Origin: Flavobacteriales bacterium
GTDB lineage: Bacteria > Bacteroidota > Bacteroidia > Flavobacteriales > Schleiferiaceae
Direction: 5' to 3'
DNA: 64,000 nt
Assembly: GCA_017795025.1 (NCBI GenBank)
Contig: CP051243.1
Coordinates: forward strand, 3,124,897-3,188,896
The notes under the pieces are model-generated. The model did not search any database and was not told the DNA's origin. It saw only the letters and a program-made list of their open reading frames with translations. Below, piece after piece: positions 1-64,000 of the stretch. The stretch's first letter is position 1; each line of letters opens with the position of its first letter. A program made the position numbers and the translations under genes.

Positions 1-195
1 GTTATCAAAATCCACATCCGCTATCCAATTTAGGTGACTCACCTTAGCGTCCGCTTTGGCGTAGGAATGGGGGTCTTGACCTGTTTTCATGGCTTCCTCG
101 GTGGGGCTCATTGTTTGCTTTTCTTTGCTGGGATTGTTAGTACAGGAAACAATTGCCAGTGCTAAAATACCTGGCAAAAAAGATCTCATGCTCAT
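1..195 (-). CDS. M1-family (leukotriene A4 hydrolase-like) aminopeptidase lipoprotein, N-terminal fragment
   Basis: Only the first 65 codons are inside the window; the frame stays open to base 1. Two in-frame ATGs (195 and 189) are possible starts. The N-terminus is a lipoprotein signal: a hydrophobic stretch followed by A-I-V-S-C with Cys18 as the lipidation residue. After a polar linker comes DPHSYAKADAKVSHLNWIADV, which matches the opening strand of the leukotriene A4 hydrolase-like M1 aminopeptidases (DPHS-A...V-HL...). The catalytic HExxH region lies outside the window, so the call rests on this opening motif from memory of the family. It is divergent from the gene at 234, with 38 bases between the starts. 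Confidence 0.6.
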   Translation of the reverse strand, partial: MSMRSFLPGILALAIVSCTNNPSKEKQTMSPTEEAMKTGQDPHSYAKADAKVSHLNWIADVDFDN

Positions 196-233
196 CTTTA
201 CTTAAATTTGGATTTGCAAGTTAAGCCTTAGCT

Positions 234-602
234 ATGAGAAGTATCCTATTAAGATTACTAGTAAATACTCTAAGTGTATTCTTTACCGCCTGGATTTTAG
301 GTGATGCGGTATACTTATCCGGGTTTACTACTGCGATAGGGGTGGCTATTGTTTTAGCCCTCCTAAATTTATTTATTAAACCACTTTTGGTAGTATTTAC
401 CTTGCCTGCAACCGTGTTCACCTTCGGACTATTCCTATTTGTGATCAATGCAGTGGTAATTATGCTGGCCGATTCTTTAGTTACTGGATTTACAGTTGCG
501 AATTTCTGGTGGGCCTTACTGTTTTCTTTTGTCCTCAGTATTATCAGTTCACTTCTCCGCAACTTAGGGGATCAATCGTCCGAAACGGATCGGAGATATT
601 AA
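234..602 (+). CDS. Small four-helix membrane protein, phage holin family 4 / DUF360-like
   Basis: A 122-residue, very hydrophobic protein with four predicted membrane segments (about 5-25, 30-52, 58-80 and 88-110) and a short polar C-terminus. The pattern of a first helix rich in small residues, then A-L-x-N-x-x-I-K-P leading into a T-x-P-x-x-x-x-T-F-G-L segment, fits the Phage_holin_4_2 family (PF04020), a widespread bacterial membrane family of unknown role. Despite the family name there is no phage gene nearby, so a lysis role is unlikely. The ATG at 234 is the natural start; it is transcribed alone and converges on the gene ending at 712. Confidence 0.75.
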   Translation: MRSILLRLLVNTLSVFFTAWILGDAVYLSGFTTAIGVAIVLALLNLFIKPLLVVFTLPATVFTFGLFLFVINAVVIMLADSLVTGFTVANFWWALLFSFVLSIISSLLRNLGDQSSETDRRY

Positions 603-711
603 TTGGTGAGCATTTAGGTCTTGGTTTTACCTGGTAATAAACAGTTGATTACGAGGCTATTAAATCGCTATTTGCTTAAATATATGACCTCCCTATGTTA
701 TTAAAGCCTGG

Positions 712-1497
712 TTACAGCATAAACCGAAAACCGAAATGCCATTCAAGTTTCCGAGCATCACCATTGTAATTAGTACGGTCGTTTAAAAAGGCCGCTTCAA
801 AGCCGGTGTACAGCCCCCATCCACTAACAAGGTGCGCGGAAAAAAAGCTTTGATGAGGCATTGGATGTTCTGGGGCGTCTTCGCCGTAGGTTAAAGGTAC
901 CGGATTGCTAATGTGAAAGGTGTAGTCCACTTGCATTTCCAAGAGAAGAAAATCATTGATTAGAAAATCAGCCATTAAACTGGGGCCTCCTCCTAAATAC
1001 CATCCATGGGGTACGGGGGTAAATTGACTTATTCCAGAACTGAGGGAGTCTTTAACTAGAAAGGTACTTCCCACAATAAGATCATTCAGGTTAAAGCCTA
1101 AGGCTAGGGCCCAGCGATCTCTAAGTAAAGTGTTCCAGGTAAAGGTGTGCGAGCCTAAGAGGAAATTACTAAAGGTGCTGCCTTCTTGACGAACTACTTC
1201 ATCGAAGTTTTCCCCAAAACCGTAAAAAATTTCACCAATCACTTTGTTGCGCATGATGTACCGAAAGCCACCTGGCTCCATATTGGTGCGATATAGGAGC
1301 CAATCGCCGGTCCAAACAGTCATTTGATGGTTTTCGGGAGGGATGGCATTGGGAAAGGCCAAGTTGCTGTTTCGCAGAGAGACACCGAGGTAAAGCTCCT
1401 CGGCGAAATAATCTTCGCCGAGGTATTGAAATTTACTCAGTTGCGCCTGCAATCCGAAAGCAAAGAGGCATAATGCTATGATTAACCTAAAGTGCAT
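712..1497 (-). CDS. Secreted outer-membrane-type protein of unknown function
   Basis: A 261-residue protein with a clear signal peptide (hydrophobic residues 4-15, cleavage near L-Q-A/Q at about 18). The rest alternates hydrophobic and polar residues and is rich in aromatics and glycine, ending in F-G-F-R-F-M-L, an aromatic C-terminal strand typical of outer-membrane beta barrels. Segments such as the one near residues 150-185 recall PorP/SprF-type barrels, but I do not see a decisive family motif. It starts 6 bases after the stop of the 309-residue gene at 1504-2433 and is probably co-transcribed with it. Function unknown. Confidence 0.65.
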   Translation of the reverse strand: MHFRLIIALCLFAFGLQAQLSKFQYLGEDYFAEELYLGVSLRNSNLAFPNAIPPENHQMTVWTGDWLLYRTNMEPGGFRYIMRNKVIGEIFYGFGENFDEVVRQEGSTFSNFLLGSHTFTWNTLLRDRWALALGFNLNDLIVGSTFLVKDSLSSGISQFTPVPHGWYLGGGPSLMADFLINDFLLLEMQVDYTFHISNPVPLTYGEDAPEHPMPHQSFFSAHLVSGWGLYTGFEAAFLNDRTNYNGDARKLEWHFGFRFML

Positions 1498-1503
1498 CGC
1501 TTA

Positions 1504-2433
1504 TTAATGATTCCATTTAACAAGGGTTAAGCCAAATCCGGCACTTAAGTACCAACCGATATAAGGGCGGTAGCCGGCTTCGTAATTAACCGCCATTCCG
1601 AATTTCTTACCGGTTCGATCTTTCTTTTCAATTTGAAAGGTGTTTAAGCCAACCCGAAACCCAATAGGTAAACTGCCAATGGCATCTTTAGCGGCGTCCT
1701 CATCAAAAACTAAAGTCGCCGGATCCTCATAGGGGTCACTTAAACTGGCACCGGCAAAAATGGCATCGATGTACAACAGGCGACCTTGTGAATTAAATTG
1801 ATCTCCAAACTGATCGGTTTTGATATATACATTTCGAAAAGTGCGAATGCCTATACCCGCATATAGCCCGTTTAAGGAAGCTCCTCCAATGTTATCGGCG
1901 AAGATCTTAGCATCGTTGGCGTCCGTTACATCATCAACAGTTAAAGGGCTCGAAAGGTGGTAGAAACCGCCTCGTGCTAAAAAGTCGCGACGGTTTTTGG
2001 CTTGAATGGTAATGGCCTTAATTTGAAATACCTCCTCGTCGTTAAAGGAATTGCCATCAGCATCCCAGTCAATGTCTAAAACCACATTGGTTGGACGAAC
2101 CTTAGTGTAGCCAGCAAATTTGAAGTAAGCCCCCAGTTCGAAGTTGGTAAATCCGGGAGGGTCTTGGTAGCCTAATTGGGCCATGGTGAGATAGCTCATG
2201 CGGAAGCGATAGTCGGCGCCCAGTCCATCAACGGGCTCAAAGTTTCCCCATATTCCGGCATTGAAGTTAATAGCATCGATACTTTGTACGGGGACGTCAA
2301 CATCGAGGTAGGATAAGTTCAAATTCCAGAAGGGTCGGAAGTCTGGATTGTCGTAAGTGACCTCGTAATTAATGTTTTGCGCCGTAAGGCCGAGGCTAAT
2401 GACTAACAAGGTGGATGTAAGTAACTTTTTCAT
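1504..2433 (-). CDS. Secreted outer-membrane beta-barrel-like protein of unknown function
   Basis: A 309-residue protein with a signal peptide (about residues 1-18, ending L-T-A/Q). The body has repeated alternating strands, with a region of N/D-rich loops around 120-175 (IDWDADGNSFNDEE) and a glycine/aromatic C-terminal end (YLSAGFGLTLVKW). This composition fits a barrel or barrel-associated surface protein, but no family is recognised. It is the first gene of a two-gene minus-strand unit with the 261-residue protein, 6 bases downstream. A promoter-like TTG-N20-GACTTTTG element lies just upstream (2452-2482). Confidence 0.65.
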   Translation of the reverse strand: MKKLLTSTLLVISLGLTAQNINYEVTYDNPDFRPFWNLNLSYLDVDVPVQSIDAINFNAGIWGNFEPVDGLGADYRFRMSYLTMAQLGYQDPPGFTNFELGAYFKFAGYTKVRPTNVVLDIDWDADGNSFNDEEVFQIKAITIQAKNRRDFLARGGFYHLSSPLTVDDVTDANDAKIFADNIGGASLNGLYAGIGIRTFRNVYIKTDQFGDQFNSQGRLLYIDAIFAGASLSDPYEDPATLVFDEDAAKDAIGSLPIGFRVGLNTFQIEKKDRTGKKFGMAVNYEAGYRPYIGWYLSAGFGLTLVKWNH

Positions 2434-2451
2434 TGCGATTGGGATTTACTC

Positions 2452-2482
2452 CAAAAGTCAATGATTGTCGTACTCAACTCAA
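2452..2482 (-). promoter_or_regulatory. Putative Bacteroidota-type promoter for the 1504-2433 gene
   Basis: Read on the minus strand, TTG (2482-2480) is followed after 20 bases by GACTTTTG (2459-2452), one mismatch from the Bacteroidota -7 consensus TAnnTTTG. It sits 19 bases upstream of the ATG at 2433, a plausible leader length. Sequence match only. Confidence 0.35.
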
Positions 2483-2506
2483 TACGTAATATGGCGTATT
2501 TTTTAC

Positions 2507-4756
2507 TTAGTCTACCTTAAGTACCCAAGCGTCAGGATATCGAGTCATCAAATTAATAACCTCCTTATTCGCAAGTCTGCGATTTTCGAAATTCCGATAG
2601 GAGATACGATAGCTGCTGCTCTCCGGTACGGCTAATACTTGCATGTCGGGGCTGTTTTGCTCCGCAATAAAGGCATCTGCCAAAGCTTTATCCGGGAAGC
2701 TGGCAATGATGATATGCCATCTAGGTCCCGAGGCTTGGTTGGCGTTGGTATTAGGGAGGTTTTCCTCAGTATCGCTCAGGTCTTCTGGGTTTTGATCAGA
2801 CGTTTCTTCGGCATTTTCAGGCGAGCGCTGTTCTTCCACTTCTGCATCAGGCTCGGGATCGGGATTCGATTCCATCACCATAGTGCTAGAAGTGGTTCGA
2901 TCTTGTGGTTTGCCTCCCTTGGGTAAGCGCCCTCCAACCAAATAACGGGGTTCAATCACCGGAACTCGCGCTTGGACGGGCTCTTCCACTCGTTGCGATT
3001 CGAAGGCACTGCTGCTAGTACCCTGCGTTTGATATATGCTATCCTCATCGCTTAAAACGGGTCCGCGTTCGGCGCGTTCCATGCTATCCACAATAGCTTG
3101 GGCTCTTAAGTCTGCCGCTCGATCTGCCGCTGCCTGTTGCGCCGCTCGTTTCTGAATCTCGCTTCGTGTAATGGGGATATTTACAGGAATACGACCGCCT
3201 CGTAAGTAGCTGGTGTCAATTTTCAAAAGGCGATAGGGGTCGGCAAATTCGCCGCTTCCGCGGATGGAGTCCAAGCGACGACGTTGAATGGAATCCCGTT
3301 TCCGCTGGGTAGACTTTTCGTAGCGCGTTTGCTGCTCCAGTTCACGCATTTCCTCATCGGTAAGGCGAATGGTGTCGCCGTATTGACCAATATAGTAACC
3401 CGTTCGGGCGGCTTCCTCCCGTTCTGCTTGAAGTACCGAGTCCCGATAAGCACGTTCTTTATATTCCGATCCAAGCACTTCATTAGGGTCATATACCCTA
3501 CCGCTGGCAATAAGGTCTACATCGGGTAAAGGAATATTGTATCTCCGGTAGTAGGGTACGTAATTATTATGGTGCGGAGGCAAGGGTCTTGGGCCTTCAA
3601 TCGAATCCATGCGATCGATGTAATCTTTAAAGATTCCAGAGACTAAAGGCTCGTAATATTCCCAAAAGAATTTTTTCCGATCAAGATCATCACGGTTGTT
3701 GTAAAAGAACTTCCGCATGTACTGAACTCCTTTAAAATAACTTAAGCCAAAAGGGGTGGGTGAGTCGGCCCAATCGCCGCAAAAATACCAGCGTAGTTGC
3801 TCCTGTTTATCGCCAATAATGGCCGGAAATTCGTTTGGAAGGCGATGCGAACGCAAGATAGAGTCTCCCCTTTCGGTCGTATGAATTTTATAGGTTGAGA
3901 ATACATCGCTCGTATCTTTCGCGAAGCACACATCAAACCAGTAAGGGTAGCGTATAAATTCGGGCAGGTCGTATTGCTTCATCAGCATGTTTCCCGTATT
4001 GATAATAGGGAGCTCATGCTCTAAATCTTCTTCAATATTTAATACAAAGATGCGCTCCGTTTCGTGTACAAATACGATCCCGGGAACATCGGGGTAATCA
4101 AAGGGTCTTTTGTAGTAATACCGGTGTAGGCGCTTCATCCAGCCCGGAATATCTGGATTTAAAAGGGTGTCTAAAGAGTGGTAATAACGACCGGTCCAAC
4201 CGGTGAAATCCAGTTCTAAAAGTCTTTGCATGCGAAAGCGCAGCTGCAAGGGGGTGGGTGAGGCCAGGTTGTTAAACTCGGTAATCGTTAGCTTACGATT
4301 ACGGTACATTTTTTCGAAGAGCTTATACCCTGGAACCGACAAGCCACCATAAACCAAGCGCGAACGTTCGTTGATGTCTCTACCGTAAACCCACTCGTTT
4401 GTATAAATGCCGTAAGCGTCGGTGTAGTACACATACTCCATGTCCCGAGCCATGCTGTCGAGGTCTGCATTGTTAAAAACGGTAAGGTCTTTTACTACAT
4501 ACTCGGGTCGGTTTACCGGAAAGAAACCGTAGTAATCCTCACTAATCTCGTATTGGGATCCATCGGGTTTAACAAACTTTCGATTGGTGGTAATCCAGTT
4601 AAAAGAGCGATGCTCTACACCAGAAGTCTCCAAAACTGTTTTATCCAAAATTAACCCGGGAAGCTCCGTTTTTGGGTAAAAGAACCACACCAAAAAACTC
4701 CAGAAAGGGATTAGTATGATTATAAAGAATATAATTTTACGGCCAAGGTACTTCAA
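2507..4756 (-). CDS. Membrane-anchored extracytoplasmic protein with C-terminal SPOR domain, function unknown
   Basis: A 749-residue protein. Residues 7-27 form one strong membrane segment, so the rest probably faces the periplasm. Residues about 35-400 are a large folded domain rich in Tyr, Trp and Phe, with distinctive stretches EHRSFNWI (about 48-55), EFNNLASPTPLQLR, GWTGRYYHSLDT and RKKFFWEYYEPL; it looks like a conserved enzyme-like family, but I cannot name it. Residues about 400-675 are charged, disordered linker rich in Arg, Glu and RDSI-type repeats. Residues about 680-749 (RWHIIIASFPDKALADAFI...) are a SPOR domain, a fold known to bind denuded septal peptidoglycan. This suggests a cell-envelope or division-site role. 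It is transcribed alone, divergent from ftsX. Confidence 0.7.
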   Translation of the reverse strand: MKYLGRKIIFFIIILIPFWSFLVWFFYPKTELPGLILDKTVLETSGVEHRSFNWITTNRKFVKPDGSQYEISEDYYGFFPVNRPEYVVKDLTVFNNADLDSMARDMEYVYYTDAYGIYTNEWVYGRDINERSRLVYGGLSVPGYKLFEKMYRNRKLTITEFNNLASPTPLQLRFRMQRLLELDFTGWTGRYYHSLDTLLNPDIPGWMKRLHRYYYKRPFDYPDVPGIVFVHETERIFVLNIEEDLEHELPIINTGNMLMKQYDLPEFIRYPYWFDVCFAKDTSDVFSTYKIHTTERGDSILRSHRLPNEFPAIIGDKQEQLRWYFCGDWADSPTPFGLSYFKGVQYMRKFFYNNRDDLDRKKFFWEYYEPLVSGIFKDYIDRMDSIEGPRPLPPHHNNYVPYYRRYNIPLPDVDLIASGRVYDPNEVLGSEYKERAYRDSVLQAEREEAARTGYYIGQYGDTIRLTDEEMRELEQQTRYEKSTQRKRDSIQRRRLDSIRGSGEFADPYRLLKIDTSYLRGGRIPVNIPITRSEIQKRAAQQAAADRAADLRAQAIVDSMERAERGPVLSDEDSIYQTQGTSSSAFESQRVEEPVQARVPVIEPRYLVGGRLPKGGKPQDRTTSSTMVMESNPDPEPDAEVEEQRSPENAEETSDQNPEDLSDTEENLPNTNANQASGPRWHIIIASFPDKALADAFIAEQNSPDMQVLAVPESSSYRISYRNFENRRLANKEVINLMTRYPDAWVLKVD

Positions 4757-4919
4757 GTGGTACTAGATTTTAGGATAGTAAGAACCTAATTTTTAACGAA
4801 AATACGAGTTGATTGTAATGATTATTTACCTGTCAAACTTATTTGTTAACAGCAAATTCTGAGTATAAATTTATATCAACTGCTTGAATACTTCGATGAA
4901 GGGTTAACTTTATATTAAG

Positions 4920-4949
4920 TTCGGCATTCTATGAAATTGGCTACTTTCG
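4920..4949 (+). promoter_or_regulatory. Putative promoter of the ftsX operon
   Basis: TTC (4920-4922), exactly 19 bases, then TACTTTCG (4942-4949): one mismatch in each box of the Bacteroidota consensus TTG-N19-TAnnTTTG. Transcription would begin near 4956, about 20 bases before the ATG at 4975. Confidence 0.5.
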
Positions 4950-4974
4950 CCCCGAGCTGAGTACAGCATTTGCT

Positions 4975-5853
4975 ATGACGAAACGCGAAGACCGATTTAC
5001 TAAGCGCCGATTGCGCTCCTCTTATTTCTCCGTGATTGTTAGTATCGCCCTAGTGCTATTTGTCTTAGGGGTTTTTGGTGCCTTAATAATCAACACCCAA
5101 GCAATTAGCAGGTCGGTGAAAGAGGATTTTGGCATAACCATTTTACTCGATGAAGAGGCCTCCAAAGCAGAAGTGAATCAGTTCTTTACTAGTTTACAAG
5201 TAGCGCCCTACACTAAGGAGGTGCGGATTATCAGTAAGGATGATGCGGCCAAGGAATTGCAGGAAATTTTAGACGAAGATTTTGTGGATTTCTTAGGCTA
5301 CAATCCTTTGCGTGATGGTATTGAATTGAAACTTCGTGCGGAAGAATTGGAAGTAGCTAAACTCGAGGCCCTTAAAAAGGAGTTCGAAGTTTTAGACTTT
5401 GTATCGGAGGTGGTTTATGATCGCCTACTCATTGAAAAGATGAATGAGAACCTTAAAATTCTCAGCTATGGACTGCTTGCAGGAGCGATACTCCTAACTT
5501 TAATCGCCATTGCTTTAATAAATAGCAGTATTCGCTTAGCCATCTACTCCAAGCGATTCCTAATAAAAACCATGCAGCTTGTGGGCGCGCGCCCCAATTT
5601 TATCCGAAGGCCTTTTTTGATGAAGAGTTTATTCCACGGTGGCCTCGGTGCCATACTGGCTTTAATCCTTTTAGGAATTATCTTATTCAACATTCATCGG
5701 TACATACCTGGGATGGAAGAAATTCAGGATCCTATTAGCTTGGCTTTCTTGGGTTTGGCAATTTTTCTTGTAGGACTGTTTATCTCATTTAGTTGTACTT
5801 TCTTTGCACTTCGCAAGTATTTGAAGTTGAAGACCGATCAGTTATATTTTTAG
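4975..5853 (+). CDS. ftsX: Cell division permease-like protein FtsX
   Basis: FtsX is the membrane partner of the ATPase FtsE; in studied bacteria the pair links division to activation of peptidoglycan hydrolases. This 292-residue protein has the standard layout: basic cytoplasmic N-terminus, TM1 at about 17-40, an extracytoplasmic domain at about 45-160, then three more membrane segments (about 165-187, 215-240, 255-282) with the FtsX-type ARPNFIRRPFLMKS loop between TM2 and TM3. Length and topology are normal for the family. ftsE is not in this window. It heads a block with a DUF3098 protein (5 bases after the stop), uppP and truB, an order common in Bacteroidota. Confidence 0.93.
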   Translation: MTKREDRFTKRRLRSSYFSVIVSIALVLFVLGVFGALIINTQAISRSVKEDFGITILLDEEASKAEVNQFFTSLQVAPYTKEVRIISKDDAAKELQEILDEDFVDFLGYNPLRDGIELKLRAEELEVAKLEALKKEFEVLDFVSEVVYDRLLIEKMNENLKILSYGLLAGAILLTLIAIALINSSIRLAIYSKRFLIKTMQLVGARPNFIRRPFLMKSLFHGGLGAILALILLGIILFNIHRYIPGMEEIQDPISLAFLGLAIFLVGLFISFSCTFFALRKYLKLKTDQLYF

Positions 5854-5858
5854 ATATT

Positions 5859-6107
5859 ATGCAAAAACAGACATTCGTTTTCGGTAAAAAGAATTACATC
5901 CTTATGGGTGTTGGCGTATTATTAATTGGCTTGGGCTATATCTTAATGTCTGGAGGGGGTAGTGATAACCCCGAGGTCTTTAACCCTGAGATTTTTAATA
6001 CCCGCAGATTAACCGTTGCCCCATTAATTCTCCTTGCCGGACTAGTATTAGAGGTTTACGCTATTATGACGCCAGCTAACAAGGAAAAGGAAGCGAACAA
6101 TGGGTAA
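5859..6107 (+). CDS. DUF3098 small membrane protein
   Basis: An 82-residue protein starting at the ATG at 5859; an upstream in-frame extension would run back into ftsX and is not needed. It begins MQKQTFVFGKKNY, then has two membrane segments (about 13-32 and 52-72) separated by a polar loop with NPEVFNPEIFNTRR. The F-x-F-G-K-K-N-Y opening and the P-E-I-F-(N/S)-x-R-R loop are the hallmarks of DUF3098, a Bacteroidota-specific family of unknown function usually found between ftsX and uppP, as here. Its last 8 bases overlap the uppP start, so the two are probably translationally coupled. Confidence 0.88.
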   Translation: MQKQTFVFGKKNYILMGVGVLLIGLGYILMSGGGSDNPEVFNPEIFNTRRLTVAPLILLAGLVLEVYAIMTPANKEKEANNG

Positions 6108-6897
6108 ACTAGAGGCGATTATCCTGGGTGTTATTCAGGGTTTAACCGAGTTTTTACCCGTAAGTAGTAGTGGTCACCTCGAATTGGCCAAAGCTATTTT
6201 TGGTGATACTTCCATACCTGAGGAAAGTTTACTTTTTACGGTAGTTGTGCATTTTGCTACTGCATTGGCTACCATTGTTGTCTTTCGTCAGGAGGTGGCG
6301 ATAATTTTCCGTGGTTTATTTCAGTTTAAGAATAACGACGAATTTCGATTTAGCCTAAACATTGTTATTTCTATGATTCCTGCGGCATTAGCCGGGATAT
6401 TTTTAGACGAGCAAATCGAGGCTTTGTTTGGAGGTAAGGTCCTTTTAGTAGGGGCCATGCTCTTGGTTACAGGTGTGCTTTTGCTCTTTGCGAACAATAC
6501 CAAAGCGGGAGATGGCTATGTTACCAGCTCCAAGGGTCTTATCATCGGCTTGGCACAGGCCATTGCGATTCTCCCTGGTATTAGCCGCAGTGGAGCTACT
6601 ATTTCCACCGCATTACTTTTAGGGATTAGTCGAGAGCGCGCCGCTCGTTTTTCCTTTCTTATGGTGGTGCCCCTTATTGTAGGGAAAATGGCCAAGGATA
6701 TCATGGATGGGGGTTTAAGCTTAGAAGAGGGTATTCCCGTTCCCATCTTTCTCGGATTTGGGGCTGCTTTCATCACCGGTTGGTGGGCTTGCAATTGGAT
6801 GATTGACATAGTAAAGCGGGCCAACCTCAATTACTTTGCCCTTTATTGTTTCCTCGTGGGGATCATTGCTATTGTCTCTAGCTTTATTGCTTTTTGA
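6100..6897 (+). CDS. uppP: Undecaprenyl-diphosphate phosphatase UppP (BacA)
   Basis: UppP removes one phosphate from undecaprenyl diphosphate at the membrane, recycling the lipid carrier for peptidoglycan and other envelope polymers; high levels give bacitracin resistance. The 265-residue, multi-helix protein has both family motifs: TEFLPVSSSGHLELAK (about 16-31, with Glu17 and the S-S-S-G-H segment) and PGISRSGAT (159-167, with the catalytic Arg163). Length is normal. It overlaps DUF3098 by 8 bases upstream and truB by 4 bases downstream, so the group is one operon. Confidence 0.97.
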   Translation: MGKLEAIILGVIQGLTEFLPVSSSGHLELAKAIFGDTSIPEESLLFTVVVHFATALATIVVFRQEVAIIFRGLFQFKNNDEFRFSLNIVISMIPAALAGIFLDEQIEALFGGKVLLVGAMLLVTGVLLLFANNTKAGDGYVTSSKGLIIGLAQAIAILPGISRSGATISTALLLGISRERAARFSFLMVVPLIVGKMAKDIMDGGLSLEEGIPVPIFLGFGAAFITGWWACNWMIDIVKRANLNYFALYCFLVGIIAIVSSFIAF

Positions 6898-7592
6898 TTT
6901 ATTCTAAGGATGAAATTCAGGCAGGCCAGCTCCTGTTGATTGATAAACCCCTCACCTGGACCTCTTTTGATGTAGTGAATAAGATTCGCTACACCCTCAA
7001 ACGTGCTTATGGCTTTAAGAAGCTTAAGGTGGGTCATGCCGGTACCTTGGATCCACTGGCTACTGGGTTACTCATTATTGCCGTAGGTCGGAAAACCAAG
7101 ACCATCCAAGATCTGATGGGGCTCGATAAAACCTATACGGGCACCATGCGATTAGGGGCTACTACTCCTAGTTATGATTTGGAGACGGAAGTTGATGAGG
7201 AATTTTCTTTAGCGGGTTTTGACCTAAACTCCATTGCTCTCACCATCCCTCAGTTTCAAGGTGAAATCGCTCAGGTCCCACCCGTTTTTTCGGCTATTAA
7301 GCAAGACGGCAAACGGGCCTATGAAGCAGCGCGAGAGGGAAAGGAGATTAGCCTTCAATCACGCCAAGTTCATATAAAGTCCTTTTCGGTGCAAACCAAA
7401 AACTTTCCGGATCTTGATTTCCGGGTAGAATGCAGTAAAGGAACCTACATAAGATCTTTAGCGCATGATTTTGGGAAGGCCCTAGGTAGGGGTGCTCATC
7501 TTACGGCGCTTAGAAGGGAGGCCATCGGCTCTTTTTCGATAGAAGATGCCTTAACAATGGAGGCCTTTCTGCAGATTTTTGATAACCGATAA
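6894..7592 (+). CDS. truB: tRNA pseudouridine(55) synthase TruB
   Basis: TruB converts U55 to pseudouridine in the T-arm of tRNAs. The 232-residue protein has the N-terminal LLIDKPLTWTSFDVVNK motif and the catalytic loop GHAGTLDPLATGLL with the nucleophile Asp53, followed by the Y-x-G motif (KTYTGTMRLG) and the KGTYIRSLAHDFG motif. The only start giving the full N-terminal motif is TTG at 6894, which overlaps the uppP stop by 4 bases; no ATG lies nearby in frame. The C-terminal PUA-like part is short, as is common in Bacteroidota. Confidence 0.95.
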   Translation: MIYSKDEIQAGQLLLIDKPLTWTSFDVVNKIRYTLKRAYGFKKLKVGHAGTLDPLATGLLIIAVGRKTKTIQDLMGLDKTYTGTMRLGATTPSYDLETEVDEEFSLAGFDLNSIALTIPQFQGEIAQVPPVFSAIKQDGKRAYEAAREGKEISLQSRQVHIKSFSVQTKNFPDLDFRVECSKGTYIRSLAHDFGKALGRGAHLTALRREAIGSFSIEDALTMEAFLQIFDNR

Positions 7593-7604
7593 TAGTCCAC
7601 CCTT

Positions 7605-8135
7605 TTGAGTCGAGATCTCTTCCAAATCTTGAAATCCGCTGATATTTGGTCGGAGAGCATACCTTTAAAGCGCTCCGAGTATTTGGGGAATTCTGGGACC
7701 ACCGACCAAAATGTTTACTGGGTAGAGGAGGGGGTGCTACGCATAAGCAGTACTGATGCCGAGCGGGAATACGGTATGCGCTTTGCCTATTCGGGCGAAC
7801 TGTTTAGTCGCTTGGATTCCTACATAAAAGCGGTGCCCAGCCGGTATCAAGTGCAAGCACTTCGGAAAACAAATTTACGTGCTGCCACCAAAGTTGATTT
7901 TGAGCATACCTTAAAGCGACATGAAGGTTTGAGCGAATTATGGCAAGAGGGATTGTATCAGTTGATATACGATATGCTGGAACGGGAAGATGATTTAATG
8001 ATTAATGATCCTCAGTTAAGATTAAATCGGGTTTTGAAGCGAAGCCCACGATTGTTTCAAGAAGTGCCTCATAAGTACATAGCGAGCTACCTTCGCATGA
8101 GTCCCGAAACCCTTTCGAGGTTGTTGAATTCTTGA
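7605..8135 (+). CDS. Crp/Fnr-family transcriptional regulator (short, divergent)
   Basis: A 176-residue protein with a shortened cyclic-nucleotide-binding-like beta domain (about 10-105) and a C-terminal winged-helix segment in which VPHKYIASYLRMSPETLSRL (about 154-173) is the recognition helix-turn-helix typical of Crp/Fnr proteins. The phosphate-binding cassette residues that hold cAMP in Crp and the cysteines that hold an iron-sulfur cluster in Fnr are not evident, so the signal is unknown. The start is a TTG at 7605, 12 bases after truB; no earlier ATG exists in frame. A DinB-like gene follows 54 bases downstream, possibly a target. Confidence 0.85.
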   Translation: MSRDLFQILKSADIWSESIPLKRSEYLGNSGTTDQNVYWVEEGVLRISSTDAEREYGMRFAYSGELFSRLDSYIKAVPSRYQVQALRKTNLRAATKVDFEHTLKRHEGLSELWQEGLYQLIYDMLEREDDLMINDPQLRLNRVLKRSPRLFQEVPHKYIASYLRMSPETLSRLLNS

Positions 8136-8169
8136 TTTCAAATAAGATTTAGTTTCAGGTTTCGGCATT

Positions 8170-8183
8170 GCTTTGCATAAAGC
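8170..8183. promoter_or_regulatory. Small inverted repeat upstream of the dinB-like gene
   Basis: GCTTT-gcat-AAAGC (5-base arms, 4-base centre) lies 7 bases before the ATG at 8190 and directly downstream of the Crp/Fnr-like regulator gene. It could be an operator for that regulator, but the arms are short and no consensus for this regulator is known to me. Confidence 0.2.
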
Positions 8184-8189
8184 ATTAAT

Positions 8190-8753
8190 ATGAAGGCTAA
8201 ACAGAAATCGATTCAGGCAGAGCTAAGCGCCTTAGTGCAGCATCATCTAAGTTTAATGGAGGATCTTAAGGCTCAAGAGGAAAAGTTATTACAAACCAAA
8301 GCCGATCCCGAGAGTTGGAGTGCCTTAGAGTGTATCGAGCATCTGTGCCGCTACGGCGATTTTTATTTGCCCGAAGTGCGTCGAAGCCTTAAAAATGCTA
8401 AGAGAGTTAAGCCTCAAAACTTTAAGAGTTCCTGGTTAGGTGAGTACTTCGCTCAAAGCATGTGGCCCAAGCAGGGTTTTAAAACCATGAATACCTTTAA
8501 GTCAATGAATCCTCAATACTCCGGCCTTCGCGCAGAGGTGCTATTAGAGTTTGAAGAACAACTAAAGCAATGGCAATCGATTCTTAATCAGAGTTCCGAT
8601 TACTCTTGGCAGAAAGTGAAAACCGGAATCAGTATTTCGAAATTTATCAAACTCCGTTTAGGCGATACCTTAAGGGTGGTTTTCTACCACAATCACCGTC
8701 ACTTACTCCAAGCATTTAGAGCCGCAGGCCTTCCCTCGGATGGTTTTAAATAA
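8190..8753 (+). CDS. DinB-superfamily protein
   Basis: A 187-residue helical protein of the DinB/YfiT four-helix-bundle superfamily, whose members bind a divalent metal with three histidines and often act as thiol-dependent S-transferases. Here His51 in ECIEHL and two of the histidines in YHNHRHLLQA (His167, His169, His171) supply a plausible metal triad, and the W-S-A-x-E-x-I-E-H-L motif is typical of DinB_2 members. The substrate cannot be told from sequence. The gene follows the Crp/Fnr-like regulator on the same strand and may be co-regulated with it. Confidence 0.8.
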   Translation: MKAKQKSIQAELSALVQHHLSLMEDLKAQEEKLLQTKADPESWSALECIEHLCRYGDFYLPEVRRSLKNAKRVKPQNFKSSWLGEYFAQSMWPKQGFKTMNTFKSMNPQYSGLRAEVLLEFEEQLKQWQSILNQSSDYSWQKVKTGISISKFIKLRLGDTLRVVFYHNHRHLLQAFRAAGLPSDGFK

Positions 8754-8778
8754 TTCTTTGAAGAGCTTTTTGGCGGGT

Positions 8779-9519
8779 TTAATCCATGTATTTGCTATCC
8801 CACAACTCCGAATTGAAATTCTTCATCCGGCTAAAGCCATAGAGTGCCGTTAGGCCGCTAAAAGCTAGGAACAAGTAAAAGAAGAAGATAATCCGAATGT
8901 TCCAGCTGTGCTCGTCTAAAGGACCCATAACCATCTTATCGGGGAATAGGGAAACTACAAATGCCGCCAATAGGGCCACTGATAAAAGAAGCGTTTTGAA
9001 ACTTCTAAAGGGAAAAACCATCAGGGCACGTAAAGGGTGTAAATCCTTTCCCCATTTATGAATGAGGTAATATTTCTGGTTTCCCAATGGAAGCATCAGC
9101 AAGGGATCTTTATCCTTATATTCTAAGTGAAACATCGGGGCAGGAGCGATCATCTTGAAGCCTTTAAGCTCTTTTTGCTCTTGCTTTTGTAGATGTTTAA
9201 TTTTTTGGATAGCCTCGTAAGGAATGTCTCCTTTAAAAAGAGAAGCATCTAAAAAGCGCAAGCGGTAGCGGGTGCAAAGTCGCTTAATTTCTTCGATGCT
9301 GTAAATCCTTTGGGGATCAAGGTCCTTGATTTTTAAACTGCGTGAGATTTCATTGCCACCGGCAAAGATGTTTGCCAAAATGGCTTCTTCGCGAGCATCA
9401 TCTTCCGCTAAGAGGGTTTTAAATGCTGCTAAAGTGTTTTCGGGGTTCTGGTGTTCCGTGCGGGCACGCTCACGCTCGAGTGCCTTCTCTAAGTTTACTC
9501 CAATCCTATTCATAATCAA
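8779..9519 (-). CDS. Hypothetical protein with two C-terminal membrane segments
   Basis: A 246-residue protein I do not recognise. Residues about 8-60 are charged and helical. Residues 60-165 form a soluble part with SIEEIKRLCTRYRLRFLDASLFKG and LPLGNQKYYLIHKWG. Two membrane segments follow at about 174-192 and 208-228, with a short polar tail. It has no signal peptide, so the soluble part is probably cytoplasmic. ATG at 9519 or 9513 could be used. The gene stands alone between plus-strand genes. Confidence 0.6.
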   Translation of the reverse strand: MIMNRIGVNLEKALERERARTEHQNPENTLAAFKTLLAEDDAREEAILANIFAGGNEISRSLKIKDLDPQRIYSIEEIKRLCTRYRLRFLDASLFKGDIPYEAIQKIKHLQKQEQKELKGFKMIAPAPMFHLEYKDKDPLLMLPLGNQKYYLIHKWGKDLHPLRALMVFPFRSFKTLLLSVALLAAFVVSLFPDKMVMGPLDEHSWNIRIIFFFYLFLAFSGLTALYGFSRMKNFNSELWDSKYMD

Positions 9520-9641
9520 TCATTCCACCTTAGGAGGTCCGAAAATAATAAAATATTAATGCTCTTTCCTAATGCTCTTTTTATATCATAATTCAAAAGC
9601 ACGGGATATTGTTCAGTACTTTTAAAACCAAATCCTCGATC

Positions 9642-10001
9642 ATGGACATAGAGCAAATTAGAGCCTATGCGCTGCAGTTTAAAGAGAGTAGCGAAGGCTT
9701 TCCCTTTGATTCCGAGACCCTCGTTTTTAAAGTCGCGGGTAAAATGTTTCTTCTGGTTTCATTGGAAGCGGTTCCATTGCGCTTTAGCTTTAAAAACCTA
9801 CCGGAAAAGGGTTTGCAGTACCGTGAGTCCTATCCAGCGGTTGAAGGGGCCTATCATATGAATAAGACCCACTGGAGCATGGTTCAACTTGATGGCTCTG
9901 TACCAGCGGCTACCCTGCAACAATGGATTAAAGAATCGCATGATTTAGTGCTGAGTAGTCTACCCAAATACAAACAGAAAGAACTATTAGGACATGAATA
10001 G
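9642..10001 (+). CDS. MmcQ/YjbR-family protein
   Basis: A 119-residue protein starting at the ATG at 9642 (MDIEQIRAYALQ); an in-frame TTG 33 bases upstream is less likely because the family begins at this point. It matches the MmcQ/YjbR fold: an N-terminal helix with the F-P-F-D motif (EGFPFDSETLVFKVAGKMF), a strand region LRFSFKNLPEKG, and the late H-W-x-x-V segment (KTHWSMVQLDG). Members have a CyaY-like, double-wing fold and are often called DNA-binding, but the role is not established. It overlaps the next gene (DUF502) by 8 bases, suggesting co-translation. Confidence 0.9.
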   Translation: MDIEQIRAYALQFKESSEGFPFDSETLVFKVAGKMFLLVSLEAVPLRFSFKNLPEKGLQYRESYPAVEGAYHMNKTHWSMVQLDGSVPAATLQQWIKESHDLVLSSLPKYKQKELLGHE

Positions 10002-10584
10002 TATCATTAAATACCTTTTGCAAGGCCTCCTTATTGTGGCGCCCATAGCGATTACGGTTTATTTACTTTATGAGGTCTTTATTGTATTAGATGGGCTGAT
10101 TCCTTTCGATGTACCAGGTTTGGGCATTGTGGTAATCTTAGCTGGAATTACCCTAATTGGATTCATCGCCAGTCACTTAATTTCGGAACGATTGCGCAGC
10201 TGGTTTGATCGCATTATTCGTAAGGCGCCGGTGATTAGTTTGGTTTATACTGCCGTTACCGATGTGCTTAATGCCTTAGTAGGAGAGAAGCGAAGTTTTA
10301 AATATCCCGTTTTAGTTCAAACAGAAGCGGATTCGTCGGTAAAGCGAATTGGCTTTGTAACCCACCGCGGTTTTGGGAAACAAGCTAAACTGAAGGAGGA
10401 GTATTTAACGGTTTACTGTCCGCATAGCTATGCCATTTCTGGGATTGTATTCCTGGTGGAAAAGAGTCGGGTAGAACCTTTAGATTTGCCCGCAGCAGAT
10501 GTTATGAAATACGTTATTTCCGGCGGAGTAACCCGCATGGAGGACCCCATATTTTTAGAGAATGAAGAAAAGTCTACTCCTTAG
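9994..10584 (+). CDS. DUF502 family membrane protein
   Basis: A 196-residue protein with two N-terminal membrane segments (about 5-30 and 40-65) followed by a soluble domain. The opening I-x-Q-G-L-L-I-V-x-P-I-x-I-T segment, the R-K-A-P-V-I-S-L-V-Y-T-A-V segment just after TM2 and the later GFVTHRGFG match DUF502 (COG2928), a family of unknown function related in plants to the COV membrane proteins. It overlaps the MmcQ gene by 8 bases and the PNGase-like gene by 23 bases, so the three are likely read from one transcript. Confidence 0.9.
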   Translation: MNSIIKYLLQGLLIVAPIAITVYLLYEVFIVLDGLIPFDVPGLGIVVILAGITLIGFIASHLISERLRSWFDRIIRKAPVISLVYTAVTDVLNALVGEKRSFKYPVLVQTEADSSVKRIGFVTHRGFGKQAKLKEEYLTVYCPHSYAISGIVFLVEKSRVEPLDLPAADVMKYVISGGVTRMEDPIFLENEEKSTP

Positions 10585-12553
10585 TCTTAGCCTATTAATA
10601 AGCTTTCCATCCTTGGCAGCCGAGGGCGATACCACCATTGTTTCAGCTCATCAACAAAGGGATTTAACCTGGTATGGTTCCTATAAGGATTGGGCGGTAT
10701 TCCCGGATGCGAATCATTCCTACCATCAAATCCTTTTGGAATATACTATGGGATGTGCAAGCGGGGGCTGTTCGGATTGGGATTACACCACTATTGTTGA
10801 TTTGCTTATCCCCACCGGACAAAATGATAGTACCATCAGCCGTATTGATACTATTAGCACCAACCCCTTACAAATAGATACCATTTGGAACGTGTTTCCC
10901 ATAAAAGAACGAATCGAACTCTGTAAGGTGATTACTCCCTATGGTGGGGCTCTAAGTTCTGATTGGACTCGCGATTTTTATTTCGACGTAAGTGATTATT
11001 ATCCTCTACTTCAAGATTCGGTGGAGATTGATGTGCGCTACCAAGGTTGGAGCAGTGGCTTTAGCGCCAGCCTAAATTTTATCATGATTGAAGGAAAGCC
11101 GGTTCGCGATGTTTATCAAGTCGAGAACTTATATCGCGGAGGTTTTACCTATATCGACTCTGCGCAATTCGAGACTAACCATATGCCCGCAAGGGCCCTT
11201 AATCCGCATCCTCAGGCAACTCAATTTTACTTGCGGGCTGCCCCCTCCGGACATGGTTTCGTAAATGATGCGAATTGCGCTGAGTTTTGCGAAAAAGACT
11301 ACTATGTATATATCGATGGTCAACAGGTAGCCAGTCAGGCGATGTGGCGCGATGACTGTGGTTTAAATGACCTTTGGCCACAAGCAGGCACTTGGCTTTA
11401 CGACCGGGCTAATTGGTGTCCCGGTGATCGGGTAAATCAGCATTTGCATGATCTCAGTGCCTACGTCCCCAATGCCGATAGCATTGATGTGGATATTGAA
11501 GCATACACCTATACCCGTCCGGCTGGCGAAAGTCCGGCAAGCTATAATATGTCGGTTCAGCTTTTTCACCTCGGTGATTTTAACAACAAACTCGATGTGG
11601 CTATTAGCGATATTATAAAGCCCAGTGCTGAGGATGAACACGCTCGTTTTAACCCGATTTGTGATGAAGCTTTAATAGAAGTTGAAAATCGAGGAGCAGA
11701 CCCCATACAGTCGCTGAGAATTAGCTACGGCTTAAAAGGAAATACCCAATGGCGTACCTTCAATTGGACGGGAAATATAAGTTCCTTGCAAAAGGAATTT
11801 ATCGCCTTGCCGATGGATTCACTGAAGGATTGGACCAGCCTTAAATCTGATTTAGAGTTTATGGTTCAAATTGAGCGGGTTAATGGTGGATTGAGCGATT
11901 CCGTAGATTTTAATAATCGACGTTCTACCCCTATTGCCTTGCCAGAGCAGTATCCAAATAAACTGCGCTTTGAGCTTCGAACTAATGGCCGAGGTTCGGA
12001 AAGCTGGTGGAAATTGGAAGATGCCTGGGGTCAAGTGCTGTACTCAGGTGATAATCTCGCTAGTAATACAACCTATCGCGATACTTTTGATTTAGATCCG
12101 GGTTGCTACCATTTACTGATTGGGGACCGCGATAAGGATGGCCTAAGTTTTTTTGGTAACAACGATGGTTCGGGTCGGATATTAATGCGCAATGTTGGCG
12201 GTAACTTTTTCTATAAAAATTACAATCCAAACTTTGGGACTGAGCTCAGTGATTACTTTACCGTGGGTTACAGTATCGGCCTTCAAGAAGAGGCTGCGCT
12301 TAGCTCGCCTCTATCAGTATATCCAAATCCCAGTAATGGATTAGTGTATTTAAGTTGGGAAAGCGCCACACCTGAAACTCTTCAGCTGCATTTACGGGAT
12401 GCGCAATCGCGATTGGTTTGGTCCTATCAAGATCAAATTCAGGCCGGAGGAGAACTGGAACTCCATCTGCCGAAAGGCTTAAGCGGGCTCTACTTTTTAG
12501 AGGTAGAATCGCCTAGTCACGGCAAAGTGGTGGAGCAAATAATCCTAAAATAA
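10562..12553 (+). CDS. PNGase F-like peptide:N-glycosidase exported by T9SS
   Basis: PNGase F cleaves the amide bond between asparagine and the first GlcNAc of N-glycans. This 663-residue protein has a signal peptide (1-20), a two-part PNGase F domain (about 25-320), a middle beta-rich region (about 330-570) and a T9SS type A sorting domain (about 583-663, starting LSVYPNPSNG and ending KVVEQIILK). Key matches to Elizabethkingia PNGase F: the GGCSDWDY segment gives the catalytic Asp74 (Asp60 there), CAEFC gives the catalytic Glu241 (Glu206 there), and WLYDRANWCPG matches WAPDRAGWCPG. The position of PNGase F Glu118 appears to be Gln161, while the following Trp is kept. The exporter is consistent with sprA in this window. 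Likely secreted or surface-bound. Confidence 0.88.
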   Translation: MKKSLLLSLSLLISFPSLAAEGDTTIVSAHQQRDLTWYGSYKDWAVFPDANHSYHQILLEYTMGCASGGCSDWDYTTIVDLLIPTGQNDSTISRIDTISTNPLQIDTIWNVFPIKERIELCKVITPYGGALSSDWTRDFYFDVSDYYPLLQDSVEIDVRYQGWSSGFSASLNFIMIEGKPVRDVYQVENLYRGGFTYIDSAQFETNHMPARALNPHPQATQFYLRAAPSGHGFVNDANCAEFCEKDYYVYIDGQQVASQAMWRDDCGLNDLWPQAGTWLYDRANWCPGDRVNQHLHDLSAYVPNADSIDVDIEAYTYTRPAGESPASYNMSVQLFHLGDFNNKLDVAISDIIKPSAEDEHARFNPICDEALIEVENRGADPIQSLRISYGLKGNTQWRTFNWTGNISSLQKEFIALPMDSLKDWTSLKSDLEFMVQIERVNGGLSDSVDFNNRRSTPIALPEQYPNKLRFELRTNGRGSESWWKLEDAWGQVLYSGDNLASNTTYRDTFDLDPGCYHLLIGDRDKDGLSFFGNNDGSGRILMRNVGGNFFYKNYNPNFGTELSDYFTVGYSIGLQEEAALSSPLSVYPNPSNGLVYLSWESATPETLQLHLRDAQSRLVWSYQDQIQAGGELELHLPKGLSGLYFLEVESPSHGKVVEQIILK

Positions 12554-12554
12554 G

Positions 12555-14096
12555 CTAGGACGAGGGGCGAGTTCGCACGCTATTACTCGGTAAGGGAACT
12601 TGAGGAGGGCTTTTCTTAGGAGACTTATTGCCCGTAATCTTCTTGCCTCGGTCGGAGGGTCTCGAGAAACCTACGCGCTTCATTGATCCCCAAGCTTTCT
12701 TGCCTTCGAAGAAATAGTCCCAGTTTCCGGTAACCGCACAATACACCACAAAGGGGTGGAAAATTAGCGGTTCAATAAGACCAGCAATTACAAGCCGTAG
12801 GAGCTGCCGTCTCTTTTTATACTGGAAAAAGGTAATTTCCTCAATGTACAGGGTTGCAATGGTAAAGGCTACGGTATAGCCGTAAATCAAAGCGATGAAT
12901 AGGTATAGGAAGCTAATATTAATCACACCTAGCAGACTGAAGAGGATTAAAAGGATAATACCAAAAGCTTCAATTAAAGGGGCTAGCCATTCAAATAACA
13001 ACCAATAGGGATAAGAGATCATCCCGATTTTACCATAAAAAGGATTCAGGAATAAACGCTTATGCGATAATAAGGTTTCCACCGCACCACGGGTCCAACG
13101 GTTCCTTTGCTTGCGCAGAACTGACCACGACTCGGGTACTTCGGTCCAACATAAGGGGTCAGGTACAAAGCCTACCACATAGTCGATATCTTTTTCGCGG
13201 GCATAGCGACGCATACGCACCGTTAGCTCCATATCCTCACCGATGGTTTCATTATCGTAACCACCACACTGAATCACCAATTGTTTTTGAAAAACCCCTA
13301 AGGCTCCTGAAATTAGCAGTAGTCCATCGAGGGATCCCCAGGCCACCCGTCCCAATAGGAAGGATCTTAGGTACTCTAGTGTTTGGAACTGCGCGAGGAG
13401 TTTATTAGGAACGTTTACTTCAACAATGCGTCCTTTCTCGATCCGACAATTGTTAGCAATACGTACCACCCCTCCGGTAGCAATCATGTTTTTATCGGTT
13501 TCTTCCAAGAAGGGCTTCATTAGCTTTAACAAGCAGTCCTCCTCCAAGATACAGTCTACATCAATGTTTAGGGTATAGTCGCCGGTAGAGACATTTAAGG
13601 CCGCATTTAAGGCATCGGACTTACCGCCATTCTCCTTATCAACCACCACTAAATTATTGTAGGCGGGGTCTTTAGATTTATAGACGTTTTTAACCTTTTT
13701 GGTTTCAATTTTATAGTTCACTGCAAAGTTCACCGGCTCCAATTGGTATTCCTCGATGAGTTTGGTTAGTGAGCGGTCGCGGCTTCCGTCATTAACTACG
13801 ATTACCTCATAATTGGGGTATCGCACAGATAGTAGGGAGCGAATATTTTCGATGATGGTGGCTTCCTCGTTGTAGGCAGGAGCGAGAATGGAAACACTGG
13901 GTGCCTCCGGACTTTGAAGGATATTGAGGTAATCGGTGTAAGTGTTTCTGCGCAGATATTTCCGTGCTTGGATTACCGATATAACTCCTAGGATAAGGTA
14001 GGACACCATTACAAATACGGTGTAGCCGTAAGTAATGAAGTAGAAAATATAGATGAGAATATCTACGAGTGAGTTCTGCGTGTCATATTCTATCAT
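12555..14096 (-). CDS. Processive family 2 glycosyltransferase (polysaccharide synthase type)
   Basis: A 513-residue inner-membrane enzyme of the PgaC/BcsA type, which polymerises a sugar from a nucleotide-sugar and may thread the chain across the membrane. Visible parts: TM1 at about 15-40; GT-A domain with VNDGSRD (101-107), the acceptor-side DVD (179-181), the TIGED motif (284-288) and Q-R-N-R-W (330-334, the QxxRW motif that marks processive synthases); then several membrane segments (about 355-450) and a basic, proline-rich tail. The sugar cannot be told. It overlaps the HEAT-repeat gene by 14 bases and is last in the operon. Its stop lies 1 base from the stop of the convergent PNGase-like gene. 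Confidence 0.9.
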   Translation of the reverse strand: MIEYDTQNSLVDILIYIFYFITYGYTVFVMVSYLILGVISVIQARKYLRRNTYTDYLNILQSPEAPSVSILAPAYNEEATIIENIRSLLSVRYPNYEVIVVNDGSRDRSLTKLIEEYQLEPVNFAVNYKIETKKVKNVYKSKDPAYNNLVVVDKENGGKSDALNAALNVSTGDYTLNIDVDCILEEDCLLKLMKPFLEETDKNMIATGGVVRIANNCRIEKGRIVEVNVPNKLLAQFQTLEYLRSFLLGRVAWGSLDGLLLISGALGVFQKQLVIQCGGYDNETIGEDMELTVRMRRYAREKDIDYVVGFVPDPLCWTEVPESWSVLRKQRNRWTRGAVETLLSHKRLFLNPFYGKIGMISYPYWLLFEWLAPLIEAFGIILLILFSLLGVINISFLYLFIALIYGYTVAFTIATLYIEEITFFQYKKRRQLLRLVIAGLIEPLIFHPFVVYCAVTGNWDYFFEGKKAWGSMKRVGFSRPSDRGKKITGNKSPKKSPPQVPLPSNSVRTRPSS

Positions 14097-15204
14097 CGAG
14101 TACGTGTTTTACGATATTTTCGCCGTTTTCGGAGAGTTCATTTTCACGATAGGAAGTAAGCACATCGTGGCGCCCCATGCGTTTAAGCGCTTTGGCTGAA
14201 GCCATGGCGAGCTCGTACTCTTTGGTGGAAGTAAGCACCTCACGCAAGTGACCGGCTTCTTTTGCACCACCAAGTTCCCCCATCGCTTTCAAAACTATGG
14301 CTTTCACGCGAATATTCTTGGTAAGCTCGTAAACTTCGTAGAGATTTTCAATGCATTCTGAATAGGCGAGCTCGATGGCCGTCTCAATTGCTTTTTCTTG
14401 CACCTTTTCGTTGCGATGGTAAAGCAACTTTTGCAATTGTCCGCGCTCGTGGTACTGATTTAAGTGTCGCATTAAGATAAGTGCGAATATCACTACACTG
14501 TCGTTTTTGGATTGCAGCCAGGGACCAATATTGTCAATTAATTCATATTCGAATTTTCTCGATTGATCTAATAGTCGAATCTGCTGCCATTCGCTCATAG
14601 GAGATTCCAAATCGTTAAGGAAACTCATGGCCTTTTTACCACCGAGTTTTACGGCAGCATACTGGGCTTCGTTTCGCACGTGCACATTATCGGCATCGGT
14701 GTATTGCAGCACTTCAAACAAGGTTTCCCCCATTCGCATGGTGCTAAGATCGTTTATGGCTTTCGCACGAACATGCCATTCCCCATTGCGAAGGTTCTCT
14801 AAAGTCATTTGCTTGAGGCCAATCTCGCGGTACAAGTTTTCGAGACGAGCGAAGGCCTCACCACCAAGGTTTCGATGGTAATAAAGAATAAGCTCGTTAA
14901 GGATATTCATGTTTGATCTACGGTAGAGCGTAGAGTCTACAATGCGATTAATTTTTTTGGTCGCATCCTTAAATTCACTGGCGTCTTGCTCGGTAAAAAC
15001 AACTTCTTGGATGATAGGCTCTACCTGTCGCTTGATTCGACGTTCCCGATTTTCAATACTATTTTTTCTGGAACGCTCACGCAATACAATCGAAACCATC
15101 ACCGCTGCCGAAATCAGCAACACGATAACTAAGATGATTACAATCTTATAGCGTGGCTCAAGAGCCAGAAGGAAGTAGTATATGTCAATTAGGAACTGGC
15201 GCAT
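14083..15204 (-). CDS. Membrane-anchored HEAT-repeat protein
   Basis: A 373-residue protein with one N-terminal membrane helix (about 19-41), a basic segment, a helical region at 60-120, then a run of HEAT-like helical pairs (about 125-365): examples are WHVRAKAINDLSTM, NVHVRNEAQYAAVKLGGKKA, VQEKAIETAIELA and IRVKAIVLKAMGELGGAKE. HEAT arrays are protein-binding scaffolds. It sits between a single-domain response regulator (2 bases upstream) and a processive glycosyltransferase (14-base overlap), so it may pass the regulator's signal to the synthase. That link is inference; there is no catalytic motif. Confidence 0.85.
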   Translation of the reverse strand: MRQFLIDIYYFLLALEPRYKIVIILVIVLLISAAVMVSIVLRERSRKNSIENRERRIKRQVEPIIQEVVFTEQDASEFKDATKKINRIVDSTLYRRSNMNILNELILYYHRNLGGEAFARLENLYREIGLKQMTLENLRNGEWHVRAKAINDLSTMRMGETLFEVLQYTDADNVHVRNEAQYAAVKLGGKKAMSFLNDLESPMSEWQQIRLLDQSRKFEYELIDNIGPWLQSKNDSVVIFALILMRHLNQYHERGQLQKLLYHRNEKVQEKAIETAIELAYSECIENLYEVYELTKNIRVKAIVLKAMGELGGAKEAGHLREVLTSTKEYELAMASAKALKRMGRHDVLTSYRENELSENGENIVKHVLDDRI

Positions 15205-15206
15205 CT

Positions 15207-15584
15207 TTATTTTTTGCTGTTTTTAAGCAGCTTTTTAATTCTTACCGAAAGTTCATTAGGACTAAAAGGCTTGGTCATAAAGTCATCTGCACCTAAATCA
15301 AAGGCCTTTAATACCGCAGTTTCCGAATTTAAGGAGGTGAGCATTAGCACCGGAGCATCGGTTCCACGTTCCTTTAGGATTTTCACCAATTCGAAGCCAG
15401 AGATAAAAGGCATCATGATATCACTAATGATAATATGGTATTCTTCACTTTCAATTTTTTGGATGGCTTTTTCACCATCTTCCGCCGTGTCCACATCATA
15501 TCCGTCTTTAGTCAATTTAAAGGCTAAAGCATCTCGGATTAGAGGCTCATCGTCTACAATTAGAATTTTCGCTTTATCACTCAT
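15207..15584 (-). CDS. Single-domain (CheY-like) response regulator
   Basis: A 125-residue receiver domain with no output domain. It has the acidic pair Asp11-Asp12 (VDDEP), phospho-acceptor Asp55 (ISDIMMP), the conserved Thr/Ser (MLTS, Thr83) and Lys105 (MTKPFSP), so it should be phosphorylatable. With no DNA-binding domain it probably acts by protein contact. It is the first gene of the operon with the HEAT-repeat protein and the glycosyltransferase. There is no histidine kinase beside it; the only kinase gene in the window is at 60628. A promoter -7 match lies 35 bases upstream. Confidence 0.95.
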   Translation of the reverse strand: MSDKAKILIVDDEPLIRDALAFKLTKDGYDVDTAEDGEKAIQKIESEEYHIIISDIMMPFISGFELVKILKERGTDAPVLMLTSLNSETAVLKAFDLGADDFMTKPFSPNELSVRIKKLLKNSKK

Positions 15585-15618
15585 GACATTATTTATTATA
15601 GCGGACTTTTACTGTGTT

Positions 15619-15626
15619 CAAATGTA
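15619..15626 (-). promoter_or_regulatory. Putative -7 promoter element of the response regulator-HEAT-glycosyltransferase operon
   Basis: TACATTTG on the minus strand (15626-15619) matches TAnnTTTG exactly and lies 35 bases before the ATG at 15584. No TTG is found at the expected 19-20 base distance, so the -33 box is missing or degenerate. Confidence 0.4.
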
Positions 15627-15689
15627 GGCTTAGCTATATTGCTAGGCGCTAAATTTAGATGAAAGGTTCAATTTTAAAGATTTAAGGCT

Positions 15690-16454
15690 ATGCCACACAC
15701 GGGAAAGGTCGCGCATCAATTGGAAGATTTTTTAAAGTTGGCTCAATTTACAACTTCCGACTCAATAATAGTATTCTCTGGCGCCGGGATGAGCGCAGAA
15801 AGTGGAATAAGTACTTTTCGAGATAAAGGGGGCTTGTGGGAAAAACATCCCATTGAAGAGGTGGCCACCCCCGAAGCTTGGCAGCGAGACCCGCAAAAAG
15901 TGCTTGGCTTTTATAATATGCGTCGCCAGCAGCTTCTTTCCGTTTCACCGAATGAAGGCCATCAGATAATTGCCGAACTCGAAAAGGAGTTTAGCCTAAA
16001 AGTAATTACCCAAAATATTGATGATCTCCACGAAAGGGCGGGGAGCACAGAAGTACTTCATTTGCATGGAGAATTGCGTATGGCGCGCAGCTCGGTAGAC
16101 GAGGAATTGGTGTACCCAATAGAAGGTTGGGAATTGAAAATAGGCGATTTATGCGACAAGGGCTCACAATTGCGTCCTCATGTTGTGTGGTTTGGAGAAA
16201 TGGTTCCAGCCTTAGAGGAGGCTATTAAGCAACTAGAGGATTGTGGATTGATGATTGTGATCGGGAGCTCCTTACAGGTTTACCCTGCCGCCTCGCTGGT
16301 GCAGATGGTGCCTCCCTCCTGTCCAGTGGTGCTGATTGACCCTGAGCCCATGTTTGTGCAAGGATCAGCTCCTTATTTTCAAATTCGCAGTGGGGCATCC
16401 GAAGGACTGAATCTAATTTCCTCTGTTTTAAAGCATTTTAATAAAGCTAATTAG
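15690..16454 (+). CDS. Sir2-family NAD-dependent deacylase lacking zinc-binding cysteines
   Basis: Sirtuins use NAD+ to remove acyl groups from protein lysines. This 254-residue protein has the NAD-binding GAGMSAESGISTFRD (31-45), TQNIDDLHERAG (107-118) and the catalytic His126 in HLHGEL. Tyr75 and Arg78 (GFYNMRRQ) correspond to the Y-x-x-R pair that favours succinyl or malonyl lysine in CobB and SIRT5. The usual four zinc cysteines (two CxxC pairs) are absent; only Cys155 (DLCDKGSQLRP) lies in that region. The residues that carry out chemistry are intact, so it is probably active. ATG 15690 gives an N-terminal helix before the Rossmann core; it is divergent from the response regulator. Confidence 0.9.
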   Translation: MPHTGKVAHQLEDFLKLAQFTTSDSIIVFSGAGMSAESGISTFRDKGGLWEKHPIEEVATPEAWQRDPQKVLGFYNMRRQQLLSVSPNEGHQIIAELEKEFSLKVITQNIDDLHERAGSTEVLHLHGELRMARSSVDEELVYPIEGWELKIGDLCDKGSQLRPHVVWFGEMVPALEEAIKQLEDCGLMIVIGSSLQVYPAASLVQMVPPSCPVVLIDPEPMFVQGSAPYFQIRSGASEGLNLISSVLKHFNKAN

Positions 16455-16465
16455 CGTAATAGTAT

Positions 16466-16473
16466 TATATTTG
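16466..16473 (+). promoter_or_regulatory. Putative -7 promoter element of the rimP-nusA-infB operon
   Basis: TATATTTG matches TAnnTTTG exactly. Transcription would start near 16480, giving a leader of about 39 bases to the rimP ATG at 16519. No good -33 TTG is seen at the normal distance. Confidence 0.5.
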
Positions 16474-16484
16474 CGGCCACTTTC

Positions 16485-16510
16485 GAGGGGACATTGGTCC
16501 CCTCTTTTAT
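16485..16510 (+). terminator. Terminator-like hairpin in the rimP leader (candidate attenuator)
   Basis: GAGGGGA (16485-16491) pairs perfectly with TCCCCTC (16498-16504) around a 6-base loop, followed at once by TTTTATT. It lies between the putative promoter and the rimP start, and the upstream gene already ended at 16454, so it sits inside the operon's own leader. Such a structure could attenuate the operon; NusA-mediated feedback at its own leader is known in E. coli, but that role here is inference. Confidence 0.55.
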
Positions 16511-16518
16511 TAGGCCAT

Positions 16519-16986
16519 ATGATTGATTCCGAAAAAGTACGGACGCTTTTAGAGGCAGCATTGCAAGAACAGCAAGCCTTCTTGGTCGATTTTCAAATCG
16601 CCGCTGGTAACCTTATTCAGGTTACGGTGGATACTATGGAAGGTATTAATCTGGATGGAATTACGGCAATATCCCGAGGGATAGAGCATAATTTAGATCG
16701 AGAGGAAGAGGATTTTGAATTGCAGGTGAGTTCACCTGGAGTAGGAAGTCCTTTGCAGGTGAAGGAGCAATACACCCAAAACTTGGGTCGTGATCTAAAA
16801 GTGAAATGTATTGACGGAACAAAACACCAAGGCGAATTAGTTGCATTTGATGGTGAATCTTTGCAACTTGAGTGGAGTGAGAGAGTGCCTAAGGAAGTAG
16901 GAAAAGGAAAAGTAACAGTTAAAAAAGAGGTGAAATTGAATCTTTCTGAAATTAAGGAAGCTAAGGTTCAAGTTCGATTCAAATAA
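16519..16986 (+). CDS. rimP: Ribosome maturation factor RimP
   Basis: RimP is needed for assembly of the 30S subunit. The protein is 155 residues from the ATG at 16519; the longer in-frame reading from 16471 is rejected because it would begin inside the promoter and leader hairpin. It has the RimP core: an N-terminal alpha-beta domain with VTVDTMEGINLDGITAISR, the SSPGVGSPL motif (RimP families have SPG-x-x-x-P-L) and a C-terminal Sm-like barrel (GRDLKVKC...KVQVRFK). It is followed by nusA (14 bases) and infB, the classical order in bacteria. Confidence 0.95.
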   Translation: MIDSEKVRTLLEAALQEQQAFLVDFQIAAGNLIQVTVDTMEGINLDGITAISRGIEHNLDREEEDFELQVSSPGVGSPLQVKEQYTQNLGRDLKVKCIDGTKHQGELVAFDGESLQLEWSERVPKEVGKGKVTVKKEVKLNLSEIKEAKVQVRFK

Positions 16987-17000
16987 GTATAAAGGCAATT

Positions 17001-18236
17001 ATGGAAAATCAGGCTATCATTGAAAGTTTTGCCGAGTTCAAGGATGAGAAGAACATTGATAGGGTAACCCTAATGGCCATCCTTGAGGATGCTTTACGTA
17101 ATCAGTTAAAGAAGAAGTACGGAAGCGATGATAACTTTGACATCATTGTGAATCCGGATAAAGGGGATTTAGAAATTTGGCGAAACCGCGTTATCGTTGC
17201 CGACGGTGAGGTGGAAGACGAGAACATGGAGATTGCCCTTAGTGAAGCCGTAAAAATTGAGCCCGACTTTGAAGTGGGTGAAGAAGCTTCCGAAGAATTG
17301 AAACTTATTGACCAAGGTCGTCGTTTTGTTTTGGCATTCCGTCAAAATTTAGTGCAAAAGATTCAAGAGCACGATAACGGTATCATCTACAAGAAATACA
17401 AAGATTTAGAAGGGGAGATTTTAACTGGGGAAGTGCATCATGTGCGTCCTCGTGCGGTAATCATTTATGACGATGATCAGAATGAGTTAATCCTTCCAAA
17501 AGATCAGCAGATTCCTCGAGATTTCTTCCGCAAGGGAGATACTATTCGCGCCGTGGTTAGAGACGTTGATTTACGCGGTACCAAGCCAGTGGTAATTCTT
17601 TCTCGTACCGATGAGCGCTTCTTAGAGAAACTTTTTGAGCAAGAAATCCCCGAAGTTTTTGACGGCTTAATCACCGTTAAAAAAGTGGTACGCGAGCCAG
17701 GCGATAAAGCTAAGGTAGCAGTTGAGTCTTACGATGATCGTATTGATCCAGTAGGTGCTTGTGTGGGAATGAAAGGAAGTCGCATCCACGGTATCGTGCG
17801 TGAGCTGGGTAATGAGAATATTGATGTAATTAACTACACCAATAACGATCAACTCTTAATTCAACGTGCTTTAAGTCCTGCTAAAATTAGCAGTATCGTG
17901 TTGGATGAAACGAATAAAAGAGCAGATGTTTACCTAAAGCCGGATCAAGTTTCTTTGGCTATTGGTAAGCGTGGTCTTAATATTAAATTAGCCGGACAAC
18001 TAACGGGTTATGAAATTGACGTTTATCGTGACGTTGATGAAGACGAGGATGTTGAGCTAACAGAGTTTAGCGACGAAATCGAAGCTTGGGTAATTGATGC
18101 CTTTAAAGCAATCGGTTGTGATACGGCTAAAAGTGTATTGGAGCTTTCGGTGGATGAACTCCTTTCACGGACCGACTTAGAAGAGGAAACTATTGAGGAT
18201 ACCCGTCGTATATTGCGTGCGGAATTTGAAGAATAA
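17001..18236 (+). CDS. nusA: Transcription termination/antitermination factor NusA
   Basis: NusA binds RNA polymerase and modulates pausing, termination and antitermination. The 411-residue protein shows the N-terminal polymerase-binding domain (1-125), an S1 RNA-binding domain (about 130-200; EGEILTGEVHHVRPRAVII), two KH domains (about 205-345, with VGACVGMKGSRI and LAIGKRGLNIKLA motifs) and a short C-terminal helix-hairpin-helix (about 365-411). Length matches Bacteroidota NusA, which lack the long acidic-repeat tail of E. coli. It lies between rimP and infB (14-base gap on each side). Confidence 0.97.
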   Translation: MENQAIIESFAEFKDEKNIDRVTLMAILEDALRNQLKKKYGSDDNFDIIVNPDKGDLEIWRNRVIVADGEVEDENMEIALSEAVKIEPDFEVGEEASEELKLIDQGRRFVLAFRQNLVQKIQEHDNGIIYKKYKDLEGEILTGEVHHVRPRAVIIYDDDQNELILPKDQQIPRDFFRKGDTIRAVVRDVDLRGTKPVVILSRTDERFLEKLFEQEIPEVFDGLITVKKVVREPGDKAKVAVESYDDRIDPVGACVGMKGSRIHGIVRELGNENIDVINYTNNDQLLIQRALSPAKISSIVLDETNKRADVYLKPDQVSLAIGKRGLNIKLAGQLTGYEIDVYRDVDEDEDVELTEFSDEIEAWVIDAFKAIGCDTAKSVLELSVDELLSRTDLEEETIEDTRRILRAEFEE

Positions 18237-18250
18237 TTTAAATCAATTTC

Positions 18251-21187
18251 ATGACTGAAAAGTCGCTACGACTTAGTCAATTAGCTAAAGAGTGCAACAT
18301 CGGAGTTAGCACTGTCTCTGAATACCTCACGGAATTGGGGGTAGAGGAGAAGTTGCGTCCTAATACCAAAATTTCGGGTGACTACATCCAAAAGGTATTG
18401 GAAAAATTTGCTCCAGATAAAGCCAAGAAAGAAGCCTCGGAAGAGGTTGTACGTCAAAAGCAGCAGGAAAAAGAGGCCATGCTTCGCGAACGCGAGGATA
18501 CCAAGCCTGAATCTAAAGATATTGAGCGGCCTACTTTGAGTGGCCCTAAAATGGTTGGTAAGATCGATCTAGATGCACCAGCCAAGCCCGCTGCTCCCGC
18601 TTCAAAAGAAGAGGCTCCTGCCGATTCAGCTCCCGCTGAAAATAAAGAGGCCGAAGCTAAAGCCGAAGAAAGCAGTGCGAAGGAAGCTCCAGCTCCCCAC
18701 GAAGAAGCTACTACCGATAAAAAGGAAGCAGTAGAAGAGGAGAAGGTAGAAAGCTCTCCTAGTCCCGAACCCGAAGTGAAGGCCGAAATAGCTCCCGATC
18801 CAAAAGAGGAGAAGGTAGCCGAGCCCGAAGCTAAGGAGCCGAAAACGGAAAAAGAAGCTCCGAAGGAAGAGGCGAAGAAGGAAGAAGCGCCCAAGGCGGC
18901 CGAAAAGCCTGCTAAAAAGGAGCCGGCCAAGAAGGAGGAAGCAAAGGTGGAAGAAACCACCGCTAAAAAAGAGGAAGAGGCAAAGCCAGAAGAGCAGAGC
19001 TTCGAATCTGAATCGAAAGAGCGCGGTCCTAATGATACAATTACCACTAAGTACGAGAAACTTAGCGGTCCTAAATTTACCGGTGAAAAGGTAGATTTAT
19101 CAAAGTTCGAGAAGAAGCCGAAGAAGAAAGTGGCTTCCAGTACGGATAATAAGGACGACCTAAAGAAGAAGCGCAAGCGCAAGCGTATAAGTAGTCCAAA
19201 CGAAAATAACGATAACCGCCGCGGAGGGAATAATTCGAATAGAGGTAAAGGACGCGGGCGCAGAAATGGGCCTAAGCAGGAGCTTACCGAAGAAGAAGTA
19301 CAAAAGCAGATTAAGGAAACCCTTGAGAAGCTTACCGGCGGAGGTCGTAAGAATAAAGGAGCCAAACTACGTCGCGAAAAGCGCCAGGAGAGAAGAGAGC
19401 AAGATGCCTTGAATGAGGCTATGCAGCAGGAAGAGGAAATGGTTCTTAAGGTGACCGAATTTGTTACGGTTAGTGAACTTGCCACGATGATGAATGTGGC
19501 TCCTACTCAGGTGATTTCCTCTTGTATGTCCTTAGGGATGATGGTTACCTTGAACCAGCGATTAGATGCCGAAACCTTGGGCATTGTAGCCGAGGAGTTT
19601 GGTTATCAGGTTGAGTTCGTGGATAGCGATGTTACCGATTCAATTGTTGAAGAAGTAGATAAAGAGGAGGATCTTAAAGCCCGTGCACCAATTGTAACTG
19701 TAATGGGTCACGTGGATCACGGTAAAACCTCCTTGCTCGATTATATCCGAAAAGCAAATGTGATTGCCGGAGAAAGCGGGGGTATTACCCAGCATATTGG
19801 TGCTTACTCTGTTCAAATCGAATCGGGGCAAAATATTACCTTCCTTGATACTCCGGGTCACGAGGCTTTTACAGCTATGCGTGCTCGTGGTGCGAAGGTT
19901 ACCGATGTAGCAATTATTGTTATCGCGGCAGACGACGCGGTGATGCCACAAACCAAGGAGGCCATTTCACATGCCCAAGCTGCGGGAGTACCGATTGTGT
20001 TTGCGATCAATAAGGTGGATCGTCCTACGGCTAATGTTGAGAAGATTAAGGAGCAACTAGCTTCAATGAACCTCTTGGTTGAAGATTGGGGAGGTAAAAT
20101 TCAATCCCACGATATTTCGGCTAAAACCGGAATGGGTGTAAATGAATTATTGGAAAAGGTACTCCTTGAAGCGGAGTTATTAGACCTTAAAGCCAATCCA
20201 GACCGTAATAGTACCGGTGCTGTAATTGAGGCCTCGCTCGATAAAGGAAGAGGTTATGTAGCCAATATCTTGGTGCAAAACGGAACCTTGAAAGTAGGTG
20301 ATTATGTTCTTGCTGGCCAATACAGTGGTAAAGTTAAAGCCATGCTGGATGAGCGTGGTCATCGCTTAGCCGAGGCTGGTCCTGCCAGACCGGTAAACAT
20401 CCTAGGACTTGATGGTGCGCCTCAAGCAGGGGACGGCTTCGTGGTAATGGAAGATGAGCGTGAAGCCAAGAATATTGCGGCTAAACGTACCCAGTTGCAA
20501 CGTGAACAAAGTGCAAGAGCTCAGAAGAACCTTACCCTCGAAGAAATTGGTCGTCGTTTAGCGGTGGGCGATTTCCAAGAGTTAAATGTTATCGTTAAAG
20601 GTGATGTTGATGGTTCGATTGAGGCCTTGAGTGATTCGCTCCAGAAACTGTCGACAGAAGAAATTCAGGTAAATATTATTCATAAAGCAGTAGGTCAGAT
20701 TTCCGAAAGTGATGTCCTTCTTGCTGCTGCTTCTGATGCAATTATCGTTGGCTTCCAAGTGCGGCCTTCGGCTAATGCACGCCGCTTGGCGGATAAGGAA
20801 AGTGTGGATGTTCGTTTATACTCCATTATTTACGATGCCATTAACGAAATCCGCGATGCGATGGAAGGTATGCTTTCACCGGATGTTAAGGAAGAAGTGG
20901 TTTGTAATGTGGAGATTCGTGAAACCTTTAAGATTTCCAAGGTGGGAACAATTGCAGGTTGTTACGTTCTCGATGGAACTATTACCCGAAACACCAAGGT
21001 GCGTATTATTCGCGATGGTGTGGTAGTATATACCGGTGAACTCGCTTCCTTGAAACGCTATAAGGATGATGTTAAAGAAGTGAAGAAAGGCTTCGAATGT
21101 GGTTTAAATATCAAAAACTACAACGACATCAAAGTTGGCGATATCATCGAAGGCTATGAAGAAGTAGAAGTGAAAAAGACCTTGTAG
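18251..21187 (+). CDS. infB: Translation initiation factor IF-2
   Basis: IF-2 is the GTPase that places initiator fMet-tRNA on the ribosome and promotes subunit joining. The 978-residue protein begins with an IF-2N-like helix ([21 protein letters not shown]), then a very long Ala/Glu/Lys/Pro-rich low-complexity stretch (about 70-400) that includes a basic RKRKRI and GRGRR part, a second IF-2N domain (about 395-460), and the G domain with G1 GHVDHGKTS (about 484-492), DTPGHEAF and NKVD. Domains II to IV follow (about 655-978). It is the last gene of the rimP operon and ends at a hairpin terminator. Confidence 0.98.
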
Positions 21188-21204
21188 GAATCGAGGCTTT
21201 TAGG

Positions 21205-21250
21205 ATATAAAAAAGGCCATTTCACCGCAGTGAGATGGCCTTTTTTCTTT
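21205..21250. terminator. Bidirectional intrinsic terminator between infB and the SPOR-like gene
   Basis: GGCCATTTCAC (21215-21225) pairs with GTGAGATGGCC (21230-21240; one G-T pair) around loop CGCA. It is flanked by an A-run on the left and a T-run (TTTTTTC) on the right, so it can stop transcription of infB rightward and of the SPOR-like gene leftward. Confidence 0.85.
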
Positions 21251-21265
21251 TTAATGTTTCAAGCA

Positions 21266-21679
21266 TTATTCCACTTTCGGGTATTCAATTTGGGTGGCAA
21301 TCACAAAACTCCCCGGAAAGGCTTCAATGATTTGCTGCAAAAAACGCTCGGCTTCTAAGCGACTGCGAAAATTGCCAACTTGGGTTTTATATTCCGGAAC
21401 TTCATAAAGTAGGTAGGCCTGCATTTCGGGGAATTGTCGAAGAAATGCACCGCGTTGACTAAGACAGTCTGACTTTCGGCCATTAAAAATTTGAATTCGG
21501 TATCCCGCTATTTGCGGGTATTTTTTAGCCTTCTCTTTGTAGAGATAAATTAAGTTGCGAAGGTTTTCGGGCATTTCCACTTGCACGCCAGTGTTAGCAG
21601 GGTAATGGCCAACTGGGCTTTGTGCCTTAAGACCGTGGAAGCAAGAAAATACAAGTACAAAAAGGAAGATTCGGAACAT
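21266..21679 (-). CDS. Secreted SPOR-like domain protein
   Basis: A 137-residue protein with a signal peptide (1-19, ending LKA/Q) and a C-terminal SPOR-like fold (about 60-135): GYRIQIFNGRKSD..., YKTQVGNFRSRLEAERFLQQ and FVIATQIEYP reproduce the beta-alpha-beta repeats of SPOR domains, which bind peptidoglycan. It is probably periplasmic. The N-terminal mature part (20-55) has no recognised motif. It is transcribed convergently with infB, shares its terminator, and has a near-consensus promoter at 21698-21727. Confidence 0.8.
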   Translation of the reverse strand: MFRIFLFVLVFSCFHGLKAQSPVGHYPANTGVQVEMPENLRNLIYLYKEKAKKYPQIAGYRIQIFNGRKSDCLSQRGAFLRQFPEMQAYLLYEVPEYKTQVGNFRSRLEAERFLQQIIEAFPGSFVIATQIEYPKVE

Positions 21680-21697
21680 TTAGTAAATTGTTTCCCG

Positions 21698-21727
21698 CAA
21701 AGTTAATGCTTTTTAGGTGGCTTCGAA
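21698..21727 (-). promoter_or_regulatory. Putative promoter of the SPOR-like gene
   Basis: On the minus strand TTC (21727-21725), 19 bases, then TAACTTTG (21705-21698): an exact -7 box with one mismatch in the -33 box. The ATG at 21679 is 19 bases downstream. Confidence 0.55.
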
Positions 21728-21785
21728 ATGGGGTATTTTCACCTTATTTAGACCCATTTTAAATTAAAAGTGCTTCGGTACACCC

Positions 21786-21816
21786 TTATTAGAAACGTCT
21801 TTAAACTTTAAATTTG
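21786..21816 (+). promoter_or_regulatory. Putative promoter of the alternative complex III operon
   Basis: TTA (21786-21788), 20 bases, then TAAATTTG (21809-21816), an exact match to the -7 consensus. It lies 38 bases before the actA ATG at 21854, with no other gene on this strand between infB and actA. Confidence 0.5.
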
Positions 21817-21853
21817 CGCTCCAAACTAGACATCTATCCATTATAGGTTCTTT

Positions 21854-23098
21854 ATGAATAAAAGAAGTACGCTCAGGCTCATTTCGCGCTCCTTATTAGT
21901 ACTGATGATCCTTGCCAGTCCCGGAAGGGCTTTGGCTCAAGAGATCGAAGGTGATCCTGCGAATGGTAAATCAATCTTCAATTCTCAATGTGCTGCCTGT
22001 CACAAGCTCGACAAGAAGGTGGTTGGTCCAGCCTTGGGAGATGTAACCCAACGTCGCAGTACCGAGTGGTTGGTTGCATGGATTAAGAATAATCAAGAGT
22101 TACGTGAGTCGGGGGATGCCGATGCCATCGCGATTTTTGAGGAATACAATGGCTCGGTAATGCCAGCCTTCCCTCAATTGTCCGACCAAGACGTAATGGA
22201 TATCCTAAAGTATACCATTGAGGGCTCCAAGCCTAAAGAAGGGGTGGACGTAGCTCCCCAAGGTCCTGTTGATAATACTGCCGAAGATGATAATACCGTG
22301 TTGTTATACATCCTTGGTGGCATCCTATTCTTGATGGTGATTCTTCTGGCTCGCGTAAAGAACACTTTAAAGTCTGTTCGTGGCGAGGAAACCACTACCA
22401 TGGTGCAAGATGCCAATGTATTTACCCGCACGGCCTTAAAGAATCCTCGCGTAGTAACGGTGCTAACCTTCGTGATTGCCATTGTATTCTTACAGCAACT
22501 TTACGTGAATCTTATGGCTGTTAATGTGGACACGGGGTATCAGCCTAGTCAGCCCATTAAGTTCTCTCACGAATTACACGCGGGTGAAAATCAAATTGAT
22601 TGTAATTACTGCCATAGTGGAGCGCGTAAGTCTAAGCACTCCAATATTCCATCTGCGAATGTTTGTATGAATTGCCATATGTATATCGCTGAAGGTCCTA
22701 AGTATGGCACCGAAGAGATTAACAAAATTTACCAAGCGGTAGGTTGGGATCCGGAGCAGGGTTCTTATATCGAAGGTTACGAGCAAAAGCCTATTAAATG
22801 GGTGCGTATCCACAAGCTTCCCGACTTGGCTTACTTCAACCATTCGCAACACGTAAGCGCAGGTCAGATTGAATGTCAAACCTGCCATGGTCCGATCGAG
22901 GAAATGGAAGAAGTATATCAGTACTCTCCTTTAACTATGGGTTGGTGTATTAATTGTCACCGCGAAACTCAAGTTCAGGTTGAGAACAACGATTATTATG
23001 AAGAAATGCATGCCCAGCTCAAAGAGAAGTATGGAGCGGACGCCAAAATCACCGTAGAGATGATTGGCGGATTGGAATGCGGAAAATGTCACTATTAA
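21854..23098 (+). CDS. actA: Alternative complex III subunit ActA, multihaem cytochrome c with extra N-terminal haem domain
   Basis: Alternative complex III (ACIII) oxidises menaquinol and passes electrons to the terminal oxidase. ActA carries the c-haems. This 414-residue protein has a signal peptide (1-28), a class I cytochrome c domain with CAACH (46-50) and an M-P axial-ligand region (VMPAFPQL), a membrane segment (about 145-165) and a second one (about 195-217). The pentahaem domain follows, with CNYCH, CMNCH, CQTCH, CINCH and CGKCH. That makes six haem motifs, one more than the five of classical ActA. The fused N-terminal domain could act as an added electron carrier. It is first in the operon, 21 bases before actB. 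Confidence 0.93.
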   Translation: MNKRSTLRLISRSLLVLMILASPGRALAQEIEGDPANGKSIFNSQCAACHKLDKKVVGPALGDVTQRRSTEWLVAWIKNNQELRESGDADAIAIFEEYNGSVMPAFPQLSDQDVMDILKYTIEGSKPKEGVDVAPQGPVDNTAEDDNTVLLYILGGILFLMVILLARVKNTLKSVRGEETTTMVQDANVFTRTALKNPRVVTVLTFVIAIVFLQQLYVNLMAVNVDTGYQPSQPIKFSHELHAGENQIDCNYCHSGARKSKHSNIPSANVCMNCHMYIAEGPKYGTEEINKIYQAVGWDPEQGSYIEGYEQKPIKWVRIHKLPDLAYFNHSQHVSAGQIECQTCHGPIEEMEEVYQYSPLTMGWCINCHRETQVQVENNDYYEEMHAQLKEKYGADAKITVEMIGGLECGKCHY

Positions 23099-23119
23099 AA
23101 GCTAAATCTCCACAATAGA

Positions 23120-26100
23120 ATGGCTGAAAACAAGAAATACTGGAGAGGGATTTCAGAATTAGAAAACCCGGAGTTAACGCAAGGCCTAGCTGAGCAGGAA
23201 TTCCCTTCAAATATTCCAGCAGAAGAGTTTTTAGGAAATCAGGAAAATCTGGAGAGTACCCATACTTCTCGTCGTGATTTTCTTAAGTATATGGGCTTCA
23301 CTACTGCTGCGGCAACCCTAGCGGCCTGTGAATCTCCGGTATACGAATCACTTCCTTATGTAGTAGCTCCCGAGGAAATTATTCCTGGAATTGCGAACTA
23401 CTATGCGACTTCCTATTACGATGGACACGATTATGCATCCTTGCTAATCAAAACGCGTGAGGGTCGTCCTATCAAAGTTGAAAACAACAAGGAAGCAAAA
23501 ATGAATGGCGGGGCGAATACTCGAGTTCATGCTTCTGTACTTAACCTTTACGATTCTACTCGTCTGCAAAAACCAGTAGTTGGTGGTCAGGAATCTGACT
23601 GGGCGACTTTAGATGCAGAGGTTAAGAAAGGACTACAAGCAGCTGAATCAAGCGGTAAGCAAGTGGTGGTATTAACTTCCTCTGTGATTAGTCCATCTCA
23701 AAAAGCCTTAATGAAGAAGTTTGGCGAAAGCTTTAGCAACTTCAAGATGGTGAGTATGGACCCCATCAGCTACAGCAATAAATTAGATGCATGGCAAGAA
23801 GCTACTGGTAAGCGTGCACTGCCTACTTATAATTTCGCGAAAGCCCGAGCTATTGTTTCGGTTGGAGCCGATTTTTTAGGAGATTGGGTAGGTCAATCGG
23901 TAAGCGGAGACTACGCAAAAACACGTAAGCCCGGTGCTGATATGTCTCGTCATTATCAGTTTGAGGCAGGTATGTCTTTAACCGGTTCTAATGCCGATAA
24001 GCGTCATAAAGTAAAAGCCGCTGAGTACGGTGCAGTACTCGTTGGACTATACAACGAAATTGCTTCAGCAAAAGGAATGGCTACAGTTAGTGGTAGTTCA
24101 GTACTTAAGTCTGAGGTTAAAGCTGCAGCGCAAGAATTACTTGCGGCTGGTAAGAACGGTTTAGTGGTATGTGGTGGAAACAGTAAGGCCAATGAGCATC
24201 TTTGTATCGCCATAAACCAAATGCTAGGTAATACTGAGCACCTTGTGTCTTACAAGAGGCGCTCTTACCTTCGTCAGGGTAATGAAAAAGCGGTTAAAGC
24301 ACTTATCGCCGATATGAAAGCGGGTAAGGTAGGTGCCCTAATTACGCAGAATTTGAATCCTGCTTACGTAATGAGCGGCAATGCCGACTTTAAAGCGGGC
24401 TACGAAAAGGTAGCCACTACGGTAGCGGTGACCATGAAGTATGATGAAACGGCTCAAATTTCAAAGTTTGTTGCTGCCGAGCATCATTACTTAGAAAGCT
24501 GGGGTGATTTCGCTCCTGCTGATCAACACTATAGTTTACAACAGCCTACTATAAAGCCTTTATTCAGCACTCGCCAGTTTGAAGAGAACTTAATGGCTTG
24601 GTCTGGTATGAGTGGTTCCTACCTTGATTTTATCAAAGGAAATTGGAATACCGGAATTCTTAGCGGAAGCGATTGGACCAAGGCCCTTCACGATGGAGTT
24701 TTCACTAAATCTACCGCGGTGGTAGAAGAGATGGCAGCCGAAACTGAGGCCGAGGCAGGAATCAGTATTGATGCTGCCGCTTCAGCAGCTACTGCTCTAG
24801 CGGAGGCTAAGGCAAGCTCTGGTATGGAGTTGAACTTTAGCCAAATGACTGGAATGGGCGTAGGTACCATTGCGAACAACCCTTGGTTATTAGAATTCCC
24901 TGATCCTATTACTCGCGTTTCTTGGGATAACTACTTAAGTGTTGCGGCAGCCGACGCAGCTGAGTTAGGCTTAAAGAACTGGAATGAGTCAAATGGAGCC
25001 TTAAACGGTTCTATGGTTAATGTTAAGGTTGGTGATCAAGTATTGGAGAATGTTCCGGTATTTATCCAACCAGGGCAAACCATTGGTACGGCAAGTTTGG
25101 CCGTAGGATTTGGTCGCTATGGCGCCGGTGAGGTAGCTGATAAGGTTGGGGTTAACGCCTACAGCATTATGGGTATGGATCATCATGCCAAAGTGCAGAT
25201 TGAGCCAATTGCAGAAAGTAAACATGAGTTTGCTTGTATTCAGCTTGCTCATACCATGATGGGGCGTGACATTGTGAAGGAAGTTAGTTTAGATACTTAC
25301 CTAAACGAAGACGCTCAAAATGGAAAGTCTGGCTGGAATGAGCCACCAACCTTCGAAACCTATAAGGGCCCATTAGCATCTGAAGATGTGAATTTATGGG
25401 ATGACTTTGATCACGAAACTGGGCATATGTGGAATATGTCTATCGACCTTAACCTCTGTAATGGTTGTGGTGCTTGTGTGATTGCTTGTCATTCGGAGAA
25501 TAATGTTCCGGTAGTTGGTAAAACGGAAATGCGCAAGCACCGTGATATGCATTGGTTGCGTATCGACCGCTACTATAGTTCTGATGTAACTACGGAGAAT
25601 GCAGAAGAGAAAGGTTACGATGGCTTAGGATTATTTGGTGAGGGTACTACCGATATGTATGCCGATATGGAAAAACCATCTGAAAGTCCAGAGGTATTCT
25701 TCCAGCCGGTAATGTGCCAACACTGTAACCACGCTCCTTGCGAAACCGTATGTCCGGTTATTGCAACTTCTCACAGTTCGGAAGGACTAAACCACATGAC
25801 TTATAACCGTTGTATTGGTACTCGTTATTGTGCCAACAACTGTCCTTATAAAGTACGTCGCTTTAACTGGTTCCAGTACCACGATAACACCGTTGGTATG
25901 TTTAAAGAGAACTATGCGATGAACGACGACCTTGGTCGTATGGTATTGAACCCAGATGTTACCGTACGTTCTCGTGGGGTAATGGAAAAATGCTCGATGT
26001 GTATTCAGCGTACCCAGTTAGGAAAACTGGAAGCGAAGAAGCGCGGAGTAGCTTTAAAAGATGGTGACATTCAAACAGCTTGTCAATCTGCTTGTGATAC

Positions 26101-26248
26101 CGGAGCCATTGTTTTCGGTGATGTGAATGATAAGCACTCTAAGGTGTTTAACCTTAAGCAGGATAAGCGTATGTACCACCTATTAGGTTCAGTAGGTACG
26201 CAGCCATCGGTATTCTATCAAGTTAAAGTACGTAACACAACAGCTTAA
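23120..26248 (+). CDS. actB: Alternative complex III subunit ActB, iron-sulfur protein with molybdopterin-oxidoreductase-like domain
   Basis: ActB is the peripheral iron-sulfur subunit of ACIII. The 1042-residue protein has a twin-arginine motif after a 48-residue N-terminal extension (SRRDFLKYMGF, Arg51-Arg52) with a lipobox-like LAAC ending at Cys70. Residues about 80-740 are a molybdopterin-oxidoreductase-like domain which, in known ACIII, holds no cofactor. The C-terminal ferredoxin-like domain (about 765-1005) has four cysteine groups: CNGCGACVIAC, CQHCNHAPCETVC, CIGTRYCANNC and CSMC with CQSAC, matching the 3[4Fe-4S]+[3Fe-4S] arrangement of the family. It lies between actA (21 bases) and actC (13 bases). 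Confidence 0.95.
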   Translation: MAENKKYWRGISELENPELTQGLAEQEFPSNIPAEEFLGNQENLESTHTSRRDFLKYMGFTTAAATLAACESPVYESLPYVVAPEEIIPGIANYYATSYYDGHDYASLLIKTREGRPIKVENNKEAKMNGGANTRVHASVLNLYDSTRLQKPVVGGQESDWATLDAEVKKGLQAAESSGKQVVVLTSSVISPSQKALMKKFGESFSNFKMVSMDPISYSNKLDAWQEATGKRALPTYNFAKARAIVSVGADFLGDWVGQSVSGDYAKTRKPGADMSRHYQFEAGMSLTGSNADKRHKVKAAEYGAVLVGLYNEIASAKGMATVSGSSVLKSEVKAAAQELLAAGKNGLVVCGGNSKANEHLCIAINQMLGNTEHLVSYKRRSYLRQGNEKAVKALIADMKAGKVGALITQNLNPAYVMSGNADFKAGYEKVATTVAVTMKYDETAQISKFVAAEHHYLESWGDFAPADQHYSLQQPTIKPLFSTRQFEENLMAWSGMSGSYLDFIKGNWNTGILSGSDWTKALHDGVFTKSTAVVEEMAAETEAEAGISIDAAASAATALAEAKASSGMELNFSQMTGMGVGTIANNPWLLEFPDPITRVSWDNYLSVAAADAAELGLKNWNESNGALNGSMVNVKVGDQVLENVPVFIQPGQTIGTASLAVGFGRYGAGEVADKVGVNAYSIMGMDHHAKVQIEPIAESKHEFACIQLAHTMMGRDIVKEVSLDTYLNEDAQNGKSGWNEPPTFETYKGPLASEDVNLWDDFDHETGHMWNMSIDLNLCNGCGACVIACHSENNVPVVGKTEMRKHRDMHWLRIDRYYSSDVTTENAEEKGYDGLGLFGEGTTDMYADMEKPSESPEVFFQPVMCQHCNHAPCETVCPVIATSHSSEGLNHMTYNRCIGTRYCANNCPYKVRRFNWFQYHDNTVGMFKENYAMNDDLGRMVLNPDVTVRSRGVMEKCSMCIQRTQLGKLEAKKRGVALKDGDIQTACQSACDTGAIVFGDVNDKHSKVFNLKQDKRMYHLLGSVGTQPSVFYQVKVRNTTA

Positions 26249-26261
26249 TTTCGAGGAAAAC

Positions 26262-27656
26262 ATGCATTACGAAGCGCCAATACGCAAACCTCTAATTGAA
26301 GGCGATAAGTCTTACCACGACATTACGGTAGACGTAGTTCGTCCGGTAGAGTCTTCAGCGCCCAAATCCTGGTGGCTGGTATTTAGTTTAGCCCTCCTCG
26401 CTTTCCTTTGGGGAGTGGGATGTATCCTTTACACCATTGGTGTAGGTATCGGTACCTGGGGTCTAAACAAAACGGTAGGCTGGGCCTGGGATATCACCAA
26501 CTTCGTTTGGTGGGTAGGTATCGGTCACGCCGGTACCCTGATTTCCGCGGTCCTGTTGTTGTTCCGTCAAAAATGGAGAATGTCCATCAACCGTTCTGCG
26601 GAGGCCATGACCATCTTCTCTGTAATCCAAGCCGCTCTCTTCCCAGGTATTCACATGGGTCGTATTTGGCTAGCTTACTTTGTATTCCCCATTCCAAACC
26701 AGTTTGGATCCTTATGGGTGAACTTTAACTCTCCACTACTTTGGGACGTGTTTGCGATTTCAACTTACTTCTCGGTATCGGTGGTATTCTGGTATGTAGG
26801 TCTAATTCCAGACTTTGCCATGATTCGCGACCGTGCAGTGAAGCCGGTACAAAAGCACATCTATAAAATCCTAAGCTTTGGCTGGGGAGGTAAGGCCAAG
26901 CACTGGCAACGATTTGAGGAAGTATCCTTGGTATTAGCCGGTTTAGCTACGCCACTGGTACTATCGGTACACACCATTGTATCTATGGACTTTGCGACAT
27001 CGGTTATTCCTGGTTGGCACACCACAATCTTCCCACCTTACTTTGTGGCGGGTGCGATTTTCTCGGGATTTGCCATGGTACAAACCCTCTTGATTATCGT
27101 CCGTAAGATGTTCAAGATGGAGGAATACATTACGATTCAGCATATTGAAATGATGAACATCATCATCATGCTTACCGGTTCCATTGTAGGTATTGCTTAC
27201 ATCACGGAGCTCTTTATCGCCTGGTATTCGGGTGTAGAATATGAGCAATACGCCTTCTTAAACCGAGCTACTGGACCTTACTGGTGGGCGTACTGGAGTA
27301 TGATGACTTGTAACGTTTTCTCTCCACAGTTTATGTGGTTCAAGAAATTACGTACCAGCTTAATGTTCACCTTCTTCATTTCGATTATCGTAAACATCGG
27401 TATGTGGTTCGAGCGATTTGTAATTATCGTTACTTCCTTACACCGTGATTACTTACCCTCAAGCTGGAGTATGTTCTCTCCAACCTTTGTGGATATCGGT
27501 ATTTTCATTGGCACCATTGGTTTCTTCTTCGTTTTATTCTTGCTTTATGCACGTACCTTCCCGGTTATTGCGCAGGCAGAATTGAAAACTATTTTGAAAT
27601 CATCTGGCGACAACTACAAGAAACTTCAAGAGAAACAAGAGCATGGCGACCACTAA
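26262..27656 (+). CDS. actC: Alternative complex III subunit ActC, NrfD/PsrC-type quinol-binding membrane protein
   Basis: ActC is the large membrane subunit of ACIII in which menaquinol is bound and oxidised. The 464-residue protein has about ten membrane helices and the NrfD/PsrC family layout, with WWVGIGHAGTLISA (about 84-97) in an early helix and the conserved SVHTIVSMDFATS segment (about 230-242) as well as IPGWHTTIFPPYFVAGA. Both histidine-containing stretches are typical ActC features. The N-terminus (about 1-35) is a cytoplasmic tail. It overlaps actD by 14 bases, so it is probably translated together with it. Confidence 0.95.
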   Translation: MHYEAPIRKPLIEGDKSYHDITVDVVRPVESSAPKSWWLVFSLALLAFLWGVGCILYTIGVGIGTWGLNKTVGWAWDITNFVWWVGIGHAGTLISAVLLLFRQKWRMSINRSAEAMTIFSVIQAALFPGIHMGRIWLAYFVFPIPNQFGSLWVNFNSPLLWDVFAISTYFSVSVVFWYVGLIPDFAMIRDRAVKPVQKHIYKILSFGWGGKAKHWQRFEEVSLVLAGLATPLVLSVHTIVSMDFATSVIPGWHTTIFPPYFVAGAIFSGFAMVQTLLIIVRKMFKMEEYITIQHIEMMNIIIMLTGSIVGIAYITELFIAWYSGVEYEQYAFLNRATGPYWWAYWSMMTCNVFSPQFMWFKKLRTSLMFTFFISIIVNIGMWFERFVIIVTSLHRDYLPSSWSMFSPTFVDIGIFIGTIGFFFVLFLLYARTFPVIAQAELKTILKSSGDNYKKLQEKQEHGDH

Positions 27657-28188
27657 TCAGACCATAATCAATGCACTTTTCGACGACGACGATGTATTGT
27701 TGTCGAGTGTGAAACAGGTACGCGAAAAAGGCCTGGAGATTCAGGAGGTTTATACTCCTTTCCCTGTGCACGGCCTTGATAAAGCAATGGGTTTAAAAGA
27801 AACTCGTATTGCAATTGCTGCTTTCCTTTACGGAGCATTGGGTTTAACAACCGCAATTTCTATGACCTACGGGATGATGATTGTGGATTGGCCCATGAAT
27901 ATTGGTGGAAAGCCTAGCTTTAGCTGGGGAGAGAACATGCCGGCTTTTGTGCCTATCATGTTCGAATTAACAGTGTTCTTTGCGGCTCACCTCATGGTAT
28001 GGACCTTCTTCTTTAGAAACAAGATCTATCCAGGAGCTAAAGCCCAAAACCCTGACCCACGTACTACAGACGATAAGTTTTTAATGGAAGTGATTGCCGG
28101 TGGTGATCACAGCGATGAAGAAATTTTGGCTTTGTTAAAAGATTCCGGAGCCATCGAAGTAAGTGTAAATACCGCTGAGCATGCTTAA
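27643..28188 (+). CDS. actD: Alternative complex III subunit ActD (DUF3341)
   Basis: A 181-residue protein with two membrane helices (about 60-80 and 103-125), the DUF3341 family that forms ActD, a subunit of ACIII with a structural role. Family features are the N-terminal VYTPFPVHGLDKAMGL motif, the helix-turn W-P-M-N-I-G-G-K-P-x-x-S-W near the middle and F-E-L-T-V-F-F-A-A. It overlaps actC by 14 bases and actE by 8 bases. Confidence 0.93.
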   Translation: MATTNQTIINALFDDDDVLLSSVKQVREKGLEIQEVYTPFPVHGLDKAMGLKETRIAIAAFLYGALGLTTAISMTYGMMIVDWPMNIGGKPSFSWGENMPAFVPIMFELTVFFAAHLMVWTFFFRNKIYPGAKAQNPDPRTTDDKFLMEVIAGGDHSDEEILALLKDSGAIEVSVNTAEHA

Positions 28189-28801
28189 GAAAGGTACTAT
28201 CAATAAATTATTCGCTTTTGGATTCGCCGGCTTAATGCTGGTGTCTTGCAAGCAAGAAGAAAATCACCGGGGCTGGCAATACATGCCCGACATGTACGAT
28301 GGTCCGGCATTAGAGGCTTATTCGCCCACCGATCTTTTTAGCGACAGCACATCTGCCCGTACTCCGGTAAAAGGAACTATTCCTCGCGGTTTTATGAGCT
28401 ATCCAGATTTTGGAGCTGATGCTGCCGGTTACGATTCGGCTAAGGCTTATTTGCAAATGCCAAGTAGCATTGTAGCCAGTGAGGAAACTATGGCCGAGGC
28501 TAAAGAGCTTTATACCATTTTCTGTGGTCACTGCCATGGAGATAAAGGAATGGGCCAAGGTGTTTTGGTAAAGAATGAGAAGTTCTTAGGAGTGCCAAAC
28601 TACGCTGACCGCGACATTAACTTTGGAACCATCTTTCATGTAATCACCTATGGAAAGGGTGTGATGGGCTCCCATGCTTCTCAGGTAACCCCAGAGGAGC
28701 GTTGGAAAATAGCGCTGTATGTTATGCAATTGAGAGACGAGCTTACAGCTCCAGCAGAGGAAGAAGAGGCTCCAGCCGAAGAAACAACAGAAAGCTTATA
28801 A
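28181..28801 (+). CDS. actE: Alternative complex III subunit ActE, monohaem cytochrome c lipoprotein
   Basis: A 206-residue lipoprotein (hydrophobic signal then LVSC, lipidation Cys at about 23) carrying one c-type haem at CGHCH (about 118-122), with a methionine-containing late segment (GVMGSHASQ) that could supply the axial ligand. It is the ACIII subunit likely to pass electrons onward to the oxidase. The early mature region holds the ActE motif RGWQYMPDMYDGPALEAY. The C-terminal 20 residues are Glu/Ala-rich. It overlaps actD by 8 bases and is followed by actF after 33 bases. Confidence 0.93.
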   Translation: MLKKGTINKLFAFGFAGLMLVSCKQEENHRGWQYMPDMYDGPALEAYSPTDLFSDSTSARTPVKGTIPRGFMSYPDFGADAAGYDSAKAYLQMPSSIVASEETMAEAKELYTIFCGHCHGDKGMGQGVLVKNEKFLGVPNYADRDINFGTIFHVITYGKGVMGSHASQVTPEERWKIALYVMQLRDELTAPAEEEEAPAEETTESL

Positions 28802-28834
28802 ACGAAGCATTAACAATCTTTAACGACCGCAGAG

Positions 28835-30277
28835 ATGTTTGAATTTTCAAGCCGCTTAAAAACCATTTCCTACGTACTGATTCTTATCGGTGCTATTTCC
28901 GTTGGGTTCAGCTTTCTGGCCGGCGGAGGTCATGACGAAGAGCATGGAGAACATGCCACCGAAATGAACGATGCGCATGCCGAGGGCGAACATGGCGATG
29001 CCGATGCACACAGCGGGCATCACGATACTTATGCTGCAGCACACCACGGGCACAGCGATATGCCAGAAACAAGCGATTTCTCATATCATAAAACTGCTTC
29101 TCGTGCGACCCCTGAGAATAACCACTTTTACAGCTCACCCGAGCACCATGATGAAGAGCATATTCATCATCAAATGGAGAATAAACCTTGGTCCAACTTA
29201 TTGGTAAATAGCTTTTGGGCTCTAGCCTTGGGTCTTGGAGCGCTATTTTTTATGGCGGTTCAATATGCGGCTCAAGTGGGTTGGTCGGTTGTTTTACTAC
29301 GAATTTTGGAAGCCATGTCTGGCTTTATTTGGATTCCTGGTTTAATTATCCTCGTAATCATTTTAACCGGCTGGTTCCACATTGGTGGTAACCATGTTTA
29401 TCACTGGATGGCAGAGGGAATTATGAATCCCGAATCAGAAATTTACGATCCCATTATTGCTGGAAAAGAAGGCTATTTAAATGGACCTTTCTTCACCTTA
29501 CGCGCCCTAGTTTACCTAGTTGGTTGGGTTGGCGCCGCAATGATGTTCCGTAAAATGAGCTTACTCAATGATCAGGCGGGAGTAGATTACAATCGCAATT
29601 GGGTTAAGATGCGTAACCTTGGTGCTGGATTCTTGGTTTTCTTTGCCGTAACCTCTTCCACTAGTGCTTGGGACTGGGTTATGAGTATCGATACCCACTG
29701 GTTTAGTACCCTATTTGGATGGTATGTATTTGCCACCATGTTCGTATCGGCTTTAACCGCCTTAATGATGATTATCCTTTACTTGAAATCTAAAGGCTAT
29801 TTAGAAGAAGTGAATAAGAGCCATATCCAGGATGTAGCGAAGTTTATGTTCGCTTTCTCAATCTTCTGGACCTATCTGTGGTTCTCTCAGTTTATGTTGA
29901 TTTGGTATTCCAATATCCCTGAAGAGGTAACTTATTATATGGCCCGTTTTGGTGAATATAAGGGCTTGTTCTTTACCATGTTGGTGATGAACTTCTTGTT
30001 CCCAATTCTTGTTCTAATGAGTCGTGACTCTAAGCGTAATCATGGCTTTATTTTCGCGGCGGGAATTGTAATCCTTTTCGGACACTGGTTGGATATCTTC
30101 ATTATGATTATGCCAGGAACAGTTGGAAGTAACTGGAGTCTTGGATTAGTTCAAATTGGAACAATGTTAGGCTTTGTGGGCTTATTTATGTTAGCGGTTT
30201 TCCGCAATTTAAGCAAGGCACCACTCATGCCGAAGAATCACCCAATGTATGTGGAGAGTACCCACTTCCATCAATAA
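28835..30277 (+). CDS. actF: Alternative complex III subunit ActF with histidine-rich insert
   Basis: ActF is the second large membrane subunit of ACIII, related to ActC in fold. The 480-residue protein has a first membrane segment at about 8-28, then a striking histidine- and acid-rich stretch (about 30-112; some 18 His), then around nine more membrane helices from about 120. Family segments include NSFWALALGLGALFFMAVQY, SSTSAWDWVMSIDTHWFS and the FMLIWYSNIPEE stretch. The histidine-rich stretch should lie outside the membrane. It is followed by coxB after 24 bases. Confidence 0.93.
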   Translation: MFEFSSRLKTISYVLILIGAISVGFSFLAGGGHDEEHGEHATEMNDAHAEGEHGDADAHSGHHDTYAAAHHGHSDMPETSDFSYHKTASRATPENNHFYSSPEHHDEEHIHHQMENKPWSNLLVNSFWALALGLGALFFMAVQYAAQVGWSVVLLRILEAMSGFIWIPGLIILVIILTGWFHIGGNHVYHWMAEGIMNPESEIYDPIIAGKEGYLNGPFFTLRALVYLVGWVGAAMMFRKMSLLNDQAGVDYNRNWVKMRNLGAGFLVFFAVTSSTSAWDWVMSIDTHWFSTLFGWYVFATMFVSALTALMMIILYLKSKGYLEEVNKSHIQDVAKFMFAFSIFWTYLWFSQFMLIWYSNIPEEVTYYMARFGEYKGLFFTMLVMNFLFPILVLMSRDSKRNHGFIFAAGIVILFGHWLDIFIMIMPGTVGSNWSLGLVQIGTMLGFVGLFMLAVFRNLSKAPLMPKNHPMYVESTHFHQ

Positions 30278-30301
30278 TTACAAAAGAAACACTAGTAATA
30301 C

Positions 30302-31330
30302 ATGGAGACCTTATTAGTAATTGTAGTAGTAGTTCTTGCCATCGCCGCACTAACCCAGGCGGTACGGATTTTTGAGATCTCTTCTCAGATTAAAGGAACC
30401 GACACCGACGTAAAAGTTGATGACCGCGATAATAATACGCAGGGCTGGTTGATGTTCTTGTTCCTTATTTTCTTCTTTGGCGCTTTTGCCTGGATGATTA
30501 TTGAATACATGGAGGTTACCCTACCTATCTCTGCTTCTGAGCATGGGGTAGCAATTGATAGCCTTTGGGATATCTCAATGGCCGTTATTATCCTAGCATT
30601 CTTAGTTACGCAGCCACTTTTATTTGGGTTTGCCTTTATGTTCCGTGGCCGTAAAAGCCGCAAGGCTACTTACATGGAGCATAACAATAAATTAGAGCTT
30701 TTTTGGACTGGAATCCCTGCGGTGATCTTAGCTGGTTTAATTCTTTACGGATTAACTACTTGGAGCAATGTGATGAATCCAGAACAAGATGAGGAGCCTA
30801 TGATTGTGGAGCTTTATGCCAAACAATTTGGATGGCAAGCTCGTTATGCGGGAAGTGATAATCAATTAGGATATGCTAATGTGCGCTTAATTGAAGGAGC
30901 AAACATTTTAGGTGTGGATCAAGGAGACGCAGCTTCGGCGAATGACGTGATTACCTCCGAACTGCACTTGCCAGCGGGTAAGCCAGTAAAGTTTGTTTTC
31001 CGTTCGCAAGATGTTATTCACTCTGCATATATGCCTCATTTCCGTATGCAGATGAACTGTGTTCCTGGTACGCAAACGCAATTTCAAATTACCCCTACAG
31101 TTACCACCGCCGAAATGCGTAGTAACCCAGAGGTAATCGAAAAAGTTAAACGTGTTAACGCGCTTCGCGCCGAAAGAGGAGAAGATCCTTGGGAGTTTGA
31201 CTACGTTTTACTTTGTAACAAAATTTGTGGCTCAGCCCACTACAACATGCAAATGAAGATTGTAGTTGAGTCAGAAGAAGATTTCGAAAATTGGATGAAG
31301 GATCAGCAGACTTTTGCTGAAATGATGTAG
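30302..31330 (+). CDS. coxB: Cytochrome c oxidase subunit II (CuA-type, no haem c)
   Basis: Subunit II receives electrons at the binuclear CuA centre. This 342-residue protein has one membrane segment at the very N-terminus, two more (about 45-67 and 92-115) and a cupredoxin domain. CuA ligands are visible: His near the V-I-H-S motif, then CNKICGSAHYNM (about 305-316; two Cys, His and Met). There is no CXXCH, so unlike caa3-type subunit II it carries no haem c and must take electrons from the ACIII cytochromes. An extra 60-residue loop lies near 270-300. Precedes coxA by 43 bases. Confidence 0.95.
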   Translation: METLLVIVVVVLAIAALTQAVRIFEISSQIKGTDTDVKVDDRDNNTQGWLMFLFLIFFFGAFAWMIIEYMEVTLPISASEHGVAIDSLWDISMAVIILAFLVTQPLLFGFAFMFRGRKSRKATYMEHNNKLELFWTGIPAVILAGLILYGLTTWSNVMNPEQDEEPMIVELYAKQFGWQARYAGSDNQLGYANVRLIEGANILGVDQGDAASANDVITSELHLPAGKPVKFVFRSQDVIHSAYMPHFRMQMNCVPGTQTQFQITPTVTTAEMRSNPEVIEKVKRVNALRAERGEDPWEFDYVLLCNKICGSAHYNMQMKIVVESEEDFENWMKDQQTFAEMM

Positions 31331-31373
31331 GTTAATTTAGGAAAGAATAAAGGAAAGAAATCGAAAGAAGCAC

Positions 31374-33134
31374 ATGGAAGCACACGCACACCACAAAGAA
31401 ACTTTCATTACTAAATACGTATTTAGCCAAGATCACAAAATGATCGCCAAGCAATTCCTGATTACAGGTATGATTATGGGGATTATTGGTGTTGGTATGT
31501 CATTATTATTCCGCTTGCAATTGGCATGGCCGGATAAAGAATGGCCCATTCTTGAAGCCCTTTTAGGCAAGTGGGGAACCGATGGTATAATGGATCCTAA
31601 TATCTACTTGGCCTTAGTAACGATTCATGGTACTATCATGGTATTCTTCGTACTTACAGCGGGCTTGAGTGGTACTTTCTCGAACTTGCTAATTCCATTG
31701 CAAATTGGAGCCCGTGATATGGCTTCTGGCTTTATCAATATGCTTTCCTACTGGTTCTTCTTTGCTTCCAGTGTGGTAATGCTTATTTCCCTATTTGTAG
31801 AAAACGGTCCGGCTTCTGCGGGTTGGACGGTTTACCCACCCTTAAGTGCATTGCCACAGGCAGTGCCTGGTTCTGGTGCAGGTATGACCCTATGGCTAGT
31901 TTCCATGTCTCTGTTTATTGTATCCTCATTACTAGGTGCACTAAACTACATTGTTACCGTATTAAACCTTCGTACCAAGGGTATGAGCATGACGCGTTTA
32001 CCGCTTACCATTTGGGCCTTCTTCGTTACGGCCATTCTTGGTGTGCTTTCCTTCCCTGTACTATTTTCAGCAGCTTTATTATTAATCTTCGATAGAAGCT
32101 TTGGAACAAGTTTCTACCTAAGTGATATTTTAGTGGCTGGTGAGCAACTAACAAATCAAGGTGGTAGCCCGATTTTATACCAGCATTTATTCTGGTTCCT
32201 TGGTCACCCAGAGGTATATATTATTCTTCTACCAGCACTGGGAATTAGTTCCGAGGTAATCTCAACCAATTCACGGAAACCAATTTTTGGGTATCGGGCC
32301 ATGGTAGGTTCCATCTTAGCGATTGCCTTCTTGAGCTTTATCGTATGGGGTCACCATATGTTTGTTACCGGTATGAATCCCTTCTTAGGATCGGTATTTA
32401 CATTTACCACCCTTTTAATTGCTATTCCATCTGCCGTTAAGGCCTTTAACTACATTACCACCCTTTGGAAAGGTAATCTGCAGTTCACCCCTGGAATGAT
32501 GTTCTCCATCGGTTTGGTATCTACCTTTATCACAGGTGGTCTTACCGGTTTAATTTTAGGAGATTCTGCCTTGGATATTAATGTGCATGATACCTATTTC
32601 GTGGTGGCTCACTTCCACATTGTAATGGGGCTTTCGGCGATCTTCGGATTGTTTGCTGGAGTTTACCATTGGTTCCCAAAGATGTTTGGACGAAGGATGA
32701 ATAAGAATTTAGGATACGTCCATTTCTGGATAACCTTTATCAGTGCCTACGGCGTTTTCTTCCCTATGCACTTCTTAGGAATGGCTGGTTTACCGCGTCG
32801 TTATTATACCAATACTGCCTTCCCAATGTTTGATGATTTAGCCAATATCAATGTATTGGTATCCTATTTCGCGATCATTGGCGGTATTGCCCAAGTAATC
32901 TTTATTTTCAATTTCTTCTACAGTGCCTTACGCGGAAAGAAAGCGGAGCAAAACCCATGGCGCTCGAATACTTTGGAGTGGACTACTCCGGTAGAGCATA
33001 TCCATGGCAACTGGCCAGGAGAAATTCCAGAAGTACATCGTTGGCCTTACGATTACAGTAAGCCCGGCATGGACGAAGACTTTGTGCCTCAAACAGTTCC
33101 TCTAGGCCCTAATGAGGAAGGCGGAGGCCACTAA
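31374..33134 (+). CDS. coxA: Cytochrome c oxidase subunit I (haem-copper, aa3-type)
   Basis: Subunit I reduces oxygen to water at the haem a3-CuB centre and pumps protons. The 586-residue protein has twelve membrane helices and the A-family marks: HPEVYIILLPALG (about 278-290, the His-Tyr crosslink), WGHHMFVTGM (CuB histidines, about 324-333), and HDTYFVVAHFHIVMG (about 402-416, haem ligands). The C-terminal tail (about 530-586) is polar, ending in GGGH. As the last gene of the operon it is followed by a strong terminator. The operon order actABCDEF-coxBA supports a joint ACIII-oxidase supercomplex. Confidence 0.97.
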   Translation: MEAHAHHKETFITKYVFSQDHKMIAKQFLITGMIMGIIGVGMSLLFRLQLAWPDKEWPILEALLGKWGTDGIMDPNIYLALVTIHGTIMVFFVLTAGLSGTFSNLLIPLQIGARDMASGFINMLSYWFFFASSVVMLISLFVENGPASAGWTVYPPLSALPQAVPGSGAGMTLWLVSMSLFIVSSLLGALNYIVTVLNLRTKGMSMTRLPLTIWAFFVTAILGVLSFPVLFSAALLLIFDRSFGTSFYLSDILVAGEQLTNQGGSPILYQHLFWFLGHPEVYIILLPALGISSEVISTNSRKPIFGYRAMVGSILAIAFLSFIVWGHHMFVTGMNPFLGSVFTFTTLLIAIPSAVKAFNYITTLWKGNLQFTPGMMFSIGLVSTFITGGLTGLILGDSALDINVHDTYFVVAHFHIVMGLSAIFGLFAGVYHWFPKMFGRRMNKNLGYVHFWITFISAYGVFFPMHFLGMAGLPRRYYTNTAFPMFDDLANINVLVSYFAIIGGIAQVIFIFNFFYSALRGKKAEQNPWRSNTLEWTTPVEHIHGNWPGEIPEVHRWPYDYSKPGMDEDFVPQTVPLGPNEEGGGH

Positions 33135-33155
33135 TTATGGGTAATAGAATATGGG

Positions 33156-33187
33156 AAGTCCCGACCTTAGTGTCGGGACTTTTTATT
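33156..33187 (+). terminator. Intrinsic terminator of the act-cox operon
   Basis: AAGTCCCGAC (33156-33165) pairs fully with GTCGGGACTT (33172-33181), loop CTTAGT, followed by TTTTAT. It comes 22 bases after the coxA stop. Confidence 0.92.
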
Positions 33188-33192
33188 TTGAA

Positions 33193-33200
33193 TACCTTTG
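33193..33200 (+). promoter_or_regulatory. Putative -7 promoter element of ruvB-queG
   Basis: TACCTTTG matches the -7 consensus exactly and sits 14 bases before the ruvB ATG at 33215, implying a very short leader of roughly 8 bases. No -33 TTG is seen at 19-20 bases. Confidence 0.45.
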
Positions 33201-33214
33201 TTTAAAAGCCGGTA

Positions 33215-34240
33215 ATGACGCGTTTTCTGGACGGAGAGGAAGAATTAGAACCCGATAATCAGGACTTTGAGCAAAAGCTCAGGCCCTTAAGTTTTGATGA
33301 TTTTGCAGGCCAAGATAAGGTGCTGGAGAACCTTCGGGTGTTTGTGGCAGCGGCTAATCAAAGAGGGGAGGCTTTGGATCATGTTTTACTGCACGGCCCT
33401 CCAGGCTTAGGGAAAACAACCCTCGCCCATATTATCGCTAATGAACTAGACGCTGGATTAAAGCTCACTTCTGGTCCGGTGATCGATAAGCCGGGTGAAT
33501 TAGCAGGCTTGCTAACCAACCTTGAAGAAGGAGATGTGCTCTTTATTGATGAAATTCATCGTTTAAGTCCAGTGGTAGAGGAATACCTCTATTCGGCAAT
33601 GGAGGACTATCGAATTGATATTATGATTGATTCTGGTCCGGCGGCTCGCAGTGTACAAATCAACCTCAATCAGTTCACGCTTATTGGCGCTACCACGCGC
33701 AGCGGCCTTTTAACGGCTCCTTTACGTGCACGCTTTGGCATTAACAGTCGCTTGCAATACTATTCGGTGGAGTTACTTTCTAATATCGTGGAGCGATCGG
33801 CTCATATCCTCAAAGTTCCAATCAATGCTAACGCCGCAGTAGAAATTGCACGTAGAAGTAGGGGAACCCCCCGAATTGCTAATGCCTTATTACGTAGGAT
33901 GCGCGATTTTGCTCAGGTAAAGGGTGACGGCACTATTAGTTTGGAAATCGCCAAATTTGGCTTAGAAGCTTTGCACGTTGATACCTATGGCTTAGATGAG
34001 ATGGACCATAAAATACTCTTGTGCATCATCGATAAGTTTAAAGGTGGCCCTGTGGGACTAAACACCGTAGCTACGGCCGTGGGCGAGCAAGCAGGTACCT
34101 TAGAGGAAGTTTACGAGCCCTACCTTATTCAACAAGGTTTTATGGTTCGTACCCAAAGAGGACGCATGGTCACCGAAAAGGCCTACCAGCATTTAAATAA
34201 GAAAGACCCTAATCTTCAAAACGGTTTATTTGACCTCTAA
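33215..34240 (+). CDS. ruvB: Holliday junction branch migration helicase RuvB
   Basis: RuvB is the AAA+ motor that, with RuvA, drives branch migration of Holliday junctions. The 341-residue protein has Walker [10 protein letters not shown] (61-69), Walker B LFIDEIH (109-115), the RuvB GATTRSG segment (about 157-163), a DEMDHK helix (sensor 2 region) and the winged-helix C-terminal domain ([13 protein letters not shown]). Length is normal. Its partner ruvA is 7 kb downstream at 41521, not adjacent. It overlaps queG by 11 bases. Confidence 0.98.
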
Positions 34241-35174
34241 GGAGCTTTATTCGCAAAAGATAAGGGAAGAAGCCTTACGCTTAGGATTTATGGCCTGTGG
34301 CTTCGCGAAGGCCCGCTATTTGGAAGAAGAGGCCCCACGTTTAGAACAATGGTTAAATCAAAACTATAACGGAGAGATGGCCTATCTGGCCAATCATTTT
34401 GATAAGCGCTTAGATCCTACGAAGCTGGTTCCCGGGGCCAAGTCAGTAGTTTCGCTCTTGTTTAATTATTATCCTGAGTCACAACAGCAAGACCCTGAAG
34501 CACCGAAATTGGCCAAGTATGCATATGGGGAGGATTATCATTTTGTGGTGAAGCGTAAACTCAAAGACCTTCTTTCTTTTATTGAGGAAGAGATTGGAGC
34601 AGTCGAAGGTCGTGTATTCGTAGATTCGGCCCCGGTAATGGAACGTGCGTGGGCGCGAGAAGCTGGTTTAGGCTGGATTGGTAAAAATGGCTTGATCCTC
34701 AATAAAAAGGAAGGTTCATTCTTCTTTTTGGCAGAGCTCATTTTGGATTTGGAGCTTAGCTATGATCAACCCATTAAAACCGATCATTGTGGTACTTGCA
34801 CCCGATGCATTGATGCTTGTCCGACGGACGCTATAATTGCACCAGAGGTATTGGATGCTTCCAAATGTATCTCCTATTTAACCATCGAACTTAAGGATGC
34901 TATTCCCAGTAGCTTTAAAGGTAAAATGGAGAATTGGGCTTTTGGTTGTGATATCTGTCAGGATGTATGCCCCTGGAACCGTTTTTCCAAACCACATGGA
35001 GAGCCTGCCTTTGAACCCCAGCCTGACTTACTAGGGATGAGTAGTGGAGATTGGCATGAAATGACGGAAGAGGTATTCCGAAAGCTTTTTAAAAAAAGTG
35101 CAGTGAAGCGGACTAAGTACAGTGGCTTGATGCGGAATTTGGCCTTTATTAAACCGGATTCTTCGGAAAAATAA
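34230..35174 (+). CDS. queG: Epoxyqueuosine reductase QueG
   Basis: QueG is the cobalamin- and iron-sulfur-dependent enzyme that makes queuosine from epoxyqueuosine at the wobble position of tRNA. The 314-residue protein has the QueG N-terminal domain (GYDYH/K-like [14 protein letters not shown], and the [18 protein letters not shown] stretch), a ferredoxin-like part with [11 protein letters not shown] (about 187-197) and [10 protein letters not shown] (about 240-249) for two [4Fe-4S] clusters. The start is a TTG at 34230 overlapping ruvB by 11 bases; the next Met would delete the N-terminus. A terminator follows directly. Confidence 0.95.
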
Positions 35175-35210
35175 AAGCCTTTCCAGTGAAGGAAAGGCTT
35201 TGTGTTTTTT
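35174..35210. terminator. Intrinsic terminator after queG, probably shared with the Omp28 gene
   Basis: AAAGCCTTTCC (35174-35184) pairs with GGAAAGGCTTT (35191-35201) around AGTGAA, followed by GTGTTTTTT. On the minus strand the stem is followed by TATTTTTCC, so it may also end the Omp28 operon whose stop is at 35226. Confidence 0.85.
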
Positions 35211-35225
35211 GGGTTTCAGTTGTAT

Positions 35226-36062
35226 TTAGATTTCAATACTCTGAGCCTGTAATATTTCGTAGTTATCACGGTCGTAGACAAAGGCGATAACTTCACAGTT
35301 TTCTTTTACCGCATCTGCCGGAAGGCTTATACTTTCATTAAAGCTAGCGGTACCGCTACTTAAATCGATAGGTGTGCCATAGGTTCCCGAAAATGAACCT
35401 CTGAAAACATGATCGTGCTCATAATTTGGGTTCACGGATTTATCACCCATGGTTTGAGCAGAAATGATATCATTTTCAGCCAAATAAACACAGAGGTAGG
35501 TGTTGGAAGTAAGGCCGCTTAAAGTTTTCACTGTGCCCGAAACGGTAAGCTCCATATTGGCTGAATTATAAGACTCTTCATTAATCTCGATACTGGCCAC
35601 CGGACTACGGGTAAGTTCGCTAGATACAATTCCCGCCCAATTACCATCCGGTTTAATGATCCGGCCTTCATCATAATCCAAGCGGTTAACAAAACCCACG
35701 GGGACACCAAATAGTTGAAAGAAGTTAAATAACTCCGTGCCTTCTTGGGTGTTAAAGGCCTTAGGATGATTGGCATCGGTGGTTGCTAAATTACCCGCGT
35801 GGATAGCCAGAAGAATTAAGTTTTCCTTTCCATAGATGGACTGCAGGTTTTTAGCTTTTGCTGTTGCCGCAGGGCAGTTATTACATTTAACACCCGTGAA
35901 TTCCTCTAGCAGTACTTTATGAGCAATAGTTCCCTGTCCACTGGTATCAATTGGATTGGTCCCTCCATTGTTTAGAAGGTATTCATCCTCAGGAATCGTA
36001 TCACAAGAAGGGCTGCTTATCAATAGGCCTACTGCGCCAAGGAGTAAAATTATTTTCTTCAT
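35226..36062 (-). CDS. Omp28-related lipoprotein with thioredoxin-like CxxC
   Basis: A 278-residue lipoprotein (signal then SSPSC, Cys20 lipidated) of the Omp28 family. The first half (about 45-165) is thioredoxin-like: KVLLEEFTGVKCNNCPAA with the redox motif Cys60-N-N-Cys63, and GVPVGFVNR as the cis-proline loop. The second half (about 165-278) is a beta-sandwich with repeated SGTVKTLSG and DRDNYEILQAQ. Omp28 members are Bacteroidota surface or periplasmic proteins of unclear role. It lies 5 bases after the DUF6029 gene, in one minus-strand unit with TlpA. Confidence 0.88.
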   Translation of the reverse strand: MKKIILLLGAVGLLISSPSCDTIPEDEYLLNNGGTNPIDTSGQGTIAHKVLLEEFTGVKCNNCPAATAKAKNLQSIYGKENLILLAIHAGNLATTDANHPKAFNTQEGTELFNFFQLFGVPVGFVNRLDYDEGRIIKPDGNWAGIVSSELTRSPVASIEINEESYNSANMELTVSGTVKTLSGLTSNTYLCVYLAENDIISAQTMGDKSVNPNYEHDHVFRGSFSGTYGTPIDLSSGTASFNESISLPADAVKENCEVIAFVYDRDNYEILQAQSIEI

Positions 36063-36067
36063 TTTTC

Positions 36068-37753
36068 CTAGAAATTTGAAGTGAGTAAAAAGCTAAATCC
36101 ATTGGATGCCGGTACGACGCGACAGATACCGCCAACACAGAACACTCCTTGTTGTTGACGTCCATAATTAACCTGAAGTTTGGTTGCCCCGCGTGTAAAA
36201 CCAAATGATACTAGGGGGTAATGTACTTGTAAGTCAGGATCTGGATGTCCGTAGTTATAAGCATCTTGCACCGCAACAAACCATTTTGGAGCAATGGAAT
36301 ATTCTAATAATAATAAAGCCCAAGAACCACGATCTTGTTCAGTATGCATAAACTGCGCTTCGGTTCTAAGGTAATGACGAGGCTTAATTTTCCAGAGCAG
36401 CTCGGCCACTGCAGCATTAACGTACACCAATTTGATTTTGGTGTCTGGGGTAATCTGTTCGTCAATAACCCCGTCTAAAAGTGCGCTACTATTGTAGATG
36501 AAATTGTAATAGCTGAAGGTAGCTTTCCAGTCTTTATTAATTTTCGATTTTACTTCCACATTGAAGTCCTGGGAATATTGAATATTTCCGGGTCCGGCCC
36601 AATCTTGATAGCCTCTGGTGCCAGAAATAGTTTGGGTAGAGTCGAAGTCTAAACGGTAAGTAAAATCCTTATCGAGTGCATAGGAATTACTGAAATTAAC
36701 GTTTACCAGCGTTCCATATTTACCACCAATTCGAGTTCCGCGGTCAAATTTATAGCTCATTTCTACCTGAAAGCCAGTTTCGCCATTGGCTTGGATGTTA
36801 TAGGAATATAAGGCCGGCAGGGCATAGGTATGCAATTCAGCTAAAGGGGGCAGATAATTGATAAGCGCCTCGGTAAAGTTCGCTACCCGTTGGGAGCGAA
36901 ATAAGAAATTATCGTAGTACTTATACCCCATTAATAAACCGAGATTCCCTTTGGTATAGGAAGCAGTGGCATAAATGGCATGACCTGGTTTATAGATGAA
37001 GCGGTTAGCGCTATTCGGATCTTGCGATTTATAGGCATATTCAGCAAATATGTTCCAATCCCTACTTATAAAGTTAGCGCGAATACCTCCACTTGCTACA
37101 TTCTCGGGGAGGTTGAAGATGGGGTCTTGTGCTTCTTGGAACCGACTAATAAGGCTGGCTCCTAAAATCAAATTTCGGGTACCTGAAGTTTGCTTGAACT
37201 CATTAAAGTTGAATTCTAAATCGCCACCTCTTACAATTCCGTCACTGGTATTAAAGTAAATCCGCTGGCGACCTACCAATGCTTTGGCAGTAATCCCTGG
37301 TGCTACATTCATTATAATGCGCAAACCGTCCATAGCATTATCTAAACCTAAGCCACGCTCTTCATAGGTTCGAAATACTAATCCGGAGCCAAACTGCTCA
37401 TAGTAGTTTCCAACGGTAATATCGTAGCCATCAATTTTATAGCGGGCAAAGCGGTAAGGGATGCCTTGGCCTTGGAAGCCTTCTGGAAGGCCAACCAAGT
37501 TGTTTTGGTAATTCTCATAGCGGATACCAGCCATAAAATCCCCTTTCGTATAAATGAGGTTTAAAAAGCCGGCCGCCAAGAGGCGCTCATCTGGAAAAGC
37601 ATCCCCATTTGGGTCAATTAGGGTGTCCCGCAAATAGTATTGGGCATTGGTTTGAAAGTTCCCGTGGATGGAACCATAATCAAAGTTCTTTTCTTGCCCG
37701 AGTAAAGAGCTGCTAAGAAAAAGGCCGGCGAGGCCATATAGAATTCTTTTCAT
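36068..37753 (-). CDS. DUF6029 outer-membrane beta-barrel protein
   Basis: A 561-residue protein with a signal peptide (1-19) and a body of alternating aromatic and polar strands, ending in GFSFLLTSNF, a barrel-type C-terminus. The N-terminal part (IHGNFQTNAQYYLRDTLI..., DYDITVGNYYEQFGSGL and ERGLGLDNAMDG) matches the DUF6029 family of Bacteroidota, of unknown function. It lies between tlpA (26 bases) and the Omp28 lipoprotein (5 bases) on one transcript; its constant partnership with thioredoxin-fold proteins here suggests a joint envelope role, which is inference. Confidence 0.82.
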   Translation of the reverse strand: MKRILYGLAGLFLSSSLLGQEKNFDYGSIHGNFQTNAQYYLRDTLIDPNGDAFPDERLLAAGFLNLIYTKGDFMAGIRYENYQNNLVGLPEGFQGQGIPYRFARYKIDGYDITVGNYYEQFGSGLVFRTYEERGLGLDNAMDGLRIIMNVAPGITAKALVGRQRIYFNTSDGIVRGGDLEFNFNEFKQTSGTRNLILGASLISRFQEAQDPIFNLPENVASGGIRANFISRDWNIFAEYAYKSQDPNSANRFIYKPGHAIYATASYTKGNLGLLMGYKYYDNFLFRSQRVANFTEALINYLPPLAELHTYALPALYSYNIQANGETGFQVEMSYKFDRGTRIGGKYGTLVNVNFSNSYALDKDFTYRLDFDSTQTISGTRGYQDWAGPGNIQYSQDFNVEVKSKINKDWKATFSYYNFIYNSSALLDGVIDEQITPDTKIKLVYVNAAVAELLWKIKPRHYLRTEAQFMHTEQDRGSWALLLLEYSIAPKWFVAVQDAYNYGHPDPDLQVHYPLVSFGFTRGATKLQVNYGRQQQGVFCVGGICRVVPASNGFSFLLTSNF

Positions 37754-37779
37754 AATTGGAGAGATGAGGAAGGTCGGTT

Positions 37780-38316
37780 TTAGTGCATGGCGCTTTCACT
37801 AACCTCTTCGATGCTTTCGCCATTGGCCAGCATTTCAATTAAAAGGTAAAGGTGATCTTCATCTCCAGGGGTGTAGCCACTGTGTTGCCACACAATGTTT
37901 CCTTCGCCGTCTACCAAAAAGGTATGAGGGATATTATTCACATTTAAAGCACGCTTCATTTCCTGATTTTCATCTAGGTAAACCTCGTATTCCCAACCTT
38001 GGGATTTGATGAAAGGCTTAACGCGGGCCGTATTTCGCGAGTCATCAATGGAAATGGCAATCACCTTAACACCGGTTTCTTCTACCCAATCGATGTATTG
38101 ATCGTTAATGGCGTTTAATTCCCGAATACAAGGCTTGCACCAGGTAGCCCAAAAGCTAATCACCATTGGTTTGCCATCATTGCTTAAAGTGTCGGCATCT
38201 ACCATATTCCCAACAAGATCTTTTAATTGGATGCTTGGGATTGGTTGGTTTTGGCCTTGGGCCGATAGGCCAAGAAGCAGAAGGAGGCTAAGGGTAGGGA
38301 TTAGTTTTGAAATCAT
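37780..38316 (-). CDS. TlpA-like extracytoplasmic thioredoxin-fold protein
   Basis: A 178-residue protein from the ATG at 38316; a longer in-frame reading from 38370 would put 18 polar and basic residues before the signal peptide, so the inner ATG is preferred. It has a signal peptide (about 1-20), then a TlpA/ResA-type thioredoxin domain with FWATWCKPC (Cys60, Cys63) and a cis-proline loop at NNIPHTFLVDGEGNIVWQHSGY. Such proteins pass reducing power in the periplasm, for example for haem c or disulfide chemistry. Here it precedes DUF6029 and an Omp28 lipoprotein. Confidence 0.9.
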   Translation of the reverse strand: MISKLIPTLSLLLLLGLSAQGQNQPIPSIQLKDLVGNMVDADTLSNDGKPMVISFWATWCKPCIRELNAINDQYIDWVEETGVKVIAISIDDSRNTARVKPFIKSQGWEYEVYLDENQEMKRALNVNNIPHTFLVDGEGNIVWQHSGYTPGDEDHLYLLIEMLANGESIEEVSESAMH

Positions 38317-38432
38317 AATACAGGGTTTAAGCTTAAAAACAATTAGGTCGGGCAAATTAATGAAATTCAAGCGATGAGTCGACCCGAATTCGGGCGATTA
38401 GGTTCTTGGCACTTAAGGCATAAACTATGCCG

Positions 38433-38469
38433 AATAAAAAAGCCGCGACGCTCATAGAACATCGCGGCT
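38433..38469 (-). terminator. Intrinsic terminator of the T9SS Omp28-like gene
   Basis: AGCCGCGA (38441-38448) pairs with TCGCGGCT (38462-38469); on the minus strand the stem is followed by TTTTTTATTCG. It separates the 689-residue gene from tlpA downstream, so tlpA may need its own promoter. Confidence 0.85.
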
Positions 38470-38491
38470 AAATATTTTAGTAAGGCTATCC

Positions 38492-40561
38492 TTAGTGAGT
38501 GATAGCGATACGCTGAGCAGCCATTTTACCGTCGGCAATGATTTGTACGATGTACATACCAGGTACCAAGTTAGCGGTATTGATGGTTTCACCGGTAGTA
38601 AGACCGAAGTCGCTACTGATAACTGTTTTACCAGTTAAGTCGATGATGCTTACGCTTAATTCTTGTTCTCCGTCTAATTCGATGTTTAATACATCATTAG
38701 CAGGATTTGGATAGATGCTAGCTTTAACCAATTCAGACTCGTCGATACCAACCCAAGTCATTCCAGCCCAAGCGGCGTTCATGATTACTTGGTTATCACG
38801 GTCTTCCACGAATACGATGGCTTCAACATCATTGTTCCAAAGGTTGTAGTTACCACTGCTGGCACCACCTTGTACGTTACCAACAGTGAATTGGTAAGAC
38901 TCAGTGAAGTTAGCAGAAGCACCAGCGGCTAAGCTTAAGCTAGTTCCGTTAGGGCTTGGTAACATTTTACGCATTACATGCTTGTAGTTGAAGTCTCCAT
39001 TAGGAGCAGCATTGTATACATAGTTGTTTTGAAGAACTACCATTTGTAAGGCGTAGTTACCCGTGGTAAGGTCTAAGTTAGAAGTCACGGATGCGTTCAC
39101 AGTAACATCAGCAGTGCTACTTCCAGCAGGACGATCGTAAGTAGCATATCCATTTACAGATACGAATGCAGGAGCATTAGATCCAGCTTGCTCAGCAGCT
39201 TGGTAAGCAGCAAGTGCATCACCCCAAGTTTGAACAGAACCGTAATCTACTTCCTGACCGTTAGCCAACATAGTAGGTGCAGCACTAATCCCGTACCACT
39301 GACGACGACCTTCTGAATCTGGGTTCAAGCTAGGGTCACCAGGAGAAGGAATGGGCACTTGGTACTTAATTACTAAGGGAGCGTTAGGCTTGTTGTAGTT
39401 TGCTAAGGCAGTATTGTAAACATTGTCGTTCCAAGACTTACAAGGAGGACAAGTAGCACTACTAAACTCTTCAGCAAGGAAAGTACGCGGTACATCCTGA
39501 GCAGCTTGAACATTAAAAGTTAAGCTGTTGTCCATTGGATTAGCATCCGTATTGTTGTTAGGGTCGCTAATATCAAGGTCGATAGTATAAGAACCAGCTC
39601 CAGGAGCAGTCCAACCTGGGTTCATTGTAATGGTAGCAAAGTCACCAGTACCCAAAGTTTGGTTGATGGCAGTTGTACCTGTACCACCTTGGTTGTCGTC
39701 ATAGTTGTAATTGAATGAAGTAATGGTTTCAGAACCTTTGTTTTGAACCAATGCTTCGAAAGTCTCAGCAGTATTTAAACCTGCGATATCAGAAATACTA
39801 GCAGAGATTAAGGCAATGTCATACTGAGGCTGAGTACCATAAGCGAACTCGTAGTAAGTATTGTCTAAGGCATCGCTCTGGCTACCACCAGTAGCAGTAT
39901 TCTGAGAAGTTAGAGCAGGAGAACCAGCTACGTTATAGGCGGTAGAACCGTCAATTTGAACACCAGCTGTGATAGCAACATTGGCACCACCTTGAGAGTA
40001 GCTACGCATGTCAACGATGTAAATACGATCGCTAGTTTCCTCAAAAACGATACCCCAGTAGGTCCAACCTGCACCTAAACTTGAGTTTGATGCAGAAGCC
40101 CAGATAATCCAGTGCTGACGATTAGGAGCAGTACCGAAAGTTTTCGAAACTACCGCGTCGTTAGCACCAGTAAGATCCATACCCCAAGCACAAACAGATT
40201 TTGGTGGGATACCAGCCGCTGGTAAAAGAGCGGGAGTAAAACCTGGAGTGGTAGTAGGTGTAGATGAGGCAAAGGTTACCACACCTGATGCTGATACATA
40301 ATACTGAGTTTCAGCGGCACCGTTAAAGTTAAAGCTGAATGGCAGTGTTTGAGCCGTTGACCACTGATCGGCAGCGCCGGTGCTTAGAACACTAGTGTAG
40401 CCAAGGTTGTTTCCACTAAGGAAAGCCTCAGGCTGCTCTGGGTCATTGTTCAGGTTACCAGGGTTGGTACCTGCGTTAATGGCCGGAATCTGATAATAGC
40501 CCTGACCAAATAATCCTAGCGTAATGGCGCTAAGGAAAAGGGATAAGTAATACTTTTTCAT
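38492..40561 (-). CDS. T9SS-exported Omp28-like protein with thioredoxin-like domain
   Basis: A 689-residue protein: signal peptide (1-20); a beta-rich N-terminal domain (about 30-245) with low-complexity Ala, Thr and Ser; an immunoglobulin-like part (about 245-352); an Omp28-type thioredoxin-like domain (about 355-600) with FLAEEFSSATCPPCKSW (Cys371 and Cys374) and ISAAPTMLANG as the likely cis-proline loop; and a T9SS type A sorting domain (about 612-689, starting near ASIYPNPANDVLN). It is therefore likely secreted or anchored to the cell surface, a rare place for a thioredoxin-like CPPC protein. Its terminator separates it from tlpA-DUF6029-Omp28. Confidence 0.88.
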   Translation of the reverse strand: MKKYYLSLFLSAITLGLFGQGYYQIPAINAGTNPGNLNNDPEQPEAFLSGNNLGYTSVLSTGAADQWSTAQTLPFSFNFNGAAETQYYVSASGVVTFASSTPTTTPGFTPALLPAAGIPPKSVCAWGMDLTGANDAVVSKTFGTAPNRQHWIIWASASNSSLGAGWTYWGIVFEETSDRIYIVDMRSYSQGGANVAITAGVQIDGSTAYNVAGSPALTSQNTATGGSQSDALDNTYYEFAYGTQPQYDIALISASISDIAGLNTAETFEALVQNKGSETITSFNYNYDDNQGGTGTTAINQTLGTGDFATITMNPGWTAPGAGSYTIDLDISDPNNNTDANPMDNSLTFNVQAAQDVPRTFLAEEFSSATCPPCKSWNDNVYNTALANYNKPNAPLVIKYQVPIPSPGDPSLNPDSEGRRQWYGISAAPTMLANGQEVDYGSVQTWGDALAAYQAAEQAGSNAPAFVSVNGYATYDRPAGSSTADVTVNASVTSNLDLTTGNYALQMVVLQNNYVYNAAPNGDFNYKHVMRKMLPSPNGTSLSLAAGASANFTESYQFTVGNVQGGASSGNYNLWNNDVEAIVFVEDRDNQVIMNAAWAGMTWVGIDESELVKASIYPNPANDVLNIELDGEQELSVSIIDLTGKTVISSDFGLTTGETINTANLVPGMYIVQIIADGKMAAQRIAITH

Positions 40562-40637
40562 AACAAAAACTTAAGATTGCGAAGGCCGAAAATAAGGGAA
40601 ATAAGATATATATGCTACTAGTAGCCTCTTAATTTTA

Positions 40638-40645
40638 TACTTTTG
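40638..40645 (+). promoter_or_regulatory. Putative -7 promoter element of the 40670 gene
   Basis: TACTTTTG matches TAnnTTTG and sits 24 bases before the ATG at 40670. No -33 box is seen at normal distance. Confidence 0.4.
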
Positions 40646-40669
40646 TAAACCTCGACATAATTCTCTGCT

Positions 40670-41386
40670 ATGACAAGAAAAACTACACTCTTCATTTTAG
40701 CTTTTGTTTGCGGTATTTTTAGCCTGCAAGCGCAAAGCCTTCAAATAATTAAGCAAGACACTCTCGTGGTGGGTAATGCTTGGGTTGATGGTGACCTAGC
40801 GGCTTATGCCGTAGTGCAAAATGTATCTAACCTTCCAGTGGAAGTAGCCCTTAAAAGAATTGATGCCAACTACACAGAGTTAACCGATAGTAATGCCATC
40901 TGCTGGGGTCTTTGTTTTACGACCGATATTTCACAAAATCCGGTTTCTTTTAACCGCGTAATTCAGCCTGGTGCAACCGATACGGCAATCTTGCATGTTT
41001 ATCCTGATTTAGATGGATACACCCGCACCGGATTTATCGACTATGTTTTGTTCGACTATTACAATCCAACCGATTCGGTTGCGTTTCGCATAAATTACCA
41101 AGTTAACGGTGTACCATTATCCGAAAAGGAGTTTTCTCGTCCTGAGTTATCGGTTTATCCAAACCCTGCTGATGACTACCTAAGAATTCAATACGATGTT
41201 AACTCTGGAGCTAATGCTCAGTTTGAACTCATTAATCTAATTGGTGCTAAAGTTTTTGAAACCGAATTGAATAGCCAGTCAAGCGAATTGGAAATCGACT
41301 TTAGTGCCCTTAATCCGGGCGTGTATTTTTACACCTTGAAGATTGATGGCGAAGTAAATATTTCAAAGAAATTGGTGATTAGATAA
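40670..41386 (+). CDS. T9SS-exported protein of unknown function
   Basis: A 238-residue protein with a signal peptide (1-21), a beta-rich middle domain (about 22-155) holding a pair of cysteines in CWGLCF (about 84-88), and a T9SS type A sorting domain (about 160-238, starting LSVYPNPADDYLR and ending in SKKLVIR). It is exported by the type 9 system and probably surface-attached or released. The middle domain is not recognised. It is divergent from the T9SS Omp28-like gene, with 108 bases between starts, and ends at a terminator. Confidence 0.8.
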   Translation: MTRKTTLFILAFVCGIFSLQAQSLQIIKQDTLVVGNAWVDGDLAAYAVVQNVSNLPVEVALKRIDANYTELTDSNAICWGLCFTTDISQNPVSFNRVIQPGATDTAILHVYPDLDGYTRTGFIDYVLFDYYNPTDSVAFRINYQVNGVPLSEKEFSRPELSVYPNPADDYLRIQYDVNSGANAQFELINLIGAKVFETELNSQSSELEIDFSALNPGVYFYTLKIDGEVNISKKLVIR

Positions 41387-41412
41387 TAATAATCTAGTCC
41401 CGTCGTTCTAAG

Positions 41413-41449
41413 GCCGTCTTATCACTTTAGTGGTAGGACGGCTTTTTTA
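41413..41449 (+). terminator. Intrinsic terminator after the 40670 gene
   Basis: GCCGTCTTATCAC (41413-41425) pairs with GTGGTAGGACGGC (41430-41442; G-T pairs at two sites), loop TTTA, followed by TTTTTTA. It directly abuts the -33 box of the ruvA promoter at 41450. Confidence 0.9.
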
Positions 41450-41479
41450 TTGGCTCGGTACATGAAAAACGTATTTTTG
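41450..41479 (+). promoter_or_regulatory. Promoter of the ruvA-sprA operon, exact Bacteroidota consensus
   Basis: TTG (41450-41452), exactly 19 bases, then TATTTTTG (41472-41479). Both boxes match the TTG-N19-TAnnTTTG consensus fully. Transcription would begin near 41486, about 35 bases before the ruvA ATG at 41521. Confidence 0.65.
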
Positions 41480-41520
41480 CCGTTTTTCAGGAAATCCAAG
41501 CTTAGCTTTTAACCATTCCT

Positions 41521-42105
41521 ATGTTGCATCACATCAAGGGGAAATTGTCCGAAATCCGCGCTACTGAGGCTATCGTCGAATGCCAGGGTATCGGTTACCT
41601 TATCGGAATTTCATTACACACCTACTCGGCCATCGCGCATGAAAGTGAAGTGATGCTCTTTTTGCATCCTATTTATAAAGAGGACTCCCAAACTTTGTAT
41701 GGCTTTTCGAGCCGTCAGGAGCGAGATGTTTTTGTACATCTTATCTCAGTTAATGGGGTAGGAGGAAATACGGCGCGTACCATTTTAAGTAGCTTAAGTC
41801 CAGCGGAAGTTATTGCGGGAATTGGCCGTGATGATGTAGGACTCCTGCAGTCGGTAAAGGGAATTGGAGCGAAAACCGCGCAACGTATTATAATTGACTT
41901 AAAAGATAAATTAGCGCCATTAGCCGAATCCATAGGAGCGGTTGAAGGTGGCATTAACCCTGGATTAAAAGCGGAGGCCAGTGCCGCACTCGAAGTATTA
42001 GGGTATACCGGTCGTCAAACCGATAAGGTTCTAAGCAAGCTTTTGCAGGAACTACAGCAGCCCAGTATTGAAGAACTCATTAAAGCAGCGCTGAAAAAAC
42101 TTTGA
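41521..42105 (+). CDS. ruvA: Holliday junction branch migration protein RuvA
   Basis: RuvA binds the four-way junction and loads RuvB. The 194-residue protein has the OB-fold N-terminal domain (1-65, LHHIKGKLSEI...), two helix-hairpin-helix motifs (about 75-140, with SVNGVGGNTARTIL and SVKGIGAKTAQRII) and a short domain III (about 150-194) that contacts RuvB. Length is normal. ruvB lies elsewhere in the window at 33215. The stop of ruvA overlaps the TTG start of sprA by 4 bases. Confidence 0.97.
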   Translation: MLHHIKGKLSEIRATEAIVECQGIGYLIGISLHTYSAIAHESEVMLFLHPIYKEDSQTLYGFSSRQERDVFVHLISVNGVGGNTARTILSSLSPAEVIAGIGRDDVGLLQSVKGIGAKTAQRIIIDLKDKLAPLAESIGAVEGGINPGLKAEASAALEVLGYTGRQTDKVLSKLLQELQQPSIEELIKAALKKL

Positions 42106-45100
42106 AGCTCCGTAGCAAACATCTTCTCTTGCCTGGGATGGCAGTATTGTTCATCATTTATTCCTTTACTTATCGGAGGAATGTAGCTTCGGATATTCTA
42201 GGTCGCGAAGATTTGATGAGCTTTAAACCCCTGTTCCCCTTCGCTGCCGCAGATACCAATGACCCGGATTCTCTCTTACCTTATCCTTTCGAGAATGGGG
42301 AAAGCGGTGGGGTGTATGGAAATGAACCGGGTAACTTTAAGGAGGAGGTTGTATACGACCAGGAATCTGGGAATTACTTTGTGTACCGACGCTACGGCCG
42401 GTTTAGTGCTTCCCCACCTATGGTGATGACACCAAGTGAGTACCGGGAGTATATCGCTCGACAGCAAGCCCAAGATTATTGGAATGCCAGGAGTAAAAGT
42501 GAAGCGGCACAACAAGCTGAAGGTCGCGATCCGGCTAGCTCTCTTATTCCACAAATTACCGTAGATAGCGAGAGTTTTGCCCGAATATTCGGCTCCAATA
42601 CCATCGATATCCGACCTCAAGGCTTTGCAGAGTTAACCTTTGGAGGACGGTTTCAGAAAATTGATAACCCTATCATTCCCGAACGAAACCGGAATGTATT
42701 CACCTTTAACTTCGATCAGCGCATTCAGATGAATGTGAACGGAAGTATCGGAGAAAAGTTAAAGATGAATGTGAACTACGATACAGAAGCCACCTTTGCC
42801 TTCGAGAATCAAGTAAAAGTGGAGTTCACAGGACTTGAGGATGATATCATCAAAAAAATTGAATTAGGTAATGTGAACCTACCCCTCAACTCCTCCTTAA
42901 TCACCGGAGCCCAAAGTCTATTTGGTGTGAAAGGACAGTTCCAATTTGGAAAGTTGATGTTGACCGGAGTATTTTCCGAACAGCGCAGTCAATCATCTTC
43001 CATTAATATACAGGGAGGAGCCACCACCACCGATTTTGAAATTTGGGGCGATCAATACGAAGCCAACCGCCACTATTTCCTTTCGCATTATTTCCGTGAT
43101 AATTATGAGGAATTTCTGCAAAATTCGCCTCTTATCACCTCGCCAGTGCAAATTACCAAGGTGGAAGTATGGGTAACCAATAACCGCCAAAATGTGCAGG
43201 ATACCCGAAACATTGTGGCAATGCTCGATTTGGGGGAAAGAGAGCGAAATGCCTATCGGGATCGTCAGCGTAGTGGACCCGTAATTTACCCGGGAAGAAA
43301 TGGAACCCAATTCCCAGACAACCTGAGTAACCAGTTAAACCCGCAAACCTTAGCGCAAGATTACCCAGGTGTTCGGGATATCTCGCAAGTGAATGCGGCC
43401 CTTACTGGCGCAGGTTTCGATGAGGCAACAGAATTTGTAGAGTTAGCCAATGCAAGGAAGTTGAACCCTAACGAGTTTAACTTTCACCCTCAATTAGGAT
43501 ATATCACCCTTAATACTGCCCTTAACCAAGATGAGGTTTTAGCGGTAGCCTTCCAGTATACCGCCGGAGGACGAACCTACCAAGTAGGTGAATTTAGTAC
43601 CGATGGGGTAAGTCCACCGAATAACTTGGTGGTGAAAATGCTTAAAAGCTTTATCCTCGATGTGCGCGTTCCGAACTGGGACTTGATGATGAAGAACGTG
43701 TACTCCCTTTCCGCCTTCCAGGTTGGTTCGGAAGACTTCCGTTTGCAAGTACTTTATCAAAACGATGAAACCGGAACTCCCGTACCCTTCCTACCGGAAA
43801 GCAGCCTGCGTTCGGAACTTCTCCTGAGAGTAATGGACCTTGATCGATTGAATCAAAACAATGATGATCAGCCAGATGGTTTCTTCGACTTTATTCCGAA
43901 TGTCACCATATATCCGCAAAATGGTCGAATCTTCTTTCCCGTCTTAGAGCCTTTCGGATCGAACTTAGAGGAAAAGTTGAGTACCGATGAGGAAAAGGAT
44001 AAATATGTGTTCCAAGAGCTTTACGACTCCACACGTTTTGTAGCGCAAAATGAAACCCGGAAAAACAAATATCTGATTCGTGGGCAGTTCAAATCATCGT
44101 CGAGCAGCGAAATTCAATTAAATGCCTTTAATATCCCGCCTGGATCGGTTTCGGTTACTGCAGGAGGTACCCGTTTAGTTGAGGGGCAAGATTACCGCGT
44201 AGATTACAATTTAGGTCGGGTTACCATTTTAAATGAGGGGATTCTTAATTCGGGAGTACCTATCAAGGTAGATTTTGAGAACAATGCGCTTTTCAACTTC
44301 CAAACGAAAACCTTCATGGGCTTAAACGCCGAATATCGGTTTAACGAGAACTTCAATTTAGGGGCTACTATGGTGCACCTCAATGAGCGCCCCCTTACCC
44401 AAAAGGTGAATATTGGTGATGAGCCCATCTCTAACACCATATTAGGCTTTAATGGAAACTACTCTAAAGATGCGCCCTATTTAACCAGGATGGTGGACGC
44501 AATTCCATTTATCAGTACCAAAGAAAAATCCAATTTATTGGTTAGCGCCGAAGTTGCTCAGCTTATTCCCGGCAGCCCAAGGGGAATTGAAATCAACGGC
44601 GAACAAACTACTTTTTTAGATGATTTCGAATCTAGTCAAACCACCATCGATATTCGAAATCCATCGGCCTGGCGCTTAGCCTCCACCCCCGCAGGACAGC
44701 CCGAGTTATTCCCCGAATCAACCGAGAATAATCTGGCCTATGGCTTTAACCGGGCCCGCTTAGCCTGGTATACCATTGATCCCTTATTCCATAATGATGA
44801 GGCCCGAACGCCCGATAACATTCGCAATAACAAAGACCTGCAATCGACTAATGATGTCCGCGAAGTTTTGGTTGATGAGGTGTTCCCCAATTTAGAATTG
44901 GATAACAGTCAACCTCGTAATATTGCTACCCTCGATTTGGCTTATTATCCCCGTGACCGCGGTCCTTATAACTACGACGTGGAACCTACGCCTTATTCCG
45001 CAGGGATTAATCAAGAAGGACAATTGCGCGATCCAAGCAGCCGCTGGGGTGGAATTATGCGCGATGTAAGTGTAACCAACTTCGAGGAGCAAAATATTGA

Positions 45101-48100
45101 GTTTATTCAGTTTTGGATGCTAAACCCTTTTGTGGGTACAGAGGGCGATGCACCTCCGGGTGGTGACCTCTACTTTAACCTTGGTAGTGTTTCGGAAGAT
45201 ATTCTTCGCGATGGGGTGCAGGCCATTGAAAACAGTATTCCTGTTAATGGCGATTTATCGAAACTGGATTCAACCCATTGGGGATATGCGACTAATGTAC
45301 GCCCACCAGTGGTTGCATTCGATGCCGACCCTTCCGCACGTGATTTACAAGACGTAGGTTACGACCTTTTAAATGATGAGCAAGAACGCACGTGGAGCAA
45401 TGATACAGCCTATGCTAATTACGTGCAGCGCGTGCTCAACACATTTGGTGCCGCCTCACCAGCTTATATTCAGGCCAATGCCGACCCGGCTTCGGATAAC
45501 TTCCAATATTATAGAGGTGATAATCTGGATGCCGATGAAGCGAATATCCTCGAACGATACAAAGCCTTTAATAACCCACAAGGCAATTCTAACCCTACTC
45601 CCGTAGGGGGTGTTTCGGCTTTTGCCACTAACCTTCCCGATATTGAGGATGTAAACCGCGACCAAACTTTATCCAAAGCAGAAACCTATTACCAGTATCG
45701 AATTAGTATTCGCCCACAGGATTTACAGGAAGTAGGGCAAAACTACATTACGGATATCCTGGAAACTTCTTCACCTACACAGCCCAACGGTAAATCCTAC
45801 ACTGCCCATTGGGTACAGTTTAAAATTCCCGTATTTAACCCCGATAAACGGGTTGGTCCCATCAATGATTTTCGCTCTATCCGCTTTATTCGCGCCTTCC
45901 TGAAAAACTTCCCCGATGATATCGTTTTGCGTTTCGCTCGCATGGAATTGGTAAGAGGGGAGTGGCGTCGTTATCAATTTGCCTTAGATGGTACTCGCGA
46001 TCGCTTAACCCAAGATGATCAGAACAACACCATTTTTGAGGTAAACGCGGTGAATATCGAGCAAAATGGTTCTCGCTCTCCCGTGCCTTACGTATTACCA
46101 CCGGGTATTGATCGTCAGGTTCTCTTTGGAACTACTTCGGCAAACCAGCAAAATGAGCAGGCCCTTTCTTTGCGCATAATCAATCTTGAAGATGGTGACG
46201 CTCGCGCCGTATTTAGAAATATCGATTTCGATATGCGTCTCTACAAGCGCTTGAAATTATTTACTCACTTAGAATCAGCTACCGAGGGACAAGTATTAAA
46301 TGACGGAGACTTAACTGTGTTTATTCGTTTGGGTAGTGACTACGATCAAAACTTTTACGAGTACGAAATTCCTATGACGGTAACGCCTTGGAATGTGAGT
46401 AATACCGAAGTTAACCTTATTTGGCCAGCGGAGAACCAGATGGATTTCGCATTGCAAGTCCTTAAAGATGTTAAGCTGGAGCGAAATAAGGCTTATCGTA
46501 ATACCGGCGATCCTATAAATGAACCCTATAGCGTGAATCGCGCGGGTGGCCGAGTAACCGTGGTTGGGGCGCCTAACCTTGGTAATGTGCGCACAGTTTT
46601 AATTGGGGTTCGAAATCCTAAGCGAAGGTTTGCTAATGATGGCGATGATGGCCTTAATAAAGATGTAGAGGTTTGGATTAATGAGCTTCGACTTACCGAT
46701 TTTGATCAAGATGGCGGCTGGGCGGCTAATGCTCGAGTGGCAGCGAAACTTGCCGATTTCGCCAATGTTTCGGTTACTGGTAGTACTAGTTCCATTGGTT
46801 GGGGGTCCTTAGATCAGTCGGTAAGTGAATTCCAGCAGGAGCAACGTTATGCTTATGACCTACAATCCAATGTGGAGCTCGGTAAGTTTTTCAATAAAGA
46901 TTTGGGAATTCGCATTCCAATGTTCTTTGGTACGAGCGAAACTTGGATTAACCCTCGATTCAATCCTCTTGATTTGGATATTGAATTTGACGATGCCCTC
47001 AATAATATTGAAGATCCTCTTGATCAGGATTCCTTGCGTCAGGCTACCCAGGATTATACCCGCCGTCGTTCCTTGAATTTCACTAATGTTAGGAAAGAAA
47101 GGAATGCCAACCGCAGTCAACGGAAGCCTCAGATATATGACATTGAAAACTTCGCGGTAAGCTATTCCTTCTCCGAAACCTTTAGGCGTAATATCAATAC
47201 CCGTTTCGATATTAATCGTCAACACACCGGTAACCTTAACTATACGTATCGGGCGCGACCTAAACCCATTAAGCCTTTTACTAAGGTGAGTTGGCTGCAA
47301 AATGATGCTTTTGCCCTTATCCGCGACTTTAATTTTTATCCCTACCCTAAGAGTTTTACTGCTATTGCCAGCTTTGACCGGAATTACACGGCTATGCAAA
47401 TGCGTAATACAGATGCCATTTTGAATGATATTCCACCGGAACTTTTAGGAAATATTGAAGCGACCTATAACAAGAACTTTAATTTAAATAGACAGTATAA
47501 CCTCTTGTACGACATTACCGAGTCACTTCGATTTGATTACGGTGCAAGAGCGGGATTCCGAATTGATGAACTACCCGGCGACCCGAATAGTCAGGAGAAT
47601 CGGGATACCATCATGGAGAACCTGAGGAATTTTGGTCGCCCCATGACCTATCACCAACAGGTTACCTTAAACTGGCAGGTACCCATTAACAAGTTGCCCT
47701 TAATGGATTTTGTTACCCTTACGGCAACCTATAACGGAGACTTCGATTGGCAGGCACCATCTTTGGCGACCACGCGTGGAAGTACCCGGACCCCAGGTAA
47801 CACCAATTTCAACTTGAACTTTGGGAATACCATTCAGAATAACCGGCAGATTCAATTAAATAGTACCCTTAATTTCAATGCCCTCTACAATAAGGTTCCT
47901 TATCTTAAAAAAGCCTTGAATGGCGGAGGGAATACCTCGGAGCGCAGACGGCCAAGAGGGGTGCCAACTCCCGGTCAACGAAGCAGAGCTCAAAACCAAG
48001 AAAATGAGGAGGAAGATGAGCCAACTGCTTTTGATAAGGTCCTAATGGGGGGAGCCCGTTTTTTAATGATGGTAAAATCGGGTTCGGTAAATTACAGTCA

Positions 48101-49484
48101 GTCCGACGGCCAGGTATTACCTGGATTCAAATACAGCCCTACTTTATTCGGATTGTCGGAAGCAGGTGCGGCTCCGGGAGTCTTATTTACCTTAGGAGAC
48201 CAGCAGGATATCCGAGGCGCTGCCGAAGCAAATAACTGGTTAATTGAAAACCCTAACTTAAATACGCAGTATTCCAAAACAGGTAACACCAATTTGAATA
48301 TGCGCTTAACGCTGGAGCCCATCAATTCCTTACGAATTGTCGTAACGGCTCAAAGGCAGGGTAGCAGTAATTTGAATTCATTCTTCCGGGCCGATAGTGT
48401 CTTTGATCCCGTAACCGGGGATTTCACCAATTACGAGTTTAGGAATCAAAACCAGTTTCAAACGCAAACCTTCTCTAGCTCTTGGTTTATGATGAATACC
48501 GCCTTTGAAACCTTGGAGGCGCCAGAGTATAACTCAGCAACTTATGATCAATTCCGGAGTAACCGATTGGTGATTTCCAGAAGACTGGCGGAACGTATGG
48601 AACAGGTATACACCGACTCAATTCCTGGTTATACCGCCGAACTTCTTGGCAGTCCAGATTCTTCTAATTACGGATATCGATACTACAGCGTAAGTGCCCA
48701 AGAGGTGCTCATTCCCTCGTTTATTGCCGCTTATTCTGGTACCGATGCGAATAGCGTTCCACTGGATTTTGGTCGAGATATTCCCCTTCCAAACTGGCAG
48801 ATAACGTATGATGGCTTAAGCAAGATGAAGCTCTTTAAGAAGTATTTCGCAAGCTTCACTTTAAACCATGCCTATCGCTCAAACTATACCGTTTCCTCGG
48901 TAACAACAAACCTCCTACAGCAAAAGGCAATTCAAGATGGCGAGCCAATAGCCCTGGACGCAAACGGAGATTTATTACCGAATTTCCAGATTAACTCTAT
49001 CAGCATGACGGAGCAATTTTCGCCCTTGATTGGTTTAAATACCAAGCTCAAGAATAACATGACTTTGCGTGTAGAGTATAAGAGCGATCGTAATATGATG
49101 CTTAGCCTTACTAATAATCAGATTACCGAGAACCGTGGGAGTGAATGGGTATTTAGTGCGGGCTACATTATTAAAGATGTAAAATTGAAGTTTGTGCGCG
49201 TTGGCTCTCGTAGAACAAACCCCGTGGCGAACTTAGAGCTGCGAGCTGATATAGGAATACGGGATAACATTATTTTAATTCGCAGGATTTTAGAAGATGT
49301 AGATCAACCTACCTCTGGTCAACGGGTAACAACGGTTAAGCTTTCGGCGGATTACCGCTTGAGCCAGCGTATTCAAACTAAGTTATTTTACGACTTGAAT
49401 ATGTCGCGATTTAAAACCTCTAATGCTTTCCCATTAACCACAAATCAATTTGGAATTAGTGTAAGGTTGAATTTGGGCCAATAA
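42102..49484 (+). CDS. sprA: T9SS outer-membrane translocon and gliding protein SprA
   Basis: SprA is the very large outer-membrane barrel that forms the translocon of the type 9 secretion system and is needed for gliding in species that glide. At 2460 residues it has the usual family size. It has an N-terminal signal or anchor (about 8-25), repeated SprA blocks (for example GLEDDIIKKIELGNVNLPLNSSL, FDFIPNVTIYPQNGRIFFPVLEP, and the LEPINSLRIVVTAQRQ stretch), many barrel strands and an FGISVRLNLGQ end. It is the likely exporter for the three T9SS-tagged proteins found here. The start is a TTG overlapping ruvA, with no ATG alternative before the signal. Confidence 0.97.
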   Translation: MKLRSKHLLLPGMAVLFIIYSFTYRRNVASDILGREDLMSFKPLFPFAAADTNDPDSLLPYPFENGESGGVYGNEPGNFKEEVVYDQESGNYFVYRRYGRFSASPPMVMTPSEYREYIARQQAQDYWNARSKSEAAQQAEGRDPASSLIPQITVDSESFARIFGSNTIDIRPQGFAELTFGGRFQKIDNPIIPERNRNVFTFNFDQRIQMNVNGSIGEKLKMNVNYDTEATFAFENQVKVEFTGLEDDIIKKIELGNVNLPLNSSLITGAQSLFGVKGQFQFGKLMLTGVFSEQRSQSSSINIQGGATTTDFEIWGDQYEANRHYFLSHYFRDNYEEFLQNSPLITSPVQITKVEVWVTNNRQNVQDTRNIVAMLDLGERERNAYRDRQRSGPVIYPGRNGTQFPDNLSNQLNPQTLAQDYPGVRDISQVNAALTGAGFDEATEFVELANARKLNPNEFNFHPQLGYITLNTALNQDEVLAVAFQYTAGGRTYQVGEFSTDGVSPPNNLVVKMLKSFILDVRVPNWDLMMKNVYSLSAFQVGSEDFRLQVLYQNDETGTPVPFLPESSLRSELLLRVMDLDRLNQNNDDQPDGFFDFIPNVTIYPQNGRIFFPVLEPFGSNLEEKLSTDEEKDKYVFQELYDSTRFVAQNETRKNKYLIRGQFKSSSSSEIQLNAFNIPPGSVSVTAGGTRLVEGQDYRVDYNLGRVTILNEGILNSGVPIKVDFENNALFNFQTKTFMGLNAEYRFNENFNLGATMVHLNERPLTQKVNIGDEPISNTILGFNGNYSKDAPYLTRMVDAIPFISTKEKSNLLVSAEVAQLIPGSPRGIEINGEQTTFLDDFESSQTTIDIRNPSAWRLASTPAGQPELFPESTENNLAYGFNRARLAWYTIDPLFHNDEARTPDNIRNNKDLQSTNDVREVLVDEVFPNLELDNSQPRNIATLDLAYYPRDRGPYNYDVEPTPYSAGINQEGQLRDPSSRWGGIMRDVSVTNFEEQNIEFIQFWMLNPFVGTEGDAPPGGDLYFNLGSVSEDILRDGVQAIENSIPVNGDLSKLDSTHWGYATNVRPPVVAFDADPSARDLQDVGYDLLNDEQERTWSNDTAYANYVQRVLNTFGAASPAYIQANADPASDNFQYYRGDNLDADEANILERYKAFNNPQGNSNPTPVGGVSAFATNLPDIEDVNRDQTLSKAETYYQYRISIRPQDLQEVGQNYITDILETSSPTQPNGKSYTAHWVQFKIPVFNPDKRVGPINDFRSIRFIRAFLKNFPDDIVLRFARMELVRGEWRRYQFALDGTRDRLTQDDQNNTIFEVNAVNIEQNGSRSPVPYVLPPGIDRQVLFGTTSANQQNEQALSLRIINLEDGDARAVFRNIDFDMRLYKRLKLFTHLESATEGQVLNDGDLTVFIRLGSDYDQNFYEYEIPMTVTPWNVSNTEVNLIWPAENQMDFALQVLKDVKLERNKAYRNTGDPINEPYSVNRAGGRVTVVGAPNLGNVRTVLIGVRNPKRRFANDGDDGLNKDVEVWINELRLTDFDQDGGWAANARVAAKLADFANVSVTGSTSSIGWGSLDQSVSEFQQEQRYAYDLQSNVELGKFFNKDLGIRIPMFFGTSETWINPRFNPLDLDIEFDDALNNIEDPLDQDSLRQATQDYTRRRSLNFTNVRKERNANRSQRKPQIYDIENFAVSYSFSETFRRNINTRFDINRQHTGNLNYTYRARPKPIKPFTKVSWLQNDAFALIRDFNFYPYPKSFTAIASFDRNYTAMQMRNTDAILNDIPPELLGNIEATYNKNFNLNRQYNLLYDITESLRFDYGARAGFRIDELPGDPNSQENRDTIMENLRNFGRPMTYHQQVTLNWQVPINKLPLMDFVTLTATYNGDFDWQAPSLATTRGSTRTPGNTNFNLNFGNTIQNNRQIQLNSTLNFNALYNKVPYLKKALNGGGNTSERRRPRGVPTPGQRSRAQNQENEEEDEPTAFDKVLMGGARFLMMVKSGSVNYSQSDGQVLPGFKYSPTLFGLSEAGAAPGVLFTLGDQQDIRGAAEANNWLIENPNLNTQYSKTGNTNLNMRLTLEPINSLRIVVTAQRQGSSNLNSFFRADSVFDPVTGDFTNYEFRNQNQFQTQTFSSSWFMMNTAFETLEAPEYNSATYDQFRSNRLVISRRLAERMEQVYTDSIPGYTAELLGSPDSSNYGYRYYSVSAQEVLIPSFIAAYSGTDANSVPLDFGRDIPLPNWQITYDGLSKMKLFKKYFASFTLNHAYRSNYTVSSVTTNLLQQKAIQDGEPIALDANGDLLPNFQINSISMTEQFSPLIGLNTKLKNNMTLRVEYKSDRNMMLSLTNNQITENRGSEWVFSAGYIIKDVKLKFVRVGSRRTNPVANLELRADIGIRDNIILIRRILEDVDQPTSGQRVTTVKLSADYRLSQRIQTKLFYDLNMSRFKTSNAFPLTTNQFGISVRLNLGQ

Positions 49485-49527
49485 TCGCTAAAAAACTATT
49501 TAATTTGTCCCATCAAAAAAGCGAGGC

Positions 49528-49905
49528 ATGAATATTCCAAACGATTTAAAGTACACGAAGGATCACGAATGGATCCGCGTGGAAGGTGATATCGCAACTG
49601 TGGGTATCACGGATTTTGCTCAAGGTGAATTGGGCGATATTGTATTTGTTGAAGTTGAAACGGAAGGCGAGAGTTTAGACCGTGAAGAAACTTTTGGTTC
49701 AGTGGAAGCGGTAAAAACGGTTTCCGATTTATTTATGCCGGTTTCTGGCGAGGTAGAAGAGTTTAATGAAGCCGTAGAGTCTAACCCCGAATTGGTTAAC
49801 GATGATCCTTATGGAGAGGGGTGGATGATCAAAATTAAGATGAGCGATTCCTCAGAGTTGGATGACCTTCTCGACGCTGAGGCTTACGGCGAACTACTTT
49901 CTTAA
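49528..49905 (+). CDS. gcvH: Glycine cleavage system H protein
   Basis: GcvH carries the lipoyl group that shuttles the aminomethyl intermediate between P, T and L proteins during glycine breakdown. The 125-residue protein has the barrel-sandwich fold with the lipoyl site at Lys63 in [14 protein letters not shown], the N-terminal TKDHEWI motif and the C-terminal GEGWMIKI motif. No gcvT or gcvP is beside it; it stands between sprA and the vanZ gene, as in many Bacteroidota. Confidence 0.97.
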
Positions 49906-49910
49906 GTGGT

Positions 49911-50297
49911 TTGAACAACCAAATCCAAAATATTCTTTTTAGAGCCCCGGCCTTCGTCTGGGGTTTTTTATTGTTTTATTTCACCTTGCTTCCGTCCAAG
50001 CGCTTACCTCAAGAGTTGGTGGATTTAAACGATAAGTTCTTGCATGTCCTGATTTTTTTCATTTGGACCAGCTTAATATTATTAGCTATTCTGCGTTATC
50101 CCATCAAGAAGTCTCTATCAGTTTCAAAGCTAAGTTTGATTTCAATACTTGTTATCGCTTTAGGAGGTCTGATAGAGATTCTGCAACATACTCTCGTTAC
50201 AGGTCGTCGAGGAGATTGGTGGGACTTTCTGGCCAATTCAATAGGCACCTTGTTGGCTGCGCTTCTTTGGTCTTTTATTCAGGGCCGAAGAGCCTGA
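49911..50297 (+). CDS. VanZ-family membrane protein
   Basis: A 128-residue protein with four membrane segments (about 12-29, 43-62, 75-93 and 105-122). It has the VanZ-like first segment with LLPSKRLP, the N-D-K-F-L-H-V motif (DLNDKFLHVLIFF) and the last helix region GDWWDFLANSIGTLLA, all typical of VanZ-family proteins, best known for teicoplanin resistance but of unknown role in most species. Start is a TTG at 49911, 5 bases after gcvH. A strong terminator-like hairpin (49944-49970) lies inside its first codons. Confidence 0.85.
   Translation: MNNQIQNILFRAPAFVWGFLLFYFTLLPSKRLPQELVDLNDKFLHVLIFFIWTSLILLAILRYPIKKSLSVSKLSLISILVIALGGLIEILQHTLVTGRRGDWWDFLANSIGTLLAALLWSFIQGRRA
49943..49970 (+). 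terminator. Terminator-like hairpin embedded in the vanZ coding start
   Basis: GCCCCGG (49944-49950) pairs with CTGGGGT (49958-49964; two G-T pairs) around loop CCTTCGT, followed by TTTTTATTG. It lies 38 bases after the gcvH stop, so it looks like the gcvH terminator, yet it falls within the vanZ reading frame (residues about 12-20). Confidence 0.5.
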
Positions 50298-50331
50298 TTA
50301 ATAAAAGAAGAAACCAAAAACACAGCGGAAC

Positions 50332-51066
50332 ATGCAAAACAAAAAGAACTGGAGTCAGAATCTCGAAAACTATCGCGGCATATTTTTTATGCTTGGAATT
50401 GCCCTAAGTCTAGCAGCAGTTACCGAAATCTTTCAATGGACCACCGAGTACCATCCCCCGAGTTTAGAAGGGGAGGCGAAGGAACAAGCAAGTGAATCGG
50501 GAGTGTTTGTGCCCCGAATCCCGCGCCAAAAACCTGAAATCCCAGAGCCCGAAATTAAAGAGCCAGAACCCGAGCCGGTGGTTCCTAAGAACACTCAGAA
50601 GTTTAAAGTGGTAGCTAACAATACCCAGCTTCGACCACAATTATTAACGGGATCAGAGCCTTTAGACACCATAGGCTTTACTTCGGTTTTCACTCCCGAA
50701 ATATTAACTCCTATTGAGGCGGTTAATGTGGAGCATATGGCTCGACCTAAGGACTGCGAGGATCTTCACGGGCGAAAAGAACAACTCGACTGCTTTAATA
50801 AGTGGGTACAAAGCTACATTGCTAATGAAACGAATTTCCCGGAGCGAGCTCGTCAATTTGGTGAAAGTGAGCGAATCTACGTGGAGTTTGTAATTAATAC
50901 CGAAGGTTTGGTGGAACAAGCAAAAGTAATTCGGGGTAACAATGTTGACCTTCGAGAAGAAGCTCTTCGCGTAATCAAAGCCATGCCCGAATTAGTGCCG
51001 GCCAGTCAGTTAGGACAAAAGGTACCGGTAAGGGTTCGCATTCCCGTGAATTTCAAGCTGCGCTAG
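50332..51066 (+). CDS. Energy transducer TonB-family protein (first of a tandem pair)
   Basis: TonB proteins carry energy from the inner-membrane ExbBD motor to outer-membrane receptors. This 244-residue protein has a short cytoplasmic start (NWSQNLENYRG), one membrane segment (about 18-37), a Pro/Glu-rich periplasmic span (about 60-90, EIPEPEIKEPEPEPVVP) and a C-terminal TonB domain (about 160-244) with FPERARQFGESERIYVEFVI, NTEGLVEQAKVIRG and PELVPASQLGQKVPVRVRIPVNFKL. ExbB and ExbD are not in the window. The next gene is a paralogue 70 bases downstream. Confidence 0.93.
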   Translation: MQNKKNWSQNLENYRGIFFMLGIALSLAAVTEIFQWTTEYHPPSLEGEAKEQASESGVFVPRIPRQKPEIPEPEIKEPEPEPVVPKNTQKFKVVANNTQLRPQLLTGSEPLDTIGFTSVFTPEILTPIEAVNVEHMARPKDCEDLHGRKEQLDCFNKWVQSYIANETNFPERARQFGESERIYVEFVINTEGLVEQAKVIRGNNVDLREEALRVIKAMPELVPASQLGQKVPVRVRIPVNFKLR

Positions 51067-51136
51067 AAAAGCGAAAATTTAACTTGGCAAGCCCCGCAGA
51101 AATTAATTAAATTAGCCCACTGCAAATCGATCGTTT

Positions 51137-51844
51137 ATGCAACCGAAGAAATCAGAAAAAGCCGACTTAGAGAACTACCGGGGCTTATTTACCCAGTTTG
51201 GGTTGATTTTAGCCTTACTTCTCTGTATCGTTCTTATCGAGTGGAAAACTTACGACCAGTCAATTGCCGATTTAGGTGAGCTTGACGTGGAAGTAGATGA
51301 TGAGATTATTCCCATCACGAACCGTGAGATCGCTCCCCCACCGCCACCTCCACCGCCACCACCGGAGGTAATTGAAGTAGTAGAGGATGACGTGGAGCTC
51401 GAAGAAGAACTGGAAATCCAAACTACTGAAACCGATATGATGGAAGAGGTAGAAGTGATTGAAATCGAGGAAGAGGAATCTGATGAGGTTTTGAGTTTTG
51501 CCGTGGTTGAGTCTGTGCCAATCTTCCCAGGTTGTGAAGATGCGAAGGACAATAACGAGCGTAAGATGTGTTTCCAACAGAAAATCTTACAATTCGTTAG
51601 TCGCGAATTTCAGTTCCCCGAAATGGCCCGTCAAATGGGTATCCAAGGTCGGGTTTATGTGAACTTCGTGATTGAGAAAAATGGCTCGATTTCCAATGTT
51701 CAGGTGATGCGTGGTGTGGATCCATTGCTAGACGATGAAGCCGTGCGAGTGGTAAAACAACTACCAAAGCTTACTCCGGCTAAACAACGTGGAAAACCAG
51801 TGCGAATGAGCTTTACTTTGCCCATTAACGCCAAGCTACAATAA
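51137..51844 (+). CDS. Energy transducer TonB-family protein (second of a tandem pair)
   Basis: A 235-residue paralogue of the preceding gene, with the same N-terminal LENYRGLF motif and single membrane segment (about 19-36), a run of ten prolines (residues 67-76), a very acidic spacer (about 80-120, many Glu/Asp) and a C-terminal TonB domain (about 150-235: FPEMARQMGIQGRVYVNFVI, VQVMRGVDP, PKLTPAKQRGKPVRMSFTLPINAKL). The second copy probably differs in reach or partner. It is followed by a hairpin terminator. Confidence 0.93.
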   Translation: MQPKKSEKADLENYRGLFTQFGLILALLLCIVLIEWKTYDQSIADLGELDVEVDDEIIPITNREIAPPPPPPPPPPEVIEVVEDDVELEEELEIQTTETDMMEEVEVIEIEEEESDEVLSFAVVESVPIFPGCEDAKDNNERKMCFQQKILQFVSREFQFPEMARQMGIQGRVYVNFVIEKNGSISNVQVMRGVDPLLDDEAVRVVKQLPKLTPAKQRGKPVRMSFTLPINAKLQ

Positions 51845-51864
51845 GATATACTTCGTAACTTTAT

Positions 51865-51899
51865 AGCCGTCTCAGACTCCCGAGGCGGCTATTTTTTTT
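51865..51899 (+). terminator. Intrinsic terminator after the second tonB gene
   Basis: AGCCGTCTC (51865-51873) pairs with GAGGCGGCT (51882-51890; one G-T pair), loop AGACTCCC, followed by ATTTTTTTTG. It lies 20 bases after the stop. Confidence 0.88.
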
Positions 51900-51920
51900 G
51901 ACCTATAAATCAATACAATA

Positions 51921-52739
51921 ATGGACCGAATTGAAACCAAAGTTTTAGCCTACGATGCCATCTTAGCATCAATTGCGGCTGGAAAAGAAATACTAGAAGT
52001 TTACGAAAACACTTTTGAGGTAGAGTACAAGGACGATAAATCGCCGCTTACCATTGCCGATAAAAAGGCGCATCAGAAAATTGTAAACATGCTAAAGGAA
52101 ACCGGTATCCCGGTTTTAAGCGAAGAAGGCAAGGAGTTATCCTACTCCGAGCGTAAGGATTGGCAAGTGTTATGGATTGTTGATCCTTTAGATGGAACCA
52201 AAGAGTTTATTAAGCAAAACGGAGAATTTACCGTTAATATCGCCCTAATCGAAAAAGGGGTGCCTGTAATGGGGGTAATCTACGTCCCGGTAGACGAGAC
52301 CCTTTATTTTGGTGGAAGCGAATTGGGCTCTTACCGAGTAGATCAAGCCGCACATATTAAGGATACCGACAATCTTGAAGATTGGATGGCAAAGGCTATT
52401 AAGCTTCCCGAAACCCAGGATCGACCCTATACCATGGTTGGCAGTCGTTCTCATATGAGTGATGAAACGGCCGCCTTTTTTGAGGAGGTGCGTCGCGACT
52501 ATCCAGACTCGGAAGTTATTAGTCGAGGAAGTAGTTTGAAAATCTGCATGGTAGCAGAAGGCTCGGCCGATGTATACCCACGATTTGCGCCTACTATGGA
52601 GTGGGATACGGCCGCTGGTCACGCCATTGCTAAAGGTTCGGGTTTTGAAATTTACCAAGCCAAGCAGGAGGGTCAAGCCCTGATTTATAACAAGGAAGAC
52701 CTTCTCAATCCCTGGTTTATTGTAAAAAAGCCTAGTTAG
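51921..52739 (+). CDS. cysQ: 3'(2'),5'-bisphosphate nucleotidase CysQ
   Basis: CysQ removes the 3'-phosphate from 3'-phosphoadenosine-5'-phosphate, the by-product of sulfate activation. The 272-residue protein is of the inositol monophosphatase fold with its metal motifs: SEEGKEL, WIVDPLDGTKEFIKQNGEF (about 76-94), and EWDTAAGHAI (about 220-229), where the acidic residues bind Mg2+. The tail (ILNPWFIVKK) fits CysQ. It stands alone between terminator 51899 and the ctaB promoter. No other sulfate genes are in view. Confidence 0.95.
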   Translation: MDRIETKVLAYDAILASIAAGKEILEVYENTFEVEYKDDKSPLTIADKKAHQKIVNMLKETGIPVLSEEGKELSYSERKDWQVLWIVDPLDGTKEFIKQNGEFTVNIALIEKGVPVMGVIYVPVDETLYFGGSELGSYRVDQAAHIKDTDNLEDWMAKAIKLPETQDRPYTMVGSRSHMSDETAAFFEEVRRDYPDSEVISRGSSLKICMVAEGSADVYPRFAPTMEWDTAAGHAIAKGSGFEIYQAKQEGQALIYNKEDLLNPWFIVKKPS

Positions 52740-52751
52740 AATCATTCTATT

Positions 52752-52782
52752 TTGTGGGGCTCAGTAGAGCTGCGTATTTTTG
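52752..52782 (+). promoter_or_regulatory. Putative promoter of the ctaB-oxidase block
   Basis: TTG (52752-52754), 20 bases, then TATTTTTG (52775-52782). The -7 box is exact. Transcription would start near 52789, 11 bases before the TTG start at 52800. Confidence 0.55.
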
Positions 52783-52799
52783 CGGTCCAATAGAGCACC

Positions 52800-53702
52800 T
52801 TGAATAGCACTTCAGAAATTAAAGCACAGAATTTAAGCCTCAGTGAAAAGGCTTCAGCCGTTATGGAGCTTACCAAGGCTAGGCTTAATTTAAGCGTAGT
52901 TTATTCGGCTATGGCCGGATATTTCCTAGGCGCTGATAGCGTGTCTTTTTCTGCGATTGTTCTCCTCGCTCTGGGCGGATACTTGGTAGTAGGGGCGGCA
53001 AATGGCTTTAATCAGGTAATCGAAAGACATCGTGATGCCTTAATGGATCGAACCAAAAATCGTCCTCTGCCTACAGGCAGATTAACGGTTACGGAAGCGA
53101 TGTTATCTTCTTCGGTAATGGCAATTGCTGGACTTCTGCTCTTGTATTGGATTAACCCTCTCACCGTAGGTTTTGGAGCCTTTGCCTTATTCGTGTACGT
53201 TTTAGTGTATACCCCACTAAAAGCGCACGGGCCACTGGCCGTTTTTGTAGGCGCCTTCCCAGGAGCTATTCCCGCATTATTAGGTTGGGTTGCTGCTACT
53301 GGTGACTTTGACATAGAACCAGGAACTTTATTTGCCCTTCAGTTTCTTTGGCAGTTCTCGCACTTTTGGGCTATTGCATGGATAGCAGATGATGACTACA
53401 AAAAGGCAAACTACGTATTGCTTCCGTCCGGTAAACGCGATACCAAGAGTGCCACCCAAATTTTGATTTATACCTTTTTTATTATTCCCGTAAGCTTGCT
53501 ACCCGCCTTTGGTTTAAGCGGGAGCCTAAGTCTTTCGGTAGTGGGAATAATCATCACAAGTTTGTTGGGGCTTGGATTTATGTACTTCGCCTGGAACCTC
53601 TTTAGTAAAAGAAGTATTCCAGCCGCTCGTAAGCTCATGATTTACAGCATAATTTACTTGCCCTTGCTGCAATTGTTATTGGTGATTGATAAATATATTT
53701 AG
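52800..53702 (+). CDS. ctaB: Protohaem IX farnesyltransferase (haem O synthase)
   Basis: CtaB adds a farnesyl group to protohaem to make haem O, the precursor of haem A for the oxidase. The 300-residue UbiA-family protein has around nine membrane segments and the signature FNQVIERHRDALMDRTKNRPLP (about 76-97), with the conserved Asp residues, and the second polar loop with ADDDYKKANYVLLP (about 199-213, YKKA-N-Y-x-M/L-L-P). Start is a TTG at 52800, just after a consensus promoter. It leads the second oxidase gene block. Confidence 0.95.
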   Translation: MNSTSEIKAQNLSLSEKASAVMELTKARLNLSVVYSAMAGYFLGADSVSFSAIVLLALGGYLVVGAANGFNQVIERHRDALMDRTKNRPLPTGRLTVTEAMLSSSVMAIAGLLLLYWINPLTVGFGAFALFVYVLVYTPLKAHGPLAVFVGAFPGAIPALLGWVAATGDFDIEPGTLFALQFLWQFSHFWAIAWIADDDYKKANYVLLPSGKRDTKSATQILIYTFFIIPVSLLPAFGLSGSLSLSVVGIIITSLLGLGFMYFAWNLFSKRSIPAARKLMIYSIIYLPLLQLLLVIDKYI

Positions 53703-53705
53703 GAC

Positions 53706-54284
53706 GTGGGAAAATTGTCAGCAGCAGAAAAGAAGAAAGTACAATTGCCCTTGCTATGGATTGGCTTGGGTAGTATTGTAATGACCTTCGCTGGTTTAAC
53801 CAGTGGTTACGTGGTACATCGCTCGGCTAAATTGGCCGATAATTCCTGGTTGCAATTTCCATTACCCATGGAGTTTGCATATGCCACGGCGGTAATTGTA
53901 TTGAGCAGCCTTGTTTTGGTACTGGCCAAGTCTCAAATTCGTCGTTCCAATATCGCATTGGCCGGAAATCTTACTTTACTGGCCTTAATCATGGGCTTGG
54001 CCTTTTTATACCTGCAATGGCAAGGGGCGGTAGCACTAATGGATCAGGGTTATTTTTTTACCGGTGGAAATAGTGCGAGCAGTTGGGTTTACGTAATTGC
54101 AGGACTACACTGGATTCATGTTATTTCGGGTATTTTGGTTTTACTTTACACCTGGTACCGCACCGCAATACTAAAAGTACATACGGCTAAAGAGCATCAA
54201 GGATTTAGAGCCAGTAGCATTTATTGGCATTTCCTCGATGGCCTCTGGCTTTATTTATACTTCTTTTTGTTATTTATTCGCTAA
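53706..54284 (+). CDS. Cytochrome c oxidase subunit III-like protein (short form)
   Basis: A 192-residue protein with five membrane segments (about 17-37, 55-76, 85-105, 125-150 and 170-190) and the COX3-family ending SSIYWHFLDGLWLYLYFFLLF. Short COX3-like proteins are found next to a longer one in many Bacteroidota; both may belong to the same oxidase or have different assembly roles. The start is a GTG at 53706, 3 bases after ctaB. It is followed 20 bases later by the long COX3. Confidence 0.88.
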   Translation: MGKLSAAEKKKVQLPLLWIGLGSIVMTFAGLTSGYVVHRSAKLADNSWLQFPLPMEFAYATAVIVLSSLVLVLAKSQIRRSNIALAGNLTLLALIMGLAFLYLQWQGAVALMDQGYFFTGGNSASSWVYVIAGLHWIHVISGILVLLYTWYRTAILKVHTAKEHQGFRASSIYWHFLDGLWLYLYFFLLFIR

Positions 54285-54304
54285 ACTTGCAAAAATTTTA
54301 ATGC

Positions 54305-55240
54305 ATGGCTAACGGAGCTGCTTTAGAACAGAACACAACCGCCATTTGGGGCGGAGGACGCCAACCCTTCGGCGTTAGCTACGGCAAAATGATGATGTGG
54401 TTTTTCCTATTATCAGATGCCCTAACCTTCTCAGGATTCTTAACTGCAATGGGATTGTATCGATTTAAATTCGAAACAACCTGGCCCGTTGCCGAAAATG
54501 TGTTTACTCACTTTCCATTTCTGCACGGAGAACATCCATTGCTCTTCGTAGCCTTAATGACCTTTATCCTTATTCTTAGTTCCGTTACTATGGTACTGGC
54601 AGTAAACGCCGGTCATAAAATGAATACTAAGGGTGTAGTTCTATGGTTAGGCTTAACCATTGTTGGGGGCTTCACTTTCTTGGGTTCTCAAGCCTGGGAG
54701 TGGTATCACTTCATTAATGGCGATAAAGGAGCCATCATGGCCGAGGACGGTACGGTGATGTACTTTACTCCCGTAGATGGAGAAGGTGAGATCATCAGCG
54801 TTTACGAATTGATTACTGGCCAAGAAAAGCCACACGGTGACCATTCTGAATTTAAAACTGCGGATATGATTGCTGCCTTCGGTCTCAATGATAATATGAC
54901 CTTGCGTATGCCAGGTAAAGGAACCGAAGAGGGCCCGATAACCTTAAGCCGTGAAGACGCCCGTGCGGTGATGAAAAATGCTTCACTTTTACAAGGTGCC
55001 GGGATGCGTGCCAATGAATACGGAAACACCTTATTTGCAAACTTCTTCTTCTTTGTAACCGGATTCCACGGGACCCACGTATTTTCAGGAGTAGTGCTTA
55101 ACGTGATTATCTTCATCAATGTATTGATGGGCACCTATGAGCGTCGGGGGCATTACGAAATGGTAGAGAAAGTAGGTCTGTACTGGCACTTTGTAGACTT
55201 AGTATGGGTATTTGTATTTACCTTCTTCTATTTGGTTTAA
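54305..55240 (+). CDS. Cytochrome c oxidase subunit III (with large soluble insert)
   Basis: Subunit III stabilises the oxidase core. This 311-residue protein has five membrane segments in the COX3 order, with the family motifs SSVTMVLAVNAG, GSQAWEWYHF (Glu132), GFHGTHVFSGV and YWHFVDLVWVFVFTFFYLV. Between two helices (about residues 137-240) lies a soluble insert of roughly 100 residues rich in acidic and glycine residues, not seen in classical 260-residue subunits. It may help docking of partner proteins. It precedes the COX4-like gene by 23 bases. Confidence 0.93.
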   Translation: MANGAALEQNTTAIWGGGRQPFGVSYGKMMMWFFLLSDALTFSGFLTAMGLYRFKFETTWPVAENVFTHFPFLHGEHPLLFVALMTFILILSSVTMVLAVNAGHKMNTKGVVLWLGLTIVGGFTFLGSQAWEWYHFINGDKGAIMAEDGTVMYFTPVDGEGEIISVYELITGQEKPHGDHSEFKTADMIAAFGLNDNMTLRMPGKGTEEGPITLSREDARAVMKNASLLQGAGMRANEYGNTLFANFFFFVTGFHGTHVFSGVVLNVIIFINVLMGTYERRGHYEMVEKVGLYWHFVDLVWVFVFTFFYLV

Positions 55241-55263
55241 TTATAATCTTAGCTTAGTATATC

Positions 55264-55620
55264 ATGGCAAATAATAACGCATATCCAAGCGAGCATCACG
55301 ATAGTCCAGAAGGAACCAAATGGATTTGGAAGGTATTTTGGATTTTATTAATCGTAACTACCGTTGAAGTTGTTTTAGGTATTATCAAACCACCTGCTTT
55401 AACAGATACCCATATTTTGGGAACAACTTTACTAAACGTAATATTTATTGTTCTTACCTTAGGTAAAGCCTACTACATTGTAGCCGAGTTTATGCACTTA
55501 GGGCATGAGCGTAAAAATTTCATTTGGACCATCACCTTACCCATTGTTATTTTGATTCCTTACCTCACTTTTATTCTTCTTACTGAGGGAGGTTACTTGA
55601 ATTCAATGATGAACATGTAA
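55264..55620 (+). CDS. Cytochrome c oxidase subunit IV-like (CtaF/COX4-type)
   Basis: A 118-residue membrane protein with three helices (about 20-40, 52-75 and 88-110) and a histidine-containing N-terminus. It has the prokaryotic COX4/CtaF-type layout: W-K-V-F-W-I-L-L-I-V-T-T-V-E-V at helix 1 and the second helix with LTLGKAYYIVAEFMHLGHE. These small subunits are found at the end of oxidase blocks and stabilise the complex. Its last base coincides with the first base of the SCO gene. Confidence 0.9.
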   Translation: MANNNAYPSEHHDSPEGTKWIWKVFWILLIVTTVEVVLGIIKPPALTDTHILGTTLLNVIFIVLTLGKAYYIVAEFMHLGHERKNFIWTITLPIVILIPYLTFILLTEGGYLNSMMNM

Positions 55621-56375
55621 TGGCAAAAAAGATTTCTACAACGAAGGCAGTACTAATCACCGTATTAGTGCTGCCTTCGGTGCTTTATTTCATCTTTGTT
55701 TACGGTGCAGAAGGCAACTTCTTCCAAACCTTGGACTATGTAGGCCCTAAAACTGTTGTAGACCGTGAAGTGGACGGCGAGCTTATCAAGGACACCCTGC
55801 CTTATCGTATCCCTCCCTTTCAGTTTACCGATCAGGATGGACGGCTGTTTTCCAGTGAACAATTAAAAGGGAAAATATACGTGGCTAATTTTTTCTTTAG
55901 CACCTGCCCAACAATCTGTCCGGCGATGAACTTTAATTTAAAACAAGTGCAAGATCGGTTTAAGGGTTATGAGGACATCAGTTTCGTGTCGTTTACGGTT
56001 GACCCAGAGCACGATTCTGTTGAAGTTCTTAAGGCCTACGAGGAAGAAATTGGCGCCATTAACGGACGTTGGTTCTTTCTAACTGGCGAAAAGGAAGATA
56101 TCTACAATACGGCGGCTAATTTCTTTTTGAGCGCCCAGGAAGATGCCACAGCGCCAGGCGGATTCTTGCATTCCGAAAATTTGGTTCTCGTAGATTGGGA
56201 AGGACGTATTCGCAGCCGTCGTGATGAACAAGGAAACCTTAAAGCGGTTTATTCTGGTACTTCTCCCGTGGAAATAGGAGATTTAAAAGACGACATTAAA
56301 ATTCTTATCGCGGAGTACGAGAAAACGAAGTCGGTAAATGAATACCGAGCTTCCAAAGAAGAAGACAATGGGTGA
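55620..56375 (+). CDS. SCO1/SenC-family copper chaperone of cytochrome oxidase
   Basis: SCO proteins deliver copper to, or reduce, the CuA site of oxidase subunit II. The 251-residue protein has an N-terminal membrane anchor (about 10-28) and a thioredoxin-like domain with the SCO copper motif STCPTIC (Cys96 and Cys100) and the distal His184 in GFLHSENLVLVDW, all three ligands present. A 30-residue segment before the domain contains conserved IPPFQFTDQDG. It partners the CuA subunit encoded at 30302. It overlaps the DUF420 gene by 8 bases. Confidence 0.94.
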   Translation: MAKKISTTKAVLITVLVLPSVLYFIFVYGAEGNFFQTLDYVGPKTVVDREVDGELIKDTLPYRIPPFQFTDQDGRLFSSEQLKGKIYVANFFFSTCPTICPAMNFNLKQVQDRFKGYEDISFVSFTVDPEHDSVEVLKAYEEEIGAINGRWFFLTGEKEDIYNTAANFFLSAQEDATAPGGFLHSENLVLVDWEGRIRSRRDEQGNLKAVYSGTSPVEIGDLKDDIKILIAEYEKTKSVNEYRASKEEDNG

Positions 56376-56928
56376 AATACGTGAATTAAAAACCGCTAAT
56401 CCCAAAGCGGATCGGGTAGCCATCCCGATTATTGTGGTTCTCTCGGTTCTGGTGCCAGTTGCGGTCGCTCTGTTAATTCTGTTTCCTGATACTTTCCGAT
56501 TGGAGATGGGTATTGACCGCGGAACCTTACCCGCTTTCCACGCTATCTTAAATGGGACCACCGCTTTATTGTTGCTAAGTGGCCTTTACTTTATCATGCA
56601 AAAGAATATTGCAGCCCATCGATTTGTGATGATGGCGGCCTTCGGTTTATCCGCAGTTTTTCTAGTTTCCTATGTGATTAGTAAACTTAATGCCGAGCCT
56701 ATTCCTTATGGTGGGGAAGGCTTTATACGTGGGCTGTATTTCTTTATCCTTATTTCACATATTTTATTGAGCATCCCGGTTTTACCCTTGGCTATGCTGG
56801 CGATATACCGTGGCTTAACCCAAGAGTACGCTAAGCATCGCAAATTGGTGCGATATACATTTCCTATCTGGCTATATGTAGCAGTTACCGGCGTGCTTGT
56901 ATATTTGTTTATGCAACCTTATTACTAG
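56368..56928 (+). CDS. DUF420 membrane protein (CtaM-like oxidase assembly factor)
   Basis: A 186-residue, five-helix membrane protein from the ATG at 56368, an 8-base overlap with SCO; an in-frame ATG at 56338 would add ten polar residues. It matches DUF420: PAFHAILNG, AHRFVMMAAFG, ISHILLSIPVLPL and AKHRKLVRYTFPIWLYVAVTGV, with four well-placed histidines at the helix ends. In Staphylococcus the DUF420 protein CtaM is required for haem A-containing oxidase, which fits this setting between SCO and COX genes. The haem A synthase CtaA is not in the window. Confidence 0.88.
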   Translation: MGEIRELKTANPKADRVAIPIIVVLSVLVPVAVALLILFPDTFRLEMGIDRGTLPAFHAILNGTTALLLLSGLYFIMQKNIAAHRFVMMAAFGLSAVFLVSYVISKLNAEPIPYGGEGFIRGLYFFILISHILLSIPVLPLAMLAIYRGLTQEYAKHRKLVRYTFPIWLYVAVTGVLVYLFMQPYY

Positions 56929-56930
56929 AA

Positions 56931-57176
56931 ATGCCCAAGTTCAAAACACTATTAGCGCTCCTCATTTTAGTAGCCATTAGCCTCTCGGCAGATGCGCAAT
57001 GCGCGATGTGTAAGGCCGTTGCTGAATCTGGCACAAAAACGGGTAGTACCGAGGCCACAGGCCTAAATGTGGGTATCCTGTATCTTATGGTATTCCCTTA
57101 TTTGATTATGGCAGGTGTGGGCTACGCTATATATCGACATAAAAAAACAAGTAAGAGGGCCGAAACTCCGCAATAA
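56931..57176 (+). CDS. Small signal-peptide membrane protein with CxxC, unknown function
   Basis: An 81-residue protein beginning with a signal peptide (about 1-22, ADA/Q). The mature N-terminus is QCAMCKAVAESG, a CxxC pair (Cys24, Cys27) at the very start, followed by a short linker and one membrane segment (about 48-67) and a basic tail. It follows the DUF420 gene after 2 bases, in the same block as haem O synthase, COX3, COX4 and SCO. The exposed CxxC in front of a single helix suggests metal or thiol chemistry for oxidase assembly. That is inference; I do not know a family name. Confidence 0.78.
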   Translation: MPKFKTLLALLILVAISLSADAQCAMCKAVAESGTKTGSTEATGLNVGILYLMVFPYLIMAGVGYAIYRHKKTSKRAETPQ

Positions 57177-57189
57177 GGGGACGAAATTC

Positions 57190-57197
57190 TATCTTTG
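57190..57197 (+). promoter_or_regulatory. Putative -7 promoter element of the tolC-like gene
   Basis: TATCTTTG matches the -7 consensus exactly, 31 bases before the ATG at 57229. No -33 TTG at 19-20 bases. Confidence 0.4.
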
Positions 57198-57228
57198 TAG
57201 GGCTACTTGAACGGGTAAAGTCCCTGCT

Positions 57229-58659
57229 ATGTTAAAAAAAATTGCAAGCCTTTTCTTCTGCCTTTTCCTTTTTACTGAGTTAAATGCGCAGTCTCCATTA
57301 CCTGAGGTTTGGTCCCTTACCGACTGTGTAGATTATGCCTTAGCGCAAAACCTTTCGGTTGAACAAGCTCGTTTAAGAAGTAAGATTGCCGATAATAATC
57401 TGCAAACAGCACGCTTAGACTACCTCCCCGATCTCCGACTAGGAAATAACCTATTCTGGAACTTTGGTTTGAATATCGACCCGGTAACTAACCAGATTTC
57501 ACGTCAGAGTCGCCAAACAGCCAACTTCCAACTATCGTCCAACTGGATACTTTACAATGGTGGGGCTAAATACAATACCATAGCTCAGCGTAACCATGAC
57601 CTTAAGGCGGCGCAATACGATTATGAAGCAGCCCGCAATGATATTAGCCTACTGGTAGCCTCGAGTTATTTGCAAATCTTGCTCAACAAAGAAATTGCCG
57701 CAGTGGCGAGGGAACAAGTACGCATTTCTGGATTACAGGTGGAGCGTACCCGCAAGTTGGTAAAGGCAGGCACCTTACCCGAAGGAGAGCTTTTGCAATT
57801 GGAAGCCCAGTTAGCTCGGGACGAACAAAACTTAATCAGCACCGAAAACGCAGTGATTATTGCCCGTCTGCAATTGGCTAATATTTTACAATTAGAAGAC
57901 CCTGACAGTTTTGAAATTGGGACCCCCGATTTGGGATTACCGAATGCCGAGGTTTTAGATCGCCCAGCTGCTAATGTATTTGAGGTGGCTGTTGATAAGC
58001 AACCCGCTATACGAGCTGCTGAAATGCGGGTGCTTTCCGGAGAAGAGGGAATTGATTTAGCTTACAGTGGTTACCTACCTACCTTAAGTTTAATAGGGCA
58101 AGTGGGAACCAACTATTCCGATCAAATTCCTAATGTAACGGGCAGTAATCCCACGGTTATTCCATTCGGTTACGTTGGGAGCACCGGAGAGCCCGTATTC
58201 GTTCAGCAAGAAGTTCCGGTTATCGATGGCATAAAGCCTTTTAATAATCAGGTTTCCGATAACCTGAACCAATTAGTTGGATTAAGCCTACAAGTACCAA
58301 TCTTTAGTCGTCGGGCGGTAGCCTACAACCTTCAAAATGCAAAGATTAACGCTAATATCAATAAGCTTAATTTGGAGCAGGCCAAGAATGATCTTCGGCA
58401 AACCATTTATCAGGCGCACGCCGATGCTAAAGCGGCAAAACTACAGTTTGAGGCGGCTAGTAAATCGGTAACCGCGAGTCAGAAGGCTTTCGATTATGCC
58501 CGCCAACGTTTTGAAGTAGGGGCGCTTAATCAAGTGGATTTTGAGACGGCTAAAAACAACTTGGCAGCAGCCCAGTCCCAATATGCACAAGCGAAGTTTG
58601 ATTTTATCTTCCGAATAAAAGTTTTGGAGTTCTACCTAACCAATAATGTCAACCTCTAA
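57229..58659 (+). CDS. TolC-family outer-membrane efflux protein
   Basis: TolC-family proteins form the outer-membrane and periplasmic exit duct of tripartite efflux pumps. This 476-residue protein has a signal peptide (about 1-20) and the repeated helical pairs of the family: LTDCVDYALAQNLSVEQARL at the start of the first repeat, ARNDISLLVASSYLQILLNKE, then LVKAGTLPEGELLQLEAQLARDEQNL, and in the second repeat FEVGALNQVDFETAKNNLAAAQSQY. It is followed after 3 bases by the membrane-fusion adaptor gene. The inner-membrane pump is not beside them. Confidence 0.93.
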   Translation: MLKKIASLFFCLFLFTELNAQSPLPEVWSLTDCVDYALAQNLSVEQARLRSKIADNNLQTARLDYLPDLRLGNNLFWNFGLNIDPVTNQISRQSRQTANFQLSSNWILYNGGAKYNTIAQRNHDLKAAQYDYEAARNDISLLVASSYLQILLNKEIAAVAREQVRISGLQVERTRKLVKAGTLPEGELLQLEAQLARDEQNLISTENAVIIARLQLANILQLEDPDSFEIGTPDLGLPNAEVLDRPAANVFEVAVDKQPAIRAAEMRVLSGEEGIDLAYSGYLPTLSLIGQVGTNYSDQIPNVTGSNPTVIPFGYVGSTGEPVFVQQEVPVIDGIKPFNNQVSDNLNQLVGLSLQVPIFSRRAVAYNLQNAKINANINKLNLEQAKNDLRQTIYQAHADAKAAKLQFEAASKSVTASQKAFDYARQRFEVGALNQVDFETAKNNLAAAQSQYAQAKFDFIFRIKVLEFYLTNNVNL

Positions 58660-58662
58660 GCC

Positions 58663-59940
58663 ATGAATAAAACATTAAAGATTGTCATTGCCCTAGTTGT
58701 GGTCCTAGTAATTATCCTGGTGGCCGCCAAAAAAATGGGCTGGATTGGCTCCGAAGAAGGACTGGAAGTGGAACTAGGAGTGGTGGAAGAACAGTCAATC
58801 ACCGAAACGGTTGTGGCCAGTGGAAAAATTCAACCCGAGGTAGAGGTGAAAATTTCAGCGGAAGTGTCCGGAGAAATCATTGAGCTGCCTTTTCAGGAAG
58901 GGGCTAAAGTGAAAAAGGGGGAGTTACTGGTTAAGATAAATCCCGATTTATTTATTGCTGCCGTAAATCGCTCCCGCGCTTCGGTAAACACGGCCAAGGC
59001 TTCTTTAGCCACCGCAAAGGCACAGTTTATAGAGGCTGAAAAGAACTTCAACCGAAATAAAAACTTGCACCGCGATGGAGTTATTAGCGATGCCGATTTT
59101 GACGCCATTAAAAGAGCCTACGACGTATCCAAACTCGGTGTAGAAAGTGCCCAGTATCAATTACAAAGTGCCGAAGCCACCTTGCAGGAAGCAAAGGATA
59201 ATTTAGCGCGGACTACTATTTACGCTCCTATGGATGGCACCATCAGTATGCTAAACTCCGAGGTAGGGGAGCGCGTGGTTGGAACTATTCAAATGACGGG
59301 TACCGAGATTCTCCGAGTGGCCAATTTGGATTTAATGGAGGTTTTAGTGGAGGTAAATGAAAATGATATTATCCAAGTAAAACATGGGGATACGGCCCTT
59401 ATCGAGGTGGATGCTTATCTAAACGAGGAGTTTAAAGGCGTGGTAACGGAAATTGCCAACTCCGCAAAATTGGCGGGGACCACCATCGACCAGGTGACCA
59501 ACTTCGAAGTGAAGGTGCGTATCTTAAAATCTTCTTATGAGCACTTGCAGGGAGAATCGGGATTAAGTCCCTTTCGTCCCGGTATGACTGCCTCCCTTGA
59601 AATTTTAACGGATCGTCAGGATGGCGTACTTTCCGTTCCTATCCAAGCAGTAACAACCCGCGCAGATACGAGTTCTAAGCCTGGTTTTAGCAGCGATAAG
59701 TCTGTTGATTCGGAGGATGACCTCTTTGAAGTGATATTTGTAAATAAGGAGGGGAAAGCCGAACTACGGGTTGTTAAAACGGGCATTCAGAATGATGAAA
59801 ACATTGTCATTACCTCGGGAGTAGAAGAGGGAGAAGAAGTTGTGATTGGTCCTTACTCCGCTGTTTCTAAGATCCTTCGCTCGGGCAGTGTGATTCGCGA
59901 GAAAAAGACGGAAGAGGAAGCTAAAGAAGAAGAGGAATAA
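58663..59940 (+). CDS. Efflux periplasmic adaptor (MacA/HlyD type)
   Basis: A 425-residue membrane-fusion protein that bridges an inner-membrane pump and TolC. It has an N-terminal membrane anchor (about 5-25), a lipoyl-like half motif (SGEIIELPFQEGAKVKKGELL, about 65-87), a long alpha-hairpin (about 100-180, with LHRDGVISDADFDAIK), the second lipoyl half (YAPMDGTISMLN), a beta-barrel domain and a membrane-proximal part ending in an acidic Glu-rich tail. The MacA-like form suggests an ABC-type partner. It is followed by tsaB after 4 bases. Confidence 0.92.
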   Translation: MNKTLKIVIALVVVLVIILVAAKKMGWIGSEEGLEVELGVVEEQSITETVVASGKIQPEVEVKISAEVSGEIIELPFQEGAKVKKGELLVKINPDLFIAAVNRSRASVNTAKASLATAKAQFIEAEKNFNRNKNLHRDGVISDADFDAIKRAYDVSKLGVESAQYQLQSAEATLQEAKDNLARTTIYAPMDGTISMLNSEVGERVVGTIQMTGTEILRVANLDLMEVLVEVNENDIIQVKHGDTALIEVDAYLNEEFKGVVTEIANSAKLAGTTIDQVTNFEVKVRILKSSYEHLQGESGLSPFRPGMTASLEILTDRQDGVLSVPIQAVTTRADTSSKPGFSSDKSVDSEDDLFEVIFVNKEGKAELRVVKTGIQNDENIVITSGVEEGEEVVIGPYSAVSKILRSGSVIREKKTEEEAKEEEE

Positions 59941-59944
59941 GCCC

Positions 59945-60622
59945 TTGATACTCGCCTTAGAAACGTCTACCAAGAACTGTTCAGTTGCCCTAATCGAAGG
60001 GGAAGAAATTTCGGTTTTAAAGGAAGCCCAGTCTGATCAGTACATTCACTCTGAAAAACTACACCTCTTTATTGAAGAGGCCCTCGCCGAGGCGCAAGTA
60101 AAACCGAAGGATTTACGGGCCATAGCCGTGGGCGCTGGTCCAGGCTCCTATACCGGTTTAAGAATTGGGGTAGCTTCCGCCAAGGCACTGGCTTACAGTT
60201 TGGGCATTCCCCTACTATCCGCCAAGGGAAGCGAACTTCTATTAGAAGGCTTGCTCATGCAAATGGACTTGCCATCCGAGGCCTTAGTGCATCCCATGAT
60301 TGACGCGCGACGCATGGAGGTATATACCGCTACATTTGATCTTGGAACTGGTCTATGGACCGACTTAAAAGCCGAGATACTTAGCGAAGAGGCCTATCAA
60401 AGCCAACGTCCCCATTACTTTATTGGTGATGGCGCGGTAAAAGCCAAGCAAGTTTATCAGTCCCAACAACATAACTTTCCTGATCTTATCTATCCTTCCG
60501 CAGGTCATTTTAAGCATCTGGCCGCAAGGCTCATGCGTGAGAAACGATTTGAGGATGTAGCCTATTTCGAACCTTTCTATTTGAAGGAGTTTGTAGCCCA
60601 TCGACCAAAAAGCTTATTTTAG
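59945..60622 (+). CDS. tsaB: tRNA threonylcarbamoyladenosine biosynthesis protein TsaB
   Basis: TsaB is the scaffold for TsaD in the synthesis of t6A at position 37 of ANN-decoding tRNAs. The 225-residue protein has the ASKHA-fold N-terminus LALETSTKNCSVALIEG and the GAGPGSYTGLRIGVASAKAL motif, and the remainder of the shorter C-terminal domain. Start is a TTG at 59945, 4 bases after the adaptor gene. TsaC, TsaD and TsaE are not in the window. Confidence 0.96.
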   Translation: MILALETSTKNCSVALIEGEEISVLKEAQSDQYIHSEKLHLFIEEALAEAQVKPKDLRAIAVGAGPGSYTGLRIGVASAKALAYSLGIPLLSAKGSELLLEGLLMQMDLPSEALVHPMIDARRMEVYTATFDLGTGLWTDLKAEILSEEAYQSQRPHYFIGDGAVKAKQVYQSQQHNFPDLIYPSAGHFKHLAARLMREKRFEDVAYFEPFYLKEFVAHRPKSLF

Positions 60623-60627
60623 GATTG

Positions 60628-62391
60628 ATGTTTAGTGATCTTCAGTTCAATATTTTTTCGCTTAGCCTAATCACCTCTGGTGGCTTTGGATTTCTATTGT
60701 CTGGCTGGATTATGGCCAAGCGCAGAATGATCCTGAACTGGTTTAGCATTATGCTTTTAGCCGCCTCTTGGTGGGCCGTTGCCTACGGCTTTGAACTGTC
60801 GAGTACAAAGCTAGAGCAAATGCTAATGTGGATTAAAGTGGAGTACTTAGGCATCGCCACCTTGCCTTCCCTCTGGCTTATTTTTGCCTACAGTTTTATT
60901 GACCGAGACCACCGTTTAAACCGGCTCCTATTTGTTAGCCTATTTATTTATTCGGCATTGACCTACCTCATGATGCTCACCAATGAGGGGCATCAGCTTT
61001 TTTATCAGGCGGTAGCTGTAGATCGCAGTGGTCCCTTTCCCTTATTAGACATCACCCCTGGTCCCTGGTATCATTTGCATACCGCCGTGTTTTATGGATT
61101 GGTAGTCGCAGGTTACTGGGCGCTTATCGCTCATTTTCGCCACGCTAAACCCGTATTTAAAAAGCAAAATCGCCTGCTTATTCTCAGCACCCTCGTTCCC
61201 CTTTTGGTGAATTTTGCATATATCTTTTTAGATGTTCGTCCTTTTGGGCATTTGGATTTAACGCCCTATGCCTTTTTGCTTACGACCTTCATTATCGCCA
61301 TTGGTTTGATGCGCTTTGGCCTGTTCGACGTTACCCCGATGGCACGAAACAAGGTAATTCAGGATTTACCCGATGGATTTTTGGTTCTGGATGTTTTAGG
61401 TCGAACAATCGACTACAATCCAGCGCTGGAGGAATTGGTTAATCTAGATCAGGATTTGTTTGGCCTCAGTATTCACGAACTGTTTCCAAAATCTGACTTT
61501 GAGCCCTCAATACCTGAATTTGGCGAGGAAGGCCTAAAAGATTTTATCATCGAACGGAATGATGGTCAAGTCTTAGAAATAAGAGCGAGCGCTCTCTTTG
61601 AGAAATCGGGAATCTTTAATGGTTCTTCGGTGCTTATTAAGGACGTAAGTAAACAGGTAGAAAATCGTCGCAGCCTAGAGGAGAAAACGGAAGAGCTATC
61701 GAAGCTAAATACGCTTAAGGATCGCATTTTTTCAGTAATTGCCCACGACCTGAGAGGTCCACTCCTAAACCTACAGGAGGTTTTAAACCTTGTTAGTTCG
61801 GGCGTCATTTCTGAAAAGGAACGTGATGAAATTTTAAAGGTGCTAAACGACAGTGTGGGGCAAAATGTGCACCTCATGCAAAACTTACTTGACTGGGCTA
61901 TTAGTCAGCAGAAAGGAGAAAGATTAGAACTGCAACTCTTTAAGCTTGGCGATTTAATTGAAGAGGCCATTCAACCGCTTAAACCCTTCTACCAAAAGAA
62001 GGAACAAACTATTGAAATGGAGGTATTAGCCGAAACTAAGGTTTATGCCGACCGCGATCGAATTAGCATTGTCGTACGAAACCTCATTAGCAATGCCATT
62101 AAATTTACGCCCTTTCAAGGGAAAATTCGCATTTGGTGCGAGCCTGATGGGGAGCAAATTCGCTGTAATATTCGCGATAATGGCGTAGGAATGACCGAAA
62201 AGCAATTGCTCAAACTTTCCCAAGAACAGGAGTTAGAAAGCACCAATGGCACCTCACAAGAAAAGGGTACAGGCTTAGGTCTAATGTTATGCCGGGATTT
62301 CCTTCACCAACATGGCAGTGAGCTACAGGTAAGTAGTGAGCTGGGCTTTGGCAGCACCTTCAGCTTTACCTTACCTGCCTTAGGAACATAG
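60628..62391 (+). CDS. Sensor histidine kinase with N-terminal 7TM and PAS domains
   Basis: A 587-residue kinase starting at the ATG at 60628 (a TTG three bases earlier is possible). Seven membrane segments (about 5-225) form a 7TM sensor of the His_kinase_N type; a PAS domain follows (about 245-330), then the HisKA domain with the phospho-acceptor His373 in FSVIAHDLRGP, and the ATPase domain with N-box RNLISNAIKFTP, DNGVGM and GTGLGLMLC. No response-regulator gene is near; the window's only one is at 15207. It could act on another regulator, so this pairing is a guess. Its stop lies 1 base from the convergent glycosyltransferase. Confidence 0.94.
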   Translation: MFSDLQFNIFSLSLITSGGFGFLLSGWIMAKRRMILNWFSIMLLAASWWAVAYGFELSSTKLEQMLMWIKVEYLGIATLPSLWLIFAYSFIDRDHRLNRLLFVSLFIYSALTYLMMLTNEGHQLFYQAVAVDRSGPFPLLDITPGPWYHLHTAVFYGLVVAGYWALIAHFRHAKPVFKKQNRLLILSTLVPLLVNFAYIFLDVRPFGHLDLTPYAFLLTTFIIAIGLMRFGLFDVTPMARNKVIQDLPDGFLVLDVLGRTIDYNPALEELVNLDQDLFGLSIHELFPKSDFEPSIPEFGEEGLKDFIIERNDGQVLEIRASALFEKSGIFNGSSVLIKDVSKQVENRRSLEEKTEELSKLNTLKDRIFSVIAHDLRGPLLNLQEVLNLVSSGVISEKERDEILKVLNDSVGQNVHLMQNLLDWAISQQKGERLELQLFKLGDLIEEAIQPLKPFYQKKEQTIEMEVLAETKVYADRDRISIVVRNLISNAIKFTPFQGKIRIWCEPDGEQIRCNIRDNGVGMTEKQLLKLSQEQELESTNGTSQEKGTGLGLMLCRDFLHQHGSELQVSSELGFGSTFSFTLPALGT

Positions 62392-62392
62392 T

Positions 62393-63388
62393 TTAGAGGT
62401 ACCAATAATCGCGTCCCTTTCGCAGTAATCGAGAGATGAGAAATGCCTCTAGGTCTTTTCGCTCTGCTGGGTTTGGGTACACCCCTATTAATAGTTTTAA
62501 ACCTGGACGCGCTTCGATATTGCGGTAATCCTCAATTTTTTGATCATTTATCCCATTGGGATAGCGAGAAGGCTTTAAGTCCATCCAGCGAAAGCGAAGG
62601 CCCCATTCATTTAAAAGGGCAGCCGTTATTCTCGCTTTGCGTCCAGACCCCCATAGAATTAATTCTTCAAATGATTCGAGCTCTATAAAACGACGGATCT
62701 TAAGTCGAAAAAAGGCTTCTTGTTGGTAGTGCTCGGAATTGCGTGAGGTACGAGCGGGGTGCTCCCGCCAAAGCAGGGTAGTGGCACTCAAGCTTTGTAC
62801 ATCAAACTGATGTTGATAGCAGCGAAAACACCAATCGTAATCTTCAGGGTAGGATAGCCCATCAAAGCCCCCAACCTTTAGGAGCTCTTCTCTGCGCATC
62901 AGCCAATTGGGAGAAGCAATTGGGCATTCTCGGTAAATTTCTTCCCAGGTATAACCATTTAAATTGGTCTCGTTTAACCAATTCTGATATTTAGCATAAC
63001 CCTTTGAAATTGGGCGATCTGAGAAATATTGTGCTAAACCTGTGACAATGGTTTTCGGCTTAGCGCCTTCCAAAAAGTCGACCATTAAGCGTAGGCGTTC
63101 CTCGGGAAAACGATCATCAGCATCAATGCGTCCAATGTACTTCCCACGTGCTTTTTTTAAACCTAATTGAAGGGCGGGAAGGATGCCTTTTTGGTCATTT
63201 TCGAAAAGTCGGAACCGAGCATCTTCGAACACGAATTCGGAGACAATTTCGGCACCTGCATCGGTCGATTGATCGTTAACCGCGATAAGCTCCCAATCTT
63301 CAAAATCCTGCTCTAAAACCGAAAGGAGGGCTTCGCGCAAAAAGCGCTCGGCTTGAAAAAAAGGCATGATGAGGGAAACTTTCGGCAT
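62393..63388 (-). CDS. Family 2 glycosyltransferase
   Basis: A 331-residue cytoplasmic GT-A enzyme from the ATG at 63388; an extended reading from 63454 would overlap the upstream gene and is rejected. It begins MPKVSLIMPFFQAERFLREAL, has the nucleotide-binding AVNDQSTDAG motif, the DxD motif in GRIDADDRFPEER (about 95-107), and the acceptor-side SYPEDYDWCFRCY (about 177-190). No membrane segment is evident. It probably adds a sugar to an envelope glycan. It lies 8 bases after the DUF2059 gene and is the last of this unit. Confidence 0.9.
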   Translation of the reverse strand: MPKVSLIMPFFQAERFLREALLSVLEQDFEDWELIAVNDQSTDAGAEIVSEFVFEDARFRLFENDQKGILPALQLGLKKARGKYIGRIDADDRFPEERLRLMVDFLEGAKPKTIVTGLAQYFSDRPISKGYAKYQNWLNETNLNGYTWEEIYRECPIASPNWLMRREELLKVGGFDGLSYPEDYDWCFRCYQHQFDVQSLSATTLLWREHPARTSRNSEHYQQEAFFRLKIRRFIELESFEELILWGSGRKARITAALLNEWGLRFRWMDLKPSRYPNGINDQKIEDYRNIEARPGLKLLIGVYPNPAERKDLEAFLISRLLRKGRDYWYL

Positions 63389-63396
63389 GAGTGGTT

Positions 63397-63840
63397 TTAT
63401 TCTTCCTCGGCTTCCAAACGCGCTTGAATCATGATGGCAATTTCTCGCCCCCATGCTTCACCCACTTGCATAGATTCTTGGGTAATTATGGGTGTTTTTT
63501 CTTGTAGTTTCTTTCCAATGGGCGATTCATAAAAGGCGATGAGCTGTTTAATGTCATCATGGGTATAATGTCGTGCGTAAATGGGAACAATTTTATCTAC
63601 TAGGGCCTCGGCACTAATCTCTTCTCTTATTCCAGCCCAAAAGGCATCGGGTACATCAGGTAAAATCTTTTTATAGTTTTCAATCATGCGGTCCATCAAT
63701 TGACCAGCCGATCCTACGGAGCCCGACAATTCAATCAACTTTCGGATGTCCTTTTCAAATTGAGCTTCGATTTGGGCATTAGCCTGTAGGGTAAACAAAC
63801 AGAAAAGAATTCCTAGGGCTTTGATTTTGAGATGATTCAT
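63397..63840 (-). CDS. DUF2059 secreted protein
   Basis: A 147-residue protein with a signal peptide (1-22, ANA/Q) and a helical DUF2059 domain (about 65-135): VPDAFWAGIREEISAEALVDKIVPIYARHYTHDDIKQLIAFYESPIGKK is the family core, with the conserved Y-T-x-x-D-I-K-x-L-I-x-F-Y-E-S-P-x-G motif. These are short periplasmic proteins of unknown function. Acidic C-terminal end. The glycosyltransferase gene follows 8 bases downstream. Confidence 0.9.
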   Translation of the reverse strand: MNHLKIKALGILFCLFTLQANAQIEAQFEKDIRKLIELSGSVGSAGQLMDRMIENYKKILPDVPDAFWAGIREEISAEALVDKIVPIYARHYTHDDIKQLIAFYESPIGKKLQEKTPIITQESMQVGEAWGREIAIMIQARLEAEEE

Positions 63841-64000
63841 ATTGATAAATTGAAATTAGGGCAAGTTAACCATGCCTTAGAAGCACGCTTCAGAAAGTCC
63901 TGATCGCTTAAAATAACAGGTTTTATCTAAGAAACAGTGCGTGGCTTTAAAGGTAGTTTGTTTTCTTTTTTCGAAATTCACCTGATGCAACTAATTATTC

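Follow-up and report, generated by a model that had tools for sequence, protein, structure and literature searches.

A receiver, a membrane HEAT protein and a GT2 synthase encoded together in Bacteroidota: probably a kinase-controlled route to extracellular polysaccharide

The window (the whole 64,000-nucleotide stretch of Flavobacteriales DNA that was analysed) carries three closely packed genes on its minus strand. According to an ORF check of the window, their order in the direction of transcription (5' to 3') is receiver, HEAT-repeat protein and family 2 glycosyltransferase (GT2; the enzyme is called GT below). The locus comprises the following features, listed from upstream to downstream:

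15619..15626, minus strand: TACATTTG, matching the -7 promoter element of Bacteroidota, ~35 bases before the receiver start
15207..15584, minus strand: stand-alone receiver (response regulator), 125 aa, OmpR/PhoB-like, Pfam Response_reg 108.9 bits
15420..15422, minus strand: codon of Asp55, the phospho-acceptor of the receiver
Between 15207 and 15204, minus strand: receiver-HEAT gap of 2 bases
14083..15204, minus strand: membrane-anchored HEAT-repeat protein, 373 aa, HEAT_2 50.1 bits (cut-off 27.7)
14083..14096, minus strand: HEAT/GT reading-frame overlap of 14 bases
12555..14096, minus strand: membrane GT2 polysaccharide synthase, 513 aa, Pfam GT2 82 bits

On rechecking the ORFs, the coordinates, the gap and the overlap of the original prediction were all exact. 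The 14-base overlap likely leads to translational coupling of HEAT protein and GT. Tight packing and gene order recur in the relatives examined, and among 52 diverse loci the HEAT-GT spacing was at most 20 bases in 49, mostly with overlapping frames. Matches of the -7 type are not commoner in the window than expected by chance, so that TACATTTG is a weak promoter candidate, and sigma-70 and terminator scans stayed at chance level. On the opposite strand, a PNGase F-like protein (PF09113) with a T9SS sorting tail is encoded at 10562-12553 (plus strand). This gene converges on the GT gene with a gap of one base, and is kept beside it in most of the genus loci examined.

The receiver is a single-domain response regulator most closely related to receivers of the OmpR/PhoB type. 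As originally predicted, all phosphorylation residues are there (the Asp/Asp pair D11 and D12, the phospho-acceptor D55, T83 and K105), and the protein ends with its domain, so that an output domain is absent.

The HEAT protein has a single strong hydrophobic segment (residues 21-39), followed by a basic stretch. The orientation of membrane proteins generally follows the positive-inside rule, and because of the basic flank after the transmembrane (TM) segment, the HEAT solenoid is predicted to be cytoplasmic. The protein consists of tandem helical repeats, which the AlphaFold2 model arranges as an all-helical solenoid (mean pLDDT 76.6, pTM 0.60). The best PDB matches of this model in Foldseek were designed HEAT/armadillo proteins and alphaRep. 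In three relatives (loci L081, L083 and L087), the HEAT protein starts with a signal-like segment, followed by roughly 110-150 residues before the TM segment. A weak LysM match, below the cut-off, in the L081 protein hints at a periplasmic part.

The GT belongs to the processive synthase superfamily of GT2 enzymes by its motifs (D, DxD, (G/T)ED and QxxRW; here D103, DxD at 179-181, GED at 286-288 and QRNRW at 330-334) and by its C-terminal TM helices. Its profile matches are to cellulose synthases and hyaluronan synthases, and QxxRW is present in 106 of 110 relatives. A more specific assignment did not result. The best NCBIfam match, to the PgaC_IcaA model, scored 137.6 bits against a cut-off of 422.3, and the CelA model gave 51.7 bits against a cut-off of 699.1, which does not identify the enzyme as a cellulose synthase (BcsA). 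The AlphaFold2 model of the GT, built from five close sequences, had a mean pLDDT of 34.9, and its fold was not used. The GT homologues of family f31 (L136, L137, L138 and L162) are without the QxxRW motif.

In many relatives, the GT carries a C-terminally fused phosphoglycerol transferase of the LtaS/OpgB type, or has the gene of such a transferase as a neighbour; there is none beside the window operon. Where present, this partner would probably decorate the polymer with groups of the phosphoglycerol or phosphoethanolamine type.

In order to assess conservation within Bacteroidota, we searched 59 relatives for the HEAT protein. It was matched in 19 genomes, counting the host; a GT gene was alongside in nearly all cases and a receiver gene in most. 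A search for the GT in 296 genomes of the phylum returned 70 positive genomes, and a class-level search gave more. We then inspected the neighbourhoods (mostly 10-20 kb) of 102 GT genes from 22 Bacteroidota families. The HEAT gene was immediately upstream of the GT gene in 102/102 loci, and a receiver gene was upstream of the HEAT gene in 84, sometimes with the YaiO gene (see below) in between; these loci were chosen by GT similarity, so that the counts describe this GT clade and not GT2 enzymes at large. Two of the 18 loci without an upstream receiver stop at a contig edge, and in another five the gene row ends with a receiver of the same type, whose pocket is intact in four. Fusions of receiver and HEAT protein, or of HEAT protein and GT, were not found among the loci annotated. 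The six loci L034, L094, L104, L145, L147 and L167 represent another type of HEAT-GT locus, in which a DUF4838 gene and a receiver gene at the 3' rather than the 5' end are frequent. L145 has the two types in tandem.

Gene order is retained despite extensive sequence divergence. The lowest identities to the window proteins were ~20% for the HEAT protein, 23% for the receiver and 36% for the GT. Receiver distances follow HEAT distances beyond GT distances (partial r 0.32, with a maximum of 0.14 in 500 permutations), which weakly suggests, at the level of sequence, that receiver and HEAT protein are coupled. Among the 84 operon receivers, 74 retain Asp55, and R115 in alpha5 is present in ~93%, rising to 98% of the receivers with an intact pocket and including most of the degenerate ones. 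The conservation of R115 would fit a conserved docking face. The part of the protein beyond the receiver domain comprises 1-20 residues in 84/84 cases, leaving 0/84 with a C-terminal output domain, in support of the earlier proposal of control without transcription. In the receivers of L147 (13689-14069) and L165 (Emticicia), Asp55 is replaced (Thr, Asn), with no linked GGDEF match; these are further pseudo-receivers kept within the system.

The gene set is also found outside the phylum, in loci that we took from plasmid records. The order receiver-HEAT-GT occurs in the haloarchaea Haloarcula halophila and Salinirubellus, and with a small ORF after the receiver in the haloarchaeon Halosolutus. 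Alphaproteobacteria have expanded versions, namely receiver-YaiO-HEAT-GT in Mesorhizobium ciceri and receiver-TPR-HEAT-GT in Erythrobacter and Devosia. The pocket is kept in the HEAT-adjacent receivers of the archaeal and most proteobacterial loci. Receiver-less HEAT-GT pairs were found in Bacteroides finegoldii, Deinococcus, Legionella, Planococcus and Paenibacillus. Because an upstream receiver is missing in some Bacteroidota loci and in several of the plasmid loci, the HEAT-GT pair can apparently function without it; we therefore regard this pair as the core, and the receiver as a very common third member.

With this distribution, the original suggestion of a joint function of the three genes is strongly supported. 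Conservation beyond close relatives was the open point of the prediction, and the order is indeed kept in 22 Bacteroidota families, in other phyla and in archaea, so that a restriction to close relatives can be rejected. Chance adjacency of the three genes is ruled out by the order persisting down to the lowest HEAT identities and by its archaeal occurrence.

A fourth component, YaiO, is strictly associated with the GT. YaiO is a family of outer-membrane barrels in Pfam, with a beta-barrel that is usually preceded by tetratricopeptide repeats (TPRs). The host gene lies outside the window, unlinked to the operon and among metabolic genes:

L113:8487-9779: host YaiO, 430-aa ORF; model match at 304694-305212 of the chromosome (G000:C1), 180.1 bits (cut-off 23.9)

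In many relatives, YaiO adjoins the HEAT-GT genes. Across the 296 genomes of the phylum, YaiO was found in 69 of the 70 genomes with the GT (G194 being the single exception) and in none of the 226 genomes without it (Fisher p 2e-67, for genomes that are related and thus not independent). Within one genus (g21), nine genomes have both YaiO and GT, and at least eight have neither, indicating that the two genes were gained or lost jointly. The haloarchaeal and Gram-positive plasmid loci that have HEAT-GT gave no YaiO match, as expected for organisms in which no outer-membrane exporter is needed. Together with the synthase motifs of the GT, the near-perfect co-occurrence with YaiO supports the earlier assignment to polysaccharide synthesis. 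The three-gene account as such stands as a module, and was incomplete in that it lacked YaiO and the LtaS-like partner, as well as the kinases linked in relatives and the variants without a receiver.

Histidine kinases are candidates for the input into the receiver. In about ten families, a histidine kinase gene, mostly of the hybrid type, lies upstream of the receiver gene, and the one kinase examined in full has the architecture HisKA-HATPase-REC-REC-Hpt. A linked kinase is absent in the host genus, and the host genome has 36 HisKA matches.

GGDEF proteins are the exception rather than the rule in genomes with the system. Neither GGDEF nor PilZ was detected in the whole host genome, GGDEF is absent from 41 of the 52 genomes carrying the system, and PilZ was above the cut-off in none of the 52. 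The earlier proposal of control without c-di-GMP thus holds for the host and for these 41 genomes, and is not universal, as some lineages have a GGDEF or GGDEF-EAL gene in the gene row. In 6 of the 8 loci of families f49 and f57, the gene directly upstream encodes a GGDEF-EAL protein whose motifs are intact, and the receiver has lost pocket residues in all 8, Asp55 itself in seven. In f27, a REC-GGDEF-REC protein has a dead GGDEF motif, and its C-terminal REC is the receiver, which is intact. The f31 loci are without a receiver, and in 3 of the 4 an intact GGDEF gene lies downstream of the GT gene. In each of the 12 gene rows that include a GGDEF domain, exactly one input is intact, either a live GGDEF without an intact receiver (9 loci) or a dead GGDEF with an intact receiver (3 loci). 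In the GT tree, f27, f49 and f57 group together, and live GGDEF needs only three changes, so that this exclusion amounts to two or three events, too few for statistics.

Post-translational switching of exopolysaccharide synthesis is well known for c-di-GMP, which controls the cellulose, alginate, Pel and PNAG systems in this manner. The BcsA and Alg8-Alg44 systems both rely on PilZ and c-di-GMP, and PgaA is the TPR-barrel outer-membrane exporter of the PNAG system. In PgaCD and Alg44-Alg8, c-di-GMP acts post-translationally through a small membrane partner; it stabilises PgaD, and Alg44, a regulator with one TM segment, contacts the synthase Alg8 through its cytoplasmic domain (PMC8461298).

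The gene set resembles these systems in part. As in PgaABCD of E. coli, which makes PNAG, a GT2 enzyme related to PgaC goes with a membrane partner on which it depends, through which post-translational control would be exerted, and with a putative exporter of the TPR-barrel type. However, the window GT stays far below the PgaC cut-off, the partner is a HEAT protein and not PgaD, the proposed exporter is YaiO, a phospho-receiver would take the place of c-di-GMP, and no deacetylase was seen among the neighbours identified. As in BcsA and Alg8-Alg44, the GT2 enzyme is membrane-bound, and the HEAT protein has, like Alg44, one TM segment and a cytoplasmic domain, but the host genome is without PilZ. 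The E. coli cluster yaiS-yaiP-(yaiX)-yaiO also pairs YaiO with a GT2 enzyme, YaiP, whose GT domain is matched by hhalign with a probability of 99.1%. This cluster has neither HEAT gene nor receiver, and includes a deacetylase and a broken acyltransferase. A functional study of this cluster was not found in the open-licence PMC literature. Searches of the same literature gave no description of the gene set itself, which may be described elsewhere. The component families are known, and their assembly and mode of control appear to be undescribed in the open literature.

The above observations are best accommodated, in our judgement with better than even confidence, by a synthase-dependent exopolysaccharide system that is switched post-translationally by docking of the phospho-receiver on the HEAT protein. 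The gene set would then probably be an undescribed kinase-controlled route to extracellular polysaccharide. The three genes would encode the inner-membrane and cytoplasmic core, in which the GT2 enzyme would polymerise sugar from UDP-sugars and thread the chain through its own membrane domain, with the HEAT protein as its obligate one-TM partner in the manner of PgaD or Alg44. Export through the outer membrane would fall to YaiO with its TPRs and beta-barrel. The receiver would be phosphorylated by a histidine kinase, whose gene is adjacent in many relatives and unlinked in the host, and would then dock on the cytoplasmic HEAT solenoid, probably via its alpha4-beta5-alpha5 face, and alter activity or assembly of the synthase. 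Control by protein contact, as proposed earlier, is plausible; the receiver-HEAT contact itself, the polymer product and the direction of control are points that we infer.

Several observations could also be read differently. HEAT-GT loci without a receiver exist in several lineages, REC-REC-Hpt hybrid kinases adjoin the receiver in some relatives, and the Mesorhizobium and Devosia loci are flanked by Hpt genes, all of which would suit a constitutive HEAT-GT-YaiO machinery, with the receiver as a co-transcribed phosphorelay intermediate (in the style of Spo0F or Hpt) that acts on another regulator and not on the HEAT protein. We consider this unlikely, because a stand-alone receiver is tied to HEAT-GT in many families and in archaea, and because the f49 and f57 receivers stay beside the HEAT protein despite the loss of Asp55 or other residues of the pocket, a loss incompatible with a role in a relay. 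It is very improbable, in our view, that the GT glycosylates lipids or proteins with the help of an auxiliary scaffold instead of being a polymerising synthase. A Pfam GT2 match alone is admittedly no proof of processivity, and nearby substrate genes differ (GlmS in Halosolutus, a nucleotide-sugar dehydrogenase in Legionella), but the D, DxD and QxxRW motifs with C-terminal TM helices, the near-universal QxxRW among relatives, the matches to cellulose and hyaluronan synthase profiles and the strict co-occurrence with an outer-membrane barrel all speak for polymerisation.

A further variant is compatible with receiver docking as the switch. HEAT solenoids are protein-binding scaffolds, and the PgaCD precedent includes control via complex stability (PMC8461298), so that the HEAT protein may be a true synthase partner through which the receiver sets the location or the assembly and stability of the synthase rather than its catalysis. 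This is a possibility to be taken seriously, if not the one we would bet on; it differs from the main reading in the last step alone, and that step we infer in both.

We tentatively entertain the idea that the control slot is exchangeable. The receiver would act on the HEAT protein in most lineages, and in a few a c-di-GMP enzyme would replace this input, the receiver then being a dead adaptor or lost. If so, phospho-relay and c-di-GMP would be interchangeable inputs to one synthase, which would explain exopolysaccharide control in lineages without c-di-GMP. Most of the Bacteroidota genomes examined that have the system are without a GGDEF protein. For these, receiver-HEAT-GT2-YaiO would be the counterpart of c-di-GMP switching, with a polysaccharide synthase under the direct control of two-component phosphorylation. 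The module also suggests a role for YaiO and for the family of membrane HEAT proteins.

As a minor observation on the host contig (G000:C1), three HisKA matches recur in it with identical scores, each time 3,383,583 bases further on. This repetition suggests that the 3.44-Mb contig is a circular chromosome in which ~55 kb are terminally redundant, and the window lies outside the redundant part.
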